Part shown: piece after piece, positions 1-64,000 of the stretch
Layout of the letters: each line of letters starts with the position of its first letter
How positions within the stretch are numbered: position 1 is the stretch's first letter
Source of the DNA: Prolixibacteraceae bacterium
GTDB lineage: Bacteria; Bacteroidota; Bacteroidia; Bacteroidales; Prolixibacteraceae
Length of the DNA: 64,000 bases
NCBI GenBank assembly: GCA_025210775.1
Contig: JAOARB010000020.1
Span: 1 to 64,000 of the forward strand
Direction of reading: 5' to 3'
The notes under the pieces: generated by a model
What the model saw: only the letters and a program-made list of their open reading frames with translations
Told to the model about the DNA's origin: nothing
Databases searched by the model: none
Position numbers and translations under genes: made by a program

Positions 1-2
1 CG

Positions 3-25
3 TGCATTCAAGCGATAAATGCAAC
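3..25 (+). repeat. IS30-type left terminal inverted repeat
   Basis: This 23-bp repeat matches the reverse complement of 1118-1140 at 20 of 23 positions; the three mismatches lie together in the middle. It contains the transposase stop codon, read on the minus strand. Confidence 0.9.
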
Positions 26-986
26 TTTTCTATCCATTTTCATAGAATAATAGACCTCGATAGGTTTTAGGTATTGGTATCTTTTACGAGGTCTATTATT
101 CAGTTCATTTTGTATCCTTTCCAAGTCCTTTTGATTTAAGTGTTCAAAAGAACTTCCTTTAGGGATATATTGTCTAATCAATCCGTTCAAATTCTCATTT
201 GCACCTCTTTCCCAAGAGTGATATGGGTGGGCAAAATAGAAGTCTATTCCCAACGATTTCGCAATGTATTTATGTTCATAGAACTCTCTTCCATTATCAG
301 ATGTAATCGTGTAAATCAGACCTTTAAATGGTGTTAGAGCCTCGATTGTTTTTTCAGCTAATGCTTTTGCATTTTTCCCTTTAAGCAGTCGTATCCAACA
401 TAGACCAGTGCTTCTATCATTAATGATTAAGATAGCACCTTTACGATTTTTTCCGATGATTGTATCAATTTCAAAATCTCCAAATCGACTCTTTTCTTCC
501 ACAATAGTAGGTCTTTGTTCAATACTCACCCGACCTTCCATTTTCACTCTAAATTCATTCTTAGAACCTCGTTTTGAATATCGCTTATGTTTGCGCCTCA
601 GGTATTTATACAAATTCCCTCCATCCTTCTTATCCTCCCAGATAAAAAGATAAATCGTTTCGTGTGATACACATTTAACTCCATTTAAATGACTTCGACC
701 TTATTATCTGCTCTGGACTTAAGCCTTCCTTTAGATGACGCTTGATATAAGCTTTCATTGCTTCATCTAAAACAACATGTTTATTTTTATTATGATGCCG
801 TTCTTTGCATAAAGCATCTGCATACAAAGCACAATAACGTCCAGTTTTTGGGTTTAAATTCCTTTTTATCTCTCTAGAAACAACAGACTTGTCTCTATTA
901 ATTGCGTTGCCTATAGATTCTTGGCTAGCTTGGGTTGCATACATCAATTCGATAATATACCTTTGCTTAATATTTAGTTGTCCCAT
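8..986 (-). pseudogene. IS30-family transposase, single frameshift
   Basis: Two minus-strand frames together make one transposase. The N-terminal frame (from about 986 to 675) starts MGQLNIKQRY and carries the IS30 helix-turn-helix (SIGNAINRDKSVVSREIKRN) and the start of the LSPEQI block. The C-terminal frame (to 8) is the DDE catalytic core, with FGDFEIDTI, TSDNGREF and an E near GANENLNGLIRQ. Skipping one A after the two ATA codons near 697-702 restores a continuous EQIIGRSHLNGVKCVSHETIY reading, so a single-base insertion breaks the gene. I see no classic slippery run such as A6-A7, so programmed frameshifting is less likely than mutation or read error. The first in-frame Met is at 995, but MGQL at 986 is the better start. 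Confidence 0.88.
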
Positions 987-1016
987 AATGCACACTATAT
1001 CTTGGTCGGTTAATGT

Positions 1017-1081
1017 GTAAATAATAATGGGACAAACTTAATATTTAGGAGGAGCAATCCTCCTTTTTTGTGCCCATTATT
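1017..1081. other. Nested inverted repeat with terminator-like core inside the IS
   Basis: An inner 7-bp stem (aggagga / tcctcct, loop gcaa) is followed on the plus strand by a run of six T. It lies within a longer imperfect inverted repeat (aataatgggac ... gtgcccattatt). It is inside the IS, upstream of the transposase. The core would terminate plus-strand transcription running out of the IS, antisense to the transposase. Role inferred from structure only. Confidence 0.55.
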
Positions 1082-1117
1082 TTACCTCATTAGACAACCT
1101 CTTTATTATAATATAGC

Positions 1118-1140
1118 GTTGCATTTATGATTTGAATGCA
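1118..1140 (+). repeat. IS30-type right terminal inverted repeat
   Basis: This is the partner of 3-25; it defines the right boundary of the element, after which ordinary intergenic sequence begins. Confidence 0.9.
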
Positions 1141-1260
1141 AGAAACATTAATGAAACAACACACATTACTCAACCCTTAATTCTAAGGTAGTGTAAATTT
1201 AGCAATCTTACCAACGCACTCAAAAACAATACATTACACTATATTTTAGCAAGTTAATAT

Positions 1261-1401
1261 TCAATAGTTAAGCTCTCTAAAGGTGTCGTACAAAGCCTCC
1301 CCTAGTTCTATATTAATTCCATTGGCCTCATCAGGTCTGTTAAGCGTAACGGTTGCTATTCCATTTTCTTTATTCAGTATAATCACTTCTGAATTATTCA
1401 T
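1261..1401 (-). pseudogene. Enoyl-CoA hydratase/isomerase N-terminal fragment
   Basis: Read on the minus strand from ATG at 1399-1401, this gives 46 residues with the typical crotonase N-terminus: a beta strand ENGIATVTLNRPDEANGIN followed by the start of the first helix (IELGEALYDTFRELN), then a stop. Family members are about 250-260 residues, and the oxyanion-hole segment (GxGxxFSAGAD) is absent here and in all three frames downstream to the IS end. I read it as a decayed 5' remnant whose remaining part was lost, probably linked to the neighbouring IS. A stand-alone 46-residue protein is unlikely. Confidence 0.7.
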
Positions 1402-1757
1402 ATGCTATTGTATTATAATTACCTGTATAAGATGGGCTCTATTAAAACGATACCAAAGGCATTTCCCCAAAGAGAGAGGATCAGATATATACCTTCGAAG
1501 ATCATCAAAGCTCCATACAAATGGGGATATTACCCCATCACAGAATGAAATTATAAGTTTTCATGAACAGAGCAAAGGATAATGACAATAGAATAGCAGA
1601 TGGATGAAGCATATCATAGAAAAGGGCATATTTAGAGTACGTGATAGCAAAAAAAAGGATATCGTAACCATGGTCCTCTCCTATCGTCCAACCTTATATT
1701 GAGCTTGACCATAGGCATAAGTAAAACCGTAGATACGACATCCTTACATTTCAATTA
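1402..1757. other. Gene-free stretch, no recognised feature
   Basis: No convincing reading frame, tRNA or repeat is visible here. The 99-codon plus-strand frame over 1283-1582 runs antisense across the crotonase remnant and looks like chance. The segment next to the PepSY gene (1758-1787) contains a short hairpin (ctctgt / acagag, loop gcaa on the minus strand) that may be a weak terminator of the receptor operon. Confidence 0.4.
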
Positions 1758-1783
1758 AAGAGAATCTCTCTGTTTGCACAGAG

Positions 1784-3103
1784 CTAATATCTTTTCTTTA
1801 TGGTGATCCAGAGTCCTGAAAAGAGCATTATCGTTCCAAAAGAGAGGAATATAATAAGCAAACTATTACGTAACCACGGGATCGATTTTAGGCTTCCTAT
1901 TTTAAACGAATGTAATCCTCGATAAAGGAAATTATTCAGACGTTTTTCGTTATCCAAATAGCGCAACACTTTTCCCTCTTTTAGATCCAAGACAAAAGAG
2001 CTATCGCCAGGGTCGTTAGCCTTGATCGTAATGGTGTGATCGTCCTGTTTGGTCAAAGCATATTTCCATTTGGGAGCGAGCTCCTTAAATCTACTACACA
2101 CAAAAGCTTCGTCCCAGACATCGTTCTGCCCTGAAGCAGTAATAATGCGATGGGAGCCATCTTTAGAGGAGATCTTAAGGAGTGCTGTGCCTCCTACATT
2201 TTTCCATTCCATCGCTACGATGCCATCCAAAGAGGAAGGAAAGATCTTTTGGTTGTTATCTATCCACGGTGCGGGTTGCCACAGTGAAGCCACGTCCGTT
2301 TTTATTCCCTTCGGAGCAAAACGATTAGAGACATGATGCAAAGAGAAAAAACCACTTAATATCCATGTGATGACCACCAACCCGAATGCCATACCAAAGA
2401 AGAAATGGTATCGGTGGGCTTTCTTCTTATATGGATTACGTTTTTTGGCTTTAAAAAAGACCATCCAACCATAGATATATCCCGTTATGGCAGCCAACAA
2501 AGAGAACAGACACAAGATCTTAATCACATTAACCCAAGTAGAGGTATGCTCTCTTAAGGATTTAAAATACAACCAATGGGGTATGGCTCCAAAATAGGCT
2601 ACCCACCTCTGTTTTGGAGTAGTCTTTTGAACGACCTCACCGTTCACAGAGGAGATATAGAGCTGTGTACCATCCTCAAAATAATATTTATAAATGGGCA
2701 ATAATGGTCGTTTATGGCTCCAAGGAATCCATGTGTCAAGATCATTAAGTAGCTTCTTTTCCATGGGTGTTTTTTCCATCAGTAAGGCAGCATAACGATC
2801 ACAAGCTTCCGATGGTTCTAGTAAGATCTTCTTCAAGAAGACAGTGTCTCTTGAAGAAGATTTATATTCGGTAATCTCTTTCCAACCAAACGCACAATAA
2901 GTAATTTTCTTACTCGTGTATTGTCCTTCTAGATGAGGTTGGATCTCTTTAGGGATCATGGGGCCTCGTTTCTTTGTCCAAGAAGAAGAGGCATGAGGGA
3001 ATCCTCCAATAATCATAAAGAAACCACTAATAAACCATACCAACATTATTGGTAGGAATATCAATCCAAAGATGCGATGGGTTTTTAAAAGAAATTTTTT
3101 CAT
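1784..3103 (-). CDS. PepSY-associated membrane protein paired with TonB receptor
   Basis: This 439-residue inner-membrane protein belongs to the PepSY_TM (PiuB-like) family, whose members accompany siderophore or metal-chelate receptors and are thought to act on the imported ligand, possibly as membrane reductases; the precise activity is not established. Transmembrane segments are visible at about 13-33 (IFGLIFLPIMLVWFISG), 190-215, 233-252 and 410-432. His10 in KTHRIFG, His229 in KAHRYHFFFG and HHVSN near the third helix resemble haem- or metal-ligand positions of the family. The gene starts 4 bases after the receptor gene, so the two are almost certainly co-transcribed and share the upstream cobalamin riboswitch. 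Assignment to the family is firm; substrate is inferred. Confidence 0.82.
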   Translation of the reverse strand: MKKFLLKTHRIFGLIFLPIMLVWFISGFFMIIGGFPHASSSWTKKRGPMIPKEIQPHLEGQYTSKKITYCAFGWKEITEYKSSSRDTVFLKKILLEPSEACDRYAALLMEKTPMEKKLLNDLDTWIPWSHKRPLLPIYKYYFEDGTQLYISSVNGEVVQKTTPKQRWVAYFGAIPHWLYFKSLREHTSTWVNVIKILCLFSLLAAITGYIYGWMVFFKAKKRNPYKKKAHRYHFFFGMAFGLVVITWILSGFFSLHHVSNRFAPKGIKTDVASLWQPAPWIDNNQKIFPSSLDGIVAMEWKNVGGTALLKISSKDGSHRIITASGQNDVWDEAFVCSRFKELAPKWKYALTKQDDHTITIKANDPGDSSFVLDLKEGKVLRYLDNEKRLNNFLYRGLHSFKIGSLKSIPWLRNSLLIIFLSFGTIMLFSGLWITIKKRY

Positions 3104-3107
3104 TATA

Positions 3108-5357
3108 CTATAGTTTTACACCAAGTGTGACACTCCAGTTGCGACCCGGAGAAGCGATATATTGGTTAGAGTAGACTGCAGAATCATAATACAACTCATC
3201 CGTAAGGTTTTTAACATTCAGTTGTAACCAATAGTGTTTCTTGTCATAACGAGCCCCTAAGTTCTGAACGACATAAGATGGTACTTCATAACTATTGCTA
3301 CTATTGGTGAATTGTTTATCTGTATAAACGACTCCCCACCACATAGACAATCCTTTCATCGCACCAGTAGTAAATTTATAGTCCAAAGAACCGTAAGCTG
3401 TATTTTTAGGAGAGAAACTACCTTCTTTGTCATTTGAATCTAACGTTTCGTTGTAGCCATATCCTCCACGTAGTTTCCAATTATCAGCAAACAACCAAGA
3501 GAAGTCAAGCTCAGCTCCTTTTGATTTCACTTTTCCTAATTGGCTATATATATTTTTGTTCTCTTCGTTCTTACCGACATAAGTTTTCACATTGTGTTTG
3601 GTAATGCTATAAACGTTTGCTTGTAGAGAGAAGAATCTTTTTTCCACCTTAGCTCCTAACTCATACTGCACCCCATCTTCTGGGTCAAACACATGATCTT
3701 TAGAAGAGGCATCGTAAGCCACCCCATTCTTGTCTTGATAGATATAGTTAGGGTTATAAACCTCACGATAAGGACGATAGAAACTAGATACCGAACCAAA
3801 TAGTGTAACATCATCCATCACCTCTTGGACTAATCCTACTTTATAAGAGAAAGAGTTGTCTTTCATTGATTTGGTATCACTGATATTAGACCAGTTTTTA
3901 TCGCTGTCCACATCCGCCGTTTTCTTGTCATAGAAAAAGAAATCATAACGACCACCAAGCATCAGTTTGGTTGTATTGGTTAACTCCACAAGATCTTGTA
4001 GGTAGAAGCCAAATATTTTATCATCGTAAGCATTTACACGAGAAAGCTTATGGAAGATATCTCCTTGATCAAGGGTTGGATTCTCTACAGAAACCAAAGC
4101 ATGTTCACCAGGTCCATAAACATCATCTTTACCATATCCGGTATAGGAATTTCTATCCGTATAGTAAGAGTTATGCCCAAGAGTAATGTGGTGGTCCATA
4201 CCTAGAACATTTACTTTAGATAGATATTCTAAGCTTGCTTGAAATGTACGAGTAACATGTTGGAAACGTAATGGATAACTTCTTTGAAGCGTATTTACAT
4301 CGATATACGTTTTTGTATCTCCATTCATGTAATAATGATCCATTGTCTTATCCTTAGAGGTAACATAGGTTAACTCTTCTGTAGAGAAGTAATCAATATT
4401 GTCATCATTATAGGAAGCTACCAGTCTCAATGATTGATCTTGGGTAAAATCATGCGTCCATTCTACCGACACATTTTTGTTTATTGATTTTAGGAAATCA
4501 GCAGGATCGTTATAACGCTGTTCTCTAGTCATATTAGATGGCAATTCACCTTTGCTATAAACTTGCTTATCCGTTGCTGTTTCGAATATATTATTCTTAA
4601 AAGCAGGCGTACCTGCCTCTGTGTCATAACGATCATTAAAAGTACCTATACGTAATTCAATATTGTCATTGGTAGAAGGTTTCCATCCTAAAGCAAAATA
4701 TAGGTTGTTAATCTTTTTACCATTGTCTCTCCATCCATCAGTACGAAGAAGTTCTCCATCTAAACGTACCGCTAGGTTAGGATTGATATGCTTAGAATAA
4801 CTTAATCTAACATCATGACTATTGTATGAGCCGATATTGTATAGCAAAGAGCCTTCTTCTTTATCCCATGGGGATTTTCTTACGATATTAATAATTCCTC
4901 CAACAGAAGAGCCACCATAAAGAGCAGATGCCGGTCCTTTTAGATACTCTACTCTTGCTACATTAGCCAAAGAAGACATAGGAGCACTACTAGAATAGAC
5001 CATACGGTAATCGATTTGTCCATCCATCATGATTACTGGTTTACCAAAACCTCTCATACGGAATGTTTGGAAACCACCATAGTTTTGTCTTGCTTTAATA
5101 CCTGTGGTGTAGTTGAACGCATCATTGATGCTTTTAACATCCAACGTCTCCATCTCTTTGGTGTTAATGGTGGCAGTAGATACAGGAATGTATTTTAGTG
5201 GGACGTCCACTTTAAGTGCACTCTCTTTGGTGTGAAGAGAAGTTCCATGAATAGCGACCTCATCGATTTGGATGGTATCTTTATCGATACGGGTCTGAGA
5301 AAAGACATGCCCCGTTATAAGGCATAAAATTAGTGTTAACGATGTAGTGAATTTCAT
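3108..5357 (-). CDS. TonB-dependent outer-membrane receptor (cobalamin-riboswitch controlled)
   Basis: A 749-residue receptor with a signal peptide (about 1-20, ending HVFSQ), a plug domain (about 45-165; FRMRGFGKPVIMMDGQ, then VEYLKGPASALYGGSSVGGIINIV) and a 22-strand type barrel to the C-terminus. Plug and barrel resemble the siderophore-receptor group (FhuA/FoxA-like) more than SusC. Energy comes from TonB-ExbBD, which is not encoded here. A cobalamin riboswitch lies in the 5' untranslated region, so expression is expected to fall when B12 is plentiful. The cargo may therefore be a corrinoid, cobalt chelate or a compound used when B12 is scarce, rather than ferric siderophore. The gene is followed at once by the PepSY membrane protein. 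No CarboxypepD_reg-like N-terminal extension of the Bacteroidota SusC type was noticed. Confidence 0.9.
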   Translation of the reverse strand: MKFTTSLTLILCLITGHVFSQTRIDKDTIQIDEVAIHGTSLHTKESALKVDVPLKYIPVSTATINTKEMETLDVKSINDAFNYTTGIKARQNYGGFQTFRMRGFGKPVIMMDGQIDYRMVYSSSAPMSSLANVARVEYLKGPASALYGGSSVGGIINIVRKSPWDKEEGSLLYNIGSYNSHDVRLSYSKHINPNLAVRLDGELLRTDGWRDNGKKINNLYFALGWKPSTNDNIELRIGTFNDRYDTEAGTPAFKNNIFETATDKQVYSKGELPSNMTREQRYNDPADFLKSINKNVSVEWTHDFTQDQSLRLVASYNDDNIDYFSTEELTYVTSKDKTMDHYYMNGDTKTYIDVNTLQRSYPLRFQHVTRTFQASLEYLSKVNVLGMDHHITLGHNSYYTDRNSYTGYGKDDVYGPGEHALVSVENPTLDQGDIFHKLSRVNAYDDKIFGFYLQDLVELTNTTKLMLGGRYDFFFYDKKTADVDSDKNWSNISDTKSMKDNSFSYKVGLVQEVMDDVTLFGSVSSFYRPYREVYNPNYIYQDKNGVAYDASSKDHVFDPEDGVQYELGAKVEKRFFSLQANVYSITKHNVKTYVGKNEENKNIYSQLGKVKSKGAELDFSWLFADNWKLRGGYGYNETLDSNDKEGSFSPKNTAYGSLDYKFTTGAMKGLSMWWGVVYTDKQFTNSSNSYEVPSYVVQNLGARYDKKHYWLQLNVKNLTDELYYDSAVYSNQYIASPGRNWSVTLGVKL

Positions 5358-5494
5358 TATATGTTCAATTTTAAATAAGTGTATTCCTATTCAAAATCAA
5401 ACTACCAAGCAACAGATATCTATCATTGAGAATATCTTCTTCCCCCCAATGTATACCTAGCCATTATTCCCGATAGCTGATTACGTAACTTATA

Positions 5495-5665
5495 TGAAGT
5501 AGGTTTTCTGACTTGGAATCCGTTTAGCTCCTTCCCAACTCCCTAGAGTCAGTGGCTTTCTGCTAAAAAGTATACATTCCTTACAGCTGCGGGTACAGTT
5601 CTTGATTTACACAAGATTCCCTAAGTAGCAAACCATTAGATTCACTACAAACCTTCAAAAAGCAC
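5495..5665 (-). promoter_or_regulatory. Cobalamin (B12) riboswitch
   Basis: Read on the minus strand, the segment contains the ordered conserved blocks of the cobalamin aptamer: gggaatcttgtgtaaatc, aagaactgtacccgcagctg (the B12-box-type C-C-C-G-C core), then gccactg, and finally ccaagtcagaaaacctac, which pairs back to the 5' aaggtttg to close P1. It lies 138 bases upstream of the TonB receptor start and in the same direction. The expression platform between 5358 and 5495 has a possible gatat / atatc hairpin, but I cannot decide between transcriptional and translational control. Confidence 0.92.
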
Positions 5666-5816
5666 GCAATTTTAGTCAAAAAAAGAGAACCATGCAACGG
5701 CATGATACGATTTGTGAATAAAAAAAATTTAAATAAAATTTATTTATAGAGTAGAAATATCATTATTTTACTGTTATACTTGTAATGAATATTACGACTA
5801 GGAAAAATTCTATTAA

Positions 5817-6668
5817 ATGTACAAAATCAAATATGCCCCATTCTACCTTGCCTCATTACTTCCTTTAAGAATACTATATCTCTTTTCAGATATTGGAGCT
5901 TTTATTCTATATCGAGTATTAAAATATCGTAGGGACGTTGTTTCATCCAATTTACGTCAAGCTTTCCCTGAGAAAGATCAAAAAGAGATTGATACCATTG
6001 AAAAGGAATTCTATCATCACTTTTGTGATATGTTTATGGAAGCACTAAAGACAATGAGTATCTCTAAAAAGAGTGCAAGGAAACGTTATATTGTAGAGAA
6101 TCCAGAATATCTTGAATCCCTATACAAAGAAAATAAGAGTGTTGTTCTCTACTCCTCACATCATGGTAATTGGGAATGGTTTTCTATCTTTCCACTAAAT
6201 GTACCACATCATGTCACGGCCTTTTATAAGCCATTACGCAATAAATATTTTGATGGACTAATGCTTCTTATGCGTCAGCGCTTTGGCGTAGAGTGTATTC
6301 CATCGAAGAAAGGATATAGAGCTTGTCTTAAACAGAAAAAAGAGGGGGTCATCGCCTTAAACTGTATTATTGGAGATCAAACGCCGAAAGAGACATCGGG
6401 GTCATATAGAACAACGTTCTTTCATAGAGAGACCTCATTTTTTACAGGAGCAGATATTATTTCAAAAAAGACAAACCAGTGTTTGGTCTATCCACAAATA
6501 AGTAAAGTCAAAAGAGGCTACTATAGAGTTCGATTTGTAGAGATCCATAAAAATCCTAGCGAAATAAAAGACAATTCATTGATCGAGAAATACATCACTC
6601 TACTAGAGGCCTCTCTTAGAGAATACCCAGCGATGTGGCTATGGAGTCATAAACGTTGGAAACGCTAG
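5817..6668 (+). CDS. Lysophospholipid/lipid A acyltransferase (LpxL/HtrB-like)
   Basis: A 283-residue member of the bacterial lipid A biosynthesis acyltransferase family, which transfers a secondary acyl chain to the Kdo-lipid A precursor at the inner face of the inner membrane. The catalytic HX4E motif is at His115-Glu120 (SSHHGNWEW); an N-terminal hydrophobic helix (about 8-33) anchors it. A conserved GDQTPK segment follows the motif, and the length is typical of Bacteroidota members. The start at 5817 gives the usual N-terminus. The next gene (a TPR lipoprotein) begins 47 bases downstream, so they may form a two-gene unit. Confidence 0.88.
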   Translation: MYKIKYAPFYLASLLPLRILYLFSDIGAFILYRVLKYRRDVVSSNLRQAFPEKDQKEIDTIEKEFYHHFCDMFMEALKTMSISKKSARKRYIVENPEYLESLYKENKSVVLYSSHHGNWEWFSIFPLNVPHHVTAFYKPLRNKYFDGLMLLMRQRFGVECIPSKKGYRACLKQKKEGVIALNCIIGDQTPKETSGSYRTTFFHRETSFFTGADIISKKTNQCLVYPQISKVKRGYYRVRFVEIHKNPSEIKDNSLIEKYITLLEASLREYPAMWLWSHKRWKR

Positions 6669-6715
6669 ATGATGATAAAAATCCTAATCGCCATAATTCC
6701 ATAAAATTTAAAATC

Positions 6716-7987
6716 ATGAAAAGAATAGTTCTTTTTTCCCTTGCCTTGCTTTTATTCACCATGTGTAAAAGCACCCAAAAGATTGTCAATAACGATACCC
6801 ATACTCCTGAGGAGACGACAATAGATAAATCTGAAGCGATCAAAAATGACAAAATTGACCTTGCTTTAGAATATGCGAAAGAACGCATAAAACAGTACGA
6901 TTACAAAAGAGCAGCAGACACATTAGATGTATTGTATAAAGAAAAATGCTATAACAGCAAACTAATCAAGCAACTTGAGTCTGTTAATTTTGTCATGGGG
7001 GACTATGCAAAATGTATCTTCCTTATTGGTGAGTTGGAAACTGAAAAAGAACTATCTTATCAAATGAAAGTACATAAAGGCATTGTTTATAGAAAACTAG
7101 GAGATACCTACAATGCAATTATGTCCTTTAATATTGCTCTTAAACAAGACAGCACCAATGTATTTGTTTTGGAGCAGTTAGGGGATATGAGAAAAAAGAT
7201 TGATAATAAAAAAGGAGCCGCAGAGCTCTATCTTCTTGCTCTTAAAAATGGGGCAGCCCCAAGTGTACTAAATAAATATCTAGGATATCTTATCTCACAA
7301 AAGAAAGGAGAAGAAGCATTACAAGCCATATACGATTATGCTCCGAGCCCTATGAAATCGTATAAGAAACTTCGCTTTAATTATGCCATGATTCTTTTTA
7401 ACCTAGAACGATTTGAAGATGCATATGATCAATTTACCTCTTTAATAAAGGATAGAGACAAGAACCCTATGATCCATTACTATGCAGGACTCTCTAAGTT
7501 CAAACAAAAGAAATATAAAGAGGCAGTACCTTGTTTTGAGAAGTTTCTCTCTAAAACAGAGAAGATAGACAACTATGTTCCTTATCGTGTTATGGGTAGT
7601 TGTTTTCTAAAGGTAGAGAATCTAGACAAAGCGCTAGAGATGTTTAATAAAGCACAAGAGATAATCTATCCGAAGGAACAAGAGATATTGTCGGTGTACA
7701 CCAACTTGGCAGATATATACAGTAAGAAAGGAGACAATAGCAAAGTGCTACAAGCCTATGTTAATATTGAGAAGTTCTACCCTAACAATAATATAAACCT
7801 CTTTCAAACGGCTGTTTTCCATCAATCAAAGACAAAAAACTTTAAGAAGGCAGCGGCTTATTATAAGAAGTTACAAAAATCTATGACACCAGATGATACC
7901 GTAAATAATCAATTAAATAAATTCTTTTACGAGACATCTGAGACAGAGTTAAAGAAATTAGAGAAATACCTCTTCTGGACCAAATAG
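6716..7987 (+). CDS. TPR-repeat lipoprotein
   Basis: The chosen start (6716) gives MKRIVLFSLALLLFTMCKS, a lipoprotein signal peptide with lipobox LFTMC; the 20 extra codons of the longer frame overlap the preceding gene and lack a signal, so I reject them. The mature 423-residue protein is a series of tetratricopeptide-like helix pairs, such as DAYDQFTSLIKDRDKNPMIH and KALEMFNKAQEIIYPKEQEI, over about 150-400. Such proteins act as envelope scaffolds; no enzyme motif is seen. Specific function unknown. Confidence 0.78.
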   Translation: MKRIVLFSLALLLFTMCKSTQKIVNNDTHTPEETTIDKSEAIKNDKIDLALEYAKERIKQYDYKRAADTLDVLYKEKCYNSKLIKQLESVNFVMGDYAKCIFLIGELETEKELSYQMKVHKGIVYRKLGDTYNAIMSFNIALKQDSTNVFVLEQLGDMRKKIDNKKGAAELYLLALKNGAAPSVLNKYLGYLISQKKGEEALQAIYDYAPSPMKSYKKLRFNYAMILFNLERFEDAYDQFTSLIKDRDKNPMIHYYAGLSKFKQKKYKEAVPCFEKFLSKTEKIDNYVPYRVMGSCFLKVENLDKALEMFNKAQEIIYPKEQEILSVYTNLADIYSKKGDNSKVLQAYVNIEKFYPNNNINLFQTAVFHQSKTKNFKKAAAYYKKLQKSMTPDDTVNNQLNKFFYETSETELKKLEKYLFWTK

Positions 7988-8004
7988 GATAAACAGAGGC
8001 TAAA

Positions 8005-8045
8005 ACAAACAAGAGAAATAGAACAGATCTATTTCTCTTGTTTGT
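8005..8045. terminator. Bidirectional terminator between convergent genes
   Basis: A perfect 17-bp stem (8005-8021 with 8029-8045) and a 7-base loop lie between the convergent TPR-lipoprotein and APS-reductase genes. The plus strand ends in ttgtttgt, a poor U tract, so efficiency is uncertain. Confidence 0.7.
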
Positions 8046-8054
8046 ATGGTAAGA

Positions 8055-8759
8055 TTATTTTTTCTTGTGTAATCCACACTCTTTTGTATCAGGATCTTCC
8101 CAATACCATCTACCAGCTCTTACATCTTCGCCTTCCATGATAGCACGTGTACATGGTTGACAACCAATAGAAGGATAGTTTTGATCATGAAGGGTGTTGT
8201 AAGGAATAGATTTTTCCTTAATATAATCCCACACTTGAGATTCACTCCACTCAATCAATGGATTCACTTTGATCATTTGGTTTCCTTCGTCCCATTCTAC
8301 TACTTGCATATTGGTACGGGTAACTGACTGCTCTTTACGAAGGCCACAAATCCATACATCCAATCCCTCGAAAGCTCTCTTTAGAGGTTGGATTTTACGA
8401 ATCTGACAACATCTTTTTCTTTTTTCTACACTCTCAAAAAAAAGATTGATCCCTTCATTGTTTACCATCTCCTCCACTTTTGAAGCATCGGGGAAATAGA
8501 TTTTCATTTTAATACCATATTTGGTGTTGGTACGATGAATAAGATCGTAAGTCTCAGGGAAAAGACGTCCCGTATCTAGAGTAAAGATAGAGGCTTCTTT
8601 GTCAATATTTTGAACCATCTGTGTTAGCACCTGATCTTCTGCACCAAGACTAGAAGCCAAAGCTATTTTGCCCTTAAACTCATTAAGGAAAAACCTTAAT
8701 ACTTCCTCCGCAGATTTATCTTGGAGCTGTTGGTTCCAAAGTTCTATTTTTTCTCTCAT
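8055..8759 (-). CDS. cysH: Adenylyl-sulfate (APS) reductase, CysH family
   Basis: A 234-residue assimilatory sulfonucleotide reductase that converts APS to sulfite with thioredoxin as donor. The four iron-sulfur cysteines of the APS-reductase type are present (Cys117-Cys118 in KRCCQI, Cys200 and Cys203 in GCQPCTR), which argues for APS rather than PAPS as substrate. The catalytic Cys228 sits in the C-terminal ECGLH motif, and the nucleotide-binding SSLGAEDQ and LDTGRLFPET loops are intact. The choice of APS fits the window: cysD and cysN at 24.3-26.6 kb make APS and no APS kinase is seen. The gene has its own promoter and is separated by a terminator from the ilv/leu operon that ends upstream of it. 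Confidence 0.92.
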   Translation of the reverse strand: MREKIELWNQQLQDKSAEEVLRFFLNEFKGKIALASSLGAEDQVLTQMVQNIDKEASIFTLDTGRLFPETYDLIHRTNTKYGIKMKIYFPDASKVEEMVNNEGINLFFESVEKRKRCCQIRKIQPLKRAFEGLDVWICGLRKEQSVTRTNMQVVEWDEGNQMIKVNPLIEWSESQVWDYIKEKSIPYNTLHDQNYPSIGCQPCTRAIMEGEDVRAGRWYWEDPDTKECGLHKKK

Positions 8760-8803
8760 TAAACGTATATTTTATCGTTTGCTATCCAATTCGTTACTAA
8801 ATG

Positions 8804-8811
8804 CAAAGATA
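8804..8811 (-). promoter_or_regulatory. -7 promoter element of cysH
   Basis: The minus strand reads TATCTTTG, an exact match to the Bacteroidota -7 consensus TAnnTTTG, 45 bases before the cysH start. A T-rich -33 (TTTT) lies 19 bases further up. Confidence 0.6.
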
Positions 8812-9013
8812 CAAAATAGCACTATAACGAAAAATAGTCAACAAGAGACCTTCATTAGAGTTCATTCGTAGAAACAGAGAATATCGATGCTTCATTCAGG
8901 GGCACCAAACAAAATATAGATATATATATTTCTAGGAAAAACTTTTAAACAAAATCTTCGTTGTTAAATCAATAAGAGAATGTAAATATGATCTAAAACT
9001 ATCATCTACAAAC

Positions 9014-9039
9014 CAAAAAAGGCACCTCAAAGAGATGCC
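9014..9039 (-). terminator. Terminator of the ilv/leu operon
   Basis: On the minus strand, ggcatctc / gaggtgcc forms an 8-bp stem (one G-U pair, UUU loop) followed by six T, 27 bases after the leuB stop codon. Confidence 0.85.
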
Positions 9040-9066
9040 CGAAATCCAATTTAGTATCACCACATA

Positions 9067-10131
9067 TTATGATTTGGCAATGTAGTCAGCCAACCAATCT
9101 CCCACTTGGGATGTTTTAAAACTCTTTTCTTTATCAATATCTTCAGTAACCACGCCTGCATCCATAGAAGCCAAAACAGCTTTTCTAATCAAAGCACCTT
9201 CTTCTTTAAGGTCGAAAGCAGTCTCAAACATCATGGCAACAGAAAGAACTGTTGCAATAGGGTTTGCGATATCTTTACCCGCAGCTTGTGGATAAGAACC
9301 ATGAATAGGCTCAAATACGCTTGTATGCGTACCAACAGAAGCAGAAGGCAGAAGTCCTAAAGAACCAGTAATCACACTAGCCTCATCGGTTAGAATATCA
9401 CCAAACATGTTCTCTGTAACCATCACATCGAATTTTTTTGGCCACTGAATAATCTGCATTGCTGCATTATCCACAAACATATAATCGGTCTCTACTTCAG
9501 GATATTCTTTTTCAATCTTCTGTGCCACTTCTCTCCACAATCTTGAAGTCTCCAGAACATTGGCTTTATCCACGACAGTCACTCTTTTGTCTCTTTGAAG
9601 CGCAAATTTATAAGACAGATGTAAAATACGCTCAATCTCTTCTCGTGTATAAACACAGTGGTCAAAAGCACCATTATTATCTTCTGTTCTACCCTTATCA
9701 CCGAAATAGATACCACCAGTTAATTCTCTAAGGCATAAGAAATCAGCTCCTTCTACCAACTCTCTTCTTAGTGGGGATTTATGTAATAGAGAAGGGAATG
9801 TCGTTACAGGACGAAGGTTTGCATACAATCCCAACTGTTTACGCATACGCAAAAGACCTTGTTCTGGACGCACCTTAGCAGTAGGATCATTATCAAAACG
9901 AGGATCCCCAATAGCACCAAAAAGAACTGCATCAGCATCCATACATATTTGGTGGGTAGATTCTGGATAAGGATCTCCTACTTGATCTATGGCAGTAGCA
10001 CCAACAATACCTTCATTTGTTGTCACTTCGTGTCCGAATTTGGTAGCGACAGCATCTACTACTTTTAATGCTTGATTGATGATTTCAGGACCGATACCAT
10101 CACCAGGAAGAACAGCTATATTTAATTTCAT
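9067..10131 (-). CDS. leuB: 3-isopropylmalate dehydrogenase
   Basis: A 354-residue NAD-dependent beta-decarboxylating dehydrogenase, the third step from 2-ketoisovalerate to leucine. N-terminal PGDGIGPEI, the substrate-binding arginines ([21 protein letters not shown]), [10 protein letters not shown], the catalytic Lys in VDKANVLE, and the metal-binding [11 protein letters not shown] are all present. The NAD-site [15 protein letters not shown] matches the dehydrogenase rather than the isocitrate paralogue. It is the last gene of the nine-gene operon, 13 bases after the preceding synthase. It could also serve the citramalate route to isoleucine. Confidence 0.96.
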
Positions 10132-10144
10132 TACTTTCTTATTT

Positions 10145-11680
10145 TTAATAATTATCGACTTCTAATTCAATTACATTTAACATCTTAATGGTTGCTTTGA
10201 TGGCAGCAGCCGTTTGGTCGCTTTCCAATCCTCTTGTTTTAAAGATCTTTCCATACTTCCAAGTAATCACGGTCTCTACCAATGCATCTGTTCGTCCTCC
10301 TGGAGGAATCGTTACAGAATAATCCATCAACACTGGAAAAGGTTTATTCAATTTGGCATAGATCATTCGAAGAGAATTCATAAAAGCATCATATTGACCA
10401 TCCCCAGCAGAGGTAGCCTGATGAACGTCTCCATCAATATCAATAGAAACAGTTGCTGTTGGATTCAAACCAAACGTATGTACCAAAGAGTAGTTACACA
10501 ATCTTATCCGCTGTTCCACTTGATGGTTTTGTAACACATCAGAGATGATATAAGGCAGATCTTCAATCGTTACATTCTCTTTCTTATCGGCCAGCTCAAT
10601 GATTCTATCCGTTACGATCTTTAGTTCATCGGGGTCCATCTCCACCCCTAATGCTTCTAAATTCTTTTTAATATTGGCCTTACCAGATGTCTTTCCAAGA
10701 GCATATTTACGCACTCGACCAAAACGTTCGGGTAAGAGGTCATTATAATAAAGCCCATGTTTGTTGTCTCCATCGGCATGAACGCCACTACATTGGGTAA
10801 AGACATTCTCTCCTACCACTGGACAGTTGGCAGAGGTTCTAATTCCAGAATAAGACTCCACCATCTTCGATAGCAAAGAGATCTTTTTCTCCTGTACCCC
10901 TGTAGTAAAATCGGTATGGTCATGAATCAAAGCAACCACACTTGCCAATGGTGCATTTCCAGCTCTTTCACCTAACCCGTTGACGGTAGTGTGTACTCCT
11001 TGTGCACCAGCATTCAAGGCAGCAAGCACATTTGCGACAGATAGATCATAATCGTTATGGGCATGAAAATCGAAATAGATCGCAGGAAAATGAGAAACCA
11101 TTTGCTCCATAAATAGAGAGGTCTCCGAGGGAGTTAGAATACCTAAGGTATCAGGTAACATAACACGACCTAACTTTTCTGTATCCACTCCTTTTAGAAG
11201 GTCAAAGACATAGGAAGGATCTTGCTTCATTCCGTTCGACCAATCCTCAAGGTATAGATTCACATCAATACCAGCCAAACAAGCGTAATCAATAGCCTCA
11301 TTAATATCAGAGATATGTTGGGGCAAACTCTTTTTTAATTGATGCTTAAGATGGTTGGCCGATCCTTTAGAAAGAAGGTTCATCACTGTTCCCCCTACTT
11401 CTTGAATCCACTGTAATGATTTTCCCTTATCTACAAACCCCAAAATTTCTATTTTAGAATGTAGACTTTTGCTCTTTGCCCAGTCTATAATCTTTTTGGC
11501 AGCCATAAATTCACCTTGAGATACACGAGCCGACGCTATCTCAATAGAGTCCACACATAGATCTTGAAGTAAAAATTTCGCTATCGAGAGTTTCTCATGA
11601 GCAGAAAATGCCACTCCTGAAGTTTGTTCACCATCTCGTAGCGTGGTATCCATAATAGATATTGTACGGTTTTCTATCAT
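10145..11680 (-). CDS. Second isopropylmalate/citramalate-type synthase
   Basis: A 511-residue member of the alpha-isopropylmalate synthase family (HMGL-like TIM barrel, then C-terminal regulatory LeuA dimer domain from about 385). The catalytic TTLRDGEQT start, [16 protein letters not shown] metal-site histidines and [12 protein letters not shown] are conserved. It is distinct from the other synthase in this operon (13829-15331) and lies between leuD and leuB. Bacteroidota operons often carry this paralogue; (R)-citramalate synthase, which starts isoleucine synthesis from pyruvate using LeuCD and LeuB, is the leading alternative to a second leucine enzyme. The residues that set substrate choice cannot be judged by eye, so the specificity is left open. 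Confidence 0.85.
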
Positions 11681-11760
11681 AATGAGGGAAGAATATCATT
11701 GCTTCAGACATACAAAACATCTGAAGCAATGGCTATATTATTTAGATTTGATAAATCAAT

Positions 11761-12348
11761 TTATTTTTGTTCGAAGGTCTCGATATCCGACTTCATATGA
11801 AGTAGATAATCGATATCATCGTAACCTTTCAACAAACACTCTTTCTTATATGGGTTAATATCAAACGACTCGGAAATTCCCAATGCGGTATGAGATATGG
11901 TTTGATTCTCTAGATCAACCACTAGCTCTGTTGATGGATCTGCTTCTACAGAAGAGAAGATCTTAGCTAGAAAAGACTCGGAAACCACTACAGGAAGAAG
12001 ACCATTGTTCAATGCATTGCCTTTAAAAATATCTGCAAAGAAACTAGATACTACCACTTTATATCCGTGATCATAAATAGCCCAAGCAGCGTGCTCACGA
12101 CTAGAGCCACTACCAAAATTCTTACCTGCAACTAGAATAGAGCCACTAAAACGTGGGTCATTAAGAACAAATTCGCTGTTTAGTGAACCATCCTTATTAT
12201 ATTTCCAGTCGCGAAATAGATTATCGCCAAAACCTTTACGTTCAGTTGCCTTCAAAAAACGTGCAGGGATAATCTGATCCGTATCTACATTTTCGATTGG
12301 CAATGGTACAGCCGTACTCTTTAATGTTTCAAATTTATCTATTGACAT
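11761..12348 (-). CDS. leuD: 3-isopropylmalate dehydratase small subunit
   Basis: A 195-residue swivel-domain subunit that pairs with LeuC to isomerise 2- to 3-isopropylmalate. The conserved [28 protein letters not shown] and [17 protein letters not shown] segments are intact and the length is typical. It follows leuC by 29 bases. The same complex may isomerise citramalate if the downstream synthase is CimA. Confidence 0.95.
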
Positions 12349-12377
12349 AACTTTTTACTCAAAAAATAAGACTTCAA

Positions 12378-13775
12378 TTATAACTCTCTAGGATCTGTTA
12401 TCACCCCTGTTACTGCCGCAGCAGCTGCTACTAGAGGGCTAGCCAGTAATGTTCTAGCACCAGGTCCTTGACGTCCTTCAAAGTTTCTATTAGATGTAGA
12501 AACCGAATATTTACCTGCCGGGATCTTATCGTCATTCATTGCCAAACAAGCAGAACATCCTGGTTCTCTCATTTTAAAACCAGCCTCTTCTAGGATCTCT
12601 ACCAATCCTTCCTCTTGTGCTTGTTTCTCCACTACTTTAGATCCAGGAACAATCCATGCAGTTACATTGTCTGCCTTTTTCTTTCCTTTAACAAATTGTG
12701 TGAATGCACGAAGGTCTTCGATACGTCCATTGGTACAACTACCCACGAAGACATAATCGATAGGATGTCCGATCATTTTCTGACCAGCAGTAAAGCCCAT
12801 ATACTCCAAAGACTTCTCAAATGAGATCTTATCGGTACCTTCAAGATTATCTCCCATAGGAACATTTCCTTGAACAGAAACCCCCATTCCAGGATTCGTA
12901 CCATAAGTAATCATTGGTGCAATATCCTCCGCTTTATAACTATACTCCATATCAAATGCAGCACCATCATCACTTTTCAGTTCACTCCATTCTGATACAG
13001 CTTGATCCCATGCCTCTGCTTTAGGAGCAAAAGGACGACCTTGAACATAGTCAAAAGTAGTTTGATCAGGAGCAATCATACCACCACGAGCACCACATTC
13101 GATACTCATATTACATAGCGTCATACGTCCTTCCATCGAAAGGTTCTCGATAGCACTACCAGCATATTCAATAAAATATCCTGTTCCACCCGAAGTGGTA
13201 AGTTGAGCAATCACATAAAGTGCGATATCTTTGGCAGTCACTCCCTCACCCAATTCACCATCGACACGAATTAACATCGTCTTTGGTTTAGGTTGCATAA
13301 TACACTGAGAAGCAAAGACCATCTCCACTTCACTGGTTCCAATACCAAATGCAATACTACCAAAAGCACCATGAGTAGAAGTATGGCTATCCCCACAAAC
13401 GATAGTCATTCCTGGTTGCGTATATCCCATTTCTGGACCCACCACGTGAACAATACCATGGTTTGGACTTCCTAAACCATAATATTGTACTCCATGATTA
13501 GCACAGTTTTTTGCTAATGTATCAACCTGAAAACGAGACTCCTCATCTTTGATAGGCTTATCTTGATCGATCGTAGGCACGTTATGGTCTGGTGTAGCTG
13601 TCGTTTGAGCAGGACGAGCCACTTTCAATCCTCTATTTTCAATACCAGCAAAAGCAACAGGACTGGTCACTTCATGAATAAAATGTCTATCAATATAGAC
13701 TACATTGGGACCTCCCTCCACTTTCTTTACCACATGGGCATCCCATATCTTATCAAATAATGTCTTTGGTTGCAT
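12378..13775 (-). CDS. leuC: 3-isopropylmalate dehydratase large subunit
   Basis: A 465-residue aconitase-superfamily subunit. The [4Fe-4S] cysteines are visible in [12 protein letters not shown] and [11 protein letters not shown], together with the [10 protein letters not shown] and [14 protein letters not shown] substrate-site segments. It starts 53 bases after the leuA stop and precedes leuD, the usual order. Function with LeuD is well established for the family. Confidence 0.96.
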
Positions 13776-13828
13776 ATATAATTGTTATTTTTTTATACAA
13801 TAATTTATTAGGAAATATAAAGTCCGAA

Positions 13829-15331
13829 TTACACCGTTGCTACTTTATTAATGGCATCAATAAAAGCCTCCACCGATGCGATCACAATATCTGTATTGGC
13901 ACCAAAGCCATGATAAAAATGATCGTTATAATTAATGGTCATGTGTACCTTTCCAATATCATCACTTCCTCTAGTGATGGCCTGAATTAAGAACTCTTCT
14001 AGGATCACTTTTTTACGTAAAATATCCTTCACGGCACATATGGCAGCATCCACAGGACCATTACCATTGCTACAAGCGGTAAATATTTCACCTGCAACAT
14101 TTAATTTTACGGTAGCCATAGGCACAAGATTTTTACCCATCACCACCTGAATATCTTCAAGCTTAATACGCTGACCATTACTCTTGGCCACTTCTCCAAC
14201 CAAGACCAATAGGTCATCTTCTTTAATGTCTTTCTTTTTATCTGCTAGTTGTAGGAACTCTTGATAAACCTCATCTAACTTCTCTGTAGTTAAATCCACA
14301 CCCAATACCTCTAAACGGTGTTTTAATGCAGCCCTACCACTTCTTGCGGTAAGAACAATAGACGACTCCTTTATTCCTACATCTTCTGGATCAATAATCT
14401 CATACGTTTCTCTATTCTTCAATACCCCATCTTGGTGGATACCAGATGAATGAGAGAATGCGTTTCTACCTACAATAGCTTTATTAGCCTGAACAGGCAT
14501 GTTCATTAAAGTAGAAACCAATCGAGAAGTCTTATATATATTTTGGGTTTTAATATTTGTCTCTAATTGCAAATCTTGATGGCTCTTTAATGTCATCACC
14601 ACCTCTTCTAGTGAAGTATTACCTGCTCTCTCACCAATACCATTCAATGTTACCTCAACTTGTCGAGCACCATTGATCACACCAGAGATGCTGTTTGCTG
14701 TAGCCATTCCCAAATCATTATGACAGTGAGTGGATAAAATAGCCTTATGTACATTAGAGACATTCTCCATCAAGAACTTAATCTTCTCACCAAACTGATG
14801 AGGCAAACAATAGCCCGTTGTATCTGGAATATTAACTACAGTAGCTCCTGCTGCAATTACTGCTTCAACCACTTTTGCCAAATAAACATTATCAGAACGG
14901 CCTGCATCCTCTGCATAGAATTCTACATCCTCCACATATTTCTTTGCATACTTCACCGCAGCCACGGCTCTCTCAAGCACCTCATCCTCTGTAGAGTTCA
15001 GCTTATATTTAATATGATAAGGAGAAGTACCTATTCCTGTATGAATACGACCACGTTTGGCATACTGAAGAGCTTGTGCTGCCACATCAATATCATTCTG
15101 AACGGCTCTTGTTAAAGCACAAATGGTAGGCCATGTTACGGCCTTAGAGATTTCTACTACAGAATTAAAATCACCAGGACTAGACACAGGGAATCCTGCT
15201 TCAATAACATCCACGCCGAGATCTTGGAGGGCTTTAGCCACTTCAATCTTCTCCACGGTATTCAACTGACATCCTGGAACTTGCTCTCCATCTCTTAAGG
15301 TTGTATCGAAAATATAGACTCTATCTGCCAT
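13829..15331 (-). CDS. leuA: 2-isopropylmalate synthase
   Basis: A 500-residue synthase that condenses acetyl-CoA with 2-ketoisovalerate, the committed leucine step. [42 protein letters not shown] (metal-binding His) and [15 protein letters not shown] are typical of LeuA. The C-terminal regulatory domain (about 365-500) is present, so leucine feedback is possible. It is preceded by a 120-base gap after ilvC that contains a 13-bp hairpin, and followed by leuC. Confidence 0.94.
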
Positions 15332-15402
15332 ACTGATTTATTTATTATTTAGGGTCAAAACTAGTTTGGAAGTTTCTGCTTCCGCTTAAAGTGAATTAGT
15401 AG

Positions 15403-15437
15403 CAGCATATACTATCTTGGTTCAATAGTATATGCTG
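15403..15437 (-). other. Intercistronic 13-bp hairpin between ilvC and leuA
   Basis: A perfect 13-bp inverted repeat (15403-15415 with 15425-15437; arms begin cagcatatac) with a 9-base loop lies in the operon's longest internal gap. No T run follows in either direction, so it is not a classic terminator. An mRNA-processing or stability element between the ilv and leu halves is the simplest inference. Confidence 0.6.
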
Positions 15438-15451
15438 TAGAAGGATAAATA

Positions 15452-16498
15452 TTACTTGTTTTCAGGACGAAGCTGACGAACAGTTTGACCTGCTTGCCAC
15501 ATCTCTGAATCTCTCAATTCTTTCAATTCTGCTTCCAATTTCACTCTATAGTCTGGTTGGCTATTTGAATCAATAGAACGTTGTGCTTCATTACCACAAG
15601 CTACCTCATCATATAGTTTTTGGAAAACAGGCTTTGTTGCATCACGGAAAGGTTTCCACCAGTCTAATGCACCTCTTTGTGCTGTTGTAGAAGTATTGGC
15701 ATACATCCAATCCATACCGTTTTGTGCAACCAATGGCATCAAACTTTGAGTCAATTCCTCTACTGTCTCATTGAATGCCTCTGATGGGGTATGTCCCATT
15801 TCACGAAGTACTTCATATTGAGCAGCAAAAACACCTTGGATACATCCCATCAAAGTACCACGCTCACCAGTAAGGTCAGAATATACTTCACGTTTAAAGT
15901 CTGTTTCAAACAAATATCCTGAACCAACACCGATACCCAAAGAGATTACTCTATCATAGGCTTTTCCTGTTGCATCTTGATAGATTGCATAACTTGAATT
16001 CAAACCTCTTCCTTCAAGGAACATGGTACGCAAACTAGTACCTGATCCTTTTGGTGCTACAAGAATAACATCTACATCTGCAGGAGGAACGATACCTGTT
16101 CTATCATTAAAAGTAATACCAAAGCCATGTGAGAAATAAAGAGCTTTACCAGCAGTAAGATGCTTCTTCACTGTTGGCCATACAGCAATCTGTCCAGCAT
16201 CAGAAAGTAGATATTGAATTACGGTTGCTTTCTCACAAGCCTCCTCAATATCAAAAAGATTCTCTCCAGGAACCCATCCATCAGCTACTGCTTTATCCCA
16301 AGTTTTAGACTCTTTTCTCTGTCCTACGATCACATTAAAACCATTATCTCTTAGGTTTAGTGATTGTCCTGGTCCTTGTACTCCGTAACCGATAACAGCA
16401 ATGGTTTCATCTTTCATTACTTCACGTGCTTTTTCCAAAGGAAACTCTTCACGCATTACTACTTTCTCTTCAACTCCACCAAAATTTAACTTTGCCAT
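15452..16498 (-). CDS. ilvC: Ketol-acid reductoisomerase
   Basis: A 348-residue KARI that converts acetolactate or acetohydroxybutyrate to the dihydroxy acids with NAD(P)H and Mg2+. The Rossmann motif GYGVQGPGQ, the cofactor loop VGQRKESKTW, LVAPKGSGTSLR and the Mg-binding DLTGERGTLMG / EVYSDLTGE segments are present. Length and a single knotted domain fit class I-like enzymes of Bacteroidota. Third step enzyme of the operon's ilv half, 39 bases after ilvN. Confidence 0.95.
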   Translation of the reverse strand: MAKLNFGGVEEKVVMREEFPLEKAREVMKDETIAVIGYGVQGPGQSLNLRDNGFNVIVGQRKESKTWDKAVADGWVPGENLFDIEEACEKATVIQYLLSDAGQIAVWPTVKKHLTAGKALYFSHGFGITFNDRTGIVPPADVDVILVAPKGSGTSLRTMFLEGRGLNSSYAIYQDATGKAYDRVISLGIGVGSGYLFETDFKREVYSDLTGERGTLMGCIQGVFAAQYEVLREMGHTPSEAFNETVEELTQSLMPLVAQNGMDWMYANTSTTAQRGALDWWKPFRDATKPVFQKLYDEVACGNEAQRSIDSNSQPDYRVKLEAELKELRDSEMWQAGQTVRQLRPENK

Positions 16499-16537
16499 TT
16501 TTCTTGTTTTAATATGTTAGAATAATCTTATTTTTCT

Positions 16538-17092
16538 TTATCTATTTTGATCTAAACCTGTCAATACCCTATCTCTTTCTTTAAGAAACACCGACAGCTT
16601 TTCAATATCTGATTTTGTAATTGCCACCCTTCCTGAACGAATAAACTGTAGCACACCAAATCGATTCAATTTCTCAAACAATTCTTGAGTCTCCTCTTTA
16701 TGTCCTGTCTTCTCAATCACCGTATAATGAGGAGTAATCTCCAAAATACGTGCATGATACTCTCTTACAAGTTTTTCAATATGGTTTCCTGCAATAAGAG
16801 ATTCAGACGACACTTTATAAAGCGCTACTTCTTGGTGAACCACCTCCTCATTACGATGGAAGAAACATTTTAGAACTTCCACATGACGTTCAATCTGAAC
16901 ACACAGTTTTTTTATTCTATCTTCATAATCCATCACAACAATAGTGAACTTGCTTATCCCCGCGATCGCCGATTCCGAAACAGTCAAGCTATCAATATTC
17001 ATCCTTCTACGGGTAAACATTATCGTTATACGGTTTAACAATCCAATGGTATTCTCGGTATAAGCAGATATGGTAAATTCTTGTTTTTGCAT
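16538..17092 (-). CDS. ilvN: Acetolactate synthase small (regulatory) subunit
   Basis: A 184-residue ACT-domain subunit that confers valine feedback on IlvB. The first ACT domain (about 3-80; FTISAYTENTIGLLNRITIMFTRR) and a second half with the HKEETQELFEKLNRFGVLQFIRSGRVAI C-terminal block, here cited in part only, match the family. It follows ilvB by 12 bases. Either ilvN or ilvH naming is acceptable. Confidence 0.92.
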   Translation of the reverse strand: MQKQEFTISAYTENTIGLLNRITIMFTRRRMNIDSLTVSESAIAGISKFTIVVMDYEDRIKKLCVQIERHVEVLKCFFHRNEEVVHQEVALYKVSSESLIAGNHIEKLVREYHARILEITPHYTVIEKTGHKEETQELFEKLNRFGVLQFIRSGRVAITKSDIEKLSVFLKERDRVLTGLDQNR

Positions 17093-17104
17093 AGTACTTA
17101 AATA

Positions 17105-18838
17105 TTATGAATTAGGGGTTAGTTTCACATCCGACACCGTAGCCCCAGAAGGAACCATAGGAAAAACATTGTCTTCTTTTTCTACTCTTACCTCCAAGAA
17201 ATAAGGACCGTCTGTTTCGATCATCTCTGCAATTGCTCTATCTAAATCGTCTCTTGTAGTAACTGTTTGAGCAGGGATACCATAACCATCTGCAATCTTG
17301 ATGAAATCAGGATTATGCATATGGGTAAAAGAGTATCTACGATCAAAGAACAGCTCTTGCCACTGGCGTACCATTCCTAAGAACTCATTGTTTAGAACAA
17401 TCACTTTAACATTCAAATTCTCTTGTCTTATGGTAGCCAACTCTTGTATGGTCATTTGAAAACCACCATCTCCAAGAAAAGCAACCACCGTTTTATCTGG
17501 AGCACCAACGGCAGCTCCTACCGCAGCAGGAAGGCCAAAACCCATTGTTCCAAGACCACCAGAGGTAACACAACTACGACTATTTTTAAACTTAAAATAT
17601 CGAGCTGCAAACATCTGTTGCTGACCAACATCGGTTGCCATCACAGCCTGATGGTTTGTAGCATCTGCTACTTTATTTACCACCTCAGGCATCGTCAAAG
17701 ACTCCTTTGTTGGATACAAATCGTTTTTAATGACTTGTTCATACTCTTGTTCCGCAAAAGGTTTAAAGGCATCATGCCAAGAATCGTGATGATTCTCTTT
17801 CACCAGATGATTCAACATCTTCAATGCCTTCTTAGCATCACTACAGATAGCCACCTCTACAGGTATATTTTTATTTATCTCCGATGGATCAATCTCAATA
17901 TGAATCACTTTTGCTTGTGTAGCATACGTTTTCACATCTCCTGTAACCCTATCATCAAAACGCATTCCTACAGCAATCAATAGGTCACACTCATTGGTTA
18001 AAACATTAGGACCATAATTCCCATGCATTCCTAACATCCCTTTCCATAATGGATGATCGGAAGGAACGGCTGAAAGACCAAGCAATGTTGAAGCCATTGG
18101 TATATTGGTCTTCTCTACAAATTGCAACAACTCTTTCTCTGCTCCAGACAACACCACCCCTTGACCTACAAGCAGGAATGGCTTCTTGGCATTATCAATA
18201 AGATGAGCCGCTTCCACCAATGCCTCTTTATCTACAGGCTGTTCTGGCAAATAACTTCTAATACGAGAACATTTTTTATACTGGAAATCAGTGGTCTGAA
18301 ACTGTGCATCTTTCGCTATATCAATTAATACAGGTCCAGGTCTTCCACTTCGTGCAATAAAAAATGCTTTAGCCACCACCTCAGGAATCTCCTCAGCTCT
18401 AGTGATCTGATAATTCCATTTGGTCACGGGCATTGACATTCCCACAATATCCGACTCTTGAAAAGCATCTGTTCCCAATAAAGGGCTAGTCACCTGACCA
18501 GTAAAACAGACCAAAGGAGTAGAATCGACCATCGCATCCGCAATACCTGTAATCAGGTTGGTAGCTCCAGGTCCAGAAGTAGCCAAACAAACTCCAACAT
18601 TACCAGAGACTCGAGCATATCCTTGCGCTGCATGGATAGCACCTTGCTCATGACGAGTTAAAATATGGTTTATTTGATCAAGGAAATCATACAATGCATC
18701 ATATACAGGCATAATCGCTCCCCCGGGATAACCAAAGATGGTATCCACTCCTTCTTCAATCAAAGACCTAATCAATGCTTGAGCACCAGTTAAGTTCTCT
18801 CCTTTTCTTTCAAGTGAATTTTGATTTTGGGTAGTCAT
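17105..18838 (-). CDS. ilvB: Acetolactate synthase large subunit
   Basis: A 577-residue thiamine-diphosphate enzyme that makes acetolactate or acetohydroxybutyrate. GYPGGAIMPVYDAL and RHEQGAIHAAQGYAR (active-site Glu), the FAD-binding central domain, and the C-terminal TPP motif GDGGFQMTIQEL ... NNEFLGMVRQWQ are all visible. It lies 31 bases after ilvD and forms a complex with the downstream IlvN. Confidence 0.96.
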   Translation of the reverse strand: MTTQNQNSLERKGENLTGAQALIRSLIEEGVDTIFGYPGGAIMPVYDALYDFLDQINHILTRHEQGAIHAAQGYARVSGNVGVCLATSGPGATNLITGIADAMVDSTPLVCFTGQVTSPLLGTDAFQESDIVGMSMPVTKWNYQITRAEEIPEVVAKAFFIARSGRPGPVLIDIAKDAQFQTTDFQYKKCSRIRSYLPEQPVDKEALVEAAHLIDNAKKPFLLVGQGVVLSGAEKELLQFVEKTNIPMASTLLGLSAVPSDHPLWKGMLGMHGNYGPNVLTNECDLLIAVGMRFDDRVTGDVKTYATQAKVIHIEIDPSEINKNIPVEVAICSDAKKALKMLNHLVKENHHDSWHDAFKPFAEQEYEQVIKNDLYPTKESLTMPEVVNKVADATNHQAVMATDVGQQQMFAARYFKFKNSRSCVTSGGLGTMGFGLPAAVGAAVGAPDKTVVAFLGDGGFQMTIQELATIRQENLNVKVIVLNNEFLGMVRQWQELFFDRRYSFTHMHNPDFIKIADGYGIPAQTVTTRDDLDRAIAEMIETDGPYFLEVRVEKEDNVFPMVPSGATVSDVKLTPNS

Positions 18839-18869
18839 ATATGTTTGATTTTAATATTGAAAGATCCTA

Positions 18870-20699
18870 TTATACAAGTCTTACTGCTCCTTTGTCTGCA
18901 GAAGACACTAATTTTGAATAAGCCTTTAAAGCTTTCGATACTTTTCTATCTCTAGTCTTAGGAGTATAGGCTGCCTCCCCTCTAGACTCTTGTGCTTTCT
19001 TCCTCTCAGCCAACACCTTATCAGATACGGCCAGATGAATCGTTCTTTGAGGAATATTAATCTCAACTGGGTCTCCATCTTCAACCAAGGCGATAAGCCC
19101 TCCTGCTGCAGCTTCTGGAGAAGCATGACCGATAGAAAGGCCAGACGTACCACCAGAAAAACGACCATCAGTAAGTAGTGCGCAAGCCTTATCAAGCTTC
19201 ATTGATTTCAGATAAGAAGTAGGATACAACATCTCTTGCATTCCCGGACCTCCTTTAGGTCCTTCATATCTGATAATCACCACATCTCCCGCTTGTACCG
19301 CATCTCCTAAGATACCATTACAAGCATCCTCCTGTGATTCAAAGACTCTGGCTGTTCCACTAAACTCAAATACCGAAGCATCCACTCCAGCCGTCTTTAC
19401 GATACATCCATTTTCTGCTATATTTCCAAAAAGAACGGCAAGACCACCATCTTGATAATAAGCACTTTCCACGGAACGAATACAACCATTATCTCTATCC
19501 ATGTCTAGCAATTCATAGCTAGAATCTTGAGATCCCAGTTGAAGGTTACGTCCAATATTACCTGGAGCAGAACGATATATCTCTAAGGCCTCTTCGGAAA
19601 CCTCTCTGTTACAGATATCATAACTTGACAATGTCTCTTTAAGACTCTTTCCATCCGCTCTATAAACAGCAGTATCCAATAATGCCGCTTTATTCAGTTC
19701 AGCCAAAATTCCTAGTACACCACCAGCTCTATTGACATCTTGAATGTGATATTTCGAATTCGGAGCTACCTTACATAGACATGGAACCTTGCGAGACAAT
19801 GCATCCATATCGTGCATATTAAATGACACCTCAGCCTCTTGTGCTACTGCCAACAAATGAAGCACCGTATTGGTAGACCCTCCCATAGCAATATCTAAAG
19901 TCATGGCATTCATAAAAGCCTCTCTCGTTGCAATCGAACGAGGAAGAACCTTCTCATTTCCATCACGGTAATACTCATAAGCCATATCCACGATACGAGA
20001 AGCAGCCGTCTCAAAAAGCTTCTTTCTATTTGCATGTGTGGCCACTACTGTACCATTACCAGGAAGAGACAAGCCTAAAGCCTCCGTCAAACAATTCATT
20101 GAATTGGCAGTAAACATTCCTGAACAAGAACCACATGTAGGGCAAGCACTCTGCTCTAATCGTTTCAGTTTTTCATCATCATAAGAACTATCAGCACCTT
20201 TAACCATCGCATCCACTAGATCATAATGCTCTCCATCCATTTCACCAGCTTCCATAGGGCCACCAGAAACAAAGATCGTTGGAATATTCAATCGCATACT
20301 AGCCATCAACATTCCCGGTGTAATCTTATCACAGTTTGAGATACAGATCATTGCATCCACTTTGTGTGCATTACACATATATTCGACGCTATCAGCGATG
20401 ACCTCTCTTGAAGGCAGGGAATAAAGCATTCCATCATGCCCCATCGCAATTCCATCATCAATAGCAATGGTGTTAAATTCCGCAGCGAAACAACCTTTAG
20501 ACTCAATGATCTTTTTTACATCTTGTCCGACCTCATGCAAATGCACATGACCTGGGACCATCTGAGTAAAAGAGTTCACAATAGCAATAATTGGTTTACC
20601 AAAATGATCTTCTTTCATTCCGTTTGCTCTCCAAAGGCTACGAGCTCCAGCCATTCTTCGCCCCTCTGTAGTTACTGAACTTCTTAGTTTCTTATGCAT
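18870..20699 (-). CDS. ilvD: Dihydroxy-acid dehydratase
   Basis: A 609-residue dehydratase of the IlvD/Edd family; it forms the 2-keto acids of valine and isoleucine. Cluster cysteines are Cys123 ([10 protein letters not shown]) and Cys192 ([12 protein letters not shown]), with the region [14 protein letters not shown] of the [4Fe-4S] Escherichia coli type. The C-terminal [21 protein letters not shown] motif carries the catalytic serine. It is the first structural gene of the operon and sits directly behind the proximal attenuator, with only 17 bases between the terminator's T tract and the ATG. Confidence 0.96.
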
Positions 20700-20716
20700 G
20701 GTTATTATTTTTTCGA

Positions 20717-20759
20717 AATAAAAAAAGAGCCTTTCTCATCCATGTGAGAAAGGCTCTTT
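20717..20759 (-). terminator. Proximal attenuator (terminator) of the ilv/leu operon
   Basis: On the minus strand a perfect 15-bp stem (20745-20759 with 20724-20738), 6-base loop and a run of seven T form a strong intrinsic terminator between the leader peptide and ilvD. The 5' arm plus loop (cctttctcacatg) can instead pair with catgtgagggagg at the end of the leader peptide, 13 bp with two G-U pairs. The two folds exclude each other, as in ribosome-mediated attenuation. Confidence 0.88.
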
Positions 20760-20791
20760 CGTTTTGATATGTACGTATACGTAAACCTCCC

Positions 20792-20854
20792 TCACATGCT
20801 TTTCATGAGAATAATAATGACGATGAGAATAATATTTACAATAATCGATAACAT
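20792..20854 (-). CDS. Branched-chain leader peptide, proximal copy
   Basis: A 20-codon minus-strand frame (ATG at 20852-20854, TGA at 20792-20794) encodes MLSIIVNIILIVIIILMKSM. Thirteen of 20 residues are Ile, Val or Leu, with an uninterrupted Ile-Ile-Leu-Ile-Val-Ile-Ile-Ile-Leu block. It lies between a promoter and the attenuator in front of ilvD. The stop codon lies inside the sequence that can pair with the terminator, so a ribosome reaching the stop would block antitermination, and one stalled on the Ile/Val/Leu block would allow it. A regulatory leader, not a functional protein. Confidence 0.88.
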   Translation of the reverse strand: MLSIIVNIILIVIIILMKSM

Positions 20855-20918
20855 ATCTACTTAACCTTTTTATATGAATTTCTTTTTCTACTCTTTATTT
20901 CTATTTATTGTCACGATT

Positions 20919-20948
20919 CAAAAGTATAGATATTTTTTACACTTCAAA
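20919..20948 (-). promoter_or_regulatory. Promoter of the proximal ilv leader
   Basis: On the minus strand TTTG, an 18-base spacer and TACTTTTG match the Bacteroidota -33/-7 pattern. The distal copy has the same elements and spacing at 21360-21389. Positions may be off by one or two bases. Confidence 0.65.
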
Positions 20949-21167
20949 AATAAATCGTAATATTTTTCTTGTTCTTAATATTAAATTAAAACTAACACTC
21001 TTGTTTTTCTTACATTTATTGAGCGTCAAACATAATATCCCCAATAGCAACGATTACAGTTCACCTATAATCATCACATCCTCAATTCGATTTTTAAAAA
21101 GTAAAACTTCCCATACAATGGACTAAGTTTGAAAACAAAGTCAAAATCGAATATTTAATAATTGGAT
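20949..21167. other. Spacer between the two leader cassettes
   Basis: It separates the proximal promoter from the distal terminator. I see no gene; the plus-strand frame 20908-21126 is low-complexity and crosses the promoter. On the minus strand only tiny frames occur, so no recognisable ilvD remnant marks how the cassette was duplicated. Confidence 0.4.
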
Positions 21168-21203
21168 ATAAAAAAAGCCTTTCTCATCAATGTGAGAAAG
21201 GCT
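21168..21203 (-). terminator. Distal attenuator of the ilv/leu operon
   Basis: On the minus strand an 11-bp perfect stem (21193-21203 with 21176-21186), 6-base loop and seven T form a terminator nearly identical to the proximal one. The alternative pairing of atgtgaggaagg (leader end) with cctttctcacat (5' arm) is 12 bp with one G-U pair. Confidence 0.86.
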
Positions 21204-21238
21204 CTTTCCAAAACGATATATACTTACGTAAACCTTCC

Positions 21239-21301
21239 TCACATACTATTCAGCAGAATAATAATGACGAAGACAATAATATTTACGACAGTAGATAACA
21301 T
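21239..21301 (-). CDS. Branched-chain leader peptide, distal copy
   Basis: A second 20-codon frame on the minus strand (ATG at 21299-21301, TGA at 21239-21241) encodes MLSTVVNIIVFVIIILLNSM, with 12 of 20 residues Ile, Val or Leu. It aligns residue for residue with the proximal leader (MLS-x-x-VNII-x-x-VIIIL-x-x-SM) while the DNA differs at many positions, so the peptide pattern appears to be under selection. It has its own promoter upstream and attenuator downstream. Confidence 0.86.
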   Translation of the reverse strand: MLSTVVNIIVFVIIILLNSM

Positions 21302-21359
21302 ATCTGTTTTGCTATATTTTTACAGCTCTATTAGCTGATTTTATTTCTTAACTACGATT

Positions 21360-21389
21360 CAAAAGTAGAGATATTTTTTTTAGATCAAA
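21360..21389 (-). promoter_or_regulatory. Promoter of the distal ilv leader
   Basis: On the minus strand TTTG (21386-21389), an 18-base spacer and TACTTTTG (21360-21367) give a good -33/-7 pair, 59 bases before the distal leader start. This is the outermost promoter found for the operon. Confidence 0.68.
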
Positions 21390-21838
21390 ACTAATTCGAT
21401 ATTTTTTTATCTCGATTAACATTAAATTAAAACCAGAACAACAACTATACTTACACTTAATCTTACTTATTTTACACAAAAACCAAACAGTCAACCAAAC
21501 TACTCTTTTTCAGTAAGATATACCTCTAAAAACTACAACCAATAAAAACACAGAAAACACTCGTTCCAACAAGAGTTATACTTCTGATTAACAATCATTT
21601 CCAAACTACACAAAAGAACCCATCTAGAATTCAAGAAATATAGGTTAACTATTAGGGTTTCTCGATAAGAATGATGGTGAGATATTTTTTTGAAAATAAT
21701 AATGAATTTACAATCTTTTTCTATCCGCTGCTTCTTATCCGAAGGTGTTATCCCCTATGGTTATACAGGTCATAATTCCACGATTACCCAATAGTACTTA
21801 AACCTATATCAACCCGATTTTATGACAATATATACTTT
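21390..21838. other. Gene-free stretch upstream of the ilv promoters
   Basis: AT-rich, without a credible reading frame, tRNA or terminator. Nothing can be assigned here. Confidence 0.4.
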
Positions 21839-21998
21839 ATCATAATTTCATTTTGTTACTATATCAAGTTCGCTTTATCACCATATCAACTTCATATCAA
21901 GTTCATTTTATCATAACGCATAAGTGAAGTTAATATGAAGTTGATATGAAATTGATATGAAGTTATGGTGAATTTGATCTGAATTTCACATGAATGCG
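21839..21998. repeat. Inverted arms of 11-bp tandem repeats (ATATGAAGTTG type)
   Basis: The right arm (21933-21998) is six 11-bp units, beginning atatgaagttg, atatgaaattg, atatgaagtta. The left arm (21839-21915) is about seven degenerate units of the opposite orientation, such as atatcaacttc and atatcaagttc. A 16-bp stretch (21882-21897) is a perfect inverted repeat of 21933-21948. The left segment 21878-21900 can also pair with 21952-21971, so alternative hairpins compete. It lies in the gap between the divergent ilv leaders and the thioredoxin gene. Confidence 0.8.
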
Positions 21999-22142
21999 GC
22001 GTAAAGTGGATTTGAGTTAAATACAAGGTTACGGTAAACATAAGTAGGAGAAAGGAGCCACTACTTCTTGTGTAACATTTGTCACTGACAACAAAGATAA
22101 AATGTCGTTAATTTGTAATCAGAAACTTAAAAGAAACATATC

Positions 22143-22505
22143 ATGGCAACAGTAAAAATGACAACCGAGATGTTTAAAGAGAAAATCTTTAACTATGAAG
22201 ATCACAAAGAGTGGCAATTCAATGGAGAACGTCCAATTCTTATTGACTTCTACGCTGACTGGTGTGCTCCTTGTAAAATGATTGCTCCTATATTGGAAGA
22301 ACTATCTGAAGATTTTAAAGATCAAGTTGATATATATAAAGTAAATACCGAATCAGAACAAGAATTATCGGCTGTATTTGGAATCCGAAGTATTCCATCA
22401 CTACTATTTGTTCCTAAAGAAGGTTTACCTAAATTGCAGGCAGGTGCAATGCACAAACAAGGGTTAACAGAGTTGATCAAAACAGAATTATTAAACGAAT
22501 CGTAA
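22143..22505 (+). CDS. Thioredoxin-like protein, cytosolic
   Basis: A 120-residue thioredoxin fold without a signal peptide. The active site is Cys41-Ala-Pro-Cys44 (ADWCAPCK) and the cis-proline loop is RSIPSLLF. An N-terminal extension with NYEDHKEWQFNGERP is shared in pattern with the exported thioredoxin encoded two genes on (YDYEKNPKKWVYKGDKP), so the two are paralogues. First gene of a five-gene cluster with 3-base or overlapping junctions. Possible electron donor to the APS reductase or the peroxidases in the window, but that is inference. Confidence 0.88.
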   Translation: MATVKMTTEMFKEKIFNYEDHKEWQFNGERPILIDFYADWCAPCKMIAPILEELSEDFKDQVDIYKVNTESEQELSAVFGIRSIPSLLFVPKEGLPKLQAGAMHKQGLTELIKTELLNES

Positions 22506-22508
22506 TAT

Positions 22509-22739
22509 ATGGATTGGAAGAGTTGGAGCTTAATGAGAATCTTAAGAATTGCATTTGCAATATATGCAATATACTATTCTATTAACACCAAAGAGTGGGG
22601 TTGGTTGCTATTTGCAGCACTACTAATATGGCAAGCATTTACCAATGCATCTTGTGGATGCCAAGGAGGTAGCTGTTCAGTAACAAAGGGAAAAGATCTA
22701 CACGATAAAAAAAAGGTTGATAACGATGAAAAAGATTAA
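22509..22739 (+). CDS. Small Cys-rich inner-membrane protein
   Basis: A 76-residue protein with two hydrophobic helices (about 9-25 and 30-44; a YgaP/DUF2892-like layout) followed by the cysteine cluster CGCQGGSC and a charged tail. I recognise no named family with certainty. It begins 3 bases after the first thioredoxin and overlaps the start of the second by 14 bases, so all are translated from one message. The cysteines beside two thioredoxins suggest a thiol-relay or metal-binding job at the membrane. Confidence 0.75.
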   Translation: MDWKSWSLMRILRIAFAIYAIYYSINTKEWGWLLFAALLIWQAFTNASCGCQGGSCSVTKGKDLHDKKKVDNDEKD

Positions 22740-23190
22740 AATCCTAGGGCTTACTTTTGCGCTATTATCTACCCTATTGTCTTTTGGTAGTACCATAGGG
22801 CAAAACACAGAAAAAGAGCAAAAACATCATACAATACAACTTAACAAAAAAGATTTTTTGGACAAAGTGTATGATTACGAAAAGAACCCAAAGAAATGGG
22901 TTTATAAAGGAGACAAACCTGCAATTATTGATTTCTATGCAGACTGGTGTGGGCCTTGTAGAAAGACAGCGCCAATACTGGAAGCTTTGGCTAAAGAGTA
23001 TGGAGATAAAATCGTTATCTATAAGGTAGACACCCAAAAAGAACGTGAACTATCCGCAGCCTTTGGTATACAGAGCCTTCCATCCCTACTTTTTATTCCT
23101 CTTGGAGAAGCCCCTCAATTAGCCAAAGGAGCTCTTCCTAAAGAAGCTTTTGAAGAAGCCATCGCCAAAGTATTAAAAGTAAAAAAATGA
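22726..23190 (+). CDS. Exported thioredoxin
   Basis: The start at 22726 gives MKKIKILGLTFALLSTLLSFG, a cleavable signal peptide; the upstream in-frame TTG adds only three residues. The mature protein has the thioredoxin fold with Cys75-Gly-Pro-Cys78 (ADWCGPCRK) and a QSLPSLLF cis-proline loop. It should act in the periplasm. It is 154 residues long and overlaps the preceding gene by 14 bases and the next by 4. Confidence 0.88.
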   Translation: MKKIKILGLTFALLSTLLSFGSTIGQNTEKEQKHHTIQLNKKDFLDKVYDYEKNPKKWVYKGDKPAIIDFYADWCGPCRKTAPILEALAKEYGDKIVIYKVDTQKERELSAAFGIQSLPSLLFIPLGEAPQLAKGALPKEAFEEAIAKVLKVKK

Positions 23191-23381
23191 GAATCAAAAG
23201 AGAACTAAAAAAACATAGATTCACCATTATTGGAGCAATAGTTGGTTTGATTGCAGGCTTCCTATATTGGAAATTTATAGGTTGTAATACAGGAACCTGC
23301 CCAATCACAAGCAGGCCAATAAATAGTTCTTTATACGGAGCGTTATTAGGAGCGCTTATTGTCAATACATTTAAGAAATAG
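23187..23381 (+). CDS. DUF6132-like small membrane protein
   Basis: A 64-residue protein with two membrane helices (about 12-30 and 48-60) around a loop GCNTGTCPITSRPINSS. The G-C-x-x-G-x-C-P-I-T-S pattern is that of the DUF6132 family, whose role is unknown. It overlaps the exported thioredoxin stop by 4 bases, so translational coupling is likely. The two loop cysteines may be substrates of the adjacent thioredoxin. Confidence 0.8.
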   Translation: MRIKRELKKHRFTIIGAIVGLIAGFLYWKFIGCNTGTCPITSRPINSSLYGALLGALIVNTFKK

Positions 23382-23388
23382 AAAAATT

Positions 23389-23586
23389 ATGCGCACCTCA
23401 TTTAAAGTTAAAAATGTAAGCTGTGGAGCTTGCGTTTCAGACATCAACACCAAATTGTTACAAGTCAATGGTGTCTATGGTGTATTTGCAAATATTGCTA
23501 CGCAAAGTTTAGAAATTGACCATACCGACGATACCGACCTGAAGCGTATCGAAGAAATACTAGAAGAGTCCAACTATAAAGGTTAG
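23389..23586 (+). CDS. HMA-like metal-binding peptide
   Basis: A 65-residue ferredoxin-like peptide resembling heavy-metal-associated domains, with the metal motif Cys12-x-x-Cys15 in KNVSCGACVSDI and the beta-alpha-beta pattern NGVYGVFANIATQSLEIDH. The ATG at 23389 is chosen over an in-frame TTG at 23359, which lies in the previous gene. Last gene of the redox cluster. A small metallochaperone for copper or a similar soft metal is a reasonable reading. Confidence 0.78.
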   Translation: MRTSFKVKNVSCGACVSDINTKLLQVNGVYGVFANIATQSLEIDHTDDTDLKRIEEILEESNYKG

Positions 23587-23696
23587 TCGCTTTACTATCT
23601 CAAGTAGGCCACTCCTTTATATCTAATAAAAGTAGACATAGGAACATCCATATGGTCGTCAATTAATAGAGAATAAACCAAAACTCAATTATAACA

Positions 23697-23736
23697 ACCG
23701 AAGAGAATCTACTAGAGAGAGTAGAGCTCTTCTTCT
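23697..23736 (+). other. Hairpin downstream of the redox cluster
   Basis: gaagag ... ctact / agtag ... ctcttc forms an interrupted stem about 110 bases after the last gene of the cluster. It has no T run, so its role as a terminator is doubtful. Confidence 0.35.
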
Positions 23737-23772
23737 CAACAACGTCTCTCAAAACAACAGCTCTTATTCAAT

Positions 23773-23930
23773 GGGACTACTAAAGATATGTGTTTGATTT
23801 TTGCAATGTATATTTGAAACATGGAAATAGAAGAAAAGAGCTTGGATAGAATTATTTCATTTTTTATCTAAACACTCTTTCTATCCTCTCTTCTTCGTTT
23901 CCGAAATCAACCCAACTCTTTAGTAGTCCC
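23773..23930. repeat. 158-bp foldback (MITE-like) element
   Basis: The ends are a perfect 14-bp inverted repeat (gggactactaaaga at 23773-23786; its complement at 23917-23930). The similarity continues inward in order on both arms: ttgattt, ggaaa-gaagaa-gag, ggatagaa, with one roughly 20-base insertion in the left arm. The whole element therefore folds into one long imperfect hairpin. It has no coding capacity. A MITE derived from an IS with these ends is the first hypothesis; a structured RNA is the alternative. Confidence 0.65.
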
Positions 23931-24248
23931 CTTTTTTACTTCTCATATTTGTTCTGCAGAACACCCCATATAGTGTAAATATCCTAAGCTAAAAAAAGAT
24001 TGTATTACAAGATTTACATAAAAAACACTTCCCCAAGTCATTCAACATAAAACATAACAATATTTTGATCTTCAAAATAATAAAGGTGCAACAGGTAGCA
24101 TAAGAGAAGAAAGAAACATCTGTGATTAATATAAAGATAAATCCCCCTTCATTTTTTAAAATAACAACAGAACGCCCGTGGACACAATCAAAAAGATCCT
24201 ATTTGGTATTAATTAACAGGCGATAAGGCAAAGTAATCGAAAGGAAGT
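23931..24248. other. Gene-free stretch upstream of cysD
   Basis: AT-rich; no reading frame or RNA gene is supported. The right end contains the cysD promoter. Confidence 0.4.
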
Positions 24249-24279
24249 TTTCATATCCATAATCAAATAGTTATTTTTG
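24249..24279 (+). promoter_or_regulatory. cysDN promoter
   Basis: TTTC at 24249-24252, a 19-base spacer and TATTTTTG at 24272-24279 match the Bacteroidota -33/-7 pattern (TAnnTTTG exact). It predicts transcription from about 24286, 58 bases before cysD. Confidence 0.7.
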
Positions 24280-24343
24280 TGACTTAATTGACCATAAGTG
24301 TCAATTTTTCTATTACGAAAGAAATGAAATATAAGTAATTTGT

Positions 24344-25249
24344 ATGGACCAAAATACAATTAATCACTTAAGAGAACTTGAAGCAGAATCTATTTTTGTT
24401 TTAAGAGAAGTTGCAGCACAATTTGAAAAGCCTGTTATGTTATTTTCAGGAGGAAAAGATTCTATTGTGATGTTTCATTTAGCAAGAAAAGCATTTTTTC
24501 CAGGAAAAGTTCCTTTTCCATTGATGCATATCGATACAGGACATAACTTCCAAGAGACTTTAGATTATCGTGACGATCTTTGTGAAAAGACTGGTACACG
24601 ATTGCTTGTTAAATACGTACAAGATTCTATCGATCAAGGAAGAGTTGCAGAAGAAAAAGGACCTAACGCAAGTCGTAATTCTCTTCAAACAACTACTTTG
24701 TTAGATGCTATTGAAGATGAGAAATTTGACTGTGCAATGGGTGGCGGTCGTAGAGACGAGGAGAAAGCTCGTGCTAAAGAAAGATTCTTCTCTCACCGTG
24801 ACGATTTCGGTCAATGGGACCCTAAAAACCAAAGACCTGAACTTTGGAATATCTTCAACGGTAAAAAACATGTAGGAGAGCATTTTAGAGTTTTCCCTAT
24901 TAGTAACTGGACAGAAATGGATGTATGGCAATATATCCTACTAGAAAATATCGCAATGCCATCACTATACTTCACTCACGAAAGAGAAGTATTCTTAAGA
25001 GATGGTACATGGTTAGCTAAATCTCACTGTTTGACTCTTAAACCAGGAGAGCAGTATGAAATGAAACATGTACGTTGTAGAACCATTGGGGATATCACTT
25101 GTACAGGATTGACACTTTCTGAAGCAAATAGTCTTGAAGAGATTATCCAAGAGGTGGCCTCAACAAGAGTAACAGAAAGAGGAGGTCGTGCAGACGATAA
25201 ACGTTCTGAAGCTGCCATGGAGGATAGAAAGAAACAAGGATACTTCTAG
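24344..25249 (+). CDS. cysD: Sulfate adenylyltransferase subunit 2
   Basis: A 301-residue ATP sulfurylase catalytic subunit of the PP-loop family, which makes APS from sulfate and ATP together with CysN. The PP-loop SGGKDSIVM, HIDTGHNFQETL, and the C-terminal MKHVRCRTIGDITCTG and RGGRADDKRSEAAMEDRKKQGYF blocks are standard. Its start is preceded by a good promoter. Sulfite production would continue with the APS reductase at 8055-8759. Confidence 0.96.
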   Translation: MDQNTINHLRELEAESIFVLREVAAQFEKPVMLFSGGKDSIVMFHLARKAFFPGKVPFPLMHIDTGHNFQETLDYRDDLCEKTGTRLLVKYVQDSIDQGRVAEEKGPNASRNSLQTTTLLDAIEDEKFDCAMGGGRRDEEKARAKERFFSHRDDFGQWDPKNQRPELWNIFNGKKHVGEHFRVFPISNWTEMDVWQYILLENIAMPSLYFTHEREVFLRDGTWLAKSHCLTLKPGEQYEMKHVRCRTIGDITCTGLTLSEANSLEEIIQEVASTRVTERGGRADDKRSEAAMEDRKKQGYF

Positions 25250-25325
25250 GCTAATAGAAATTATTCTTAGATCTAAGAAACCTCTTTAATCGATTATTTT
25301 TTAACTTATTAAATCTTTTTCAAAG

Positions 25326-26594
25326 ATGTCAGGAAAAGAAAACGGATATTTAGACATGGAGCTACTTCGTTTCACCACTGCAGGAAGTGTAGATGATGGA
25401 AAAAGTACGCTTATTGGTCGACTACTATATGATAGTAAAGCCATCTTCGATGATCAGATGGAAGCTATCGAGAATGCAAGTGTAAACAAAGGTGAAGAAC
25501 AAGTTAACTTGGCTCTCCTTACGGATGGACTTCGTGCCGAAAGAGAGCAAGGTATTACTATTGATGTAGCGTACCGCTATTTTGCTACACCTAAACGTAA
25601 GTTTATTATTGCAGATACTCCTGGTCATGTTCAATATACAAGAAACATGGTTACTGGTGCATCTACAGCCAATGCTGCATTGATCCTTATCGATGCTCGT
25701 AATGGGGTTATAGAACAAACACGTAGACACGCATATATTGCATCTCTACTTCAGATTCCACACGTTGTTGTATGTATCAACAAAATGGACTTGGTAGATT
25801 TCGATAAAGCAGCATACGACAAGATCGAGAATGATTTTAGAGAGGTTGCCAAGAAACTTGATATTGCGAATTTCTACTTTATTCCAATGAGTGCTCGTGA
25901 TGGAGATAATGTAGTAGAACCATCTACTCGTTGCCCATGGTATTCAGGAAAAACATTACTACAACTACTAGAGACACTTCCTGTTGGAGAAGATCTAAAC
26001 AGAGAAGATGCTCGTTTCCCTGTACAGTATGTTATTCGTCCTCAAAGTGATGAGTTCCATGACTATCGTGGTTTTGCTGGTCGTGTTGCTAGTGGTGAAT
26101 TCCAAGTAGGTCAAGAAGTAAAAGTGTTCCCTGGAGAACAAACATCTAAAATTGCAAGCATCAATCTATATGATGAGAAACTAGATAGTGCTATTGCTCC
26201 ACAATCGGTTTCTATCCAATTGGAAGATGAGATTGACATTAGTCGTGGTTCTCTTCTAAGTGCTGTAGATAATTGTCCAGAGTCATCACAACAGATTGAA
26301 CTTATGATATGTTGGATGAGTGAGACACCAATGATGCCAAGAGGAAAATATACAATCAAACACACTTCAGCCGAAGTTAGAGGAATCATCCAAGAGGTAG
26401 TTCATAAAGTAGACATTAATACTTTAGAATTGGCTGAAGATAAAGCTGTAGGATTAAATGATATTGCTCGTATTAAATTAAAAACGTCTAAACCATTGTT
26501 CTTCGATTCATACAAAAAGAATCGTATTACAGGAAGTTTAATTATCATTGATGAAGCAACCAACAATACAGTTGGTGCAGGTATGATAATCTAA
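25326..26594 (+). CDS. cysN: Sulfate adenylyltransferase subunit 1 (GTPase)
   Basis: A 422-residue EF-Tu-like GTPase that drives CysD. The P-loop TAGSVDDGKSTLIGRLL, DTPGHVQYTRNM and NKMDLVD motifs are intact. It ends after the EF-Tu-like domains and has no APS kinase extension, unlike NodQ fusions. That matches the APS-specific reductase in this window. It starts 76 bases after cysD and is followed by an intrinsic terminator. Confidence 0.95.
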   Translation: MSGKENGYLDMELLRFTTAGSVDDGKSTLIGRLLYDSKAIFDDQMEAIENASVNKGEEQVNLALLTDGLRAEREQGITIDVAYRYFATPKRKFIIADTPGHVQYTRNMVTGASTANAALILIDARNGVIEQTRRHAYIASLLQIPHVVVCINKMDLVDFDKAAYDKIENDFREVAKKLDIANFYFIPMSARDGDNVVEPSTRCPWYSGKTLLQLLETLPVGEDLNREDARFPVQYVIRPQSDEFHDYRGFAGRVASGEFQVGQEVKVFPGEQTSKIASINLYDEKLDSAIAPQSVSIQLEDEIDISRGSLLSAVDNCPESSQQIELMICWMSETPMMPRGKYTIKHTSAEVRGIIQEVVHKVDINTLELAEDKAVGLNDIARIKLKTSKPLFFDSYKKNRITGSLIIIDEATNNTVGAGMII

Positions 26595-26615
26595 TTAATC
26601 GAGGCCATACAAAAC

Positions 26616-26650
26616 AAAAAAGACGATCTTAACGGATCGTCTTTTTTTTA
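26616..26650. terminator. Bidirectional terminator after cysN
   Basis: aaaaagacgatc / gatcgtcttttt forms a 12-bp stem with flanking A and T runs, between convergent genes; it can serve both cysN and the esterase gene. Confidence 0.9.
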
Positions 26651-26655
26651 TCAAA

Positions 26656-27471
26656 TTAGAAGCTTATGATCTTATGTCTTTGCTTCTTTATTATTCGAAC
26701 AATTTGAGTACCAAATCTACGTCCTAAATCCATTAACCCCTTATCGTTGTAATGTACCTGATCACTATGCATAGAGAGATCACAAGTCTCAACAAGATAT
26801 ACTTGTGGGAGTTCAAATGCAAGATCTTTTTGTGCCATACATACCTGTTTGCCACATTCGACTCTCGTTAGACCAATGATAAAAGGAAGGTTATTATTCT
26901 TTAGATCACGACGAAAAGAACGTATAATATGATCTAAATTTTCTTTATACTCCTTCCCTGCATTATGAATAGTCTTATCATCTTCTCCTTGCAACCATAA
27001 AAATGCCAACGGGGTAGCATCCGAAGGAATATCTTTATTTATTACAGAAAGGAAATGGGTATACATATCCCCCAAACTGTCATCCTCTACATCAGATGAA
27101 TTTATCTTTGAAAATTCAGGATCCCAATTATATAGAGTAGCACCATCCGAAGCATATTTAACAAAAATAAAATTCGTTGTAGGAAATTCTCGAGATAAAA
27201 CTTGGGCAAGACCATATTCAGGACCAAAAGTAGTACCTTCTTTCTTTAACTTCATATCCTTATCATAGTCTAAAAAACGAATGTTCTTAGACATGCTAAT
27301 CGAATCAGCCAAATATCCACGATCTCCTTTGCCAACCATATTAGACTGACCTCCCATTAGAATCACAAATGTTTCTGTGTCCTCCTTATTTTTCCCCTCA
27401 TTATTACAAGATGAAGTGACCATGCACAACACACAAGCAAATAAGAAGTACGCAAATAATAATCTATTCAT
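26656..27471 (-). CDS. Sialate O-acetylesterase-like SGNH lipoprotein
   Basis: A 271-residue protein with a lipoprotein signal (lipobox VTSSC, Cys22) and an SGNH-hydrolase domain of the sialate O-acetylesterase (CE6-like, DUF303) group. The nucleophile is Ser43 in LMGGQSNMVG; FLWLQGEDD supplies the conserved Q-G-E block; SDQVHYNDKGLMDLG supplies the Asp-His pair. It likely removes acetyl groups from glycans in the periplasm or at the outer membrane. It stands alone, without other glycan-utilisation genes beside it. Confidence 0.85.
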   Translation of the reverse strand: MNRLLFAYFLFACVLCMVTSSCNNEGKNKEDTETFVILMGGQSNMVGKGDRGYLADSISMSKNIRFLDYDKDMKLKKEGTTFGPEYGLAQVLSREFPTTNFIFVKYASDGATLYNWDPEFSKINSSDVEDDSLGDMYTHFLSVINKDIPSDATPLAFLWLQGEDDKTIHNAGKEYKENLDHIIRSFRRDLKNNNLPFIIGLTRVECGKQVCMAQKDLAFELPQVYLVETCDLSMHSDQVHYNDKGLMDLGRRFGTQIVRIIKKQRHKIISF

Positions 27472-27646
27472 GTGGTGTTTGTTATTGTTATTAAGTGGTA
27501 TGTGTTAAAATATTTAGCATAAAAGTACAAAACAATGTAAATATAAAATAGCCGATAGGATTGATTTTTCGAAACAACATCATAAATAGAGCTTAAAAAG
27601 AGAAAACTATTCCACTGAGTCACATCTTTTTATTAGGTTTGTCGAT

Positions 27647-28963
27647 ATGAAAAAGAGAGATCAGAATAAAAAAATATCACTATATAATCTATTTTATATC
27701 GGGATTTTACTAATTCCCTTTAATCTATACGCTCAATCAGGATGGGACAATAGTACTATAAAGGAAGGCGACATTAAACAATACCTTCCGGGCATTCTTT
27801 CACCCAAAAGCTGGGCAAAGCGAGATTCGACTTTCTTTATCACCTACCATGGGATTCTCGACAAAGGAGAGACAACATTTAATTTAGTTGACGGCTTTAC
27901 CATTTGGCAATCGCTTACGACAAGATGGAATAACCAAAAAAGTGGTTTTACGGAGCTACATGGTTCCATTGGATATTCTCTGACAACCCAAGACCTTCTT
28001 GGGAGAATACACCTTGCATATACAGCAAACGAAAGACACTACTGGTTTGCGTCCATTCAAAATATATCTGAAGATTTTAAGGACGATACATATGAAGAGA
28101 ACATGCATCTAGATCTATTTGCCATTCTTTTTGCTCAACGCAATTACAAAAAATATTACCGTTCGCAAAGGGCATCCGTTTCTTGGGCCTATATGCCAAC
28201 GGATGCAAGGTTCAATACAAAATATCAAGTAAGTCTTGAACACACATCCCCATTAGAGAATGAAACGTCCTTTACTCTTTTCCCTCGTAAAGGTCGCTCT
28301 TTTGATACGAACACTCCTGTTAATAATGAATTAGACAAAGTCCAATTAGAGGCGGACAGTTATCTTCTACAGAAATGGGATATTCGTTATTATATGGGAG
28401 AACAAAAACAATATAACATAGCAACAAGCTATACTTTAGGACTAAAAGATAGGGGTAAGAAGCACTTTCATAAACTAGATCTCGGAATGCATGGAATCAA
28501 TGGCAACCATCAACATAGAATTGTATGGAGTCTAGCTGGAGGCACATTTTTTAATTCTAGCCCCTTTCATTTTTCCCAGTATGCACACTTTAAAAGTACG
28601 AACTCTGATGTCACCACAAGGAATATTTCAGAAGAGATGTTTGTTAAAAATGGATATGAGTTAAGTACCATGAAACCATGGACCAAAATAGACTTAGCTT
28701 TTCAAAGCAAGAAATGTCTACTATCACAATGGAATTGGTTAAGAAGCAATAGTGCTTATGAAGAGTTATATATCAAAACAATGTTTCCTAAGGATGAGCC
28801 ATACAGACTACATGTAGGATATAGTTTACACCAATTGTTTGAAAGTCTCTCTTTAGGCGTAGAATACCAACACACAGAACCCAATATCAATACATGGGGA
28901 GTATATGTATCACTACCATTTATGGAAGTTATCAAGACAAAACGATATTTCCATAAATGGTAG
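27647..28963 (+). CDS. Outer-membrane beta-barrel protein, unknown function
   Basis: A 438-residue protein with a signal peptide (ILLIPFNLYAQSG) and alternating hydrophobic/aromatic strands through the whole length, as in outer-membrane barrels. The C-terminal third (for instance FHFSQYAHFKS and SLSLGVEYQHTEPNINTWGVYVSLPF) recalls the DUF5686 barrel, but the N-terminal regulatory-like domain of that family is missing, so the link is tentative. A TAGGTTTG element at 27634-27641 lies so close to the ATG that a promoter there would give a nearly leaderless message. No operon partner. Confidence 0.7.
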   Translation: MKKRDQNKKISLYNLFYIGILLIPFNLYAQSGWDNSTIKEGDIKQYLPGILSPKSWAKRDSTFFITYHGILDKGETTFNLVDGFTIWQSLTTRWNNQKSGFTELHGSIGYSLTTQDLLGRIHLAYTANERHYWFASIQNISEDFKDDTYEENMHLDLFAILFAQRNYKKYYRSQRASVSWAYMPTDARFNTKYQVSLEHTSPLENETSFTLFPRKGRSFDTNTPVNNELDKVQLEADSYLLQKWDIRYYMGEQKQYNIATSYTLGLKDRGKKHFHKLDLGMHGINGNHQHRIVWSLAGGTFFNSSPFHFSQYAHFKSTNSDVTTRNISEEMFVKNGYELSTMKPWTKIDLAFQSKKCLLSQWNWLRSNSAYEELYIKTMFPKDEPYRLHVGYSLHQLFESLSLGVEYQHTEPNINTWGVYVSLPFMEVIKTKRYFHKW

Positions 28964-28972
28964 TAAGATAGA

Positions 28973-31213
28973 TTAAACAGTAGGAGTATCTGCTATTGTT
29001 TTTTCATGATGAGCACCCACAAAAAGGATATTGCCCATATCATCATATCCTTCAAATTTCTCCACTCCTCGGTCAAGATCATTTGCATGGAAACCTAAGA
29101 TTGTAAGATCGGCATCAATAGAGCGTGATCTTATCATCTCTTTTTTGGTTATCCCCTCTTTCATTGTAAAGATCTCAACATTAGAAGGATGGATAGGAAT
29201 ACGACCTTCTTTAATTTGTTTTACAAGCAACTCACGTTCGATATCTTTCTTTCCTTCAGGCGCAATAGAGTATATCTTAATAAACCCTTTTTGCCAATCA
29301 CGGTGTCCCAAAAGAATATATCCAAGAAGAATCATCAGGTTTGCATTTTGATAATCCTCAGGCGAGATCCATATATGTATCTCTCTTTTGCTACCAAAAC
29401 CTTTATAACTTGAATTTAAAATACAAATATCAAATCCCGAAGATACCATTAGCTCATAGTTAGATAGGGTGTCTTGTAGTGTATCCACAGAGCTTCTAGA
29501 ATATTCAAAAAGGATTAGGTTATTACCTCGTCCAGTGATTCCTGAGAGCTGTACTACTTGAGCAATAGCACTCGTATAAGAAGGAGATATAATGGTATCT
29601 AAATAGACGCGACTCTTAGCCACAGAAGTCAAACGTAATAGACGTTGAAGCACCTCTTGGGACTCTGCTCGGGTCTCTTCATTTAGTAAACCTTTAATAT
29701 AATGGATATAAGTACCAGATCCATATTTATTAGATAGCCAACGCATAATATCGTATGCCCCCCGACGTTTAAACGTATCCGAAGAGATACAGATCGCAAA
29801 TGGTCGCCATCCTTCCTCTCTATTACCTCTATCTGCACGCTGTGCAAACACTTGCAGCTCTCTACTTATCTGAAAGATAACTCCCCTAAAGAGCTTATTA
29901 AATCCACGTCTTTCATTTTTATTACGGGTAATCATATAATATATCACTCCCATAAACAACAAAGACATGGCAGCATAAGGTAGATTCATTTTAAACATCA
30001 CCCAGAAAGAAGCGATCGTTCCAATAAGAGAGATAATCCAGTGAGATCTAAATGTAGGACGATAGGCAGGATCTGCAGCGAAATGCTCTAAAAATGAGAT
30101 TAAACAGATGGTACCATAAGTAATCATAAAGAACATAGAGATAATCTCTGCCACAAAGTTAACATCACCAATAACCACAAAAACCATCGCAATGGCAATT
30201 GTAAAATAAGAAGCATTAATCGGTTCTTTATCAGAAGGACGACTATGAGCCAACCAGAAGTTAATCTTTTTATTCTCAAAAATACCATCAGCTCCAATAG
30301 CCTGAAGGGTACGAGGTGCAATCATGATAGAACCAAGAGCAGAAGATAAAGATGCAGCTGCCAATCCAATAGGAATAATAGGTCCCCATATCGCAATATC
30401 ACTCATAATAAGTTCACTACCCACCATTTGTTCAGGAGTGACAGAGAATACAAATTTGATAGCCACGGCAATGTATATCACTAATCCCACGATTGTAGCC
30501 CAAATAGTTCCTTGAGGAATGGCTTTCTCAGGTTGACGTAAATCACCCGAAAGACCTAATCCTGCAGCCAAACCGGTAAAAGCAGGGAAAACAATTGTAA
30601 AGACATAAAAGAAGTTTTCATTATTCGGAACATGCTCAACTAACGAAACACTCCCTGGATTAATAGAGGATTCACCGAAGAAGAAAAAAGCCAGCGAGCA
30701 AAATAGAATTGCAACGACTCCATATAAAGCCTTCACTCCCACATTGGCACCTTTGGTCAACATTAAAGCCGACAGCAACACCATCACAGGGATATTAATC
30801 AAACGGATATCATAAATCAATATACCATATTCGCTAGAGAGCCATTGCAATAGGGGTTGGAATGCTTGTCCTAAAGCAATAACATAAAAAGCAATACTAA
30901 TCGCTTGAGAGAGGTATAATGCAATACCAACAGCAGCACCAATATTTAAACCAAACGATCGAGAGATAATAAAATAAGCACCTCCCCCTCTTACTTTCTG
31001 GTTCGTGGCTATTTCTGCAACAGACATCGCCGTAGGAATAGTAACCATATGTCCTAATATAATCACTCCCATTACACCAATAAAGCCTAGCTGTCCGACA
31101 GCCCAACCAAAACGAAGGAAAAGAATCGCACCCAATATTGTAGAAAGTGCGGTAAAGAAAACTGGCATTGTTCCAAACTTACCAGCTCCTCCTGTTTCTC
31201 TAAAATTTGTCAT
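28973..31213 (-). CDS. SLC12-like cation-chloride / APC-superfamily transporter
   Basis: A 746-residue transporter. Residues about 1-440 form 12 membrane helices of the amino acid-polyamine-organocation fold, opening with GTMPVFFTALSTILGAILFLRFGW, which is characteristic of the cation-chloride cotransporter (SLC12) branch. The remaining 300 residues are a soluble C-terminal domain rich in alpha/beta pattern, ending in a USP-like SNVEIFTMKEGITKKEM segment. Many Bacteroidota carry such homologues labelled amino acid permease; true substrate unknown. It converges on the barrel gene with only 9 bases between stop codons and no clear terminator. Confidence 0.8.
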   Translation of the reverse strand: MTNFRETGGAGKFGTMPVFFTALSTILGAILFLRFGWAVGQLGFIGVMGVIILGHMVTIPTAMSVAEIATNQKVRGGGAYFIISRSFGLNIGAAVGIALYLSQAISIAFYVIALGQAFQPLLQWLSSEYGILIYDIRLINIPVMVLLSALMLTKGANVGVKALYGVVAILFCSLAFFFFGESSINPGSVSLVEHVPNNENFFYVFTIVFPAFTGLAAGLGLSGDLRQPEKAIPQGTIWATIVGLVIYIAVAIKFVFSVTPEQMVGSELIMSDIAIWGPIIPIGLAAASLSSALGSIMIAPRTLQAIGADGIFENKKINFWLAHSRPSDKEPINASYFTIAIAMVFVVIGDVNFVAEIISMFFMITYGTICLISFLEHFAADPAYRPTFRSHWIISLIGTIASFWVMFKMNLPYAAMSLLFMGVIYYMITRNKNERRGFNKLFRGVIFQISRELQVFAQRADRGNREEGWRPFAICISSDTFKRRGAYDIMRWLSNKYGSGTYIHYIKGLLNEETRAESQEVLQRLLRLTSVAKSRVYLDTIISPSYTSAIAQVVQLSGITGRGNNLILFEYSRSSVDTLQDTLSNYELMVSSGFDICILNSSYKGFGSKREIHIWISPEDYQNANLMILLGYILLGHRDWQKGFIKIYSIAPEGKKDIERELLVKQIKEGRIPIHPSNVEIFTMKEGITKKEMIRSRSIDADLTILGFHANDLDRGVEKFEGYDDMGNILFVGAHHEKTIADTPTV

Positions 31214-31482
31214 ATTATTAGTTGAATAAATTCTATTTCTTGAAAGTAAACAATCTTAATCATTTAAAAAAACAGATTACTTTTGATTTTACAAATAGTC
31301 ACAAGACAAACAACACACAATATTGACCTTCAAAGCATTAAACACAGAACAGTTTCTTTCCTTGCCTTCTATGATTTTTAATTAAAAAAAAGTAATATTA
31401 CACAAACCAAAACAAACGGGATATTATTGTCAATCAATAGCATCCAGCTAAATTAAATCCTCTAACAATATTACACGAACCA

Positions 31483-32196
31483 ATGAAACTTTCTATCCTC
31501 ATTCCAGCATATAATGAAGAAGCAACCATCTATAACATCTTAGAAGCAATAGAGAAGGTGGAACTTATTCATAACATGTCTAAAGAGATTATTATAGTAA
31601 ACGACTACTCTACAGATCATACGATCACAAAAATCGAAGAGTATATCACGCATCATCCCAATACAGATATCCAATTATACCATCAAGAAACAAATATGGG
31701 CAAAGGAGCAGCTTTACACAGAGGCATAAAAGAGGCTACGGGGGACTACATCATCATACAAGATGCGGATCTAGAGTATGATCCTAGAGAGTACAACCTC
31801 CTTCTGAAACCTTGTATTGAAGGGTATGCAGATGTAGTTTATGGGTCTCGTTACAAAGGAGCATTACCACACCGCATACTATTTTATTGGCATTCTAAAG
31901 GGAATAAGATACTGACCAGCTTAAGCAATATGTTTACCAATCTTAATTTAACCGATATGGAAACATGTTACAAATTATTTGATGCTAAGAAATTAAAATC
32001 ATTATCTTTAAACGAAACACGATTTGGATTCGAACCCGAATTAACGGCCAAGATCAGTCGAATACCCAACATTCGCATTTACGAAATAGGAATATCCTAT
32101 CATGGCAGGAGTTACAAAGAAGGGAAGAAGATTGGCTGGAAAGATGGGTTCAGAGCCATATGGTGTATCCTAAAGTACAATATTTGGGCAAAATAG
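31483..32196 (+). CDS. Glycosyltransferase family 2 (DPM1-like)
   Basis: A 237-residue GT-A enzyme. [13 protein letters not shown] (nucleotide-sugar site), VNDYSTDHT and [14 protein letters not shown] (DxD) are all seen, with GSRYKGA and the acceptor-side METCYKLF. The lack of membrane helices and the sequence pattern place it with dolichol/undecaprenyl-phosphate sugar synthases. First gene of an envelope glycan block with DUF6165-like, GT9 and kinase-like genes. Confidence 0.88.
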
Positions 32197-32232
32197 ATAC
32201 AAAAAAGATAGTGGTATATAGGTTTAAAAATG

Positions 32233-32240
32233 TACCTTTG
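32233..32240 (+). promoter_or_regulatory. -7 promoter element of the DUF6165-like gene
   Basis: TACCTTTG matches TAnnTTTG exactly, 57 bases before the start at 32297. No clear -33 element is visible. Confidence 0.5.
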
Positions 32241-32296
32241 AAATGAAGATTAGATAGTGTAAATACTATTACGTTAAAAATAAAACAGGAACTCTT

Positions 32297-32671
32297 ATGA
32301 AAATTGAAGTATCAAACGGGGAGATTGTTGACAAACTAACAATCATTGAAATTAAGCTGGAAAGAATTAGTGATGAGGCGAAATTAGTAAATCTTCGTAA
32401 TGAGTATGAGGTATTGAATGATGCCGTAAAGAAGATTATCGATAAAAAAGACCCTCTATACAAAGACTTATACGATATCAACTGTCAACTATGGGATATC
32501 GAGGACCACATCAGAGATCTAGAAAGAGAAAAGAACTTTGGTGAAGATTTCATCGAAACAGCTCGTTCTGTATACTTTACCAACGACAAACGTTGTGAAG
32601 TGAAAAGAGCAATCAACGATAAAACAGGTTCTGAACTTATCGAAGAAAAATCATACGAGGATTATAAATAA
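32297..32671 (+). CDS. DUF6165-like protein
   Basis: A 124-residue, charged, mostly helical soluble protein starting MKIEVSNGEIVDKLTIIEIKL. The pattern EVSNGEIVDKLTILEIK ... LYxxLxxINxxLWxIEDxIR is that of the DUF6165 family, which is often encoded in lipopolysaccharide or capsule loci but has no assigned activity. Its position just before a GT9 heptosyltransferase-type gene fits that context. Confidence 0.8.
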   Translation: MKIEVSNGEIVDKLTIIEIKLERISDEAKLVNLRNEYEVLNDAVKKIIDKKDPLYKDLYDINCQLWDIEDHIRDLEREKNFGEDFIETARSVYFTNDKRCEVKRAINDKTGSELIEEKSYEDYK

Positions 32672-32764
32672 TTTAAATCCGAGATTAAGACCTTTAGAGA
32701 ACATTCCTTAACTTAGGAGTGTTCTCTAATTATTTTATTGTTCCATGTATAAAGCTTTGTTCAA

Positions 32765-33811
32765 TTGAGAAACATACTTATTTTCCGACTATCAGCAATG
32801 GGAGATGTCGCACTAACTGTTCCTGTCATTAGAGCAGCAGCAGAAGCGAATCCAGAAGATCGATTTACACTAGTTACAAGACCTTTCTTTGCACCTTTCT
32901 TTGAAGGGATAGACAATCTTGAGCTTATTTTTCCTGACCTTAAAAAAAAGCACAAAGGCTTTATCGGATTAACCAAATTCTTCATTGAATTAAACACACA
33001 AAAGAATTGGGATATCATACTCGATCTTCATGATGTCATTCGCACACGTATATGGAGAGCCCTATTTCGATTGTCATTAAAAAAAGTCTTCATTATTGAT
33101 AAAGGTCGAAAAGAGAAAAAAGAGATTCTAAAGAATCGTCTTCAAACACCACTTAAACATGTAACGGAACGCTATCTTGATGTCTTTCGCAAAGCCAAGA
33201 TCCAAACAGCACCACTACAGACCAAATCGATCATACCTAGCCCTGAGTTAAAAGAGAAAGCCAACAAGCTAATCTCAACCCTTTCAGCTAAAGGAAACAA
33301 AAATATTGGTATTGCACCTTTTGCCATGCATGCTCCTAAGATGTGGGATCTAGACAATTGTCAAAGATTAATGGATCTTATTCAAGAGAAATACCAAGCC
33401 ACATTCTTTCTTTTTGGAGGAGGTCCCAAAGAGACGGAGAAATTGTCAAAACTTGAAGACAAAGAAAAGGGTCGATTTAATATGGCAGGGAAAATTCCTT
33501 TTGATCAAGAGATTGCATTAATCTCTTCATTAGATCTAATGATTGCCATGGATTCTTCCAATATGCACATTAGTGCATTGACTGGCATTAAGACCTTTTC
33601 TATATGGGGAGGAACAGACCCTATCTTTGGTTTTTCTGCTTTTGGTCAACCCAAAGAGTATAGCATTCATATTCCAGAGGGCAAACTTCATTGTAGACCA
33701 TGCTCTGTTTACGGAGGCAAACCATGTAGTCAAGACGAAATTCTATGCATGAAATATGTAACACCTTCTTTAGTAATGAATGTAATAGAGAGTCAAGGAG
33801 GCTTATCTTAA
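32765..33811 (+). CDS. Glycosyltransferase family 9 (heptosyltransferase-like)
   Basis: A 348-residue GT-B enzyme of the ADP-heptose:LPS heptosyltransferase family. The N-terminal ILIFRLSAMGDVALTVPV is the family's opening strand and loop, so the protein must start upstream of the only nearby ATG; TTG at 32765 is the only suitable start. The donor site IGIAPFAMHAPKMWD and MDSSNMHISALTGIKTFSIWGGTDP are conserved. It probably adds a core sugar to lipid A or another envelope glycan. Confidence 0.88.
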   Translation: MRNILIFRLSAMGDVALTVPVIRAAAEANPEDRFTLVTRPFFAPFFEGIDNLELIFPDLKKKHKGFIGLTKFFIELNTQKNWDIILDLHDVIRTRIWRALFRLSLKKVFIIDKGRKEKKEILKNRLQTPLKHVTERYLDVFRKAKIQTAPLQTKSIIPSPELKEKANKLISTLSAKGNKNIGIAPFAMHAPKMWDLDNCQRLMDLIQEKYQATFFLFGGGPKETEKLSKLEDKEKGRFNMAGKIPFDQEIALISSLDLMIAMDSSNMHISALTGIKTFSIWGGTDPIFGFSAFGQPKEYSIHIPEGKLHCRPCSVYGGKPCSQDEILCMKYVTPSLVMNVIESQGGLS

Positions 33812-33818
33812 GCACAAC

Positions 33819-33853
33819 AAAGGCTTAATAATTTAAAGTATTATTAAGCCTTT
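33819..33853. terminator. Hairpin between convergent GT9 and kinase genes
   Basis: A 14-bp stem (33819-33832 with 33840-33853) lies between the two stop codons. The following U tract is weak (gctatttt on the plus strand), so it is a probable bidirectional terminator. Confidence 0.7.
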
Positions 33854-33879
33854 GCTATTTTAAAAGTCATTCCATATCA

Positions 33880-34653
33880 TTACCTCCAAAACGTCAATTT
33901 CTTAAAGAAATTTTTGTAACGATATTTCACCACTCTTTTATGTTTGTATTTTTGATCTAATGCGATCAATTTTCGAGCTCCTTCTTCTGGATCTTTTTGC
34001 CACAAACGAGCATAACTCATTCCCATAATGATCAAAGTATCACTATCGGCATCCAATTGTCTAAGATTATAGAGGCCTGTTTGATAATCAATAGGCATAA
34101 ACTTCATTCTATTTAGATCCACAATAGAGAAATCATACTTCCCTTCTTCTTTGACTGTGATAAGCACATTAGCAGCAGAATAGTCAAGATGGAAAACATT
34201 ATTTTTATGAAGCTTTTCATAAGTATAACGAATAAACTGCTCTAGAATCTCTTCTCTATTAGACACATGATAGTTAAAAACATCACGGATAATAAAATCA
34301 TATGGATGTTGAATAGAGATATAATAACTACGATCTAAAAAACCATTTTTGTAAACCTCAAGGAAACCAACAGGCTCAGGAGTATTTACCCCTAATTCCA
34401 ATAATTTCTTAGCATGCAAATAAGATCTTTCTGCCTTTGAAGCACGAAAATAGCCATATACAAACTTGTTGATAAAGTTAGGAGCTTTAAACGACTTGAC
34501 ATTAAAGCAATGATCGCCCACAAAGAACTTACTAACCGTATTACGTCCTTTATAAATGACCTCCCCCTCTTTATTAAATATTTTATCTAGACTTTCAATC
34601 CACTCCTTACAATCAAGGTATTTGGAAGAAACCTCCATCTTTCGATTCTTCAT
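33880..34653 (-). CDS. LPS core kinase-like protein (InaA/WaaP type)
   Basis: A 257-residue protein-kinase-fold enzyme of the lipopolysaccharide kinase group. The catalytic loop HLDYSAANVLI and the metal-binding VDLNRM in place of DFG are visible, and the N-lobe has the VKSFKAPN lysine segment. Related proteins phosphorylate core heptose or Kdo. It is convergent with the GT9 gene and belongs to the same envelope block. Substrate is inferred. Confidence 0.82.
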   Translation of the reverse strand: MKNRKMEVSSKYLDCKEWIESLDKIFNKEGEVIYKGRNTVSKFFVGDHCFNVKSFKAPNFINKFVYGYFRASKAERSYLHAKKLLELGVNTPEPVGFLEVYKNGFLDRSYYISIQHPYDFIIRDVFNYHVSNREEILEQFIRYTYEKLHKNNVFHLDYSAANVLITVKEEGKYDFSIVDLNRMKFMPIDYQTGLYNLRQLDADSDTLIIMGMSYARLWQKDPEEGARKLIALDQKYKHKRVVKYRYKNFFKKLTFWR

Positions 34654-34714
34654 ATATCTATCTTAATAAGACATTAAAAGGTTACTCTATAGAATTTAAA
34701 ACCAATCTAAAACT

Positions 34715-35458
34715 TTATAGTTTAAAACCTTGTGCAATTAAGGTCTCTTTCAACACCTTTGTAAAATGCTCATTATCCCCTCTTTTATATCTTACGTCGG
34801 TATATACTTGGGACAAATTCTCTTTGTTGTTTTCTTTTACAAACTGAATACTCTCCTCTAAAGACTCTTTATGAGAATAAAACTCCTTGATCTGCTCATC
34901 CGTAAAATCATTATACGATTCATAATGAACCACAGAATTCATTGGTAGCCTATCGGTCAACGCAGGAGCTTCATCAGGCCATCCCATCGTAACGGTTGTT
35001 ATTGGCACCACGCCTTTAGGTAAGGACAAAGTATCAATAATCTGAGGTGCATTATACAAGGTAGTACCAAGGTAACAAATACCTAAACCTTTAGACTCAG
35101 CTGCAACACAAACATTCTGAGCAACCAACATAGAGTCGATAGTACCACACATCAACCACAAGAAATCATCATAACTTGCATCCGCATTATTCAACTCACA
35201 CCATTGGTGAAAACGTCTAAAATCGGCACAAAAGGTAATCACAACGGGAGCTCCTTTTACCATTGGTTGGTTAAAATGAGAAGGAGAAAGCTTTTCTTTC
35301 ATTTCTTCATCCTGGGTCACAACAATAGAATAAAGTTGCATATTACCTGTATTAGAAGCACGAACACCTGCTTCCAAAACAGCGTCTAACAATTCTTTAC
35401 CAACAGGCTGATTAGTATATTTACGGATTGATTTATGTTGAGATAATTGACGGATCAT
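34715..35458 (-). CDS. NfsA-like FMN nitroreductase
   Basis: A 247-residue flavin reductase of the nitroreductase family, starting with SQHKSIRKYTNQPV and containing RASNTGNMQLYS and the glycine-rich ESKGLGICYLGTTLYN, which form the FMN pocket. The ending VTMGWPDEAP and length near 240-250 place it with NfsA/FRP-type NADPH oxidoreductases rather than NfsB. A TATCTTTG -7 element lies on the minus strand at 35501-35508. Natural substrate unknown. Confidence 0.88.
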   Translation of the reverse strand: MIRQLSQHKSIRKYTNQPVGKELLDAVLEAGVRASNTGNMQLYSIVVTQDEEMKEKLSPSHFNQPMVKGAPVVITFCADFRRFHQWCELNNADASYDDFLWLMCGTIDSMLVAQNVCVAAESKGLGICYLGTTLYNAPQIIDTLSLPKGVVPITTVTMGWPDEAPALTDRLPMNSVVHYESYNDFTDEQIKEFYSHKESLEESIQFVKENNKENLSQVYTDVRYKRGDNEHFTKVLKETLIAQGFKL

Positions 35459-35500
35459 ACGCTTTACTTTTTACAATATCACATCTTGAATTTTTCATCT

Positions 35501-35508
35501 CAAAGATA
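35501..35508 (-). promoter_or_regulatory. -7 promoter element of the nitroreductase gene
   Basis: The minus strand reads TATCTTTG, an exact TAnnTTTG match, 43 bases before the start codon. Confidence 0.55.
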
Positions 35509-35821
35509 GTGTTTTTTAATGGTTATGCTTTTCAAATCACAGGAAAAGCGAACTCCACACTCTCAATCAATCACTTAACCCCATCTTTTATCCTAAAACA
35601 TTTCAAAACAAGAAAAATCTGCCATTGATAAATAATCACAGACATCGACCCACAAACAACAAAAATTCAGCATCAAAAAGTCCATCAGTTCACACAGAGC
35701 TACTAACCATCAACAGCCAACCATTAAAAAGACAACCCTACGACACAAAATATTTATATTTAACATCTAACCTGTTTTAGAGTCAAACGAAACAATTGTC
35801 AAAAAGCACTTTCCTAGGTAC

Positions 35822-35933
35822 TTTCTCCATGGTTCCTTCATGGTTGCTCCATGGTTTGTCCATCGATTTCCCCCTTATCGATGGAGGAACCATGGACGAA
35901 CCATGGACAAACCATGGACAAACCATGGAGGAA
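35822..35933. repeat. Inverted arms of 11-bp CCATGG units, copy A
   Basis: Four left-arm units (35822-35865; ttnntccatgg pattern) and five right-arm units (35879-35933; cgatggaggaa, ccatggacgaa, twice ccatggacaaa, ccatggaggaa) face each other around a 13-base centre (atttcccccttat). A second copy with one fewer right-arm unit is at 53442-53542. The 11-bp period is not a multiple of three and crosses no real gene, so the frames that open through it are chance. Confidence 0.92.
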
Positions 35934-36420
35934 CCCCTATTTCAGATCCTCGAATCCAAAATAATTTTCTCGTGTCTTTATATATTAATAGAGGTCAAAC
36001 CGTTTTTCGATACAACACATCATAATCACGATAATAATTTTACTATTTCTGCACCTAGCAGCAGTAAGTGTCTATGAAAAATAAAAGATCGGGATATTCG
36101 CTTACCTTAAAGGTAGGGGCCGTTCCTTATTGTAACTCTTTGCGATGGTAGAAAGCAAATCTTAAACACGGTTATTTTCACTACACTCCATAATATGTTT
36201 TATCGAGAAAAAGGATAATCATATTACTTCAAACAGACGAATCCACTGATGTTGCAAAAGAAGTTTAAACTAAAAAAAATCTTCATTCACCTTCGAATGT
36301 AATTTACAAGACGCCTAAGAAAACATGGAAGATGTCAATTAATCACTTTTAACAAATGACAAAAATCAAAAAAGTAAAAATGCATAATAAAAAGATTATA
36401 CAAAACCTATCCAAAAAAAA
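35934..36420. other. Gene-free stretch upstream of gap
   Basis: No supported reading frame, tRNA or repeat is visible between the inverted-arm element and the gap promoter. Confidence 0.4.
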
Positions 36421-36452
36421 TTTGATGTTTTAAAATATACTTCGTTTATTTG
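36421..36452 (+). promoter_or_regulatory. gap promoter
   Basis: TTTG at 36421-36424, a 20-base spacer and TTTATTTG at 36445-36452 (one mismatch to TAnnTTTG) give a good -33/-7 pair, about 50 bases before the gene. Confidence 0.65.
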
Positions 36453-36496
36453 TGTACATTTTTAAAAGAGGTTCTAAATTCTTATATAATTTTTAA

Positions 36497-37522
<1,026 letters not shown>

Positions 37523-37560
37523 GAATTAGATATCTTAGAAAAGATATTTATAACTTATAT

Positions 37561-37597
37561 TAAAGGGGAAATTCTAATGAATTTTCCCTTTTTTAAT
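37561..37597 (+). terminator. Terminator of gap
   Basis: aaagggaaattc-type arms (one bulged base) with a taat-type loop are followed by six T, about 40 bases after the stop codon. Confidence 0.85.
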
Positions 37598-37813
37598 TTT
37601 CTTAATTTTACTTCTTCCCATCACTTACGTTTCTCTATTCTCTTAGAGGGAGATCTCTCCCCTTCATCGTCAGAGATCAATCATCGACATAAAAAGATAG
37701 TCCCCACCAACGAAGAGCCCCCCTTGCAGTCCTTCTATTTGACTCCCATATTTTAGCCTTTCACTCGTAAAAAAGGAGGAATCATTTTCGTAAATTATGA
37801 TTTTTATCACAAA

Positions 37814-39091
37814 ATGATTATCATTATGATCGTGATTAAGGATACCTCTAATCAAAGTGTAAGAAATCAATTATTAGACAAACATATGGGAAGCAATTAT
37901 TTTAAGAATTATCCTGATAAGGATGGTTTCTTTAAAGAATATGGTGGAAGCTACATTCCAGAAGAGCTACAAAAGGAGATGAATAAAATTACAGAGGCAT
38001 ACTATTCAATTAGTAAATCTCATAAATTTATTTCAGAACTTCGAAATATCCGTAAACATTACCAAGGACGACCTACTCCAGTTTATTTCTGTAACCGTCT
38101 TTCGGAAAAATATGGTGGACGTATCTACCTAAAAAGAGAGGATCTAAACCACACAGGTGCACACAAACTGAATCACTGTATGGGGGAAGCACTTCTTGCT
38201 AAATATATGGGTAAGAAGAAACTTATCGCAGAAACAGGTGCAGGACAACACGGGGTGGCTCTAGCAACTGCTGCTGCTTACTTTGGGTTGGAATGTGAAA
38301 TTCATATGGGTGAAGTGGATATTCAGAAAGAATACCCTAATGTTATGCGAATGAAAGTTCTTGGCGCAACTGTTGTACCAGTGACTCATGGACTTAAGAC
38401 GCTAAAAGAGGCTGTTGATTCGGCTTTTGAAGCATACCTAAAAGATCCTGTCACTTCTATCTACTGTATCGGATCTGTAGTAGGACCACACCCTTTCCCT
38501 ATGATGGTACGTGATTTCCAAAGAGTGATCGGTATCGAAGCGAAAGACCAGTTCTTCGAAATGACAGGTGAACTTCCTGACAATGTTGTTGCATGTGTTG
38601 GTGGAGGTAGTAATGCAATGGGAATGTTCTCAGCTTTCCTTGAAGACGATGAGTGTAAGATCTATGGTGTTGAACCAGGAGGAAAATCATTAAACAAACT
38701 AGGAGATCACGCTGCAACAATGTCGTTAGGGACACCTGGTATGATTCACGGTTTCAAATGCTATACACTTCAAGATGAAAATGGAGAGCCTGCTCCTGTT
38801 CATTCTATTGCTAGTGGTTTAGACTACCCTGGTGTAGGACCAGAACACAGTATGCTAAAAGATATCGAGCGTGTAGAGTATGTAACTGCTGATGACAAAG
38901 AATGTATTGACGCATTCTATGAGTTAAGTCGTTCAGAAGGAATTATTCCTGCACTCGAAAGTGCACATGCTGTAGCTTATGCAATCAAATTGGCTAAGGC
39001 TAATCCTAAAGAATCTATTCTTGTTAATCTAAGTGGTCGTGGAGACAAAGACTTAGATTATGTAATCGAGAACTTCGAAATGCCTAAGTAA
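37814..39091 (+). CDS. trpB: Tryptophan synthase beta chain
   Basis: A PLP enzyme that makes tryptophan from indole (or indole-glycerol phosphate with TrpA) and serine. The PLP lysine is in [13 protein letters not shown], the phosphate loop is [10 protein letters not shown], and [15 protein letters not shown] and the C-terminal [11 protein letters not shown] fit TrpB1 rather than TrpB2. The longest frame is 425 residues; the first 24 (MIIIMIVIK...) are not typical, and ATG at 37886 ([16 protein letters not shown]) is a strong alternative that gives the usual 401. No trpA or other trp gene is near, so this is an orphan copy, possibly an indole scavenger. Confidence 0.93.
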
Positions 39092-39106
39092 CATAAGATA
39101 GATATA

Positions 39107-39147
39107 AAACGAGAAACACGAATCACTTCAATGTTTCTCGTTTTTTT
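39107..39147 (+). terminator. Terminator of trpB
   Basis: aaacgagaaaca / tgtttctcgttt (12 bp, 13-base loop) is followed by a T run, 16 bases after the stop. Confidence 0.9.
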
Positions 39148-39433
39148 CTTTATTCCCCCCTCTCTTCGACTATTGGTTCTATAGCTATTATCATAACAAA
39201 ACATTCAACCAATACTCCTTATCTCTTAACATCCCATATCTTACAGAGTTCATACTTTGGGGCTATATGAATCCAACTAACTATAACCAAAGGCTCTCTA
39301 ATCGTAATACAACAACAAGTATATCGTTCAATATAGATTGATTCTAATCTTACCTTAATATTAAAATTGCATACAATTCATATTAAACATAGACATTATT
39401 ATTAATCATTAGTCTAAATTAAGCTAATTGTCC
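39148..39433. other. Gene-free stretch upstream of feoAB
   Basis: AT-rich; no gene or Fur-type palindrome was convincing by eye. Confidence 0.35.
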
Positions 39434-39441
39434 TATCTTTG
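39434..39441 (+). promoter_or_regulatory. -7 promoter element of feoAB
   Basis: TATCTTTG matches TAnnTTTG exactly. It overlaps the upstream in-frame TTG at 39439, which therefore cannot be the start codon; transcription is expected from about 39448. Confidence 0.65.
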
Positions 39442-39477
39442 TTTATAAGCAATCTTAATAAACACAACAATCTTATT

Positions 39478-41886
39478 ATGAACTTAGCTAAAGCAGAGAG
39501 AGGCCAAAAGGTCTATGTCGAGCAAATAGAAGGCAACATTGAAACCAAACAACGCCTATACGAATACGGTATATCCAAAGGCAGTGAATTAATCAAGATA
39601 AAAGAAGCTCCGATGCAGGATCCTATCGAATATAAGGTAGGAAGCAATCATATATTTATTAGAAAGGAAGACCTTAAATATATTGAAGTATCAACAACCG
39701 ATACCAATTCTGAGTCTACAAATGAAACAGTAGCCATTAAGACAAAGAGAAGCCACAATCGTAAAACAATCAAGGTGGCTATTATTGGACATCCTAACAG
39801 TGGGAAAAGTACTTTGTTTAACCGTATAACGAAATCGAATGCCAAGATTGGGAACTATAACGGAGTTACGGTTGAGACCAAAAGAGCAGACATTACATAT
39901 AATGGTTATCATATCACCTTTATTGATCTTCCAGGATTATATTCATTAACACCATATACACCAGAAGAGATTGCTGCAAGAGATCTTCTTAAAGAGGAGA
40001 CTCCTGATATTATTCTAAATATTGCCAACCTAAATCAACTACCTAAAGACCTAACTTTTACAATTGAATTACAAGAACTGGAGATCCCTACTCTATTGAT
40101 CCTCAACATGTGGGATGAGTTTCTGAAGATGGAAGGGGAGATAAATATAAACCAACTTTCAAGTGATCTGGGTATTCCCATAATAGAAACGGTTGCTACG
40201 CATAAAGTAAATAAAAGTCGAATATTAGACAGTATTATTAAGCGATATGAAAATGATAATACTGAATACCGTAGACCTAAATACTCAAAAGAAACAGAAG
40301 CACATATAAGTAACTCTTGTGCTACAGAGGAAGCACCACTATCTTTCCATGATCGTTTAACTCTTTTTGAACAAAGAAATCTAACAAAGCCTCATAATGA
40401 GGAGAAAGAGCAGCTAACAATTAGGATTAAAGAAGAGATTAAAGCAAAACGAAAAGAACATGTGAAATCTCTTTTAAACGATTGTAGCTACAAACATAAA
40501 AACACGCTTGAATATCAAACTTATTCTCATAAAATAGATAAGATATTAACAAACAGATATCTTGGTATACCTATTCTTGTAAGTTTGATGACTCTTATGT
40601 TCTATACCACCTTCTCTTTGGGTGACTATCCTGCCCAAGGGATAGAATATCTTATCCAACAATTGTCACAATGGATGGGTGCGACAATGGCAGATGGGAC
40701 ATTAAAGGACTTTGTGATCGATGGACTAATACAAGGAGTTGGAGCTGTGGTGGTTTTTATTCCCAACATTATTATTCTTTTTTTCTTTACAACGCTATTT
40801 GAAGACTCTGGTTATATGTCACGAGCGATATTCATTGTAGATAGAGCGATGAAAAGATGGGGGTTACAAGGGAATGCATTTATCCCTCTACTGATGGGCT
40901 TTGGTTGTAATGTTCCTGCAATAATGGCAACCAGAACGATCAAACATTCAAATGAACGCATACGTACCATGCTTGTTGTTCCTCTAATGTCATGTAGTGC
41001 ACGTATTCCTGTATATATACTATTTACGGCCGCTTTATTCACAAGCTATAGAACACCGATAATCATTGGACTCTACCTTTTTGGAATTATCATTGGACTA
41101 TTGGTATCTAAGATTTTACAAAAAACAATACTTCCATCAACTACAACTCCATTTGTCTATGAGCTTCCTCCATATCGTTTCCCTAGCTTACGAAATCTCT
41201 CTTTTCAGATGTGGGATAAAACACGTAATTATATCCAGAAGATTGGAACCACTATCCTTATAGGTGTAATTCTTATTTGGGCATTAGGATATATCTCTAT
41301 AGAGACAGAACAAGAAAAATATCTCGACTCTCTTATTACAGAAGTGGAAAACAATTATAAGACATTAAATGAAACCAAAAATCAATACAGTAACCTTGAG
41401 TGGAGCTATATTCAAAACAATCACGAAAAGACAAAAAAAGAGTATCTGTTGTTAAAGAATAAAGTTCATCTTGAAAATTCTGCTCTTGGTTATATTGGAG
41501 AGAAAATCGCGCCTATCATGGCTCCGCTTGGTTTTGATTGGAAAATGAGTATTGCTCTATTTGCTGGGGTGTCTGCCAAAGAAATTATCGTTAGTACTTT
41601 AGGTATTCTATACCAAGTCGATACAGAAGAGGATAACAATGCCATGCTAACCAATATTGTGTCCAATGCATTATATAAGAATCAATCCTCAAAATCTCTC
41701 GCTATTTTGAGTGGCATATCTTTTCTTCTGTTTATTCTGATTTACTTTCCCTGTATAGGTGTTTTATCCACCATTAAAGCAGAAACCCAGAGTTGGAAAT
41801 GGGCGATCTTTACATTAGTCTATACGTCGCTACTTGCTTACACAATTTCGTTGATCCTATTTCAAGTGGGATCACTAATTATTTAA
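39478..41886 (+). CDS. feoB: Ferrous iron transport protein, FeoA-FeoB fusion
   Basis: An 802-residue fusion. Residues 1-75 form a FeoA/SH3-like domain (MNLAKAERGQKVYVEQIEGN). Then comes the FeoB G domain: P-loop GHPNSGKST at about 104-112, DLPGLYSLTPY and NMWDEF. The membrane part (from about 370) has two gate repeats with GFGCNVPAIMATRTI and GVSAKEIIVSTLGILYQ. It imports Fe2+ across the inner membrane. The chosen ATG at 39478 is downstream of a -7 element that overlaps the longer TTG start. FeoC is absent, as usual in this phylum. Confidence 0.95.
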   Translation: MNLAKAERGQKVYVEQIEGNIETKQRLYEYGISKGSELIKIKEAPMQDPIEYKVGSNHIFIRKEDLKYIEVSTTDTNSESTNETVAIKTKRSHNRKTIKVAIIGHPNSGKSTLFNRITKSNAKIGNYNGVTVETKRADITYNGYHITFIDLPGLYSLTPYTPEEIAARDLLKEETPDIILNIANLNQLPKDLTFTIELQELEIPTLLILNMWDEFLKMEGEININQLSSDLGIPIIETVATHKVNKSRILDSIIKRYENDNTEYRRPKYSKETEAHISNSCATEEAPLSFHDRLTLFEQRNLTKPHNEEKEQLTIRIKEEIKAKRKEHVKSLLNDCSYKHKNTLEYQTYSHKIDKILTNRYLGIPILVSLMTLMFYTTFSLGDYPAQGIEYLIQQLSQWMGATMADGTLKDFVIDGLIQGVGAVVVFIPNIIILFFFTTLFEDSGYMSRAIFIVDRAMKRWGLQGNAFIPLLMGFGCNVPAIMATRTIKHSNERIRTMLVVPLMSCSARIPVYILFTAALFTSYRTPIIIGLYLFGIIIGLLVSKILQKTILPSTTTPFVYELPPYRFPSLRNLSFQMWDKTRNYIQKIGTTILIGVILIWALGYISIETEQEKYLDSLITEVENNYKTLNETKNQYSNLEWSYIQNNHEKTKKEYLLLKNKVHLENSALGYIGEKIAPIMAPLGFDWKMSIALFAGVSAKEIIVSTLGILYQVDTEEDNNAMLTNIVSNALYKNQSSKSLAILSGISFLLFILIYFPCIGVLSTIKAETQSWKWAIFTLVYTSLLAYTISLILFQVGSLII

Positions 41887-41893
41887 ATTTGAT

Positions 41894-41951
41894 TAAAGTA
41901 TTGACCAGAAGAGAGAAGTTAGTGATTTATGCTCTTCTGGAGATACTTTTA
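41894..41951. terminator. Bidirectional terminator between feoAB and the anti-sigma gene
   Basis: An interrupted stem (aaagtat, ccagaagag / ctcttctgg, atacttt) with flanking A and T tracts separates the convergent genes. Confidence 0.75.
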
Positions 41952-41952
41952 A

Positions 41953-42327
41953 TTAATCTGGAAGGTGGTACTTCTCACAATAATATTTTAAAATTACATC
42001 ATTGATAAAACCTACCATTAACATAAATAGAAGAGGGAAAACAAACATTAGATAATGTGCAGATAAAAAGGAGGTTACATTTGCAAGTGGCACCTTTATT
42101 GAATAAAGATAAGCACCAATGCCTACAAGAGTGCAAAAGAGCCATAATGCACAACGTCCTCCCCATAATTTTATCAGATCCCAATAACTTATTCGTTGTT
42201 CTATTGCTGCGACAACCTTAGAAGAGAAGTTTAAAGGAATAGAGAAATGTTCCTTACTTTCTCTTAAAGAAGAGACAATCGTTTCTTCTAATAATTTATC
42301 ATTATGCTTTTTATTTTCTTGATTCAT
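41953..42327 (-). CDS. Small membrane protein, probable anti-sigma factor
   Basis: A 124-residue protein (start MNQENKKHNDK at 42327, chosen over the ATG two codons upstream) with a soluble N-terminus of about 45 residues and two membrane helices (about 54-78 and 90-112). It is encoded 18 bases after an ECF sigma factor, as expected of its membrane anti-sigma partner. The N-terminus lacks the zinc HxxxCxxC motif of ZAS-type anti-sigma factors, so the role rests on context. Confidence 0.65.
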   Translation of the reverse strand: MNQENKKHNDKLLEETIVSSLRESKEHFSIPLNFSSKVVAAIEQRISYWDLIKLWGGRCALWLFCTLVGIGAYLYSIKVPLANVTSFLSAHYLMFVFPLLFMLMVGFINDVILKYYCEKYHLPD

Positions 42328-42345
42328 CACCACTACCTTTAAATG

Positions 42346-42909
42346 CTATTTACTAAATTCCTTATCATACACCCTATCGACCTTCTCTTTTAATCTTGAA
42401 CGAGCCCTACTTAAAGCACTTTTTACGGAACCTAAAGGCAGTTCGGTAATTTCAGAGATCTCATTATAACTAAACTCCTCTAAATAGAAAAGATTCATTA
42501 ATGTTTGATCTTTAGGTGACAGTTGTGTTAAAGCAGCAGACACCAACTCTCGTCTTTCTGACAATTCAATATTACTTAAAATATCATCGACTACAAATAA
42601 AGAAATATTTTGACCTTCAACTATATCATCATACTCTGTAAAGAACACTTTTTTCTTTCTTAAAAAATCTACAGCAGACCTCCATGCCACAGATGCAATC
42701 CAAGTAGATAACTTAGATTCCATTCTAAAAGAATCCAGTTGCTGGTATATCTTAATAAAGATCTCCTGAGCGACATCTTCAACATCAGATTCAGAGATCC
42801 CCATCTTCCATATCATATGAAAAACCAGTTTCTGATATTTCGAAACGAGAAATTCAAAAGCATGTGAATTACCCTTCTTTATTTGTAATACGAGCGTTTT
42901 ATCATCCAT
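42346..42909 (-). CDS. ECF RNA polymerase sigma factor
   Basis: A 187-residue sigma-70 family factor of the extracytoplasmic-function type. Region 2 (about 22-90; VSKYQKLVFHMIWKM, DVAQEIFIKIYQQLDSF, STWIASVAWRSAVDFLRKK) and region 4 (about 125-175; LTQLSPKDQTLMNLFYLEEFSYNEISEITELPLGSVKSALSRA, cited in part) are both complete. It is followed by the probable membrane anti-sigma gene and divergently placed from a small membrane protein. Target genes unknown. Confidence 0.92.
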   Translation of the reverse strand: MDDKTLVLQIKKGNSHAFEFLVSKYQKLVFHMIWKMGISESDVEDVAQEIFIKIYQQLDSFRMESKLSTWIASVAWRSAVDFLRKKKVFFTEYDDIVEGQNISLFVVDDILSNIELSERRELVSAALTQLSPKDQTLMNLFYLEEFSYNEISEITELPLGSVKSALSRARSRLKEKVDRVYDKEFSK

Positions 42910-43025
42910 AACATATTAGAAGACGAAAACATTCATAATAATGTTCCATTATTTTATATCTTTTTTTTTGGAACCTTTTACTTTCTATCCTCGTCATATA
43001 GACAAAATCTTAAAAACTTATCATT

Positions 43026-43403
43026 ATGGGTGAAATTGTCGGAATTGTATTTTTTGTAGTATTCTACAAGATTATAGAAGCAATATTGGAACATCGCTTA
43101 AAAGTCAAAATACTAAAAGCTCCTTTTGACAAAGAGAATTTTAAACTCTTAGGCAACCAGTTTAATAATATCGTTGATGAAACCACTAACAAATGGAAAA
43201 GTCTTAAATGGGCTATCGTTGCTATATTTGGGGGTATAGGACTTATGGTTATCGAAATGATCTCTATAGAAGTATATCCAGATCATAAATTCGATTTAGA
43301 TCACTCTTTCGCAGCCATCGGTTTAGAATCTGCTTTTATCGGTCTAGGATTTCTTATCTACTTTCTTATTGTATTCTTTTATGATAAAAAGAAAAAACAA
43401 TAA
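43026..43403 (+). CDS. Hypothetical membrane protein next to the sigma factor
   Basis: A 125-residue protein with three hydrophobic helices (about 3-20, 60-78, 97-117) and a basic C-terminal tail (DKKKKQ). I recognise no family with confidence. It is divergent from the ECF sigma gene with 116 bases between starts, an arrangement often seen for a sigma factor and a target gene. Followed by an intrinsic terminator. Confidence 0.75.
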   Translation: MGEIVGIVFFVVFYKIIEAILEHRLKVKILKAPFDKENFKLLGNQFNNIVDETTNKWKSLKWAIVAIFGGIGLMVIEMISIEVYPDHKFDLDHSFAAIGLESAFIGLGFLIYFLIVFFYDKKKKQ

Positions 43404-43456
43404 TCTGTGCTCAATGCAAATTGACAAGTCTGAAGTTATCCATATCGATTCTTCTT

Positions 43457-43495
43457 TCAAAAGTCATCTCTGAAGATAAGGGATGACTTTTTTTA
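43457..43495 (+). terminator. Terminator of the small membrane protein gene
   Basis: aaaagtcatc / gatgactttt, 10 bp with a 13-base loop, followed by a T run. Confidence 0.85.
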
Positions 43496-43682
43496 TTTAG
43501 CCCAAATAAGTGAGAGTAATAATCGATCAATTAAAACATTGTTGAATTGCAAATACTCCTTATTAGCATAAAACATTCTTGCCATTTATTTGTTACAAAG
43601 AGGTACATAAAATTAAGGATTTAAAGAAAAACAATAAAATTAATTACAAATCCTTACCACTGAAATAAAAAACAATAAAATT

Positions 43683-45941
43683 ATGGCGTTTGATTTTGAT
43701 CTTGTTAAATCTGTTTATCAACAGATGGCTTCTAAAATAATAACAGCAAGAACCGTTCTAGATAGACCTCTTACTTATGCTGAAAAAATCTTATATTGCC
43801 ACTTACACACTGATGCTGAATTGAAAGACTTTCAAAGAGGAGTCGATTATGTTCCTTTCTCACCTGATCGTGTTGCCATGCAAGATGCAACAGCACAGAT
43901 GGCTATTCTGCAATTTATGCAGGCAGGTAAAAAGCATGTAGCTGTTCCCTCAACAGTTCATTGTGATCACCTTATTCAAGCCAAAGAAGGAGCAGAAGAA
44001 GATCTTGAAAGAGCTGAAATCACAAATAAAGAAGTTTATGACTTTCTTTCTAGTGCTTCTCAAAAATATGGTATTGACTTCTGGAAACCAGGGGCAGGTA
44101 TTATTCATCAAGTATTACTGGAGAACTATGCTTTTCCAGGAGGGATGATGATCGGAACCGATTCGCATACCCCTAATGCTGGAGGACTAGGTATGATGGC
44201 TATCGGTGTTGGTGGAGCAGACGCTGTAGATGTAATGACAGGACTTTCGTGGGAATTAAAGTTTCCTAAAGTCATAGGAATAAAGCTAACTGGAGAACTC
44301 AATAAATGGTGTTCTGCTAAAGATGTTATTCTTAAAATAGCAGGAATACTCACAGTTAAAGGTGGTACGGGCTCTATCGTAGAATATTTTGGAGAAGGAG
44401 CACATACCCTATCCTGTACTGGTAAAGGAACTATCTGTAATATGGGAGCAGAAATTGGGGCTACTACTTCCCTATTTAGTTATGACCAACAGATGGCGGA
44501 TTATCTAGAATCAACAGGAAGAAAAGATGTTGCAGAATTAGCAAACCTCTATAAAAATCTTCTTTCAGCAGACCCTGAGGTTTATTTCGAACCAGAGCAA
44601 TATTTTGATCAAGTCATTGAGATCGATCTAACCACAGTAGAGCCATATATCAATGGACCTTTCACTCCAGATTTAGCCACTCCTGTTTCTCTTTTTGGCA
44701 AGAAAGCAAAAGAGGAAGGATGGCCACTCAAACTCGATGTTGGGCTTATAGGTTCTTGTACCAACTCCAGTTATGAAGATATTGCTAGAGCCTCATCTAT
44801 TGCACAACAAGCATTAGACAATGACATTGAATTTAAGTCGGAGTTCACCATTACACCGGGATCAGAACAAGTAAGATATACGGTAGAAAGGGATGGGTAT
44901 CTTAAAGCTTTTAATCAAGTCAATGCTAAAATCCTTTCTAATGCATGTGGACCATGTATTGGGCAATGGGCAAGACATAATGCGGAAGACTTAGAAGAAA
45001 ATAGCATCATGACCTCTTTCAATAGGAACTTTGCAAAAAGAAATGATGGAAATCCTAAGACACATGGTTTTGTTGCCTCTCCAGAGATTGTAACGGCATT
45101 CTCTATTGCAGGAACGCTTGATTTCAATCCACTTACAGATCCAATAATAAACAAAAAAGGAGAAAAGGTTTATCTAAAGGCTCCATCTGGAGATACACTG
45201 CCATCTAAAGGATTTGATGTTAAAGAACTAGGATATATTGCACCTAAGAATGATGCCATTGAAGTCAAAATAGCGCCTAATTCTGATAGGCTACAGGTTC
45301 TTACTCCTTTTGCGCCTTGGAATGGAAAGGACTTAGAATCTCTTCCTTTACTAATCAAAGCAAAAGGGAAATGTACAACCGACCATATTAGTATGGCAGG
45401 TCCATGGTTAAAATACAGAGGACACCTTGATAATATTTCAAACAATCTTCTTATTGGAGCCATTAATTTCTATAATGAAAGAAGTAATCATGTTAGGAAT
45501 CTGGTTACTCAAGAGTATGATACGGTTCCCAATGTAGCGAGATATTATAAGGCTAAAGGAATACAGTCCATCATTATTGGAGATGAGAACTATGGAGAAG
45601 GATCATCAAGAGAACATGCTGCAATGGAACCTCGTCATCTTGCAGTAGGTGTTGTTCTTGTAAAATCCTTTGCTCGTATCCACGAGACAAACCTAAAGAA
45701 ACAAGGAATCTTAGCTCTTACTTTTAAAGATCCTAACGATTATAATCTTATTCAAGAAGAGGATCGTTTCTCAGTAATAGGCCTTAATGATTTTACTCCT
45801 GGTAAAGAACTAAAAGTAGTCATCAAACACAGAGACCATTCTGAAGACATTATTGATGTATTGCACACATATAATGAACTTCAGATAACTTGGTTTAAAG
45901 CAGGATCATGTTTAAACTATATTAAGCAACAAAATCTATAA
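43683..45941 (+). CDS. acn: Aconitate hydratase
   Basis: A 752-residue aconitase of the mitochondrial/AcnA-like Bacteroidota type that interconverts citrate and isocitrate. The [4Fe-4S] cysteines are in [13 protein letters not shown] and [22 protein letters not shown] and the swivel-domain [18 protein letters not shown]-like stretch are conserved. It stands alone between two terminators. A TTTATTTG -7-like element is at 43585-43592. Confidence 0.96.
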
Positions 45942-45967
45942 ACAACACCATACTTCATAAACAATAC

Positions 45968-46008
45968 AAAAACGAAGGTACTTTAACTGAGGTATCTTCG
46001 TTTTTTTA
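45968..46008 (+). terminator. Terminator of aconitase
   Basis: aaaacgaaggtac / ggtatcttcgtttt with a T run, about 27 bases after the stop. Confidence 0.85.
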
Positions 46009-46232
46009 TCCTTGATAGGTAGAACAGCCTCATTACACAAAATATTTTTCCTCTCTTTATATTTCCATATTCACTTCTTACATCAAGATATTTCTCACAA
46101 ATCCCAGCATAGATCAATCAAAATTGATTATTAGGGTCTATATACATTGATAATTTCCCTATACCCCTCCCATTTTATCGAGGATAGCCGTAAAAAAAGA
46201 CAAAATCATATATAAATTTCTTTTCAACTAAA
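46009..46232. other. Gene-free stretch upstream of the regulator
   Basis: No gene or repeat is seen. The right edge contains TATATTTG (46233-46240), an exact -7 consensus and the likely promoter of the regulator gene. Confidence 0.4.
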
Positions 46233-46317
46233 TATATTTGCAACCTAAACATAATATTAGATTTATATATTTATCCTGTTCAATAGTATTTAGCAAAAAA
46301 AAATGTCATCTTAATAT

Positions 46318-49227
46318 ATGAGTTCTAGTCATAATAAAATCATCTCCCTACTATTATCTCTTTTTATACTTTTAATATCACAAGATATCTGTGGTCAAAA
46401 AAAAGATATTGAGCTTGTTGATGTTGTAAATATAAACAAATATGAATATGGTGGTTGTAGTAAGAATTACGGCATCTCAACAGACAACAGCGGGAAAATC
46501 TTCTTAGCCAATGCGATGGGAATGATCGAATATAACGGGTCTAAATGGACCCTTCATCATCATCCAAATAACTATCCTATTCATCAGATTTATATCAACA
46601 GTAAAGGAACCATATTTACAAGTAGTTATAGTGAGATCGGCATCTGGTATAAGAATAGTCAAGGAAAGTACAGTTATCGAAAACTTATTACACCATACGA
46701 CAATACAGTCAAGAAGTATCTGATTAGTGGTTTTTGTGAAGCATCATCTGGATCGATCTACTTCAACAGAGCAGGAAAGATATATCGTTTTGCTGATTCC
46801 AAAGTCGTAGATACACAAGTCAGGATGAATACTGAACTTCTTTTCGATTCCAAAAACCATATTGAATCATTGCTGTCGGGGAAGATGACATCTTTCCAAA
46901 AAAGAAAAGAAGAGGTAGATCAGATCATTAACAAGAATCCAAATTTAAAGATAAAAAAGATTATTAGACTCAAAGAGTACTATTACGCTCTTATATCAGA
47001 AGAAAATCGTATCTATCTTCAAAAAGGTAAAAATAAGGCAATCGAATGGACTTGCTTAGACAGTGAAAAATTACAACAAGCAACCATTACAAGGATCGAA
47101 CATCTAAATGAGAATGTTATTATTGGAACAAAACATAATGGTCTAGTCATTTATAATACCCAAAAAGGGGAAAAGATCCATGTACAACAAAACAACCATC
47201 TGACAGGTAAAACAATCACCGATCTAGTGGTTGATTCTCAGAATCGCATTCTTATCTCCTCACTAACAGGATTAACATTTATACAAACCAATTATCCATC
47301 GCAGACCTACTATTTTCCGAATAACATTGGTAACGAAAGTTATACTGCAACCATTTTTGCCAAACAACTTCTTGTCGGAACAGATCTAGGACTCTATTCT
47401 ATTTCAGAGAAAAACGTTCCTGATTCCAAAGTCATCAATATTTACAAACGAATCAATCTTCCGATAGGGAGGGTATGGTCGCTAACCAAAACCAAGGAAG
47501 GCTTGGTATGTGGTCATAGTAGTGGCACCTATCTTATCGACTCATTGATGAGAGTAACCAAGATCTCAGAGTACAAGAATGGGCAAAATTTTAAACCCAT
47601 CTCTTTTGACACGATGAAAGGCAAATATTGGGTACAAAACACATCTGAAGCAATCGTATTATACCAATATCCACTACTGAAAAGCAAAGCAAAGAAGTTC
47701 AGTACCATAACCAATCCTGACATCCCACTTGAGGTATACAATAATTATATCTGGACAATGAAGTCTGGAGATAATAACATCTATCGAATTCCCATTCGTG
47801 CCCCCAAAGGAGGACTAATTAAGCAAGAGAAGTTTCATATAAACAGCCACTTACATATCGAAAGGTTTCAATTGGTTAATGGCAATCTATTTTTCTTCAC
47901 CTCTGAAGGGCTCTATAGATATGATCAATTTAAAGATAAAATTATTGAATGTCATTATCTTAAGGATCAACTAAAGAAGTACTATTATGCAATTAAATCT
48001 GTTCGAATTGCTCCAAACCAATATTGGTTCATCCATTCTGACGAGATCGGATTGTTTAATAAAAACAAGACATCGGTAGAAAACATAATCAACTATACTT
48101 TCAATGATCAAAATCATAGCCTTATTGACGAATTCGAATACATTCTTCCTATCAGTGCAAATCAGTCATTGGTATGTATCAAGAATGGATTTACTATTGT
48201 ATGTCATCAGCCTAAAAACAGAAAAAGACCTTTAAAACTATGGATAGAAGAGATTCAATTGTGTCATGACGAACAGAGATCAGAAATAATCTTACAGGAA
48301 GAAATAAAAGACCATTTTATTACACAAGGCCTAATAGGGAGGATCTCATTTACAATTTCTTCAGAACAGCTTCCTAAGAAGAAGTTAGTTACACAGTATA
48401 GATTAAATAACGATTCAGCATGGACCGATTTTGATCATAACCATAAGTTAACCTTTAGTAATCTGAAGGCAGACAACTATACATTAGAAGTTCGTAGCCT
48501 TGATGAACTTAACCTTCCACAAGGGAAGATTAAATTTCATTTTAAGATCAAACCCTGTTGGTACAACTATTATGGTGCAACCATTGCCATTATCATATTT
48601 ATTGTATCGGTAGTAGTATTATGTATCTCACGTCATTTTAGTAAATACAACCAACGTAAGATACGCATTCTAACACTCAAGAATCAACAAATCACCCAAC
48701 GTGAGCAAAAAAGGAAGCTTGAAAACGAGAAGGAGTTGATTGAATTAAAGAACCTCAACCTACAAAATGAGTTAGATGCAAAGAGTGAGCAACTAATTCT
48801 CTTTGCACTAGAACAGTACAAAACAAAAGAGATAATAGAGAAGATAAAATTTAGATTCCAACAATTAAAGAAAGATCTGAAATATAGACTTCCAGACAAA
48901 TACTACGATGCTCACATTGACTATCTAAATCAACTGTTAGAAGAGAAAAAAGACACCAGTCAACTTGGGAGTTTTATTGAAAAACAAAATCAGACATATA
49001 TCAATGCACTACACAATCTATACCCAGAACTAGATCAAAAAGAACTTAGGATATGTGTCTTGTTAAAATTAAATCTATCCAATAAAAGGATCTCGGAATT
49101 GATTCAACTCTCGACAAGAACCATTGAGCTCTATAGGCACAACATAAGAAAGAAACTCAACCTTCAGCCAAATGTTAACTTACAGCACTTTTTAGTTAAC
49201 ATTATTAAAGAAGCCAAAAGTTCGTAG
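46318..49227 (+). CDS. Membrane-bound propeller sensor with LuxR-type HTH
   Basis: A 969-residue one-component regulator. After a signal peptide (about 1-25) comes a long periplasmic part made of two-component-regulator-propeller-like blades (such as YGISTDNSGKIFLANAMGMIEYNGS) up to about 640, and a Y_Y_Y domain (about 665-745; VTQYRLNNDSAWTDF ... YTLEVRSLDE). One membrane helix (about 756-778) leads to a coiled coil and a C-terminal LuxR HTH (KRISELIQLSTRTIELYRHNIRKK, cited in part). It lacks a kinase domain. It should pass an extracellular signal, often a glycan in this phylum, straight to DNA. No SusCD-type target operon is adjacent. Confidence 0.88.
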   Translation: MSSSHNKIISLLLSLFILLISQDICGQKKDIELVDVVNINKYEYGGCSKNYGISTDNSGKIFLANAMGMIEYNGSKWTLHHHPNNYPIHQIYINSKGTIFTSSYSEIGIWYKNSQGKYSYRKLITPYDNTVKKYLISGFCEASSGSIYFNRAGKIYRFADSKVVDTQVRMNTELLFDSKNHIESLLSGKMTSFQKRKEEVDQIINKNPNLKIKKIIRLKEYYYALISEENRIYLQKGKNKAIEWTCLDSEKLQQATITRIEHLNENVIIGTKHNGLVIYNTQKGEKIHVQQNNHLTGKTITDLVVDSQNRILISSLTGLTFIQTNYPSQTYYFPNNIGNESYTATIFAKQLLVGTDLGLYSISEKNVPDSKVINIYKRINLPIGRVWSLTKTKEGLVCGHSSGTYLIDSLMRVTKISEYKNGQNFKPISFDTMKGKYWVQNTSEAIVLYQYPLLKSKAKKFSTITNPDIPLEVYNNYIWTMKSGDNNIYRIPIRAPKGGLIKQEKFHINSHLHIERFQLVNGNLFFFTSEGLYRYDQFKDKIIECHYLKDQLKKYYYAIKSVRIAPNQYWFIHSDEIGLFNKNKTSVENIINYTFNDQNHSLIDEFEYILPISANQSLVCIKNGFTIVCHQPKNRKRPLKLWIEEIQLCHDEQRSEIILQEEIKDHFITQGLIGRISFTISSEQLPKKKLVTQYRLNNDSAWTDFDHNHKLTFSNLKADNYTLEVRSLDELNLPQGKIKFHFKIKPCWYNYYGATIAIIIFIVSVVVLCISRHFSKYNQRKIRILTLKNQQITQREQKRKLENEKELIELKNLNLQNELDAKSEQLILFALEQYKTKEIIEKIKFRFQQLKKDLKYRLPDKYYDAHIDYLNQLLEEKKDTSQLGSFIEKQNQTYINALHNLYPELDQKELRICVLLKLNLSNKRISELIQLSTRTIELYRHNIRKKLNLQPNVNLQHFLVNIIKEAKSS

Positions 49228-49278
49228 AACAAGGTCAGTTTATTTCTGTTTTATATGGTATAACTCTACTATTTTTAT

Positions 49279-49286
49279 CACCTTTG
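49279..49286 (+). promoter_or_regulatory. -7-like element upstream of the pRiA4b ORF-3-like gene
   Basis: CACCTTTG, one mismatch to TAnnTTTG, followed by GCGG; 61 bases before the start at 49347. Confidence 0.4.
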
Positions 49287-49346
49287 CGGGCTTAAGAATA
49301 ATATAGTTTTAACATAATTCATAAGAATCACTAGTTTTATCATTTC

Positions 49347-49853
49347 ATGATCTATTTTTTTCGTATTCTATCACCAGACCATCCTAAATTCATCTGTGAG
49401 ATCCAAGTAGATGGCGATGCTACTCTATTCACTTTTCATAAAGCGATTCAATCTGCATGTAAAATAGAGGAAGAATTTTGTTCTTTTTTTACTTGTGATG
49501 CAGAGTGGAATAAACTTATTGAATATACCGCTATAGACATGGGCATGGAAGGCATGGATTTGACTTCTATGGGAAATATCACACTTAATGAGCTATTGAT
49601 AGAGAAGAAACAGAAACTAGTCTATTCATATGATATCATTGAGAACAGAAACCTTTATATCGAAGTCTCTGAAAATTGGCCTGAGAGGAAATTAGATATG
49701 CCTGTACTATGCTTTATCGAAGGAGATATTACAGCTGCTCCTATTAAAGAGGAAGCACCTACCTATTTCGAGGAAGAAGATTATCTTGATGATCAGGGTT
49801 GGGATGATGATTTTAATTCAGGTTTCGAATCTATTGATGACCTTGATATCTAA
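49347..49853 (+). CDS. Plasmid pRiA4b ORF-3-like protein
   Basis: A 168-residue protein resembling the pRiA4b ORF-3 (IS1096 TnpR-like) family: an N-terminal alpha/beta fold (IYFFRILSPDHPKFICEIQV ... FHKAIQSAC), the KLIEYTAIDMG and YSYDIIENRNLYIEV segments, and a long acidic C-terminal tail (EEEDYLDDQGWDDDFNSGFE). In Bacteroidota such proteins are chromosomal, not mobile-element genes; role unknown. The tail suggests binding to a basic partner. It precedes miaA by 14 bases. Confidence 0.78.
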   Translation: MIYFFRILSPDHPKFICEIQVDGDATLFTFHKAIQSACKIEEEFCSFFTCDAEWNKLIEYTAIDMGMEGMDLTSMGNITLNELLIEKKQKLVYSYDIIENRNLYIEVSENWPERKLDMPVLCFIEGDITAAPIKEEAPTYFEEEDYLDDQGWDDDFNSGFESIDDLDI

Positions 49854-49867
49854 TAAAAACCTGAACG

Positions 49868-50767
49868 ATGAAAACACTTGTAGTTATCACTGGACCCACA
49901 GGCGTAGGAAAAACAGATCTAAGTATTCGTATTGCGGAAAAATTTAATACTGACATCATCTCTTGTGACTCTCGCCAGATATTTAAGGAAATGGCAGTTG
50001 GTACCGCAGTACCTAGCGAAGAGGAACTAAAAAGAGTCCAGCACCATTTTATACAAACCCTGTCCATTCACGACTATTATAGTGCAGCCAAGTTTGAAGA
50101 GGATGCTCTTGGAAAACTGGATGAACTATTTAAGACCAAAGATCTTGTTGTGATGACTGGGGGATCTATGATGTATATCGATGCCGTATGCAAAGGGATT
50201 GATGACCTCCCAACGGTCACACCAGAGATTCGTAATGCCCTTCTTGAGCAATACGAGAAAGAAGGAATCGAAAACATCAAACAAGAGTTAAAAGATAACG
50301 ATCCTGTATACTATGATCAGGTTGATCTAAACAATAATAAAAGAATACTTCACGCCGTAGAGATCATTAGAATGACTGGAGGCCCCTACTCTATTCTTAG
50401 AACCAATACAGTCAAGAAACGTCCTTTTAAGATTGTAAAGATTTGTATCAATAGAGAAAGAGAAGAGGTGTACGACCGTATCAATAAGCGTGTACTTATC
50501 ATGGTAGAAGAAGGATTGGAAGCAGAAGCTCGAAGCGTTTATCCTTTTAAAGATCTTCCTTCTCTAAATACCGTAGGATACAAAGAATTCTTTAACTACT
50601 TTGATGGAGAAAAAGATCTAGCCTATGCCATTGAAAGAGTGCAAGCCAATACGCGTAAATACGCACGTAAACAATTGACATGGTTTCGCAGAGACAAAGA
50701 CTACCAATGGTTTCATCCTTCACAAGAAAAGGAAATCATTGAATATATCACCAAAGAGATTCAATAG
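49868..50767 (+). CDS. miaA: tRNA dimethylallyltransferase
   Basis: A 299-residue enzyme that adds the dimethylallyl group to A37 of tRNAs reading UNN codons. The P-loop GPTGVGKTD (8-16), ISCDSRQIFKEMAVGTA and GGSMMYIDAVCKGID, followed by the LNTVGYKEF C-terminal block, are typical. The usual RYAKRQLTWFR is seen as KYARKQLTWFR. It shares a message with the pRiA4b ORF-3-like gene and ends at an intrinsic terminator. Confidence 0.95.
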   Translation: MKTLVVITGPTGVGKTDLSIRIAEKFNTDIISCDSRQIFKEMAVGTAVPSEEELKRVQHHFIQTLSIHDYYSAAKFEEDALGKLDELFKTKDLVVMTGGSMMYIDAVCKGIDDLPTVTPEIRNALLEQYEKEGIENIKQELKDNDPVYYDQVDLNNNKRILHAVEIIRMTGGPYSILRTNTVKKRPFKIVKICINREREEVYDRINKRVLIMVEEGLEAEARSVYPFKDLPSLNTVGYKEFFNYFDGEKDLAYAIERVQANTRKYARKQLTWFRRDKDYQWFHPSQEKEIIEYITKEIQ

Positions 50768-50807
50768 TCTTTTCGTTCTAAATTGATCCAACAAAGAGAA
50801 CATCTAT

Positions 50808-50855
50808 AAAAGAGCATTTCGGTAAGCCAACACGGTCTACCCAAATGCTCTTTTA
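50808..50855 (+). terminator. Terminator of miaA
   Basis: aaaagagcattt / aaatgctctttt, 12 bp, with a 23-base loop, 41 bases after the stop. Confidence 0.8.
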
Positions 50856-51072
50856 CTATCTTTACCCTCTACCAACAAATATCTGTTTGTTGCCAGACCA
50901 TCTCCCCTTTATAAAATCACAGAGAAGATAAATTTTCCTTCATAATAGATAAGAATCTACAATATCGATCCAATCATTAATAACACAACACTCTAAGATT
51001 TATCAAATTAGACCATTTACATACATCCAACCTTATAGTTATTCTACCCGATCGTCTTCAATCTTTGGCAAT

Positions 51073-51104
51073 AAAAAAAGGGTTCGACCCATGGTGAACC
51101 CTTA
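51073..51104 (-). terminator. Terminator of the hydrolase gene
   Basis: On the minus strand aagggttc / gaaccctt with a 9-base loop is followed by a run of eight T. Confidence 0.85.
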
Positions 51105-51160
51105 ATTTGGAATGTATTATTAGAAGATCTAAAAAGAATAGCCTGATTTAGGCATTCATC

Positions 51161-52030
51161 TTACATCATATATTTTTTAAAGAATGCCAATTGTTTTTCG
51201 ATGATTTGACTGAAATGATCTCCTTTATATGCATCGTAATGGCTCGCCTCTTCAGCAATAAACAACTCTTTAGGTTCCACCGCTTTTTCATATAACGACT
51301 TACTTTCTTCGACAGGATTCACCTCATCGTTTCCTGCACCAACAATTAAAATTGGAGCCTCAATTAGAGGTACAAACTTCTCTGCTTTTAGCCTAAAAGT
51401 GTTCTTTAATGTACTAAAAGGAATTTTCGATAAAAGTGCAGGATAAGCCTCAGAATTTTCACTTAAGAAAGCCAAAGACTGCTCATCATGAAGCATCTTA
51501 TTCAAAGGAACCATCATACATTTATTATTAAGAACCTCACGCCCCCATAATTTTCTAATCATACCAAGAGTGGACGCAACCGCTTCTTGATCTCCATTAC
51601 AAACGACTCTTTCACCATCACCAAAAGTCAATTGTACACAAACAGCTTTATATACAGAATCTAAAGCAGAAGCAACAATAGCATTGGCTCCACCTAAAGA
51701 AGACCCCCAAAGAGCAATATTCTCACTATCAACAAAATTCTGATGACGTAAGTACTCTGTGGCATTATATATATCTTGGATCTGGTTCAATGGATCGATA
51801 TAAGTCTCGCCTTCACTCTCTCCAAAACCACGATAATCAAAAGTCAAAGATACAAAACCATTCTCAGCGAAGGCTTTAGCATAAGAATCAACCAACAACT
51901 CTTTAATCCCCGCAAAACCGTGACAGATTAAAATCGTTGGATATTTTTTCTCTTGATCAAAATTTTCTGGCTTATATAAGTTCGCTGCTATTTTACTTTT
52001 CTCTGAAAAGAAATTTATTTTTTCCATCAT
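51161..52030 (-). CDS. Alpha/beta hydrolase
   Basis: A 289-residue serine hydrolase. The nucleophile elbow is ALWGSSLGGANA; the oxyanion segment is ICHGFAGIKE; a late Asp (VGAGNDEVNPVEES) and His (EEASHYDAY) complete the triad. It resembles YcjY/MROH-type peptidase-like and dienelactone-hydrolase-like proteins. I choose the ATG-ATG pair (MMEKINFF, 52030) over a GTG 10 codons upstream. It lies 186 bases downstream of the MarR gene and may or may not be in its operon. Confidence 0.82.
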   Translation of the reverse strand: MMEKINFFSEKSKIAANLYKPENFDQEKKYPTILICHGFAGIKELLVDSYAKAFAENGFVSLTFDYRGFGESEGETYIDPLNQIQDIYNATEYLRHQNFVDSENIALWGSSLGGANAIVASALDSVYKAVCVQLTFGDGERVVCNGDQEAVASTLGMIRKLWGREVLNNKCMMVPLNKMLHDEQSLAFLSENSEAYPALLSKIPFSTLKNTFRLKAEKFVPLIEAPILIVGAGNDEVNPVEESKSLYEKAVEPKELFIAEEASHYDAYKGDHFSQIIEKQLAFFKKYMM

Positions 52031-52216
52031 CTCAAATTTTATTTCTTGTTCTCTGTACACAAAAGAACAAGTTTTGTTTTAAATAAAACAGCTTTTCGAG
52101 ACCTATTTTTCAACACCCAAAGGCAGACACCCAACCCTTGTTAGTAACAAGCAATCAAATAGATACAGATGTTAAAAAAAACAAAGTCTAGTGGTTCTAG
52201 CTCTTTGAACCTCTAT

Positions 52217-52651
52217 TTAGTCGTCTACTTTTTCCAGATTAGAGATCAACTCCTGTATATCGGACTTTATCTGGATTAACTTCTCCTTTGGAAGATCCAA
52301 TTTCTCAAATAAAGTGGTTGGAACACATGCAATCTCCCTTTGAAGCTCATTGGCCTTTTCGGTAAGAGTAATAAACACCTTTCGCTCATCGTTGGTATCC
52401 CTCTTTCGAATAATCAAATCTTGATTCTCCATACGCTTTAACAAAGGGGTTAAAGTGTTACTATTTAAATAGAGTTTTTGACCAATCTCTTTCACCGGAA
52501 GAGGAGAAGATTCCCAAAGAACCATCAAAACCAAATATTGAGGGTAGGTTATTCCATACTGATCCAATAGAGGCTGATATAATTTGGTAATCATTCTACT
52601 CGCCACATAAAAAGGGAAACAGAACTGATTCGAAAGTTTTAGTTGTTCCAT
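52217..52651 (-). CDS. MarR-family regulator (OhrR-like)
   Basis: A 144-residue winged-helix regulator: LYQPLLDQYGITYPQYLVLM, PVKEIGQKLYLNSNTLTPLLKRME (recognition helix) and the wing RKRDTNDERKVFITLT are typical, cited in parts. Cys12 in SNQFCFPFYVA is the position of the peroxide-sensing cysteine of OhrR. It follows the glutathione peroxidase by 10 bases, so a peroxide-responsive unit that regulates itself is likely. Confidence 0.88.
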   Translation of the reverse strand: MEQLKLSNQFCFPFYVASRMITKLYQPLLDQYGITYPQYLVLMVLWESSPLPVKEIGQKLYLNSNTLTPLLKRMENQDLIIRKRDTNDERKVFITLTEKANELQREIACVPTTLFEKLDLPKEKLIQIKSDIQELISNLEKVDD

Positions 52652-52661
52652 ATATTTTTGT

Positions 52662-53141
52662 TTACTTTTCTAAAAGCTCTTTTATCAAAGCTTCCATCTT
52701 TTCTGGTTTCGCTACTGGAGCAAAACGCTTCACTGGATTTCCTTCTTTATCCACGACAAACTTAGTAAAATTCCATTTGACCTTCGAACCGAACCAACCA
52801 CCAAGTTTTGATTTAAGGTATTTAAATAAAGGATGTGCACCCTCTCCGTTCACCTCTATTTTTGAAAACATCTGAAAAGAAACACCATAATTTATCAAAC
52901 ACCCTTCACTGATTTCCTTAGATCCACCTGGCTCCTGATTTCCGAATTGGTTACATGGAAACCCTAAAATCACCAACCCTTGGTCTTTATATTTCTGATA
53001 AAGAGCCTCTAATCCTTCATATTGAGGTGTCAATCCACATTTACTAGCTGTGTTCACTACCACAATAACTTTCCCTTTATAATCTGACATATTAATCTCT
53101 TTGCCTTGAAGAGATTGCGCTTTGAAATCGTAAAAATTCAT
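52662..53141 (-). CDS. Glutathione peroxidase-type thiol peroxidase
   Basis: A 159-residue peroxidase. Peroxidatic Cys35 is in [16 protein letters not shown], with [12 protein letters not shown] and the Trp-Asn of [11 protein letters not shown] completing the tetrad; Cys81 is a possible resolving cysteine, so thioredoxin is the probable reductant. Selenocysteine is not used. Co-transcribed with the OhrR-like MarR gene downstream. Upstream (53165-53200) TTGTACAATT may be part of an operator, weakly supported. Confidence 0.92.
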
Positions 53142-53441
53142 ATCCTTGAGTTATTTTATGTTTTAAATCTTGTACAATTATATCGCACACGATTTAAATA
53201 TGCAAATTATCGAACCATTATTTTTTCCATTCATTTTCACTTTTCTTTACCAAACAACACCTAAACATCTCTATAACAGGCAATACAAACTAAAACACCC
53301 AGAGGTATTTTTTTTCTTAAAAGAAAACCTAAGATTGAATTACGGAACTGTTTTAAGCAAAGAATTAGACACACTTCGGACCAAGAGATGGATTTGGAAT
53401 GTAAAATCATCATCGTGGAACAATGGTATTTTTAACCATAC

Positions 53442-53542
53442 TTTGTCCATGGTTCCTCCATGGTTGCTCCATGGTTTGTCCATCGATTTCCCCCTTATCG
53501 ATGGAGGAACCATGGACGAACCATGGACAAACCATGGAGGAA
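53442..53542. repeat. Inverted arms of 11-bp CCATGG units, copy B
   Basis: Four left-arm units (53442-53485) and four right-arm units (53499-53542) surround the same 13-base centre as copy A at 35822-35933. Compared with copy A, two left units differ by one base each and one right-arm ccatggacaaa unit is missing. It lies in the gap between gpx and pheT; the 134-codon frame that runs through it is a by-product. Confidence 0.92.
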
Positions 53543-53574
53543 CCCCCTATCAAACCCCTATTTCTTTACCATAA

Positions 53575-53923
53575 AAAATGAGAGTGGTAACGAAAAGAAA
53601 ATAGACAGTAAGAGGCAAAGAATATGAAAAATAAGCTTCACTATTTATGGTGATATTTCAACCATATGGTTGTTTTTTAAACCAATTCGAGTCCCACGAG
53701 CGGTATCGCTATGGAAAGAAATATAGGATGACCACAAATCAAATTTAAATATGTAGGTCATGACAAAACAAGTCAAAAGGAATAAACATAAAGAAACTAT
53801 TTCGAGAACATTAATAGGAAGAAATTAAATAGACGAAAAAAGAGGTCACACCTAACGATTTGCTTTAAAACAACATCAAAAGAAGAGGAAAGAGTCCAAT
53901 CATATGAAATAACGAAAGCTCAA
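53575..53923. other. Gene-free stretch upstream of pheT
   Basis: No supported gene or RNA is visible; the downstream end holds the pheT promoter. Confidence 0.4.
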
Positions 53924-53955
53924 TTTGTCCAATCGCTCTGTTTTGGCTACATTTG
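53924..53955 (+). promoter_or_regulatory. pheT promoter
   Basis: TTTG at 53924-53927, a 20-base spacer and TACATTTG at 53948-53955 match the Bacteroidota -33/-7 consensus exactly. It predicts a leader of about 56 bases. Confidence 0.75.
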
Positions 53956-54017
53956 TTGGTCTTATACAGCAGACATAAAAAAGTGATCAAAAGCAAGTTA
54001 AAAATACCTTATATAAA

Positions 54018-56474
54018 ATGAATATTTCGTATAGTTGGTTAAAGGATTATATAGACACAGATCTATCTCCTGCAGAGCTTTCGTCCATCCTAACCCAAAC
54101 AGGATTGGAAGTTGGAGGCATCGAAGAAGTTGAAACCATCAAAGGAGGATTGAAGGGATTGGTTATTGGTGAAGTAAAAACCTGTGAATCACATCCTGAC
54201 TCAGACCATTTATCAAAAACCACAGTAGATGTAGGAGAAGCTGAATTGCTTCCTATTGTTTGTGGTGCACCCAATGTTGCTGCAGGCCAAAAGGTGGTAG
54301 TAGCGGTAGTAGGAGCCATTCTATACGATGGAGACAAAGAGTTTAAGATCAAGAAGTCAAAAATCCGTGGTGAGGTATCGATGGGGATGATTTGTGCTGA
54401 AGACGAAATAGGTCTAGGTGAAAGTCATGACGGTATCATGGTACTTCCAGCAGATGCTCCAGTAGGACAAGCTGCTTCGGAATACTTCAAGGTAGAAAAC
54501 GAATATATCATCGAAATAGATTTAACTCCGAACCGTGTTGATGGATCATCACACATTGGAGTTGCAAGAGATCTTGCAGCATATCTAAAACAACAACAAG
54601 AAGTTACTTACCAAGTGCCTTCAGTAGAAGCATTTAAAGTAGACCAAGCTGAGGCGCCTGTTTCTATTGAGGTTCGTAACCAAGAAGCTTGCCCTATCTA
54701 TACAGGGGTAACACTTCGTGGAGTTAAGATTGAAAGCTCTCCAGAGTGGTTACAAAAGCGATTAATCTCTATTGGGCTTACTCCTATCAACAACGTAGTG
54801 GATATCACCAACTATGTGTTGTTTGAAACAGGACAGCCTCTACATGCTTTTGATTTGGCTAAAATCGAAGGAAATAAGATTATCGTAGACACCCTTGCAC
54901 AAGGAACTAAATTTACTACACTAGACGAGGTAGAAAGAGAGTTAGATGAGAAAGATCTAATGATTTGTAACGAAAAAGAAGCTATGTGTATGGCGGGTGT
55001 TTTCGGAGGTCTAGATTCAGGAGTAAAAGATACAACGACAGATCTATTTTTAGAGAGTGCTTACTTCAACCCTGTATATGTACGTAAAGCAGCAAGAAGA
55101 CATGCCCTAAATACAGATTCATCTTTCCGCTTCGAACGTGGAGTTGATCCAAATGGAAACGAGTATGCATTGAAACGTGCTGCTTTGATGATCCAAGAGA
55201 TTGCTGGTGGTGAAGTATGTGGAGAGATCCAAAAAGTGATTTCTAACGATGCTCCTACGGCTCCTTTCGAAGTAGCATTCAATCCAGATAACGCACGTCG
55301 TCTTATCGGTAAAGATATCGACAATGCAACTATCGAGAATATTCTTACAGCTCTAGAAGTAGAGATTAAGAAAAACGACGATCAAAACTGGGATCTTAAA
55401 GTACCTGCATATCGTGTAGATGTACAAAGAGAGGCAGATGTTATTGAAGATATTCTTAGAATCTACGGATACAATAATGTTCAACCAGGAAATGCCGTTA
55501 AATCGACAATTCAATATTCACATAAGCCAAACAAACACAAGCTTCAGAACATGGTTTCTGATGCATTGTCAGCGAATGGTTTTAATGAAATCTGGTGTAA
55601 CTCATTAGGAAAGACTTCAAACTACGAAGGACTAGAGTCTTATACAGAAAGCCATCTTGTGAAACTGTTTAATCCTCTTTCTCAAGATCTAAATGCCATG
55701 AGACAAACACTTCTTTTTGGTGGTTTAGAAACAATAGAGCGTAACACTAACTTTAGAAATGCGGATCTATCTCTTTATGAGTTTGGTAATGTATATACAT
55801 ACGACGAGACTATTGAGACTGAGAATCCTGTGAAAAGATACCACGAAGAGGAGCATCTTGGACTATGGATTGTAGGTAAAAAAGATAACGAAGGATGGCA
55901 AGGCGACCAAACAGAGTCTACTTTCTACACACTTAAGTCATATGTTCAGAACATCTTGGATAAACTAGGTATTTCTGAAGATAAGGTTCAAGTTAAAACT
56001 TGTACAGAAGACATCTATAGCGATGCTATTGCAATCTGTCAAGGACCGAAAGTATTGGCTACTTTGGGATATGTTGCTCCTGCCCTTCTTAAGAAAAACG
56101 GTGTAAAAACAACGGTATATTATGCAGATATCCATTGGACAACACTATTGACTACACTTAAGAAACAGAAGGTTCAATATACGCCACTTCCTAAATATCC
56201 AGAGGTAAGAAGAGATTTGGCTTTGATGGTAGACAAGAATGTTACTTTCGATCAGTTGAAAGCTATCGCTCTTAAAGGAGAGAAAAACCTTCTTCGTAAA
56301 GTAGACATCTTTGATGTTTATCAAGGAGAACACCTTCCTGAAGGTAAAAAATCATACGCTTTGAGCTTCATTCTTCGTGACGACAAAGGAACGTTGAAAG
56401 ACAAGCAGATTGATAAGATCATGAACAAAATGATTAAATCGTTTGAACATCAAGTAGGCGCTTCGCTTCGCTAG
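54018..56474 (+). CDS. pheT: Phenylalanyl-tRNA synthetase beta subunit
   Basis: An 818-residue beta subunit. The N-terminal MNISYSWLKDYIDTDLSP, the tRNA-binding EMAP-like domain (about 40-150), B3/B4 editing domain, B5 domain and C-terminal anticodon-binding FDX-ACB (about 725-818; PKYPEVRRDLALMVD) are in the expected order and length. The alpha subunit gene pheS is not adjacent, which is common in this phylum. It has its own promoter and terminator. Confidence 0.97.
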   Translation: MNISYSWLKDYIDTDLSPAELSSILTQTGLEVGGIEEVETIKGGLKGLVIGEVKTCESHPDSDHLSKTTVDVGEAELLPIVCGAPNVAAGQKVVVAVVGAILYDGDKEFKIKKSKIRGEVSMGMICAEDEIGLGESHDGIMVLPADAPVGQAASEYFKVENEYIIEIDLTPNRVDGSSHIGVARDLAAYLKQQQEVTYQVPSVEAFKVDQAEAPVSIEVRNQEACPIYTGVTLRGVKIESSPEWLQKRLISIGLTPINNVVDITNYVLFETGQPLHAFDLAKIEGNKIIVDTLAQGTKFTTLDEVERELDEKDLMICNEKEAMCMAGVFGGLDSGVKDTTTDLFLESAYFNPVYVRKAARRHALNTDSSFRFERGVDPNGNEYALKRAALMIQEIAGGEVCGEIQKVISNDAPTAPFEVAFNPDNARRLIGKDIDNATIENILTALEVEIKKNDDQNWDLKVPAYRVDVQREADVIEDILRIYGYNNVQPGNAVKSTIQYSHKPNKHKLQNMVSDALSANGFNEIWCNSLGKTSNYEGLESYTESHLVKLFNPLSQDLNAMRQTLLFGGLETIERNTNFRNADLSLYEFGNVYTYDETIETENPVKRYHEEEHLGLWIVGKKDNEGWQGDQTESTFYTLKSYVQNILDKLGISEDKVQVKTCTEDIYSDAIAICQGPKVLATLGYVAPALLKKNGVKTTVYYADIHWTTLLTTLKKQKVQYTPLPKYPEVRRDLALMVDKNVTFDQLKAIALKGEKNLLRKVDIFDVYQGEHLPEGKKSYALSFILRDDKGTLKDKQIDKIMNKMIKSFEHQVGASLR

Positions 56475-56502
56475 TGATAAAACGATATCATATATAACAT
56501 GC

Positions 56503-56538
56503 AGAAAGGTCAATCGTATTCGGTTGACCTTTCTTTTA
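56503..56538 (+). terminator. Terminator of pheT
   Basis: agaaaggtcaa / ttgacctttct, 11 bp with a 10-base loop and a short T run. Confidence 0.85.
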
Positions 56539-56581
56539 GGTTAAAAGAGAAGAAAATAGAAACATCCAAAGGGTTAAAACC

Positions 56582-57481
56582 ATGAGTGACAACAAGAAAG
56601 GGATATTATACGCATGCTTCACTGCATTGCTTTGGGGATTTTTAGCTATCATTCTAAAAATGGCCTCTAAATTCTTAGACTCACAAACCATCGTGTTTGC
56701 TCGATTCTCAATTGCATTCATCATCCTTTTAGCTACAGTTCTATACAAGGAGAGATACACCACACTACAGATCTTTAAGAAGCCTCCTCTGATGCTTTTT
56801 ATTGCAACGGTATGTTTGTCTCTAAACTATTTTGGATACATGCAAGGGATCCATTTAACATCTCCTGGGAATGCACAAATATTAATTCAATGGGGACCAA
56901 TCCTTTTAGCACTTTCTGGATTTATTGTATTTAAAGAGAAGCTAGGAAAATGGCAAGCCTTAGGTTTTGTGGTTGCACTAATTGGATTTACACTATTCTT
57001 TAGAGAGAAAATTCTTCTACTTATTGGTACTACAGGCCAATATATTGAGGGTAACCTATGGACCCTATTTGGAGGAACCATGTGGGCGGTATATGCTGTA
57101 TTACAGAAGAAACTGGTTACCAAATACAGTACGACCCAATTGAATCTATTTATCTATGGTGTCGCTGCATTGATTTTTCTTCCACAATCCACCCTATCCC
57201 ACTTGTCAGAGCTTAGCTTGCTGCAATGGGCTATTGTTATTTTCCTTGGACTGAACACACTACTAGCTTATGGTTCTTTGGCTGAAGCGTTAAAATACAC
57301 CAAAGCCAATACCGTTAGTATTATTATCACACTAAATCCACTGCTGACCTTCTTTTTGCTTGGATTAATGAGCTATATTGGGTTAGATTGGGTCGCTCCA
57401 GAACAACTAACGGTATTATCTATCGTCGGCGCACTAGGTGTACTTTCAGGAGCAATAATGATCATTAGTGGGAAAAAATAA
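56582..57481 (+). CDS. EamA-family drug/metabolite transporter
   Basis: A 299-residue membrane protein with ten predicted helices and two EamA repeats (GILYACFTALLWGFLAIILKM early, GNLWTLFGGTMWAVYAVLQKK in the second half, each cited in part). Such DMT proteins export amino acids, nucleosides or metabolites; no substrate can be assigned. It precedes the S24 regulator by 10 bases, so the two are probably co-transcribed. Confidence 0.88.
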   Translation: MSDNKKGILYACFTALLWGFLAIILKMASKFLDSQTIVFARFSIAFIILLATVLYKERYTTLQIFKKPPLMLFIATVCLSLNYFGYMQGIHLTSPGNAQILIQWGPILLALSGFIVFKEKLGKWQALGFVVALIGFTLFFREKILLLIGTTGQYIEGNLWTLFGGTMWAVYAVLQKKLVTKYSTTQLNLFIYGVAALIFLPQSTLSHLSELSLLQWAIVIFLGLNTLLAYGSLAEALKYTKANTVSIIITLNPLLTFFLLGLMSYIGLDWVAPEQLTVLSIVGALGVLSGAIMIISGKK

Positions 57482-57491
57482 GTAATATATT

Positions 57492-58181
57492 ATGAAATAT
57501 CTTTCATCTAACATTAAATATCTTAGATCCGAATACGCACTCTCTCAAAAGAGACTAGCCCAAAGAATCGAGATATCCCCTTCTTCTGTTGGCTCTTACG
57601 AGAACAACAAATCCATACCGTCTTTAAAGAATATTCAAAAGATTGCATCTACTTTTAATATAGATATCGATGCTCTACTAAATAAAGACCTCTCTTCTAA
57701 TAAGGTCGAAATCGCAAAAGAGGGAAAGAACATTCGTGTCCTTCCTATTGTAGTAGAAAACGACAATAAAGAGAAAGCTTCTATTGTTCCTGCCAAAGCA
57801 GCTGCGGGATATACAGAAGGATATGCGGAACCTCAGTTTATCTCTAATTTGGTCAACTTTGATCTTCCATTCCCTGAATTGCAAAAAGAACAGACTTATC
57901 GTGTGTTCCAAATTTCAGGAGATTCAATGTTACCTATAAAGGACCGATCATATATTATCACCAGCTACCTACAAAACTGGAATGAAGTGGTATATGGTAG
58001 ATGTTATGTCATCCTAACAAAAGAAGAAGGTATCGTATTTAAACGTATTGAAAAGAGTGAATCGGAGAATCGATTTAAGATGGTTTCAAACAATCCTATT
58101 TTTCATCCATACGAACTACATATGGGAGATATCAAAGAGATATGGATTGCTAAAGGAGTGATTGATTTTGATATTCAATAA
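57492..58181 (+). CDS. XRE-HTH / S24 LexA-CI-like repressor
   Basis: A 229-residue regulator with an XRE helix-turn-helix (about 6-62; LSQKRLAQRIEISPSSVGSYE) and a C-terminal S24 peptidase-like domain. The self-cleavage site is Ala105-Gly106 in AKAAAGYTEG; the catalytic Ser145 is in ISGDSMLP and Lys184 in VFKRIEK, so RecA-stimulated autocleavage is plausible. It is not a classic winged-helix LexA. It may control the DNA-damage response or the adjoining transporter; recA lies 4.7 kb away. Confidence 0.88.
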   Translation: MKYLSSNIKYLRSEYALSQKRLAQRIEISPSSVGSYENNKSIPSLKNIQKIASTFNIDIDALLNKDLSSNKVEIAKEGKNIRVLPIVVENDNKEKASIVPAKAAAGYTEGYAEPQFISNLVNFDLPFPELQKEQTYRVFQISGDSMLPIKDRSYIITSYLQNWNEVVYGRCYVILTKEEGIVFKRIEKSESENRFKMVSNNPIFHPYELHMGDIKEIWIAKGVIDFDIQ

Positions 58182-58257
58182 GTAAATATCTTTAACGATA
58201 GAACTAAAGCATCTCTCTATTCTAATCATTGCAATGCGTTAGATAAAATTATTAAGG

Positions 58258-58297
58258 CAAAAAAAGAGTGAATCGATCTTGATTCACTCTTTTTTGT
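58258..58297. terminator. Bidirectional terminator between the repressor and floA
   Basis: aaaaagagtgaatc / gattcactcttttt, a 14-bp stem with a 6-base loop, lies between convergent genes. Confidence 0.92.
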
Positions 58298-58317
58298 ATT
58301 ATATAGATAAAGTTCTA

Positions 58318-59310
58318 TTATTTTTCTTCTTCTGTATGACCGTGGTCTAGATCATCTCCAGAGATAGAACCTCTCATTTTAGTATCTGCTTGAATGTTTT
58401 GATATTTCATATAATCCATAACACCAAGGTTACCTGATTTAAATGCTTCTGCAATTGCCAATGGTACTTCCGCTTCTGCTTCAATTACTTTAGCACGTGC
58501 CTCTTGAGCTTTTGCAATCATCTCTTGCTCTAATGCAACAGCCATTGCTCTTCTCTCTTCAGCTTTCGCTTGGGCAATATTTTTATCAGCCTCTGCTTGG
58601 TCCATTTGAAGATATGCACCGATGTTTTTACCTATGTCGATATCTGCAATATCAATTGAAAGAATCTCAAAGGCAGTACCTGCATCTAATCCTTTCTCTA
58701 ATACTACACGAGAAATAGAATCTGGATTCTCTAACACCTCTTTGTGTGATGCAGAAGAACCAATAGAAGAAACGATACCCTCACCTACACGAGCAAGAAC
58801 AGTATCTTCTCCAGCACCCCCAACCAATTGGCGGATGTTAGCACGTACAGTTACACGAGCCTTACTGATCAACTGAATACCATCTTTGGCAACCGCAGTT
58901 ACTGGAGGAGTGTTAATCACTTTAGGGTTTACAGACATTTGAACCGCCTCAAATACATCACGTCCTGCTAGGTCGATTGCAGTAGCTTCTTGGAAAGGAA
59001 GTTCAATACCAGCTTTCGATGCTGATACCAAAGCATGTACAACTAGAGATACACGACCACCTGCCAAATAGTGAGCCTCAAGATCGTCTCTTTTAATTTT
59101 AGCCAAACCTGCTTTGTGTGCTTCAATCATTGATCTTACGATAACCCCAGGAGGTACTTTACGGAAACGCATAGCGAATAATTGGATCAATGATATGTTT
59201 ACTCCTGAAGCAAGAGCAGTAATCCATAATCCTACCGGTACAAGGTAGAAGAAGATTAGAATTACAACAATGATGATTGGCAATAGAACTGCCAATGGGA
59301 TAAAACTCAT
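58318..59310 (-). CDS. floA: Flotillin-like protein FloA
   Basis: A 330-residue SPFH-related protein of functional membrane microdomains. An N-terminal membrane hairpin (about 4-45), the [20 protein letters not shown] segment and a long Ala/Glu-rich coiled coil (about 230-290; [21 protein letters not shown], cited in part) match FloA/YqfA. It is downstream of a NfeD gene, its usual partner. Confidence 0.94.
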
Positions 59311-59374
59311 AATATATAATTTTTAATTAGTGAACAGATTATTAAGTACTGTATATATAAAAATAATCTTTAAA

Positions 59375-59851
59375 TTAGGCTGTTACATCATCAGTAACAT
59401 AGACTTTATTGTTCTCAATTTTAACAACCTCTATTGTGTCTCCTTTTGAAATCACACCTTCTATAGAATAGGCTTCCATTCTTTGGTTATTGAATATAGC
59501 AAAACCTACAGGTGCCATACGAGATTCTGCAACTCCTTTATCTCCCACTGAAACTTGTATCTCTTCTAATGGATTCACTTTTCCTTCCACTACTGTATTT
59601 AGTTTGGGAAACAAATGACGATTCTTTTCTAGAATATATTTCACTAGGATTGGAACTCCAATAACATATATAAGAACAGTGGTTGTTACGCCCCATACTC
59701 CAAAAGAATCATATGCATAATAAAATGCAAATATGGAGATGATAATGGCAAAGATTCCCGAAATAGATAGACCTGGAAGAATACCTAATTCAACAATGAT
59801 TAGAATAGTAACAATGATAAAAAGCAAAGCCAAGATTGCAACTGATAGCAT
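59375..59851 (-). CDS. NfeD-like membrane protein
   Basis: A 158-residue protein with three N-terminal membrane helices (about 2-75) and a C-terminal OB-fold NfeD domain (about 95-158; GKVNPLEEIQVSVGDKGVAES, cited in part). Short NfeD proteins act with FloA in membrane domain organisation. It lies between the SPOR protein gene and floA with gaps of 58 and 64 bases. Confidence 0.9.
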   Translation of the reverse strand: MLSVAILALLFIIVTILIIVELGILPGLSISGIFAIIISIFAFYYAYDSFGVWGVTTTVLIYVIGVPILVKYILEKNRHLFPKLNTVVEGKVNPLEEIQVSVGDKGVAESRMAPVGFAIFNNQRMEAYSIEGVISKGDTIEVVKIENNKVYVTDDVTA

Positions 59852-59909
59852 AGTCGTAGTAATTAAGATTTCAATTATCTAAATTTAACAAAAAACAGTA
59901 AAAAACCTT

Positions 59910-61889
59910 CTACTTTAGCAACTTTTTCGCTTCATCGAAAGTAATTCGCTCTCCGTCCTTATTGAGTGCAACAGTGAACGCATCACCGAAACCACTTGTT
60001 CTCATAGCACCTTTAGCAACTCCTGCCTCTTTTAACGAAGTGAAATATCCTACAACATAGTAACGAGCACCATTTTTCATATAATAATGAATTGCATCAT
60101 TAGGCAAAGCACTATTTACTTTCTGTTTCACATCAGAAGCAATATCACCTTTGGTTGCAGCAAATTGTATTGCATAATATACTTCGGGTAGTTTACTGCT
60201 GGTTGTTTTCGCTACACTTGGTTTAGCTGTAGTTGTCGTTTTTACCACCTCTTTTGAAACAGTTGCTGTTGAAGCAGCAGTAGTGGCTACAGAAGAAGTC
60301 GTCCCTACATCAAAAGACAAATCATCTTCATCAAAACTCACTGTTGGAACATCTACGCTTGTTACTTTCGCAGTACTCTTAGGAGTAGCGACTGTTTTTG
60401 GTGTAGTAGCAGTAGTTTGTTTTACTCTATTGTTCACTGGCGTTGAACTCTTCTTAGGTGTGGCTTTAGGTGCAACAGGAGTATTATGCACTACAGGCTT
60501 ACTTGCTGTAGTTGTATGTTTCTTTTCTACACTCTTTTTAACTACCGGCGCCTTAGGTGCAGGATGACTCTCAGGTGTTACACTCTTGGCAACTTGCTTT
60601 TCAGTGTTAACGGCAGGTACACGCTCCTCTTTTGTTGTAACCTCAACGGTTTTATTCTCCGAAGAAGAAGCTACTTTCTCTACAGGAATCGTTGTCTTCT
60701 CCTTTACTTTAGTCTCTTCTTTAGCTACAGGAATATCTTTTTCTGCCACAGAAGGGGCAGGTAAAACAGTAGTAAGGGCTTTTTCTTTAGACGGTGTACT
60801 TTCTTCCTTCTCTTCAGGAATAGAAGTAACCTCCACTTCCTCTTCTTTCGCTGGTTCAAGATCTTTTTCAATCACCTCATCATCAAAGGCAACCGCATTA
60901 GGATCATATTTTGTAGCAAGAACAATCGCATACTCTTTCTGCTGATCCAAAGAATAATCTCTCCAGTAAGTCTGCTCTATCATCTTAGATTGAGCAAAAC
61001 GTTGCTGTTCTTGCTTTAAAAGAGGATAAACCTGATGTTCGAGCTTAATAATTTCATCTGTAAGAGATTTACGTTTGGTTTCTGCTTCAGATTTTGAATA
61101 AGAATCTGAATTCTCTTCGATACCATTAAACTCTTTACGAAGGTTATCAATTCTTTCAGAAAGGCCCATGCGCTTCATCTTCAAAGTCAATCCTTTCATA
61201 TAAAGCTGACGTGCAGAAGGAACTTTAAAATCATCCACACGACGATAAGTCAAAGTAGAATTAATATTAAAAGCAATATCATAACTTTCAAGATTGATTG
61301 TTTTAGAACTGCTATTACGATCCTCTACATTTGTAAATCCTTTTTCCTTTTTATCTTCTGCCTTAACTTTGGCAACCTGCTCCTTTTCTTTCTCTTCTTT
61401 AATTCTCTCAACACGACTACGTCCAACAGCTAAAGAGAATGGGTTAGATTTATTGTAAGCAAGTTCCTTATACTTCTTAACTTCTAGGCGTTTTTGATCT
61501 TTCTTCTTTGATTTCTCTTCAAAACGTGCATAGGCATCCAATGCTTTTTCATATTGCTCAAAAGCATGATAAGCCTGTCCTAGATAGAACATTGCATCCT
61601 CTGGTGTTTGATTACTTATCAGTGATCGGCGTAAAGAAGTGATGATATCTTGATCAAAACGACCAACCTTCACCTTTGTTACACCATAATAATAGTTCGT
61701 TAGGGGATCAGATGAATACAAATCGAGTAACTGAACAAACAATGGATAAGCATCCTGATAGTTCTCTTTTTTGAAAAACTCTATTGCTTCCTCTTTTGCG
61801 CCCTTGTTTTGTCCTTGCACATTACTTACGTAACATAATTGCAAAAATAAAGCGACAAAGAATATCAGTTTGAATTTCAGTTTTATCAT
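59910..61889 (-). CDS. TPR and SPOR-domain envelope protein
   Basis: A 659-residue exported protein. The signal peptide (about 1-26, ending VQGQ) is followed by TPR-like helices (about 28-150), a charged coiled coil (about 160-320), a long Lys/Thr/Pro/Val-rich, low-complexity linker (about 325-560) and a SPOR domain (about 572-645; YYAIQFAATKG ... YYVVGYFTSLKEA) that binds denuded peptidoglycan. The layout suggests a septal or wall-linked scaffold. Encoded upstream of nfeD-floA in the same direction. Confidence 0.85.
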   Translation of the reverse strand: MIKLKFKLIFFVALFLQLCYVSNVQGQNKGAKEEAIEFFKKENYQDAYPLFVQLLDLYSSDPLTNYYYGVTKVKVGRFDQDIITSLRRSLISNQTPEDAMFYLGQAYHAFEQYEKALDAYARFEEKSKKKDQKRLEVKKYKELAYNKSNPFSLAVGRSRVERIKEEKEKEQVAKVKAEDKKEKGFTNVEDRNSSSKTINLESYDIAFNINSTLTYRRVDDFKVPSARQLYMKGLTLKMKRMGLSERIDNLRKEFNGIEENSDSYSKSEAETKRKSLTDEIIKLEHQVYPLLKQEQQRFAQSKMIEQTYWRDYSLDQQKEYAIVLATKYDPNAVAFDDEVIEKDLEPAKEEEVEVTSIPEEKEESTPSKEKALTTVLPAPSVAEKDIPVAKEETKVKEKTTIPVEKVASSSENKTVEVTTKEERVPAVNTEKQVAKSVTPESHPAPKAPVVKKSVEKKHTTTASKPVVHNTPVAPKATPKKSSTPVNNRVKQTTATTPKTVATPKSTAKVTSVDVPTVSFDEDDLSFDVGTTSSVATTAASTATVSKEVVKTTTTAKPSVAKTTSSKLPEVYYAIQFAATKGDIASDVKQKVNSALPNDAIHYYMKNGARYYVVGYFTSLKEAGVAKGAMRTSGFGDAFTVALNKDGERITFDEAKKLLK

Positions 61890-62345
61890 ATACTGTTATA
61901 TTAATTAATAGTAGTCATTGGGAATCTAATGAATTTAGAACACCCAACGAACCAATCGTTTACGTTATTTTCGCTAAGTATTTTTATGCTAATATAACGG
62001 TAAAACAGCACTTACCCAAAAGTTATTACATCTAGCTTTAACATTTTATTGCATTTTACATATTAAAAGGCAATAACAGTGACAGACTCAAACCAAGAGA
62101 AACAATATTCGAATAGTTCATAATAAAATAATACAAATACCGAATGTTACTATTTACTTAACTTTAGCGAAAAAATGCTATCAAAATCGCGTACTCTCTT
62201 GTTTTTGGATAATAATTTCATACTTTGTCAATCATATTAATAACAATAACGTTAAACAAAAAACAATTTTAACCTGAGCAAATAATCAAATTGGAGAAAA
62301 CATTATCAAATAAAATCAGTTGATATTATAATCTATAGTGATTTC
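61890..62345. other. Gene-free divergent region, SPOR gene to bcp
   Basis: AT-rich and without a gene, tRNA or strong terminator. It should hold the promoters of both divergent units, but no TAnnTTTG match was convincing. Confidence 0.4.
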
Positions 62346-62386
62346 GCTTTATTTTCGTAAATTCGAAATAAGCGATTTTCGTAAAT
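62346..62386 (+). promoter_or_regulatory. Palindrome and repeated 12-mer upstream of bcp-recA
   Basis: cgctttattttcg and cgaaataagcg (62346-62374) form an imperfect inverted repeat. The 12-mer attttcgtaaat occurs at 62351-62362 and again at 62375-62386, and a third time upstream of trpB (37784-37795). It lies 25-65 bases before bcp. Operator or promoter core; role inferred. Confidence 0.45.
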
Positions 62387-62410
62387 AAAATCTTTTTTAA
62401 TTATAAAGCT

Positions 62411-62884
62411 ATGGCTACAATATCAGTTGGAGATGCTGCTCCTTTATTTGAAGGTGTAGATCAAAATAATCGTACAATTAATCTAGAGAATCTTCGTGGA
62501 AAGAAGGTAATTCTTTACTTTTATCCCAAAGATAATACACCTGGATGTACAGCTGAGGCATGCAATTTAAGTGACAACTATCAATTTTGGCAAAACAAAG
62601 GATACGAAGTGATCGGAGTAAGTCCTGATTCAGTTCAAAGTCATCAAAAATTTGTTACCAAACACCAGTTGCCATTCTCTTTAATTGCAGATACCGAAAA
62701 AGAGATCCTTGAAGCCTATGGTGCATGGGGATTAAAAAAGCTATACGGAAGAGAGTATATGGGAGTGATTCGTAAAACATTTGTGATTGATGAAGAAGGT
62801 ACCGTTTCGGCTATTTTCGAAAAGGTAAAAACCAAAGCCCACAGTCAACAAATATCGGATCAATTCGATCTTGGTTTAGAATAA
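62411..62884 (+). CDS. bcp: Thioredoxin-dependent peroxiredoxin (Bcp/PrxQ)
   Basis: A 157-residue atypical 2-Cys peroxiredoxin. Peroxidatic Cys46 and resolving Cys51 sit in the PrxQ pattern TPGCTAEACNL; VILYFYPKDNTPG precedes it and YMGVIRKTFVIDEEG follows. It reduces hydroperoxides using thioredoxin. It precedes recA by 40 bases and may share its message, which would couple peroxide defence to DNA repair. Confidence 0.94.
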   Translation: MATISVGDAAPLFEGVDQNNRTINLENLRGKKVILYFYPKDNTPGCTAEACNLSDNYQFWQNKGYEVIGVSPDSVQSHQKFVTKHQLPFSLIADTEKEILEAYGAWGLKKLYGREYMGVIRKTFVIDEEGTVSAIFEKVKTKAHSQQISDQFDLGLE

Positions 62885-62924
62885 TATACGATTAAAATAA
62901 TAAGTTACTCAGGAACATTTGATT

Positions 62925-63950
62925 ATGAGCGAAGATTTAGATAAAATAAAACAAGAGAAATTAAAAGCGCTTCAGCTTACCATGGATAAGATTGAGAAAT
63001 CTTACGGTAAAGGGTCTGTAATGAAGCTTGGAGATAGAGCAGAGGAGAACATTCCTGCTATTTCTACAGGTTCCCTAGGACTAGATGTAGCTCTAGGTAT
63101 TGGTGGTTTACCCAAAGGTCGTATCGTTGAGATCTACGGTCCAGAATCTTCAGGTAAAACAACATTAGCTATCCACGCTATTGCAGAAGCACAAAAGATG
63201 GGTGGTATTGCTGCAATCATTGATGCTGAGCATGCTTTTGATCCTTATTATGCAAGGAAATTAGGTGTAGATGTGGATAATCTATTGATTTCACAGCCAG
63301 ACAATGGTGAAGAAGCATTAGAGATCGCTGATAGTCTTATTCGTAGTGGGGCATTGGATATTGTAGTAATTGACTCGGTTGCTGCATTGACGCCTAAAGC
63401 AGAGATCGAAGGAGATATGGGTGATTCACGAATGGGACTTCAAGCACGATTGATGTCTCAGGCTTTACGTAAGCTAACAGCCAATATCAACAAAACGAAG
63501 ACTTGTTGTATTTTCATCAACCAGCTAAGAGAGAAAATTGGTGTGATGTTTGGTAATCCAGAAACCACCACTGGTGGTAACGCACTAAAATTCTACGCTT
63601 CGGTACGTATCGATATTCGTAGAAGTTCTCAGATTAAAGATGGCGAAGAGGTACTAGGTAACCACACCAAAGTTAAAGTGGTTAAAAACAAAGTAGCTCC
63701 ACCATTCCGTAAAGCTGAGTTTGACATCATGTACGGCAAAGGTATTTCTAAAACAGGGGAGATTATCGACCTTGGTGTAGAATATGGTATTATTAAGAAA
63801 AGTGGCTCTTGGTTTAGTTATGGTGAAACCAAACTAGGTCAAGGAAGAGAGTCAGTAAAATCATTAATCACTGATAACGTGGAGTTGGCAGAAGAATTGG
63901 AAACGAAGATCGTAGAAGCCATTCAAAACAAATCAGAAGATGATGCATAA
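62925..63950 (+). CDS. recA: Recombinase RecA
   Basis: A 341-residue recombinase. The P-loop GPESSGKT (72-79), DAEHAFDP, the MAW-equivalent and L1/L2 loops ([18 protein letters not shown] and [28 protein letters not shown], each cited in part) are canonical. The ATG at 62925 ([12 protein letters not shown]) is preferred to the TTG two codons upstream. The acidic C-terminus is short, as in many Bacteroidota. The gene is complete in the window. Confidence 0.97.
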
Positions 63951-64000
63951 ATTGCCCAAAGCATTCTTTGGTTTTAATTAACCTTAAAAAGACTGGGAAT

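Follow-up and report, generated by a model that had tools for sequence, protein, structure and literature searches.

Why does a single biosynthetic operon carry two leader cassettes in front of its first gene, and how would each of them act? Enterobacterial attenuators such as those of ilvGMEDA, leu, his and trp combine a leader peptide rich in the end product, three mutually exclusive hairpins and an intrinsic terminator ahead of the operon. An initial annotation of the window (the whole stretch of 64,000 nucleotides analysed here, from a bacterium of the Prolixibacteraceae) had placed two minus-strand cassettes, offset by about 447 bp, before a nine-gene ilv/leu operon and had proposed that they control it by leader-peptide attenuation.

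Two leader cassettes precede an ilv/leu operon

The operon was confirmed by NCBIfam matches to its nine genes, which lie in the order ilvD-ilvB-ilvN-ilvC-leuA-leuC-leuD-cimA-leuB. The cassettes are thus located upstream of a biosynthetic operon, ilvD to leuB, for the amino acids that they would sense. The name of the cimA-like gene (10145-11680, minus strand) is tentative, its best NCBIfam match, CimA, reaching 646.8 bits and lying below the curated 950; the presence of a citramalate-synthase-like gene suggests a route to isoleucine from pyruvate. The 120-nt gap between ilvC and leuA (15332-15451, minus strand) contains a long hairpin, GCATATACTATTGAACCAAGATAGTATATGC, with no U-tract, a possible processing site. 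No leu-specific attenuator was found between ilvC and leuA inside this operon. Elsewhere in the window, a cobalamin riboswitch (RF00174, 82.8 bits; 5481-5671, minus strand) lies 5' of minus-strand genes at 3108-5357 and 1784-3103, and was the only Rfam match of the window to reach the gathering score.

Both cassettes carry a leader ORF rich in codons for the end products of the operon. The distal ORF, MLSTVVNIIVFVIIILLNSM, contains 12 Ile, Val or Leu among its 20 residues (5 Ile, 4 Val, 3 Leu) and the proximal one, MLSIIVNIILIVIIILMKSM, 13 of 20 (8 Ile, 2 Val, 3 Leu), that is 60-65% in both cases, in agreement with the composition first reported. The two ORFs are exactly 447 bp apart, the cassettes as a whole 441-447 bp. 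An equally I/V/L-rich ATG ORF appeared in 39 of 3000 Markov-shuffled runs, and two such ORFs in none of the 3000. Valine codons in the leaders were GTC in 54% of cases, as against 15% in ilvD at the same loci, a preference consistent with selection on the leader codons, which RNA structure could also favour. Bacteroidota start translation largely without Shine-Dalgarno pairing.

The promoter assigned to each cassette, TTTG-N18-TACTTTTG, was recovered at both sites by pattern matching. The more general TTTG-N18-TAnnTTTG pattern matched only at P1 and P2 in the 64 kb window, where 0.48 matches would be expected by chance; at least two matches were obtained in 8 of 100 shuffles. P2 occupies the position of the sole promoter in three other species of the genus. 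Among relatives with a single attenuator, 87 of 89 have a TAnnTTTG box at most 140 nt 5' of the leader, as compared with 5 of 104 control windows. An A/T-rich element, GTTTTAATTTAATNTTAA, precedes both promoters; it is kept in all four members of the genus and is absent from the four other family loci checked. The coordinates of all features are collected in Table 1.

Table 1. Coordinates of the tandem cassettes and of the downstream operon in the window.
Feature	Position	Strand	Basis or remark
Upstream element GTTTTAATTTAATGTTAA, distal	21416..21433	-	possible UP element or regulator site, putative function
Distal promoter P1, TTTG-N18-TACTTTTG (Bacteroidota type)	21360..21389	-	pattern match
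Distal segment 1, 5' half of leader, outer strand of 1:2 hairpin	21281..21304	-	duplex energy and compensatory pairs
Distal leader ORF MLSTVVNIIVFVIIILLNSM	21239..21301	-	20 residues; conserved across the family
Distal segment 2 ATGTGAGGAAGGTTT, overlapping the stop codon	21230..21244	-	3' strand of 1:2 and 5' strand of antiterminator
Distal intrinsic terminator, segments 3:4 and U-tract	21168..21207 (about)	-	-17 kcal/mol or stronger, 12-16 bp
Upstream element GTTTTAATTTAATATTAA, proximal copy	20975..20992	-	sequence comparison
Proximal promoter P2, TTTG-N18-TACTTTTG	20919..20948	-	pattern match
Proximal segment 1	20834..20857	-	duplex energy and compensatory pairs
Proximal leader ORF MLSIIVNIILIVIIILMKSM	20792..20854	-	20 residues
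Proximal segment 2 ATGTGAGGGAGGTTT, overlapping the stop codon	20783..20797	-	pairing prediction
Proximal intrinsic terminator, segments 3:4 and U-tract	20719..20760	-	-23.5 kcal/mol, 16 bp
ilvD, dihydroxy-acid dehydratase, first operon gene	18870..20699	-	NCBIfam match
ilvB, ilvN, ilvC, leuA, leuC, leuD, cimA-like citramalate synthase, leuB	9067..18838	-	NCBIfam matches

Three competing pairings are predicted in each leader

Folding of both leaders, a check suggested with the initial annotation, predicted a terminator, a 2:3 pairing and a 1:2 hairpin in each copy. The intrinsic terminators described earlier were found again, lying between leader and first gene. The antiterminator, which excludes the terminator in silico, is formed by segment 2 and the 5' arm of the terminator (segment 3); that its first strand overlaps the leader stop codon was likewise supported. 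This pairing had been described in both copies as 12 and 13 bp long; its presence stood, and the lengths proved slightly short, 14-15 bp including G-U pairs being found in each. The predicted energies were -21.6 kcal/mol (z -5.6) for the distal copy and -22.9 kcal/mol (z -5.3) for the proximal copy, z-scores being computed against mononucleotide shuffles. Over 161 modules, the median energy of the 2:3 pairing was -15.8 kcal/mol, z was below -2 in 137 of them, and the pairing started at a median of 6 nt before the end of the stop codon. Segments 2, 3 and 4 covary between lineages (GAGAAAGG/CCTTTCTC, GAGAATGG/CCATTCTC and GGGAAAGG/CCTTTCCC), each of the cores CCTTTCTC, CCATTCTC and CCTTTCCC being accompanied by matching partners. 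The exception is one clade that pairs GAGATTGG with CCTTTCTC, where the core mismatches.

The 1:2 hairpin, formed by the leader ORF and the region after its stop codon, competes with the antiterminator in silico and is conserved in the genus. Its duplex was predicted at -28.4 kcal/mol (z -5.0) in the distal copy and at -18.6 kcal/mol (z -1.9) in the proximal copy. In the middle helix (helix 2), 4 of 10 pairs showed changes on both sides among five modules from the genus; this covariation score was matched by none of 500 shuffles and dropped sharply once the partner strand was slid. A 1:2 hairpin with covariation indicates the classical 1:2 / 2:3 / 3:4 design and not a two-state switch. The initial claim that the cassettes lack a separate pause hairpin was thus not upheld.

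Predicted effect of ribosome position on antiterminator and terminator

We then folded the nascent RNA by minimum free energy with a ribosome footprint assumed to mask 16 nt before to 14 nt after the start of the A-site. In both copies, 13-15 antiterminator pairs formed when the A-site was at codons 2-16 and none when it was at codons 17-21; the last I/V/L codon is codon 16 in the proximal leader and codon 17 in the distal one. Folding of the full-length RNA favoured the terminator in most stalled states, and the model therefore depends on the 2:3 pairing forming first. With no ribosome, the distal copy folded into 1:2 and the proximal copy into 2:3, before arm 4 is made; energy estimates thus point to a possible difference between the copies.

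These predictions suggest the following mechanism. Scarcity of Ile-, Val- or Leu-tRNA would cause a ribosome to stall within leader codons 2-16, opening the 1:2 hairpin and releasing the stop-codon region; the freed segment 2 would pair with the 5' arm of the terminator, and the polymerase would continue into ilvD. When the amino acids are abundant, a ribosome at codons 17-21 would mask segment 2, and the 3:4 terminator would end transcription. Transcripts from P1 would meet two attenuators and those from P2 one, and the duplication has probably provided a second stream of transcripts that is under tighter gating. If both promoters fire, the output can be written P1×r1×r2 + P2×r2. With assumed values (r rising from 0.1 to 0.9, equal promoters), a single cassette gives 9-fold induction, the present arrangement about 15-fold and a pure series 81-fold.

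The second cassette probably arose within the genus

The two cassettes are about 76% identical over some 280 nt and therefore do not represent an assembly duplicate. The other three species in our sample of four genomes from the genus have a single cassette, in the proximal position and preceded by a promoter of this kind. A tree of attenuators placed the two copies as sisters (support 0.776) within the well-supported clade of the genus (0.999), and the tandem copying therefore most likely took place in this bacterium's own lineage, after it had separated from its three congeners. The copied unit comprises the upstream element GTTTTAATTTAATNTTAA, promoter, leader and terminator, which supports the earlier view that an entire cassette, promoter included, was duplicated. 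The terminators are identical at 38 of 39 positions, compared with 96 of 129 in the flanking spacer (Fisher p = 0.001), a pattern that continued selection on both copies would produce; gene conversion would be an alternative explanation.

Attenuators and tandem pairs in related genomes

Comparison with related genomes, which had also been suggested at the outset, showed that leader and alternative pairing are conserved across the family: almost all family ilvD loci whose upstream sequence was long enough had an I/V/L-rich leader with a terminator following at a similar distance. We built a covariance model from 58 modules, most of which came from this family. It matched in 138 of 140 family genomes, a count that is partly circular for that reason; the corresponding numbers of genomes were 95 of 294 for the order and 41 of 296 for the class. 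The weak model matches inspected elsewhere in the bacterium's own genome were plain terminators or coding sequence.

Tandem attenuators precede ilvD at 16 of the 105 family loci with at least 450 nt of upstream sequence, in 8 of 23 genera; at one of the 16 (L029), the proximal leader fell below the search filter. They are present also in Labilibaculum/Marinifilum. Adjacent pairs of model matches were detected in seven further genomes of the order (G336, G404, G269, G237, G276, G289 and G418) and, as model matches alone, in four of the class (G715, G525, G527 and G655). Four of the seven order pairs precede a close ilvD homologue and two a distant IlvD (33-34% identity); for the remaining one, IlvD was not found within the stretch. 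The modules before this distant IlvD class (L243 and L247, in G276 and G289) are attenuator-like and of the branched-chain amino acid (BCAA) type. In G418, which belongs to another family, two nearly identical leaders, VKNIYLHIISIILLVLIIQGL and MIKTCLHIISIILLVLIIQGL, with terminators that are likewise nearly identical, precede ilvD in tandem (L244, G418:C1:854900-856800), and by their sequences this pair is a second, independent recent duplication.

Most tandems of the family are built differently. Their distal attenuator is of another type (CCATTCTC) than the proximal one and groups with leuA attenuators (0.982), and the gap between the two attenuators measures about 20-120 nt and lacks a TAnnTTTG box. 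In relatives with separate leu operons (L203-L209), leuA has before it a similarly designed, Leu/Ile-rich leader and a CCATTCTC-type terminator, and these leuA attenuators group with the distal ilvD attenuators of other genera. Fusion of ilv and leu operons was considered as the source of the tandem copies and rejected: fused operons with one attenuator exist (e.g. G001, G003, G009, G070), as do unlinked operons with two (e.g. G037, G005, G065). As judged by promoter patterns, the present species is the only case in the set examined with its own promoter for each attenuator. The duplication of an entire cassette had been called unusual. This holds in our sample for the copying of promoter plus attenuator; it does not hold for tandem attenuators as such, which were found before ilvD in no fewer than 8 of the family's 23 genera, as well as in several further families, and have been published for mgtCBR (PMC3641672).

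Discussion

We consider it very likely that each cassette is a classical ribosome-mediated transcription attenuator, and this assessment covers the whole explanation, including the tandem duplication and the second transcript stream. Anatomy, conservation, covariation and the age of the duplication relative to the genus were observed in silico; we infer that ribosomes stall, that transcripts terminate and that the promoters are used, as well as what two copies do physiologically. The leaders, the terminators and the covarying antiterminator lend support to the attenuation of the ilv/leu operon as first proposed.

Other readings of the same features were weighed. The antiterminator 2:3 and the terminator 3:4 might suffice as a switch with no 1:2 hairpin, since they are the most conserved pairings, alifold predictions for some clades (the ILILV set) contain little or no 1:2, and the proximal copy would fold to 2:3 in a ribosome-free transcript before arm 4 exists. 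However, the prediction of 1:2 in both copies, its compensatory changes in the genus and the 1:2 fold of the ribosome-free distal copy make such a switch unlikely. Slightly more weight, though still well short of a probable account, can be given to the distal cassette being a relic of recent duplication without regulatory role, with the proximal one alone controlling the operon. One cassette suffices in the other three species of the genus, and the duplication is young relative to the genus, so that a recent copy might simply not have been lost yet; but none of the elements of the distal cassette (ORF, antiterminator, terminator, promoter) is disrupted, although the spacer separating them has diverged, and tandem attenuators recur elsewhere.

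The different Ile and Val counts of the leaders raise the possibility that the copies have diverged in specificity, the distal one responding mainly to Val and Ile and the proximal one mainly to Ile. We find this doubtful, as all three amino acids are kept in both leaders and the differences are few and mostly I/V/L exchanges. It is very improbable that the cassettes act on translation or yield small RNAs and do not attenuate transcription. Short terminated transcripts would resemble small RNAs in RNA-seq, and a weak match to the Bacteroides sRNA BTnc231 was obtained (E 0.033), but the strong terminators with U-tracts and the covariation of the antiterminators agree with attenuation of transcription, and the BTnc231 matches are far below cut-off, with the best genomic matches at other loci. 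At a relaxed Rfam threshold, the best matches in the window, Thr_leader at 27.2 bits and BTnc231 at 22.5 bits, were likewise far below cut-off. BTnc231 was also rejected as a Bacteroides counterpart: no gathering-level match was found at 15 ilvD loci, mostly from Bacteroidales, and its best matches in the genomes searched were at unrelated loci, those inspected being plain terminators.

Taking the cassettes as classical attenuators, we tentatively propose, at slightly less than even chances, that serial duplication of whole attenuators is a recurrent means of tuning the gain of BCAA operons in Bacteroidota. It would have arisen several times, from copies of the same type (here and in G418) or from two types with distinct antiterminators, and the near-universality of the attenuators within the family would imply tight coupling of transcription and translation in the phylum. 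Ribosome-mediated attenuation in Bacteroidota could be tested clearly at this locus, and its predicted operation would require polymerase and ribosome to be coupled there. Single, tandem-same and tandem-different attenuators all occur naturally before one gene, and comparing them would test directly how serial attenuators affect gain and dynamic range.

According to a 2010 survey, the only phyla in which leader-peptide systems had to its authors' knowledge been shown were Proteobacteria and Actinobacteria, to which it added Firmicutes (PMC2965389). For Bacteroides thetaiotaomicron, sORFs located in long 5' UTRs are mentioned in general terms (PMC7366714). No Bacteroidota amino-acid leader-peptide attenuator was described in the literature searched, although the comparative study of Lopatovskaya et al. 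2010 (Mol Biol 44:128), cited in PMC4833913, may contain predictions for Bacteroidota. The principle of attenuation and tandem attenuators are already known; no prior report of the present element was found in the literature searched.

The cassettes resemble the enterobacterial ilvGMEDA, leu, his and trp attenuators in their end-product-rich leader, three exclusive hairpins and intrinsic terminator. They differ from them in the Bacteroidota-type promoter, in the position of segment 2 over the leader stop codon and in the presence of two tandem cassettes, and show no detectable sequence relation to them, no Rfam leader family reaching the gathering score. Tandem T-box leaders, e.g. that of Bacillus thrZ, also place complete attenuators in series before one gene, T-boxes binding uncharged tRNA directly, whereas the leader is translated here. 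A T-box leader was rejected for the present locus, Rfam giving no T-box match in the window. The attenuator of Corynebacterium ilvBNC likewise has a BCAA leader peptide and a three-hairpin model outside enterobacteria, but belongs to another phylum, and the abstracts on it describe one attenuator (PMC11857589, PMC10272879). In Salmonella mgtCBR, two short leader ORFs also stand in series before one operon, and tandem attenuators respond to ATP and proline (Lee and Groisman 2012; PMC3641672). In mgtCBR the signals and the ORFs are different, whereas the leaders described here are paralogues rich in the same amino acids, with codons for Ile, Val and Leu in both and some difference in their shares, and each has its own terminator and putative promoter.

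Follow-up and report, generated by a model that had tools for sequence, protein, structure and literature searches.

The genome under study (G000) possesses a set of intergenic hairpin arrays sharing one layout, in which 11-bp units are repeated in two inverted arms. They belong to at least three families (A, B and C; the units, centres and flanks of A are unrelated to those of B), and together they are set along the chromosome at intervals of about 25 kb, keeping clear of one another across families. Two readings explain most of the observations: selection on the spacing, or transposition with long-range exclusion. We tentatively prefer the former, in which the arrays serve as chromosome-spacing or supercoil-domain elements, while giving it somewhat less than an even chance. 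The main rival, possible but on the doubtful side, is that they are non-autonomous, MITE-like mobile repeats with target exclusion within about 14 kb, moved by a transposition machinery present or lost; the spacing would then be a by-product with no host role.

Architecture of the Hairpin Arrays

Two copies of family A lie in the window, meaning the whole 64,000-nucleotide stretch analysed. The left arm of the first (35822..35865, + strand) carries CCATGG (35827–35832), TCATGG (35838–35843), CCATGG (35849–35854) and CCATCG (35860–35865) in 11-bp steps, with TTNNT spacers. A 13-base centre, ATTTCCCCCTTAT (35866..35878), separates it from the right arm (35879..35933, + strand), which consists of CGATGG (35879–35884) and four CCATGG hexamers starting at 35890, 35901, 35912 and 35923, with ANNAA spacers. 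The layout given in the initial annotation, nine units at exact 11-bp steps, four on the left and five on the right of a 13-base centre, is thus confirmed, as is a second copy at 53.4 kb with a different unit number. The latter (53436–53542) has CCATAC, three CCATGG and CCATCG in its left arm (53436..53485, + strand), a centre identical to that of the first copy (53486..53498), and CGATGG with three CCATGG in its right arm (53499..53542, + strand). The further argument that one helical turn per unit would place every CCATGG on the same helix face is not supported, as it requires a helical repeat of 11.0 bp.

The family A two-unit motif matches the window ten times and is absent from 100 dinucleotide shuffles. 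When lags from 4 to 33 were scanned, period 11 marked three regions, and the only other lags with regions were its multiples 22 (two) and 33 (two), one of the lag-33 regions (24357–24424) being unrelated to the hairpin arrays. The third period-11 region (21863–21978), absent from the initial annotation, repeats the same layout with another unit, ATGAANTTGAT, and represents family B. Its left arm (21863..21917, + strand) consists of ATCAANTTCAT-type 11-bp units and its right arm (21924..21978, + strand) of ATGAANTTGAT units, lying 5′ of a thioredoxin-family gene.

Overall the elements are AT-rich, modular hairpins of 110–280 bp. For family A, the alignment comprised 49 two-armed elements, drawn from 52 loci plus the window. 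Five of the 52 loci (L003, L049, L051, L059 and L067), having no recognised two-armed centre, were excluded from the alignment, flank, spacer and strand-asymmetry analyses and were retained in the position list only where the motif match gave a place. By eye, the family A elements L032, L034, L042, L061 and L069 have IS-like ends (GACACTGTCC... GTGTGTAA) no more than about 100 bp away. Among the 49 aligned elements the arms hold one to eight hexamers each, not counting the centre pair, and the centre reads CCATCG...CGATGG with a variable GC patch between. In the single-contig relatives G002 and G003 (the latter a sister species), CAT in the left arm and ATG in the right vary least, and TT and AA recur at 11 bp going outward. 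The 11-bp periodicity extends outward beyond the CCATGG units. In the B arms identity is 0.63 at lag 11 and 0.60 at lag 22, and the periodicity reaches about 140 bp from the centre before it ends.

Outside the family A arms, similarity weakens gradually over about 45 bp, and the two flanks are weakly alike once one of them is inverted. The lack of a sharp end may count against a mobile repeat; the variable unit number and the centres that are inverted relative to their flanks in some elements speak for one. In G000, only 8 of 140 pairs of spacer dinucleotides taken from matching levels of the arms are complementary, against 37.7 expected, and in the G003 copies inspected the spacers at levels 1–3 look complementary by eye. 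Given these G003 spacers and the shared ancestry of the copies, we make no claim of selection for spacer mismatches.

Distribution within and among Genomes

The family A motif has 189 + 213 matches in the genome at up to two mismatches, compared with 1 + 0 for the reversed pattern, and 66 elements were located. Family B (unit ATGAANTTGAT) accounts for 57 elements and family C (unit AGGTTAAGAAA) for six; the latter was found in mid-gap without any pattern being given. A family-blind scan, which called lag repeats with inverted symmetry and ignored the unit sequence, returned 72 hairpins at lag 11, every one of them A, B or C, and none at lags 8, 9, 10, 12, 13 and 14 in the same 889,964 distinct bases. 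Because the scanned stretches were mostly picked around A and B matches, the figure of 72 cannot be taken for the whole genome. Across nine other genomes (336 kb) the scan yielded one lag-11 hairpin, from a sister genus, against none or one for each other lag. This single hairpin, with 11-bp units TATGGAAATTG, lies at L193:17030–17110 (genome G026, another genus of the same family), and its unit has no further copies at two mismatches. Other short-period arrays include a 10-bp minisatellite of CCACTACCAG type spanning about 900 bp (L189:16482–17407, genome G004) and period-22 arrays at L191:7285–7397 (G005) and L197:8082–8142 (G009), the first of which alternates a fixed 12-mer with variable 10-mers.

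The four genomes of the genus contain 391, 35, 55 and 117 family A motif matches, and the other 57 relatives 0–5 each, near the reversed-control level, which reaches 2 there. On these counts family A is abundant only in this genus. Copies occur throughout the genome and in all four genomes of the genus, and confinement to the two window sites with absence from relatives, which the initial annotation had named as grounds against the element, is not what was found.

Family B is more restricted: its motif has 93 matches in G000, while the six other genomes tested, including three from the genus, have none. This limitation to one species among the seven genomes resembles a recent amplification and counts against the spacing reading; the homogeneity of the families within a genome, together with the species specificity of B, fits a mobile repeat. 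Further families share the layout in the relatives. G003 has at least three (units AATGAAATTCG, AATGAAGTATC and GACCGTTTGAA) and G002 one (unit GGGTAACCAAA), and in long G003 arms the CCATGG units pass into other 11-bp units (GGACGGATTAA, GGTAGGAGAAG).

In genome_contigs the exact three-unit pattern matched four stretches: two contigs of a single Marinifilaceae isolate, a contig with the label Vallitalea and one of Flavobacteriaceae with direct repeats only. The close-strain copy L092 differs from L043 by one extra 11-bp unit. The Vallitalea-labelled contig (L094) is probably mis-binned, being 97.6% identical to this genome over 547 bp. The Flavobacteriaceae stretch, in a MAG (L091:5822–5866), has four direct repeats of a CCATGGAGTAA-type 11-bp unit and lacks a left arm. 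Spread by viruses was rejected, the exact three-unit pattern having no match in viral_contigs, and spread by plasmids likewise, a window copy having no match in 72,556 plasmids.

Spacing along the Chromosome

The joint map of families A, B and C comprises 126 elements on 26 contigs, giving 100 gaps; contigs of known length were used, with C10 and C16 excluded. The smallest gap is 13.8 kb and the median 25.1 kb, and 73 of the 100 fall between 15 and 30 kb. No gap is shorter than 10 kb, compared with a mean of 31.4 and a lowest count of 15 in 20,000 random placements, and the coefficient of variation (CV) is 0.39 against 0.90 at random (lowest 0.65). The result is unchanged when placements are limited to intergenic slots at one per 6.8 kb, a density measured as 59 slots, each 300 bp or longer, over 400 kb. 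Within the window, free intergenic regions lie 1.8, 2.5, 3.4, 7.3 and 7.4 kb from elements. Such even spacing is hard to obtain from random insertion.

Avoidance holds between A and B as strongly as within either family. None of 51 nearest A–B distances is below 10 kb, whereas 16.3 are expected from shifting B within the individual contigs. Family C filled 5 of the 20 gap middles examined in this genome (e.g., 173.8 kb, between elements at 149.6 and 201.3 kb), in keeping with the spacing reading; the other 15 had no element, which counts against it. Of 95 neighbouring pairs, 59 mix families, where shuffled labels give 47.7 (sd 4.9).

This excess of different-family neighbours would suit a pruning of close copies by recombination, in which exchange between nearby copies removes them or brings about harmful deletions and inversions, so that the well-separated ones alone persist; the inverted centres described above would suit it too. 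Simple recombination between close copies is nevertheless disfavored by the equally strong avoidance between A and B, which share no homology, and we consider it improbable. The same A–B exclusion weighs on the mobile-repeat explanation, since a single machinery would need to read only the 11-bp hairpin layout. In its favor, a hard core combined with random gaps would give a CV near the observed one, and target immunity is described for Mu, Tn7 and Tn3 in the account of PMC3562280.

Recognition sites for DNA uptake or transfer could also account for even spacing and intergenic placement, as uptake sites are rather evenly spread in some genomes. Known uptake sequences are, however, short and far denser, and hairpins of 110–280 bp with several unrelated sequences provide no uniform recognition word, making this explanation very improbable.

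In the relatives the spacing was assessed for family A alone, which is over-dispersed in both G002 and G003. The 36 elements of G002, a list missing at least one diverged copy, have a CV of 0.46, which none of 20,000 runs undercut, and a minimum gap of 24.5 kb (P 0.0006). The 38 elements of G003 have a minimum gap of 27.6 kb (P 0.0001), and their CV of 0.80 is not unusual (P 0.10). Hairpins of two different units lie 330–500 bp apart at two places in G003, so exclusion is not absolute there.

Sites Shared between Species

Gene neighbours of 80 of the approximately 129 G000 elements were compared with those of 25 elements in G002, 38 in G003 and one in G001. Reciprocal best pairs adjoining an element in both genomes numbered 11, at nine sites, with 12 pairs adjoining an element in one genome only and 13 in neither. 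In all 11 of the former the same gene end faces the element, which counts against a mobile repeat. Most sites are not common to the species compared, a point against the spacing reading: among the 80 G000 elements compared, shared sites with G003 cover 7 of its 38.

Two of the sites shared by G000 and G003 carry different unit families. The window element at 21920, before the thioredoxin gene, belongs to B in G000 and its counterpart L124 to A in G003; at L175/L226 family B corresponds to the GACCGTTTGAA family. At L050/L130 and L040/L149, which have both flanks in common, the unit style of each element is that of its own genome, a pattern that would reflect either re-insertion or the concerted evolution of a site that was retained.

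Gene Context, Folding and Curvature

The elements are mostly 100–500 bp from genes and show no preference for gene orientation. Family A elements stand between convergent genes in 13, divergent genes in 13 and tandem genes in 24 of 50 cases, and family B elements in 8, 5 and 8 of 21, respectively. An intrinsic terminator or UTR element was rejected on these grounds, 13 of the 50 being divergent and only 13 convergent, at mostly 100–500 bp from genes. A known RNA family was rejected as well, as the only gathering-score match to Rfam 15 in the window is a cobalamin riboswitch. This riboswitch lies at 5481–5671 on the minus strand and scores 82.8 bits.

An RNA hairpin, as suggested in the initial annotation, is possible: the predicted fold is very stable (−69.9 against −33.9 kcal/mol in shuffles), but no orientation relative to genes was seen. 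The window family A copies fold with z-scores of −10.0 and −9.3 and family B with −7.8. Eleven base pairs also make one turn of A-form helix. A transcribed hairpin acting as terminator, mRNA stabiliser or regulator of a neighbouring gene is consistent with both points. It is opposed by the indifference to gene orientation and the distance to genes, and it leaves the 25-kb spacing unexplained. In addition, the G–U-compatible strand differs between G000 and G003: hexamer changes are distributed 25 to 8 between strands in G000 and 10 to 24 in G003, on opposite strands, so that no RNA strand can be assigned. We therefore regard an RNA-level element as quite unlikely.

At the DNA level, a wedge model predicts strong curvature for family A, 102 degrees per 66 bp compared with 36 in shuffles. 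Under the same model the B arms do not exceed shuffles, which rules out curvature as a mechanism common to the families. A segregation site had also been proposed in the initial annotation. Judged by eye, the G003 strands by arm (9+/6− vs. 10+/13−, with dnaA at 4.709 Mb and the terminus assumed opposite) have no polarity toward origin or terminus, and no KOPS-like strand bias along the replichores was seen.

Proposed Function and Comparison with Described Elements

The nucleoid-structuring role raised in the initial annotation, next to a protein array-binding site, gains support from the even spacing and the A–B avoidance. Both the 25-kb scale and the lack of a preferred gene orientation suggest a role in nucleoid or supercoil organisation. 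Selection on the spacing is further favored by the mutual exclusion of two families with unrelated units, centres and flanks, by the subset of sites that persists in different species beside the same end of a gene, and by a layout that outlives its sequence. We hypothesize that the elements are kept at roughly 25-kb intervals, each forming a topological or architectural node of the nucleoid. An architectural protein may act at each element, or the DNA shape itself may suffice, as a cruciform or as the curved tip of a plectoneme, with the repeat of about 11 bp that negatively supercoiled DNA has. A single element in every 25 kb or so would be useful and a close pair wasteful or harmful, and the unit sequence would drift freely by concerted evolution provided that the inverted 11-bp layout persists.

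How bacterial chromosome domains of about 10–30 kb originate is an old open question. We speculate, in a proposal more apt to fail than to hold, that the arrays could be the first sequence-encoded nucleoid ruler: interchangeable 11-bp hairpin arrays at ~25-kb intervals that would set the size of topological domains, with selection acting only on the inverted architecture and the units turning over between and within species. If the arrays mark domain nodes, the size of a domain could be edited directly. Should they instead be mobile, an exclusion that acts over more than 10 kb and between families unlike in sequence would still be a target immunity that, to our knowledge, differs from the known forms. 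Searches of open-licence papers for 11-bp inverted intergenic repeats, regularly or evenly spaced palindromes and repeats of Marinifilaceae uncovered nothing of this kind, nor any sequence element recurring at an interval of about 10–30 kb.

The nearest described element in the same order is BrickBuilt, a minisatellite MITE of Porphyromonas gingivalis with 23-nt direct units, a leader and a tail, small terminal inverted repeats and 19 copies (PMC4596501). As far as that account describes it, BrickBuilt resembles the arrays in being dispersed and always intergenic, with a variable number of short tandem units, a Bacteroidales host and no single gene context; the arrays differ in being hairpins with 11-bp units in both inverted arms, in forming several families and in their even spacing. 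Membership was rejected, as the period is exactly 11 and the arms are inverted, against a 23-nt direct unit.

REP/BIME elements come nearest in abundance and proposed role, and gyrase is among the proteins binding them. PMC2817692 describes REPs as short palindromes, rich in GC, that bear a GT(A/G)G head and are associated with a cognate Y1 transposase (RAYT); REPs/BIMEs bind several proteins, and a role in chromosome organisation has been proposed for them. Like REP/BIME and REPIN elements as characterised there, the arrays are abundant intergenic imperfect palindromes (PMC2817692); unlike REP/BIME, they are AT-rich modular hairpins of 110–280 bp, with several families in one spacing set. Assignment to REP/BIME was rejected because the arms consist of 11-bp AT-rich modules without a GT(A/G)G head and GC-rich palindrome, and because Y1 (PF01797) has no match in G000, which is 99.5% complete. 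The absence of a Y1 transposase gene from this genome may also count against a mobile repeat; one Y1 match occurs in G002 and two in G003.

As a comparison of how the arrays might work only, the strong gyrase site of Mu is proposed to start plectonemic supercoiling and to define a domain of tens of kb, although, unlike the arrays, it is described in that source as one site in a phage (PMC3562280). The same period is known from bacterial intergenic DNA, where ApA/TpT recur at about 11 bp, an effect ascribed to the helical repeat (PMC516772). In the G002 and G003 family A arms, too, AA/TT recurs at 11 bp. In the terms of that report the periodicity is a weak statistical signal, whereas the arrays are discrete hairpins (PMC516772).

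Among the G002 genes, a 256-aa ATPase with a DnaA domain occurs in four copies with equal scores (C1:1671377, 3899110, 3912425 and 4285085). These copies we take to be IS21-helper-like.
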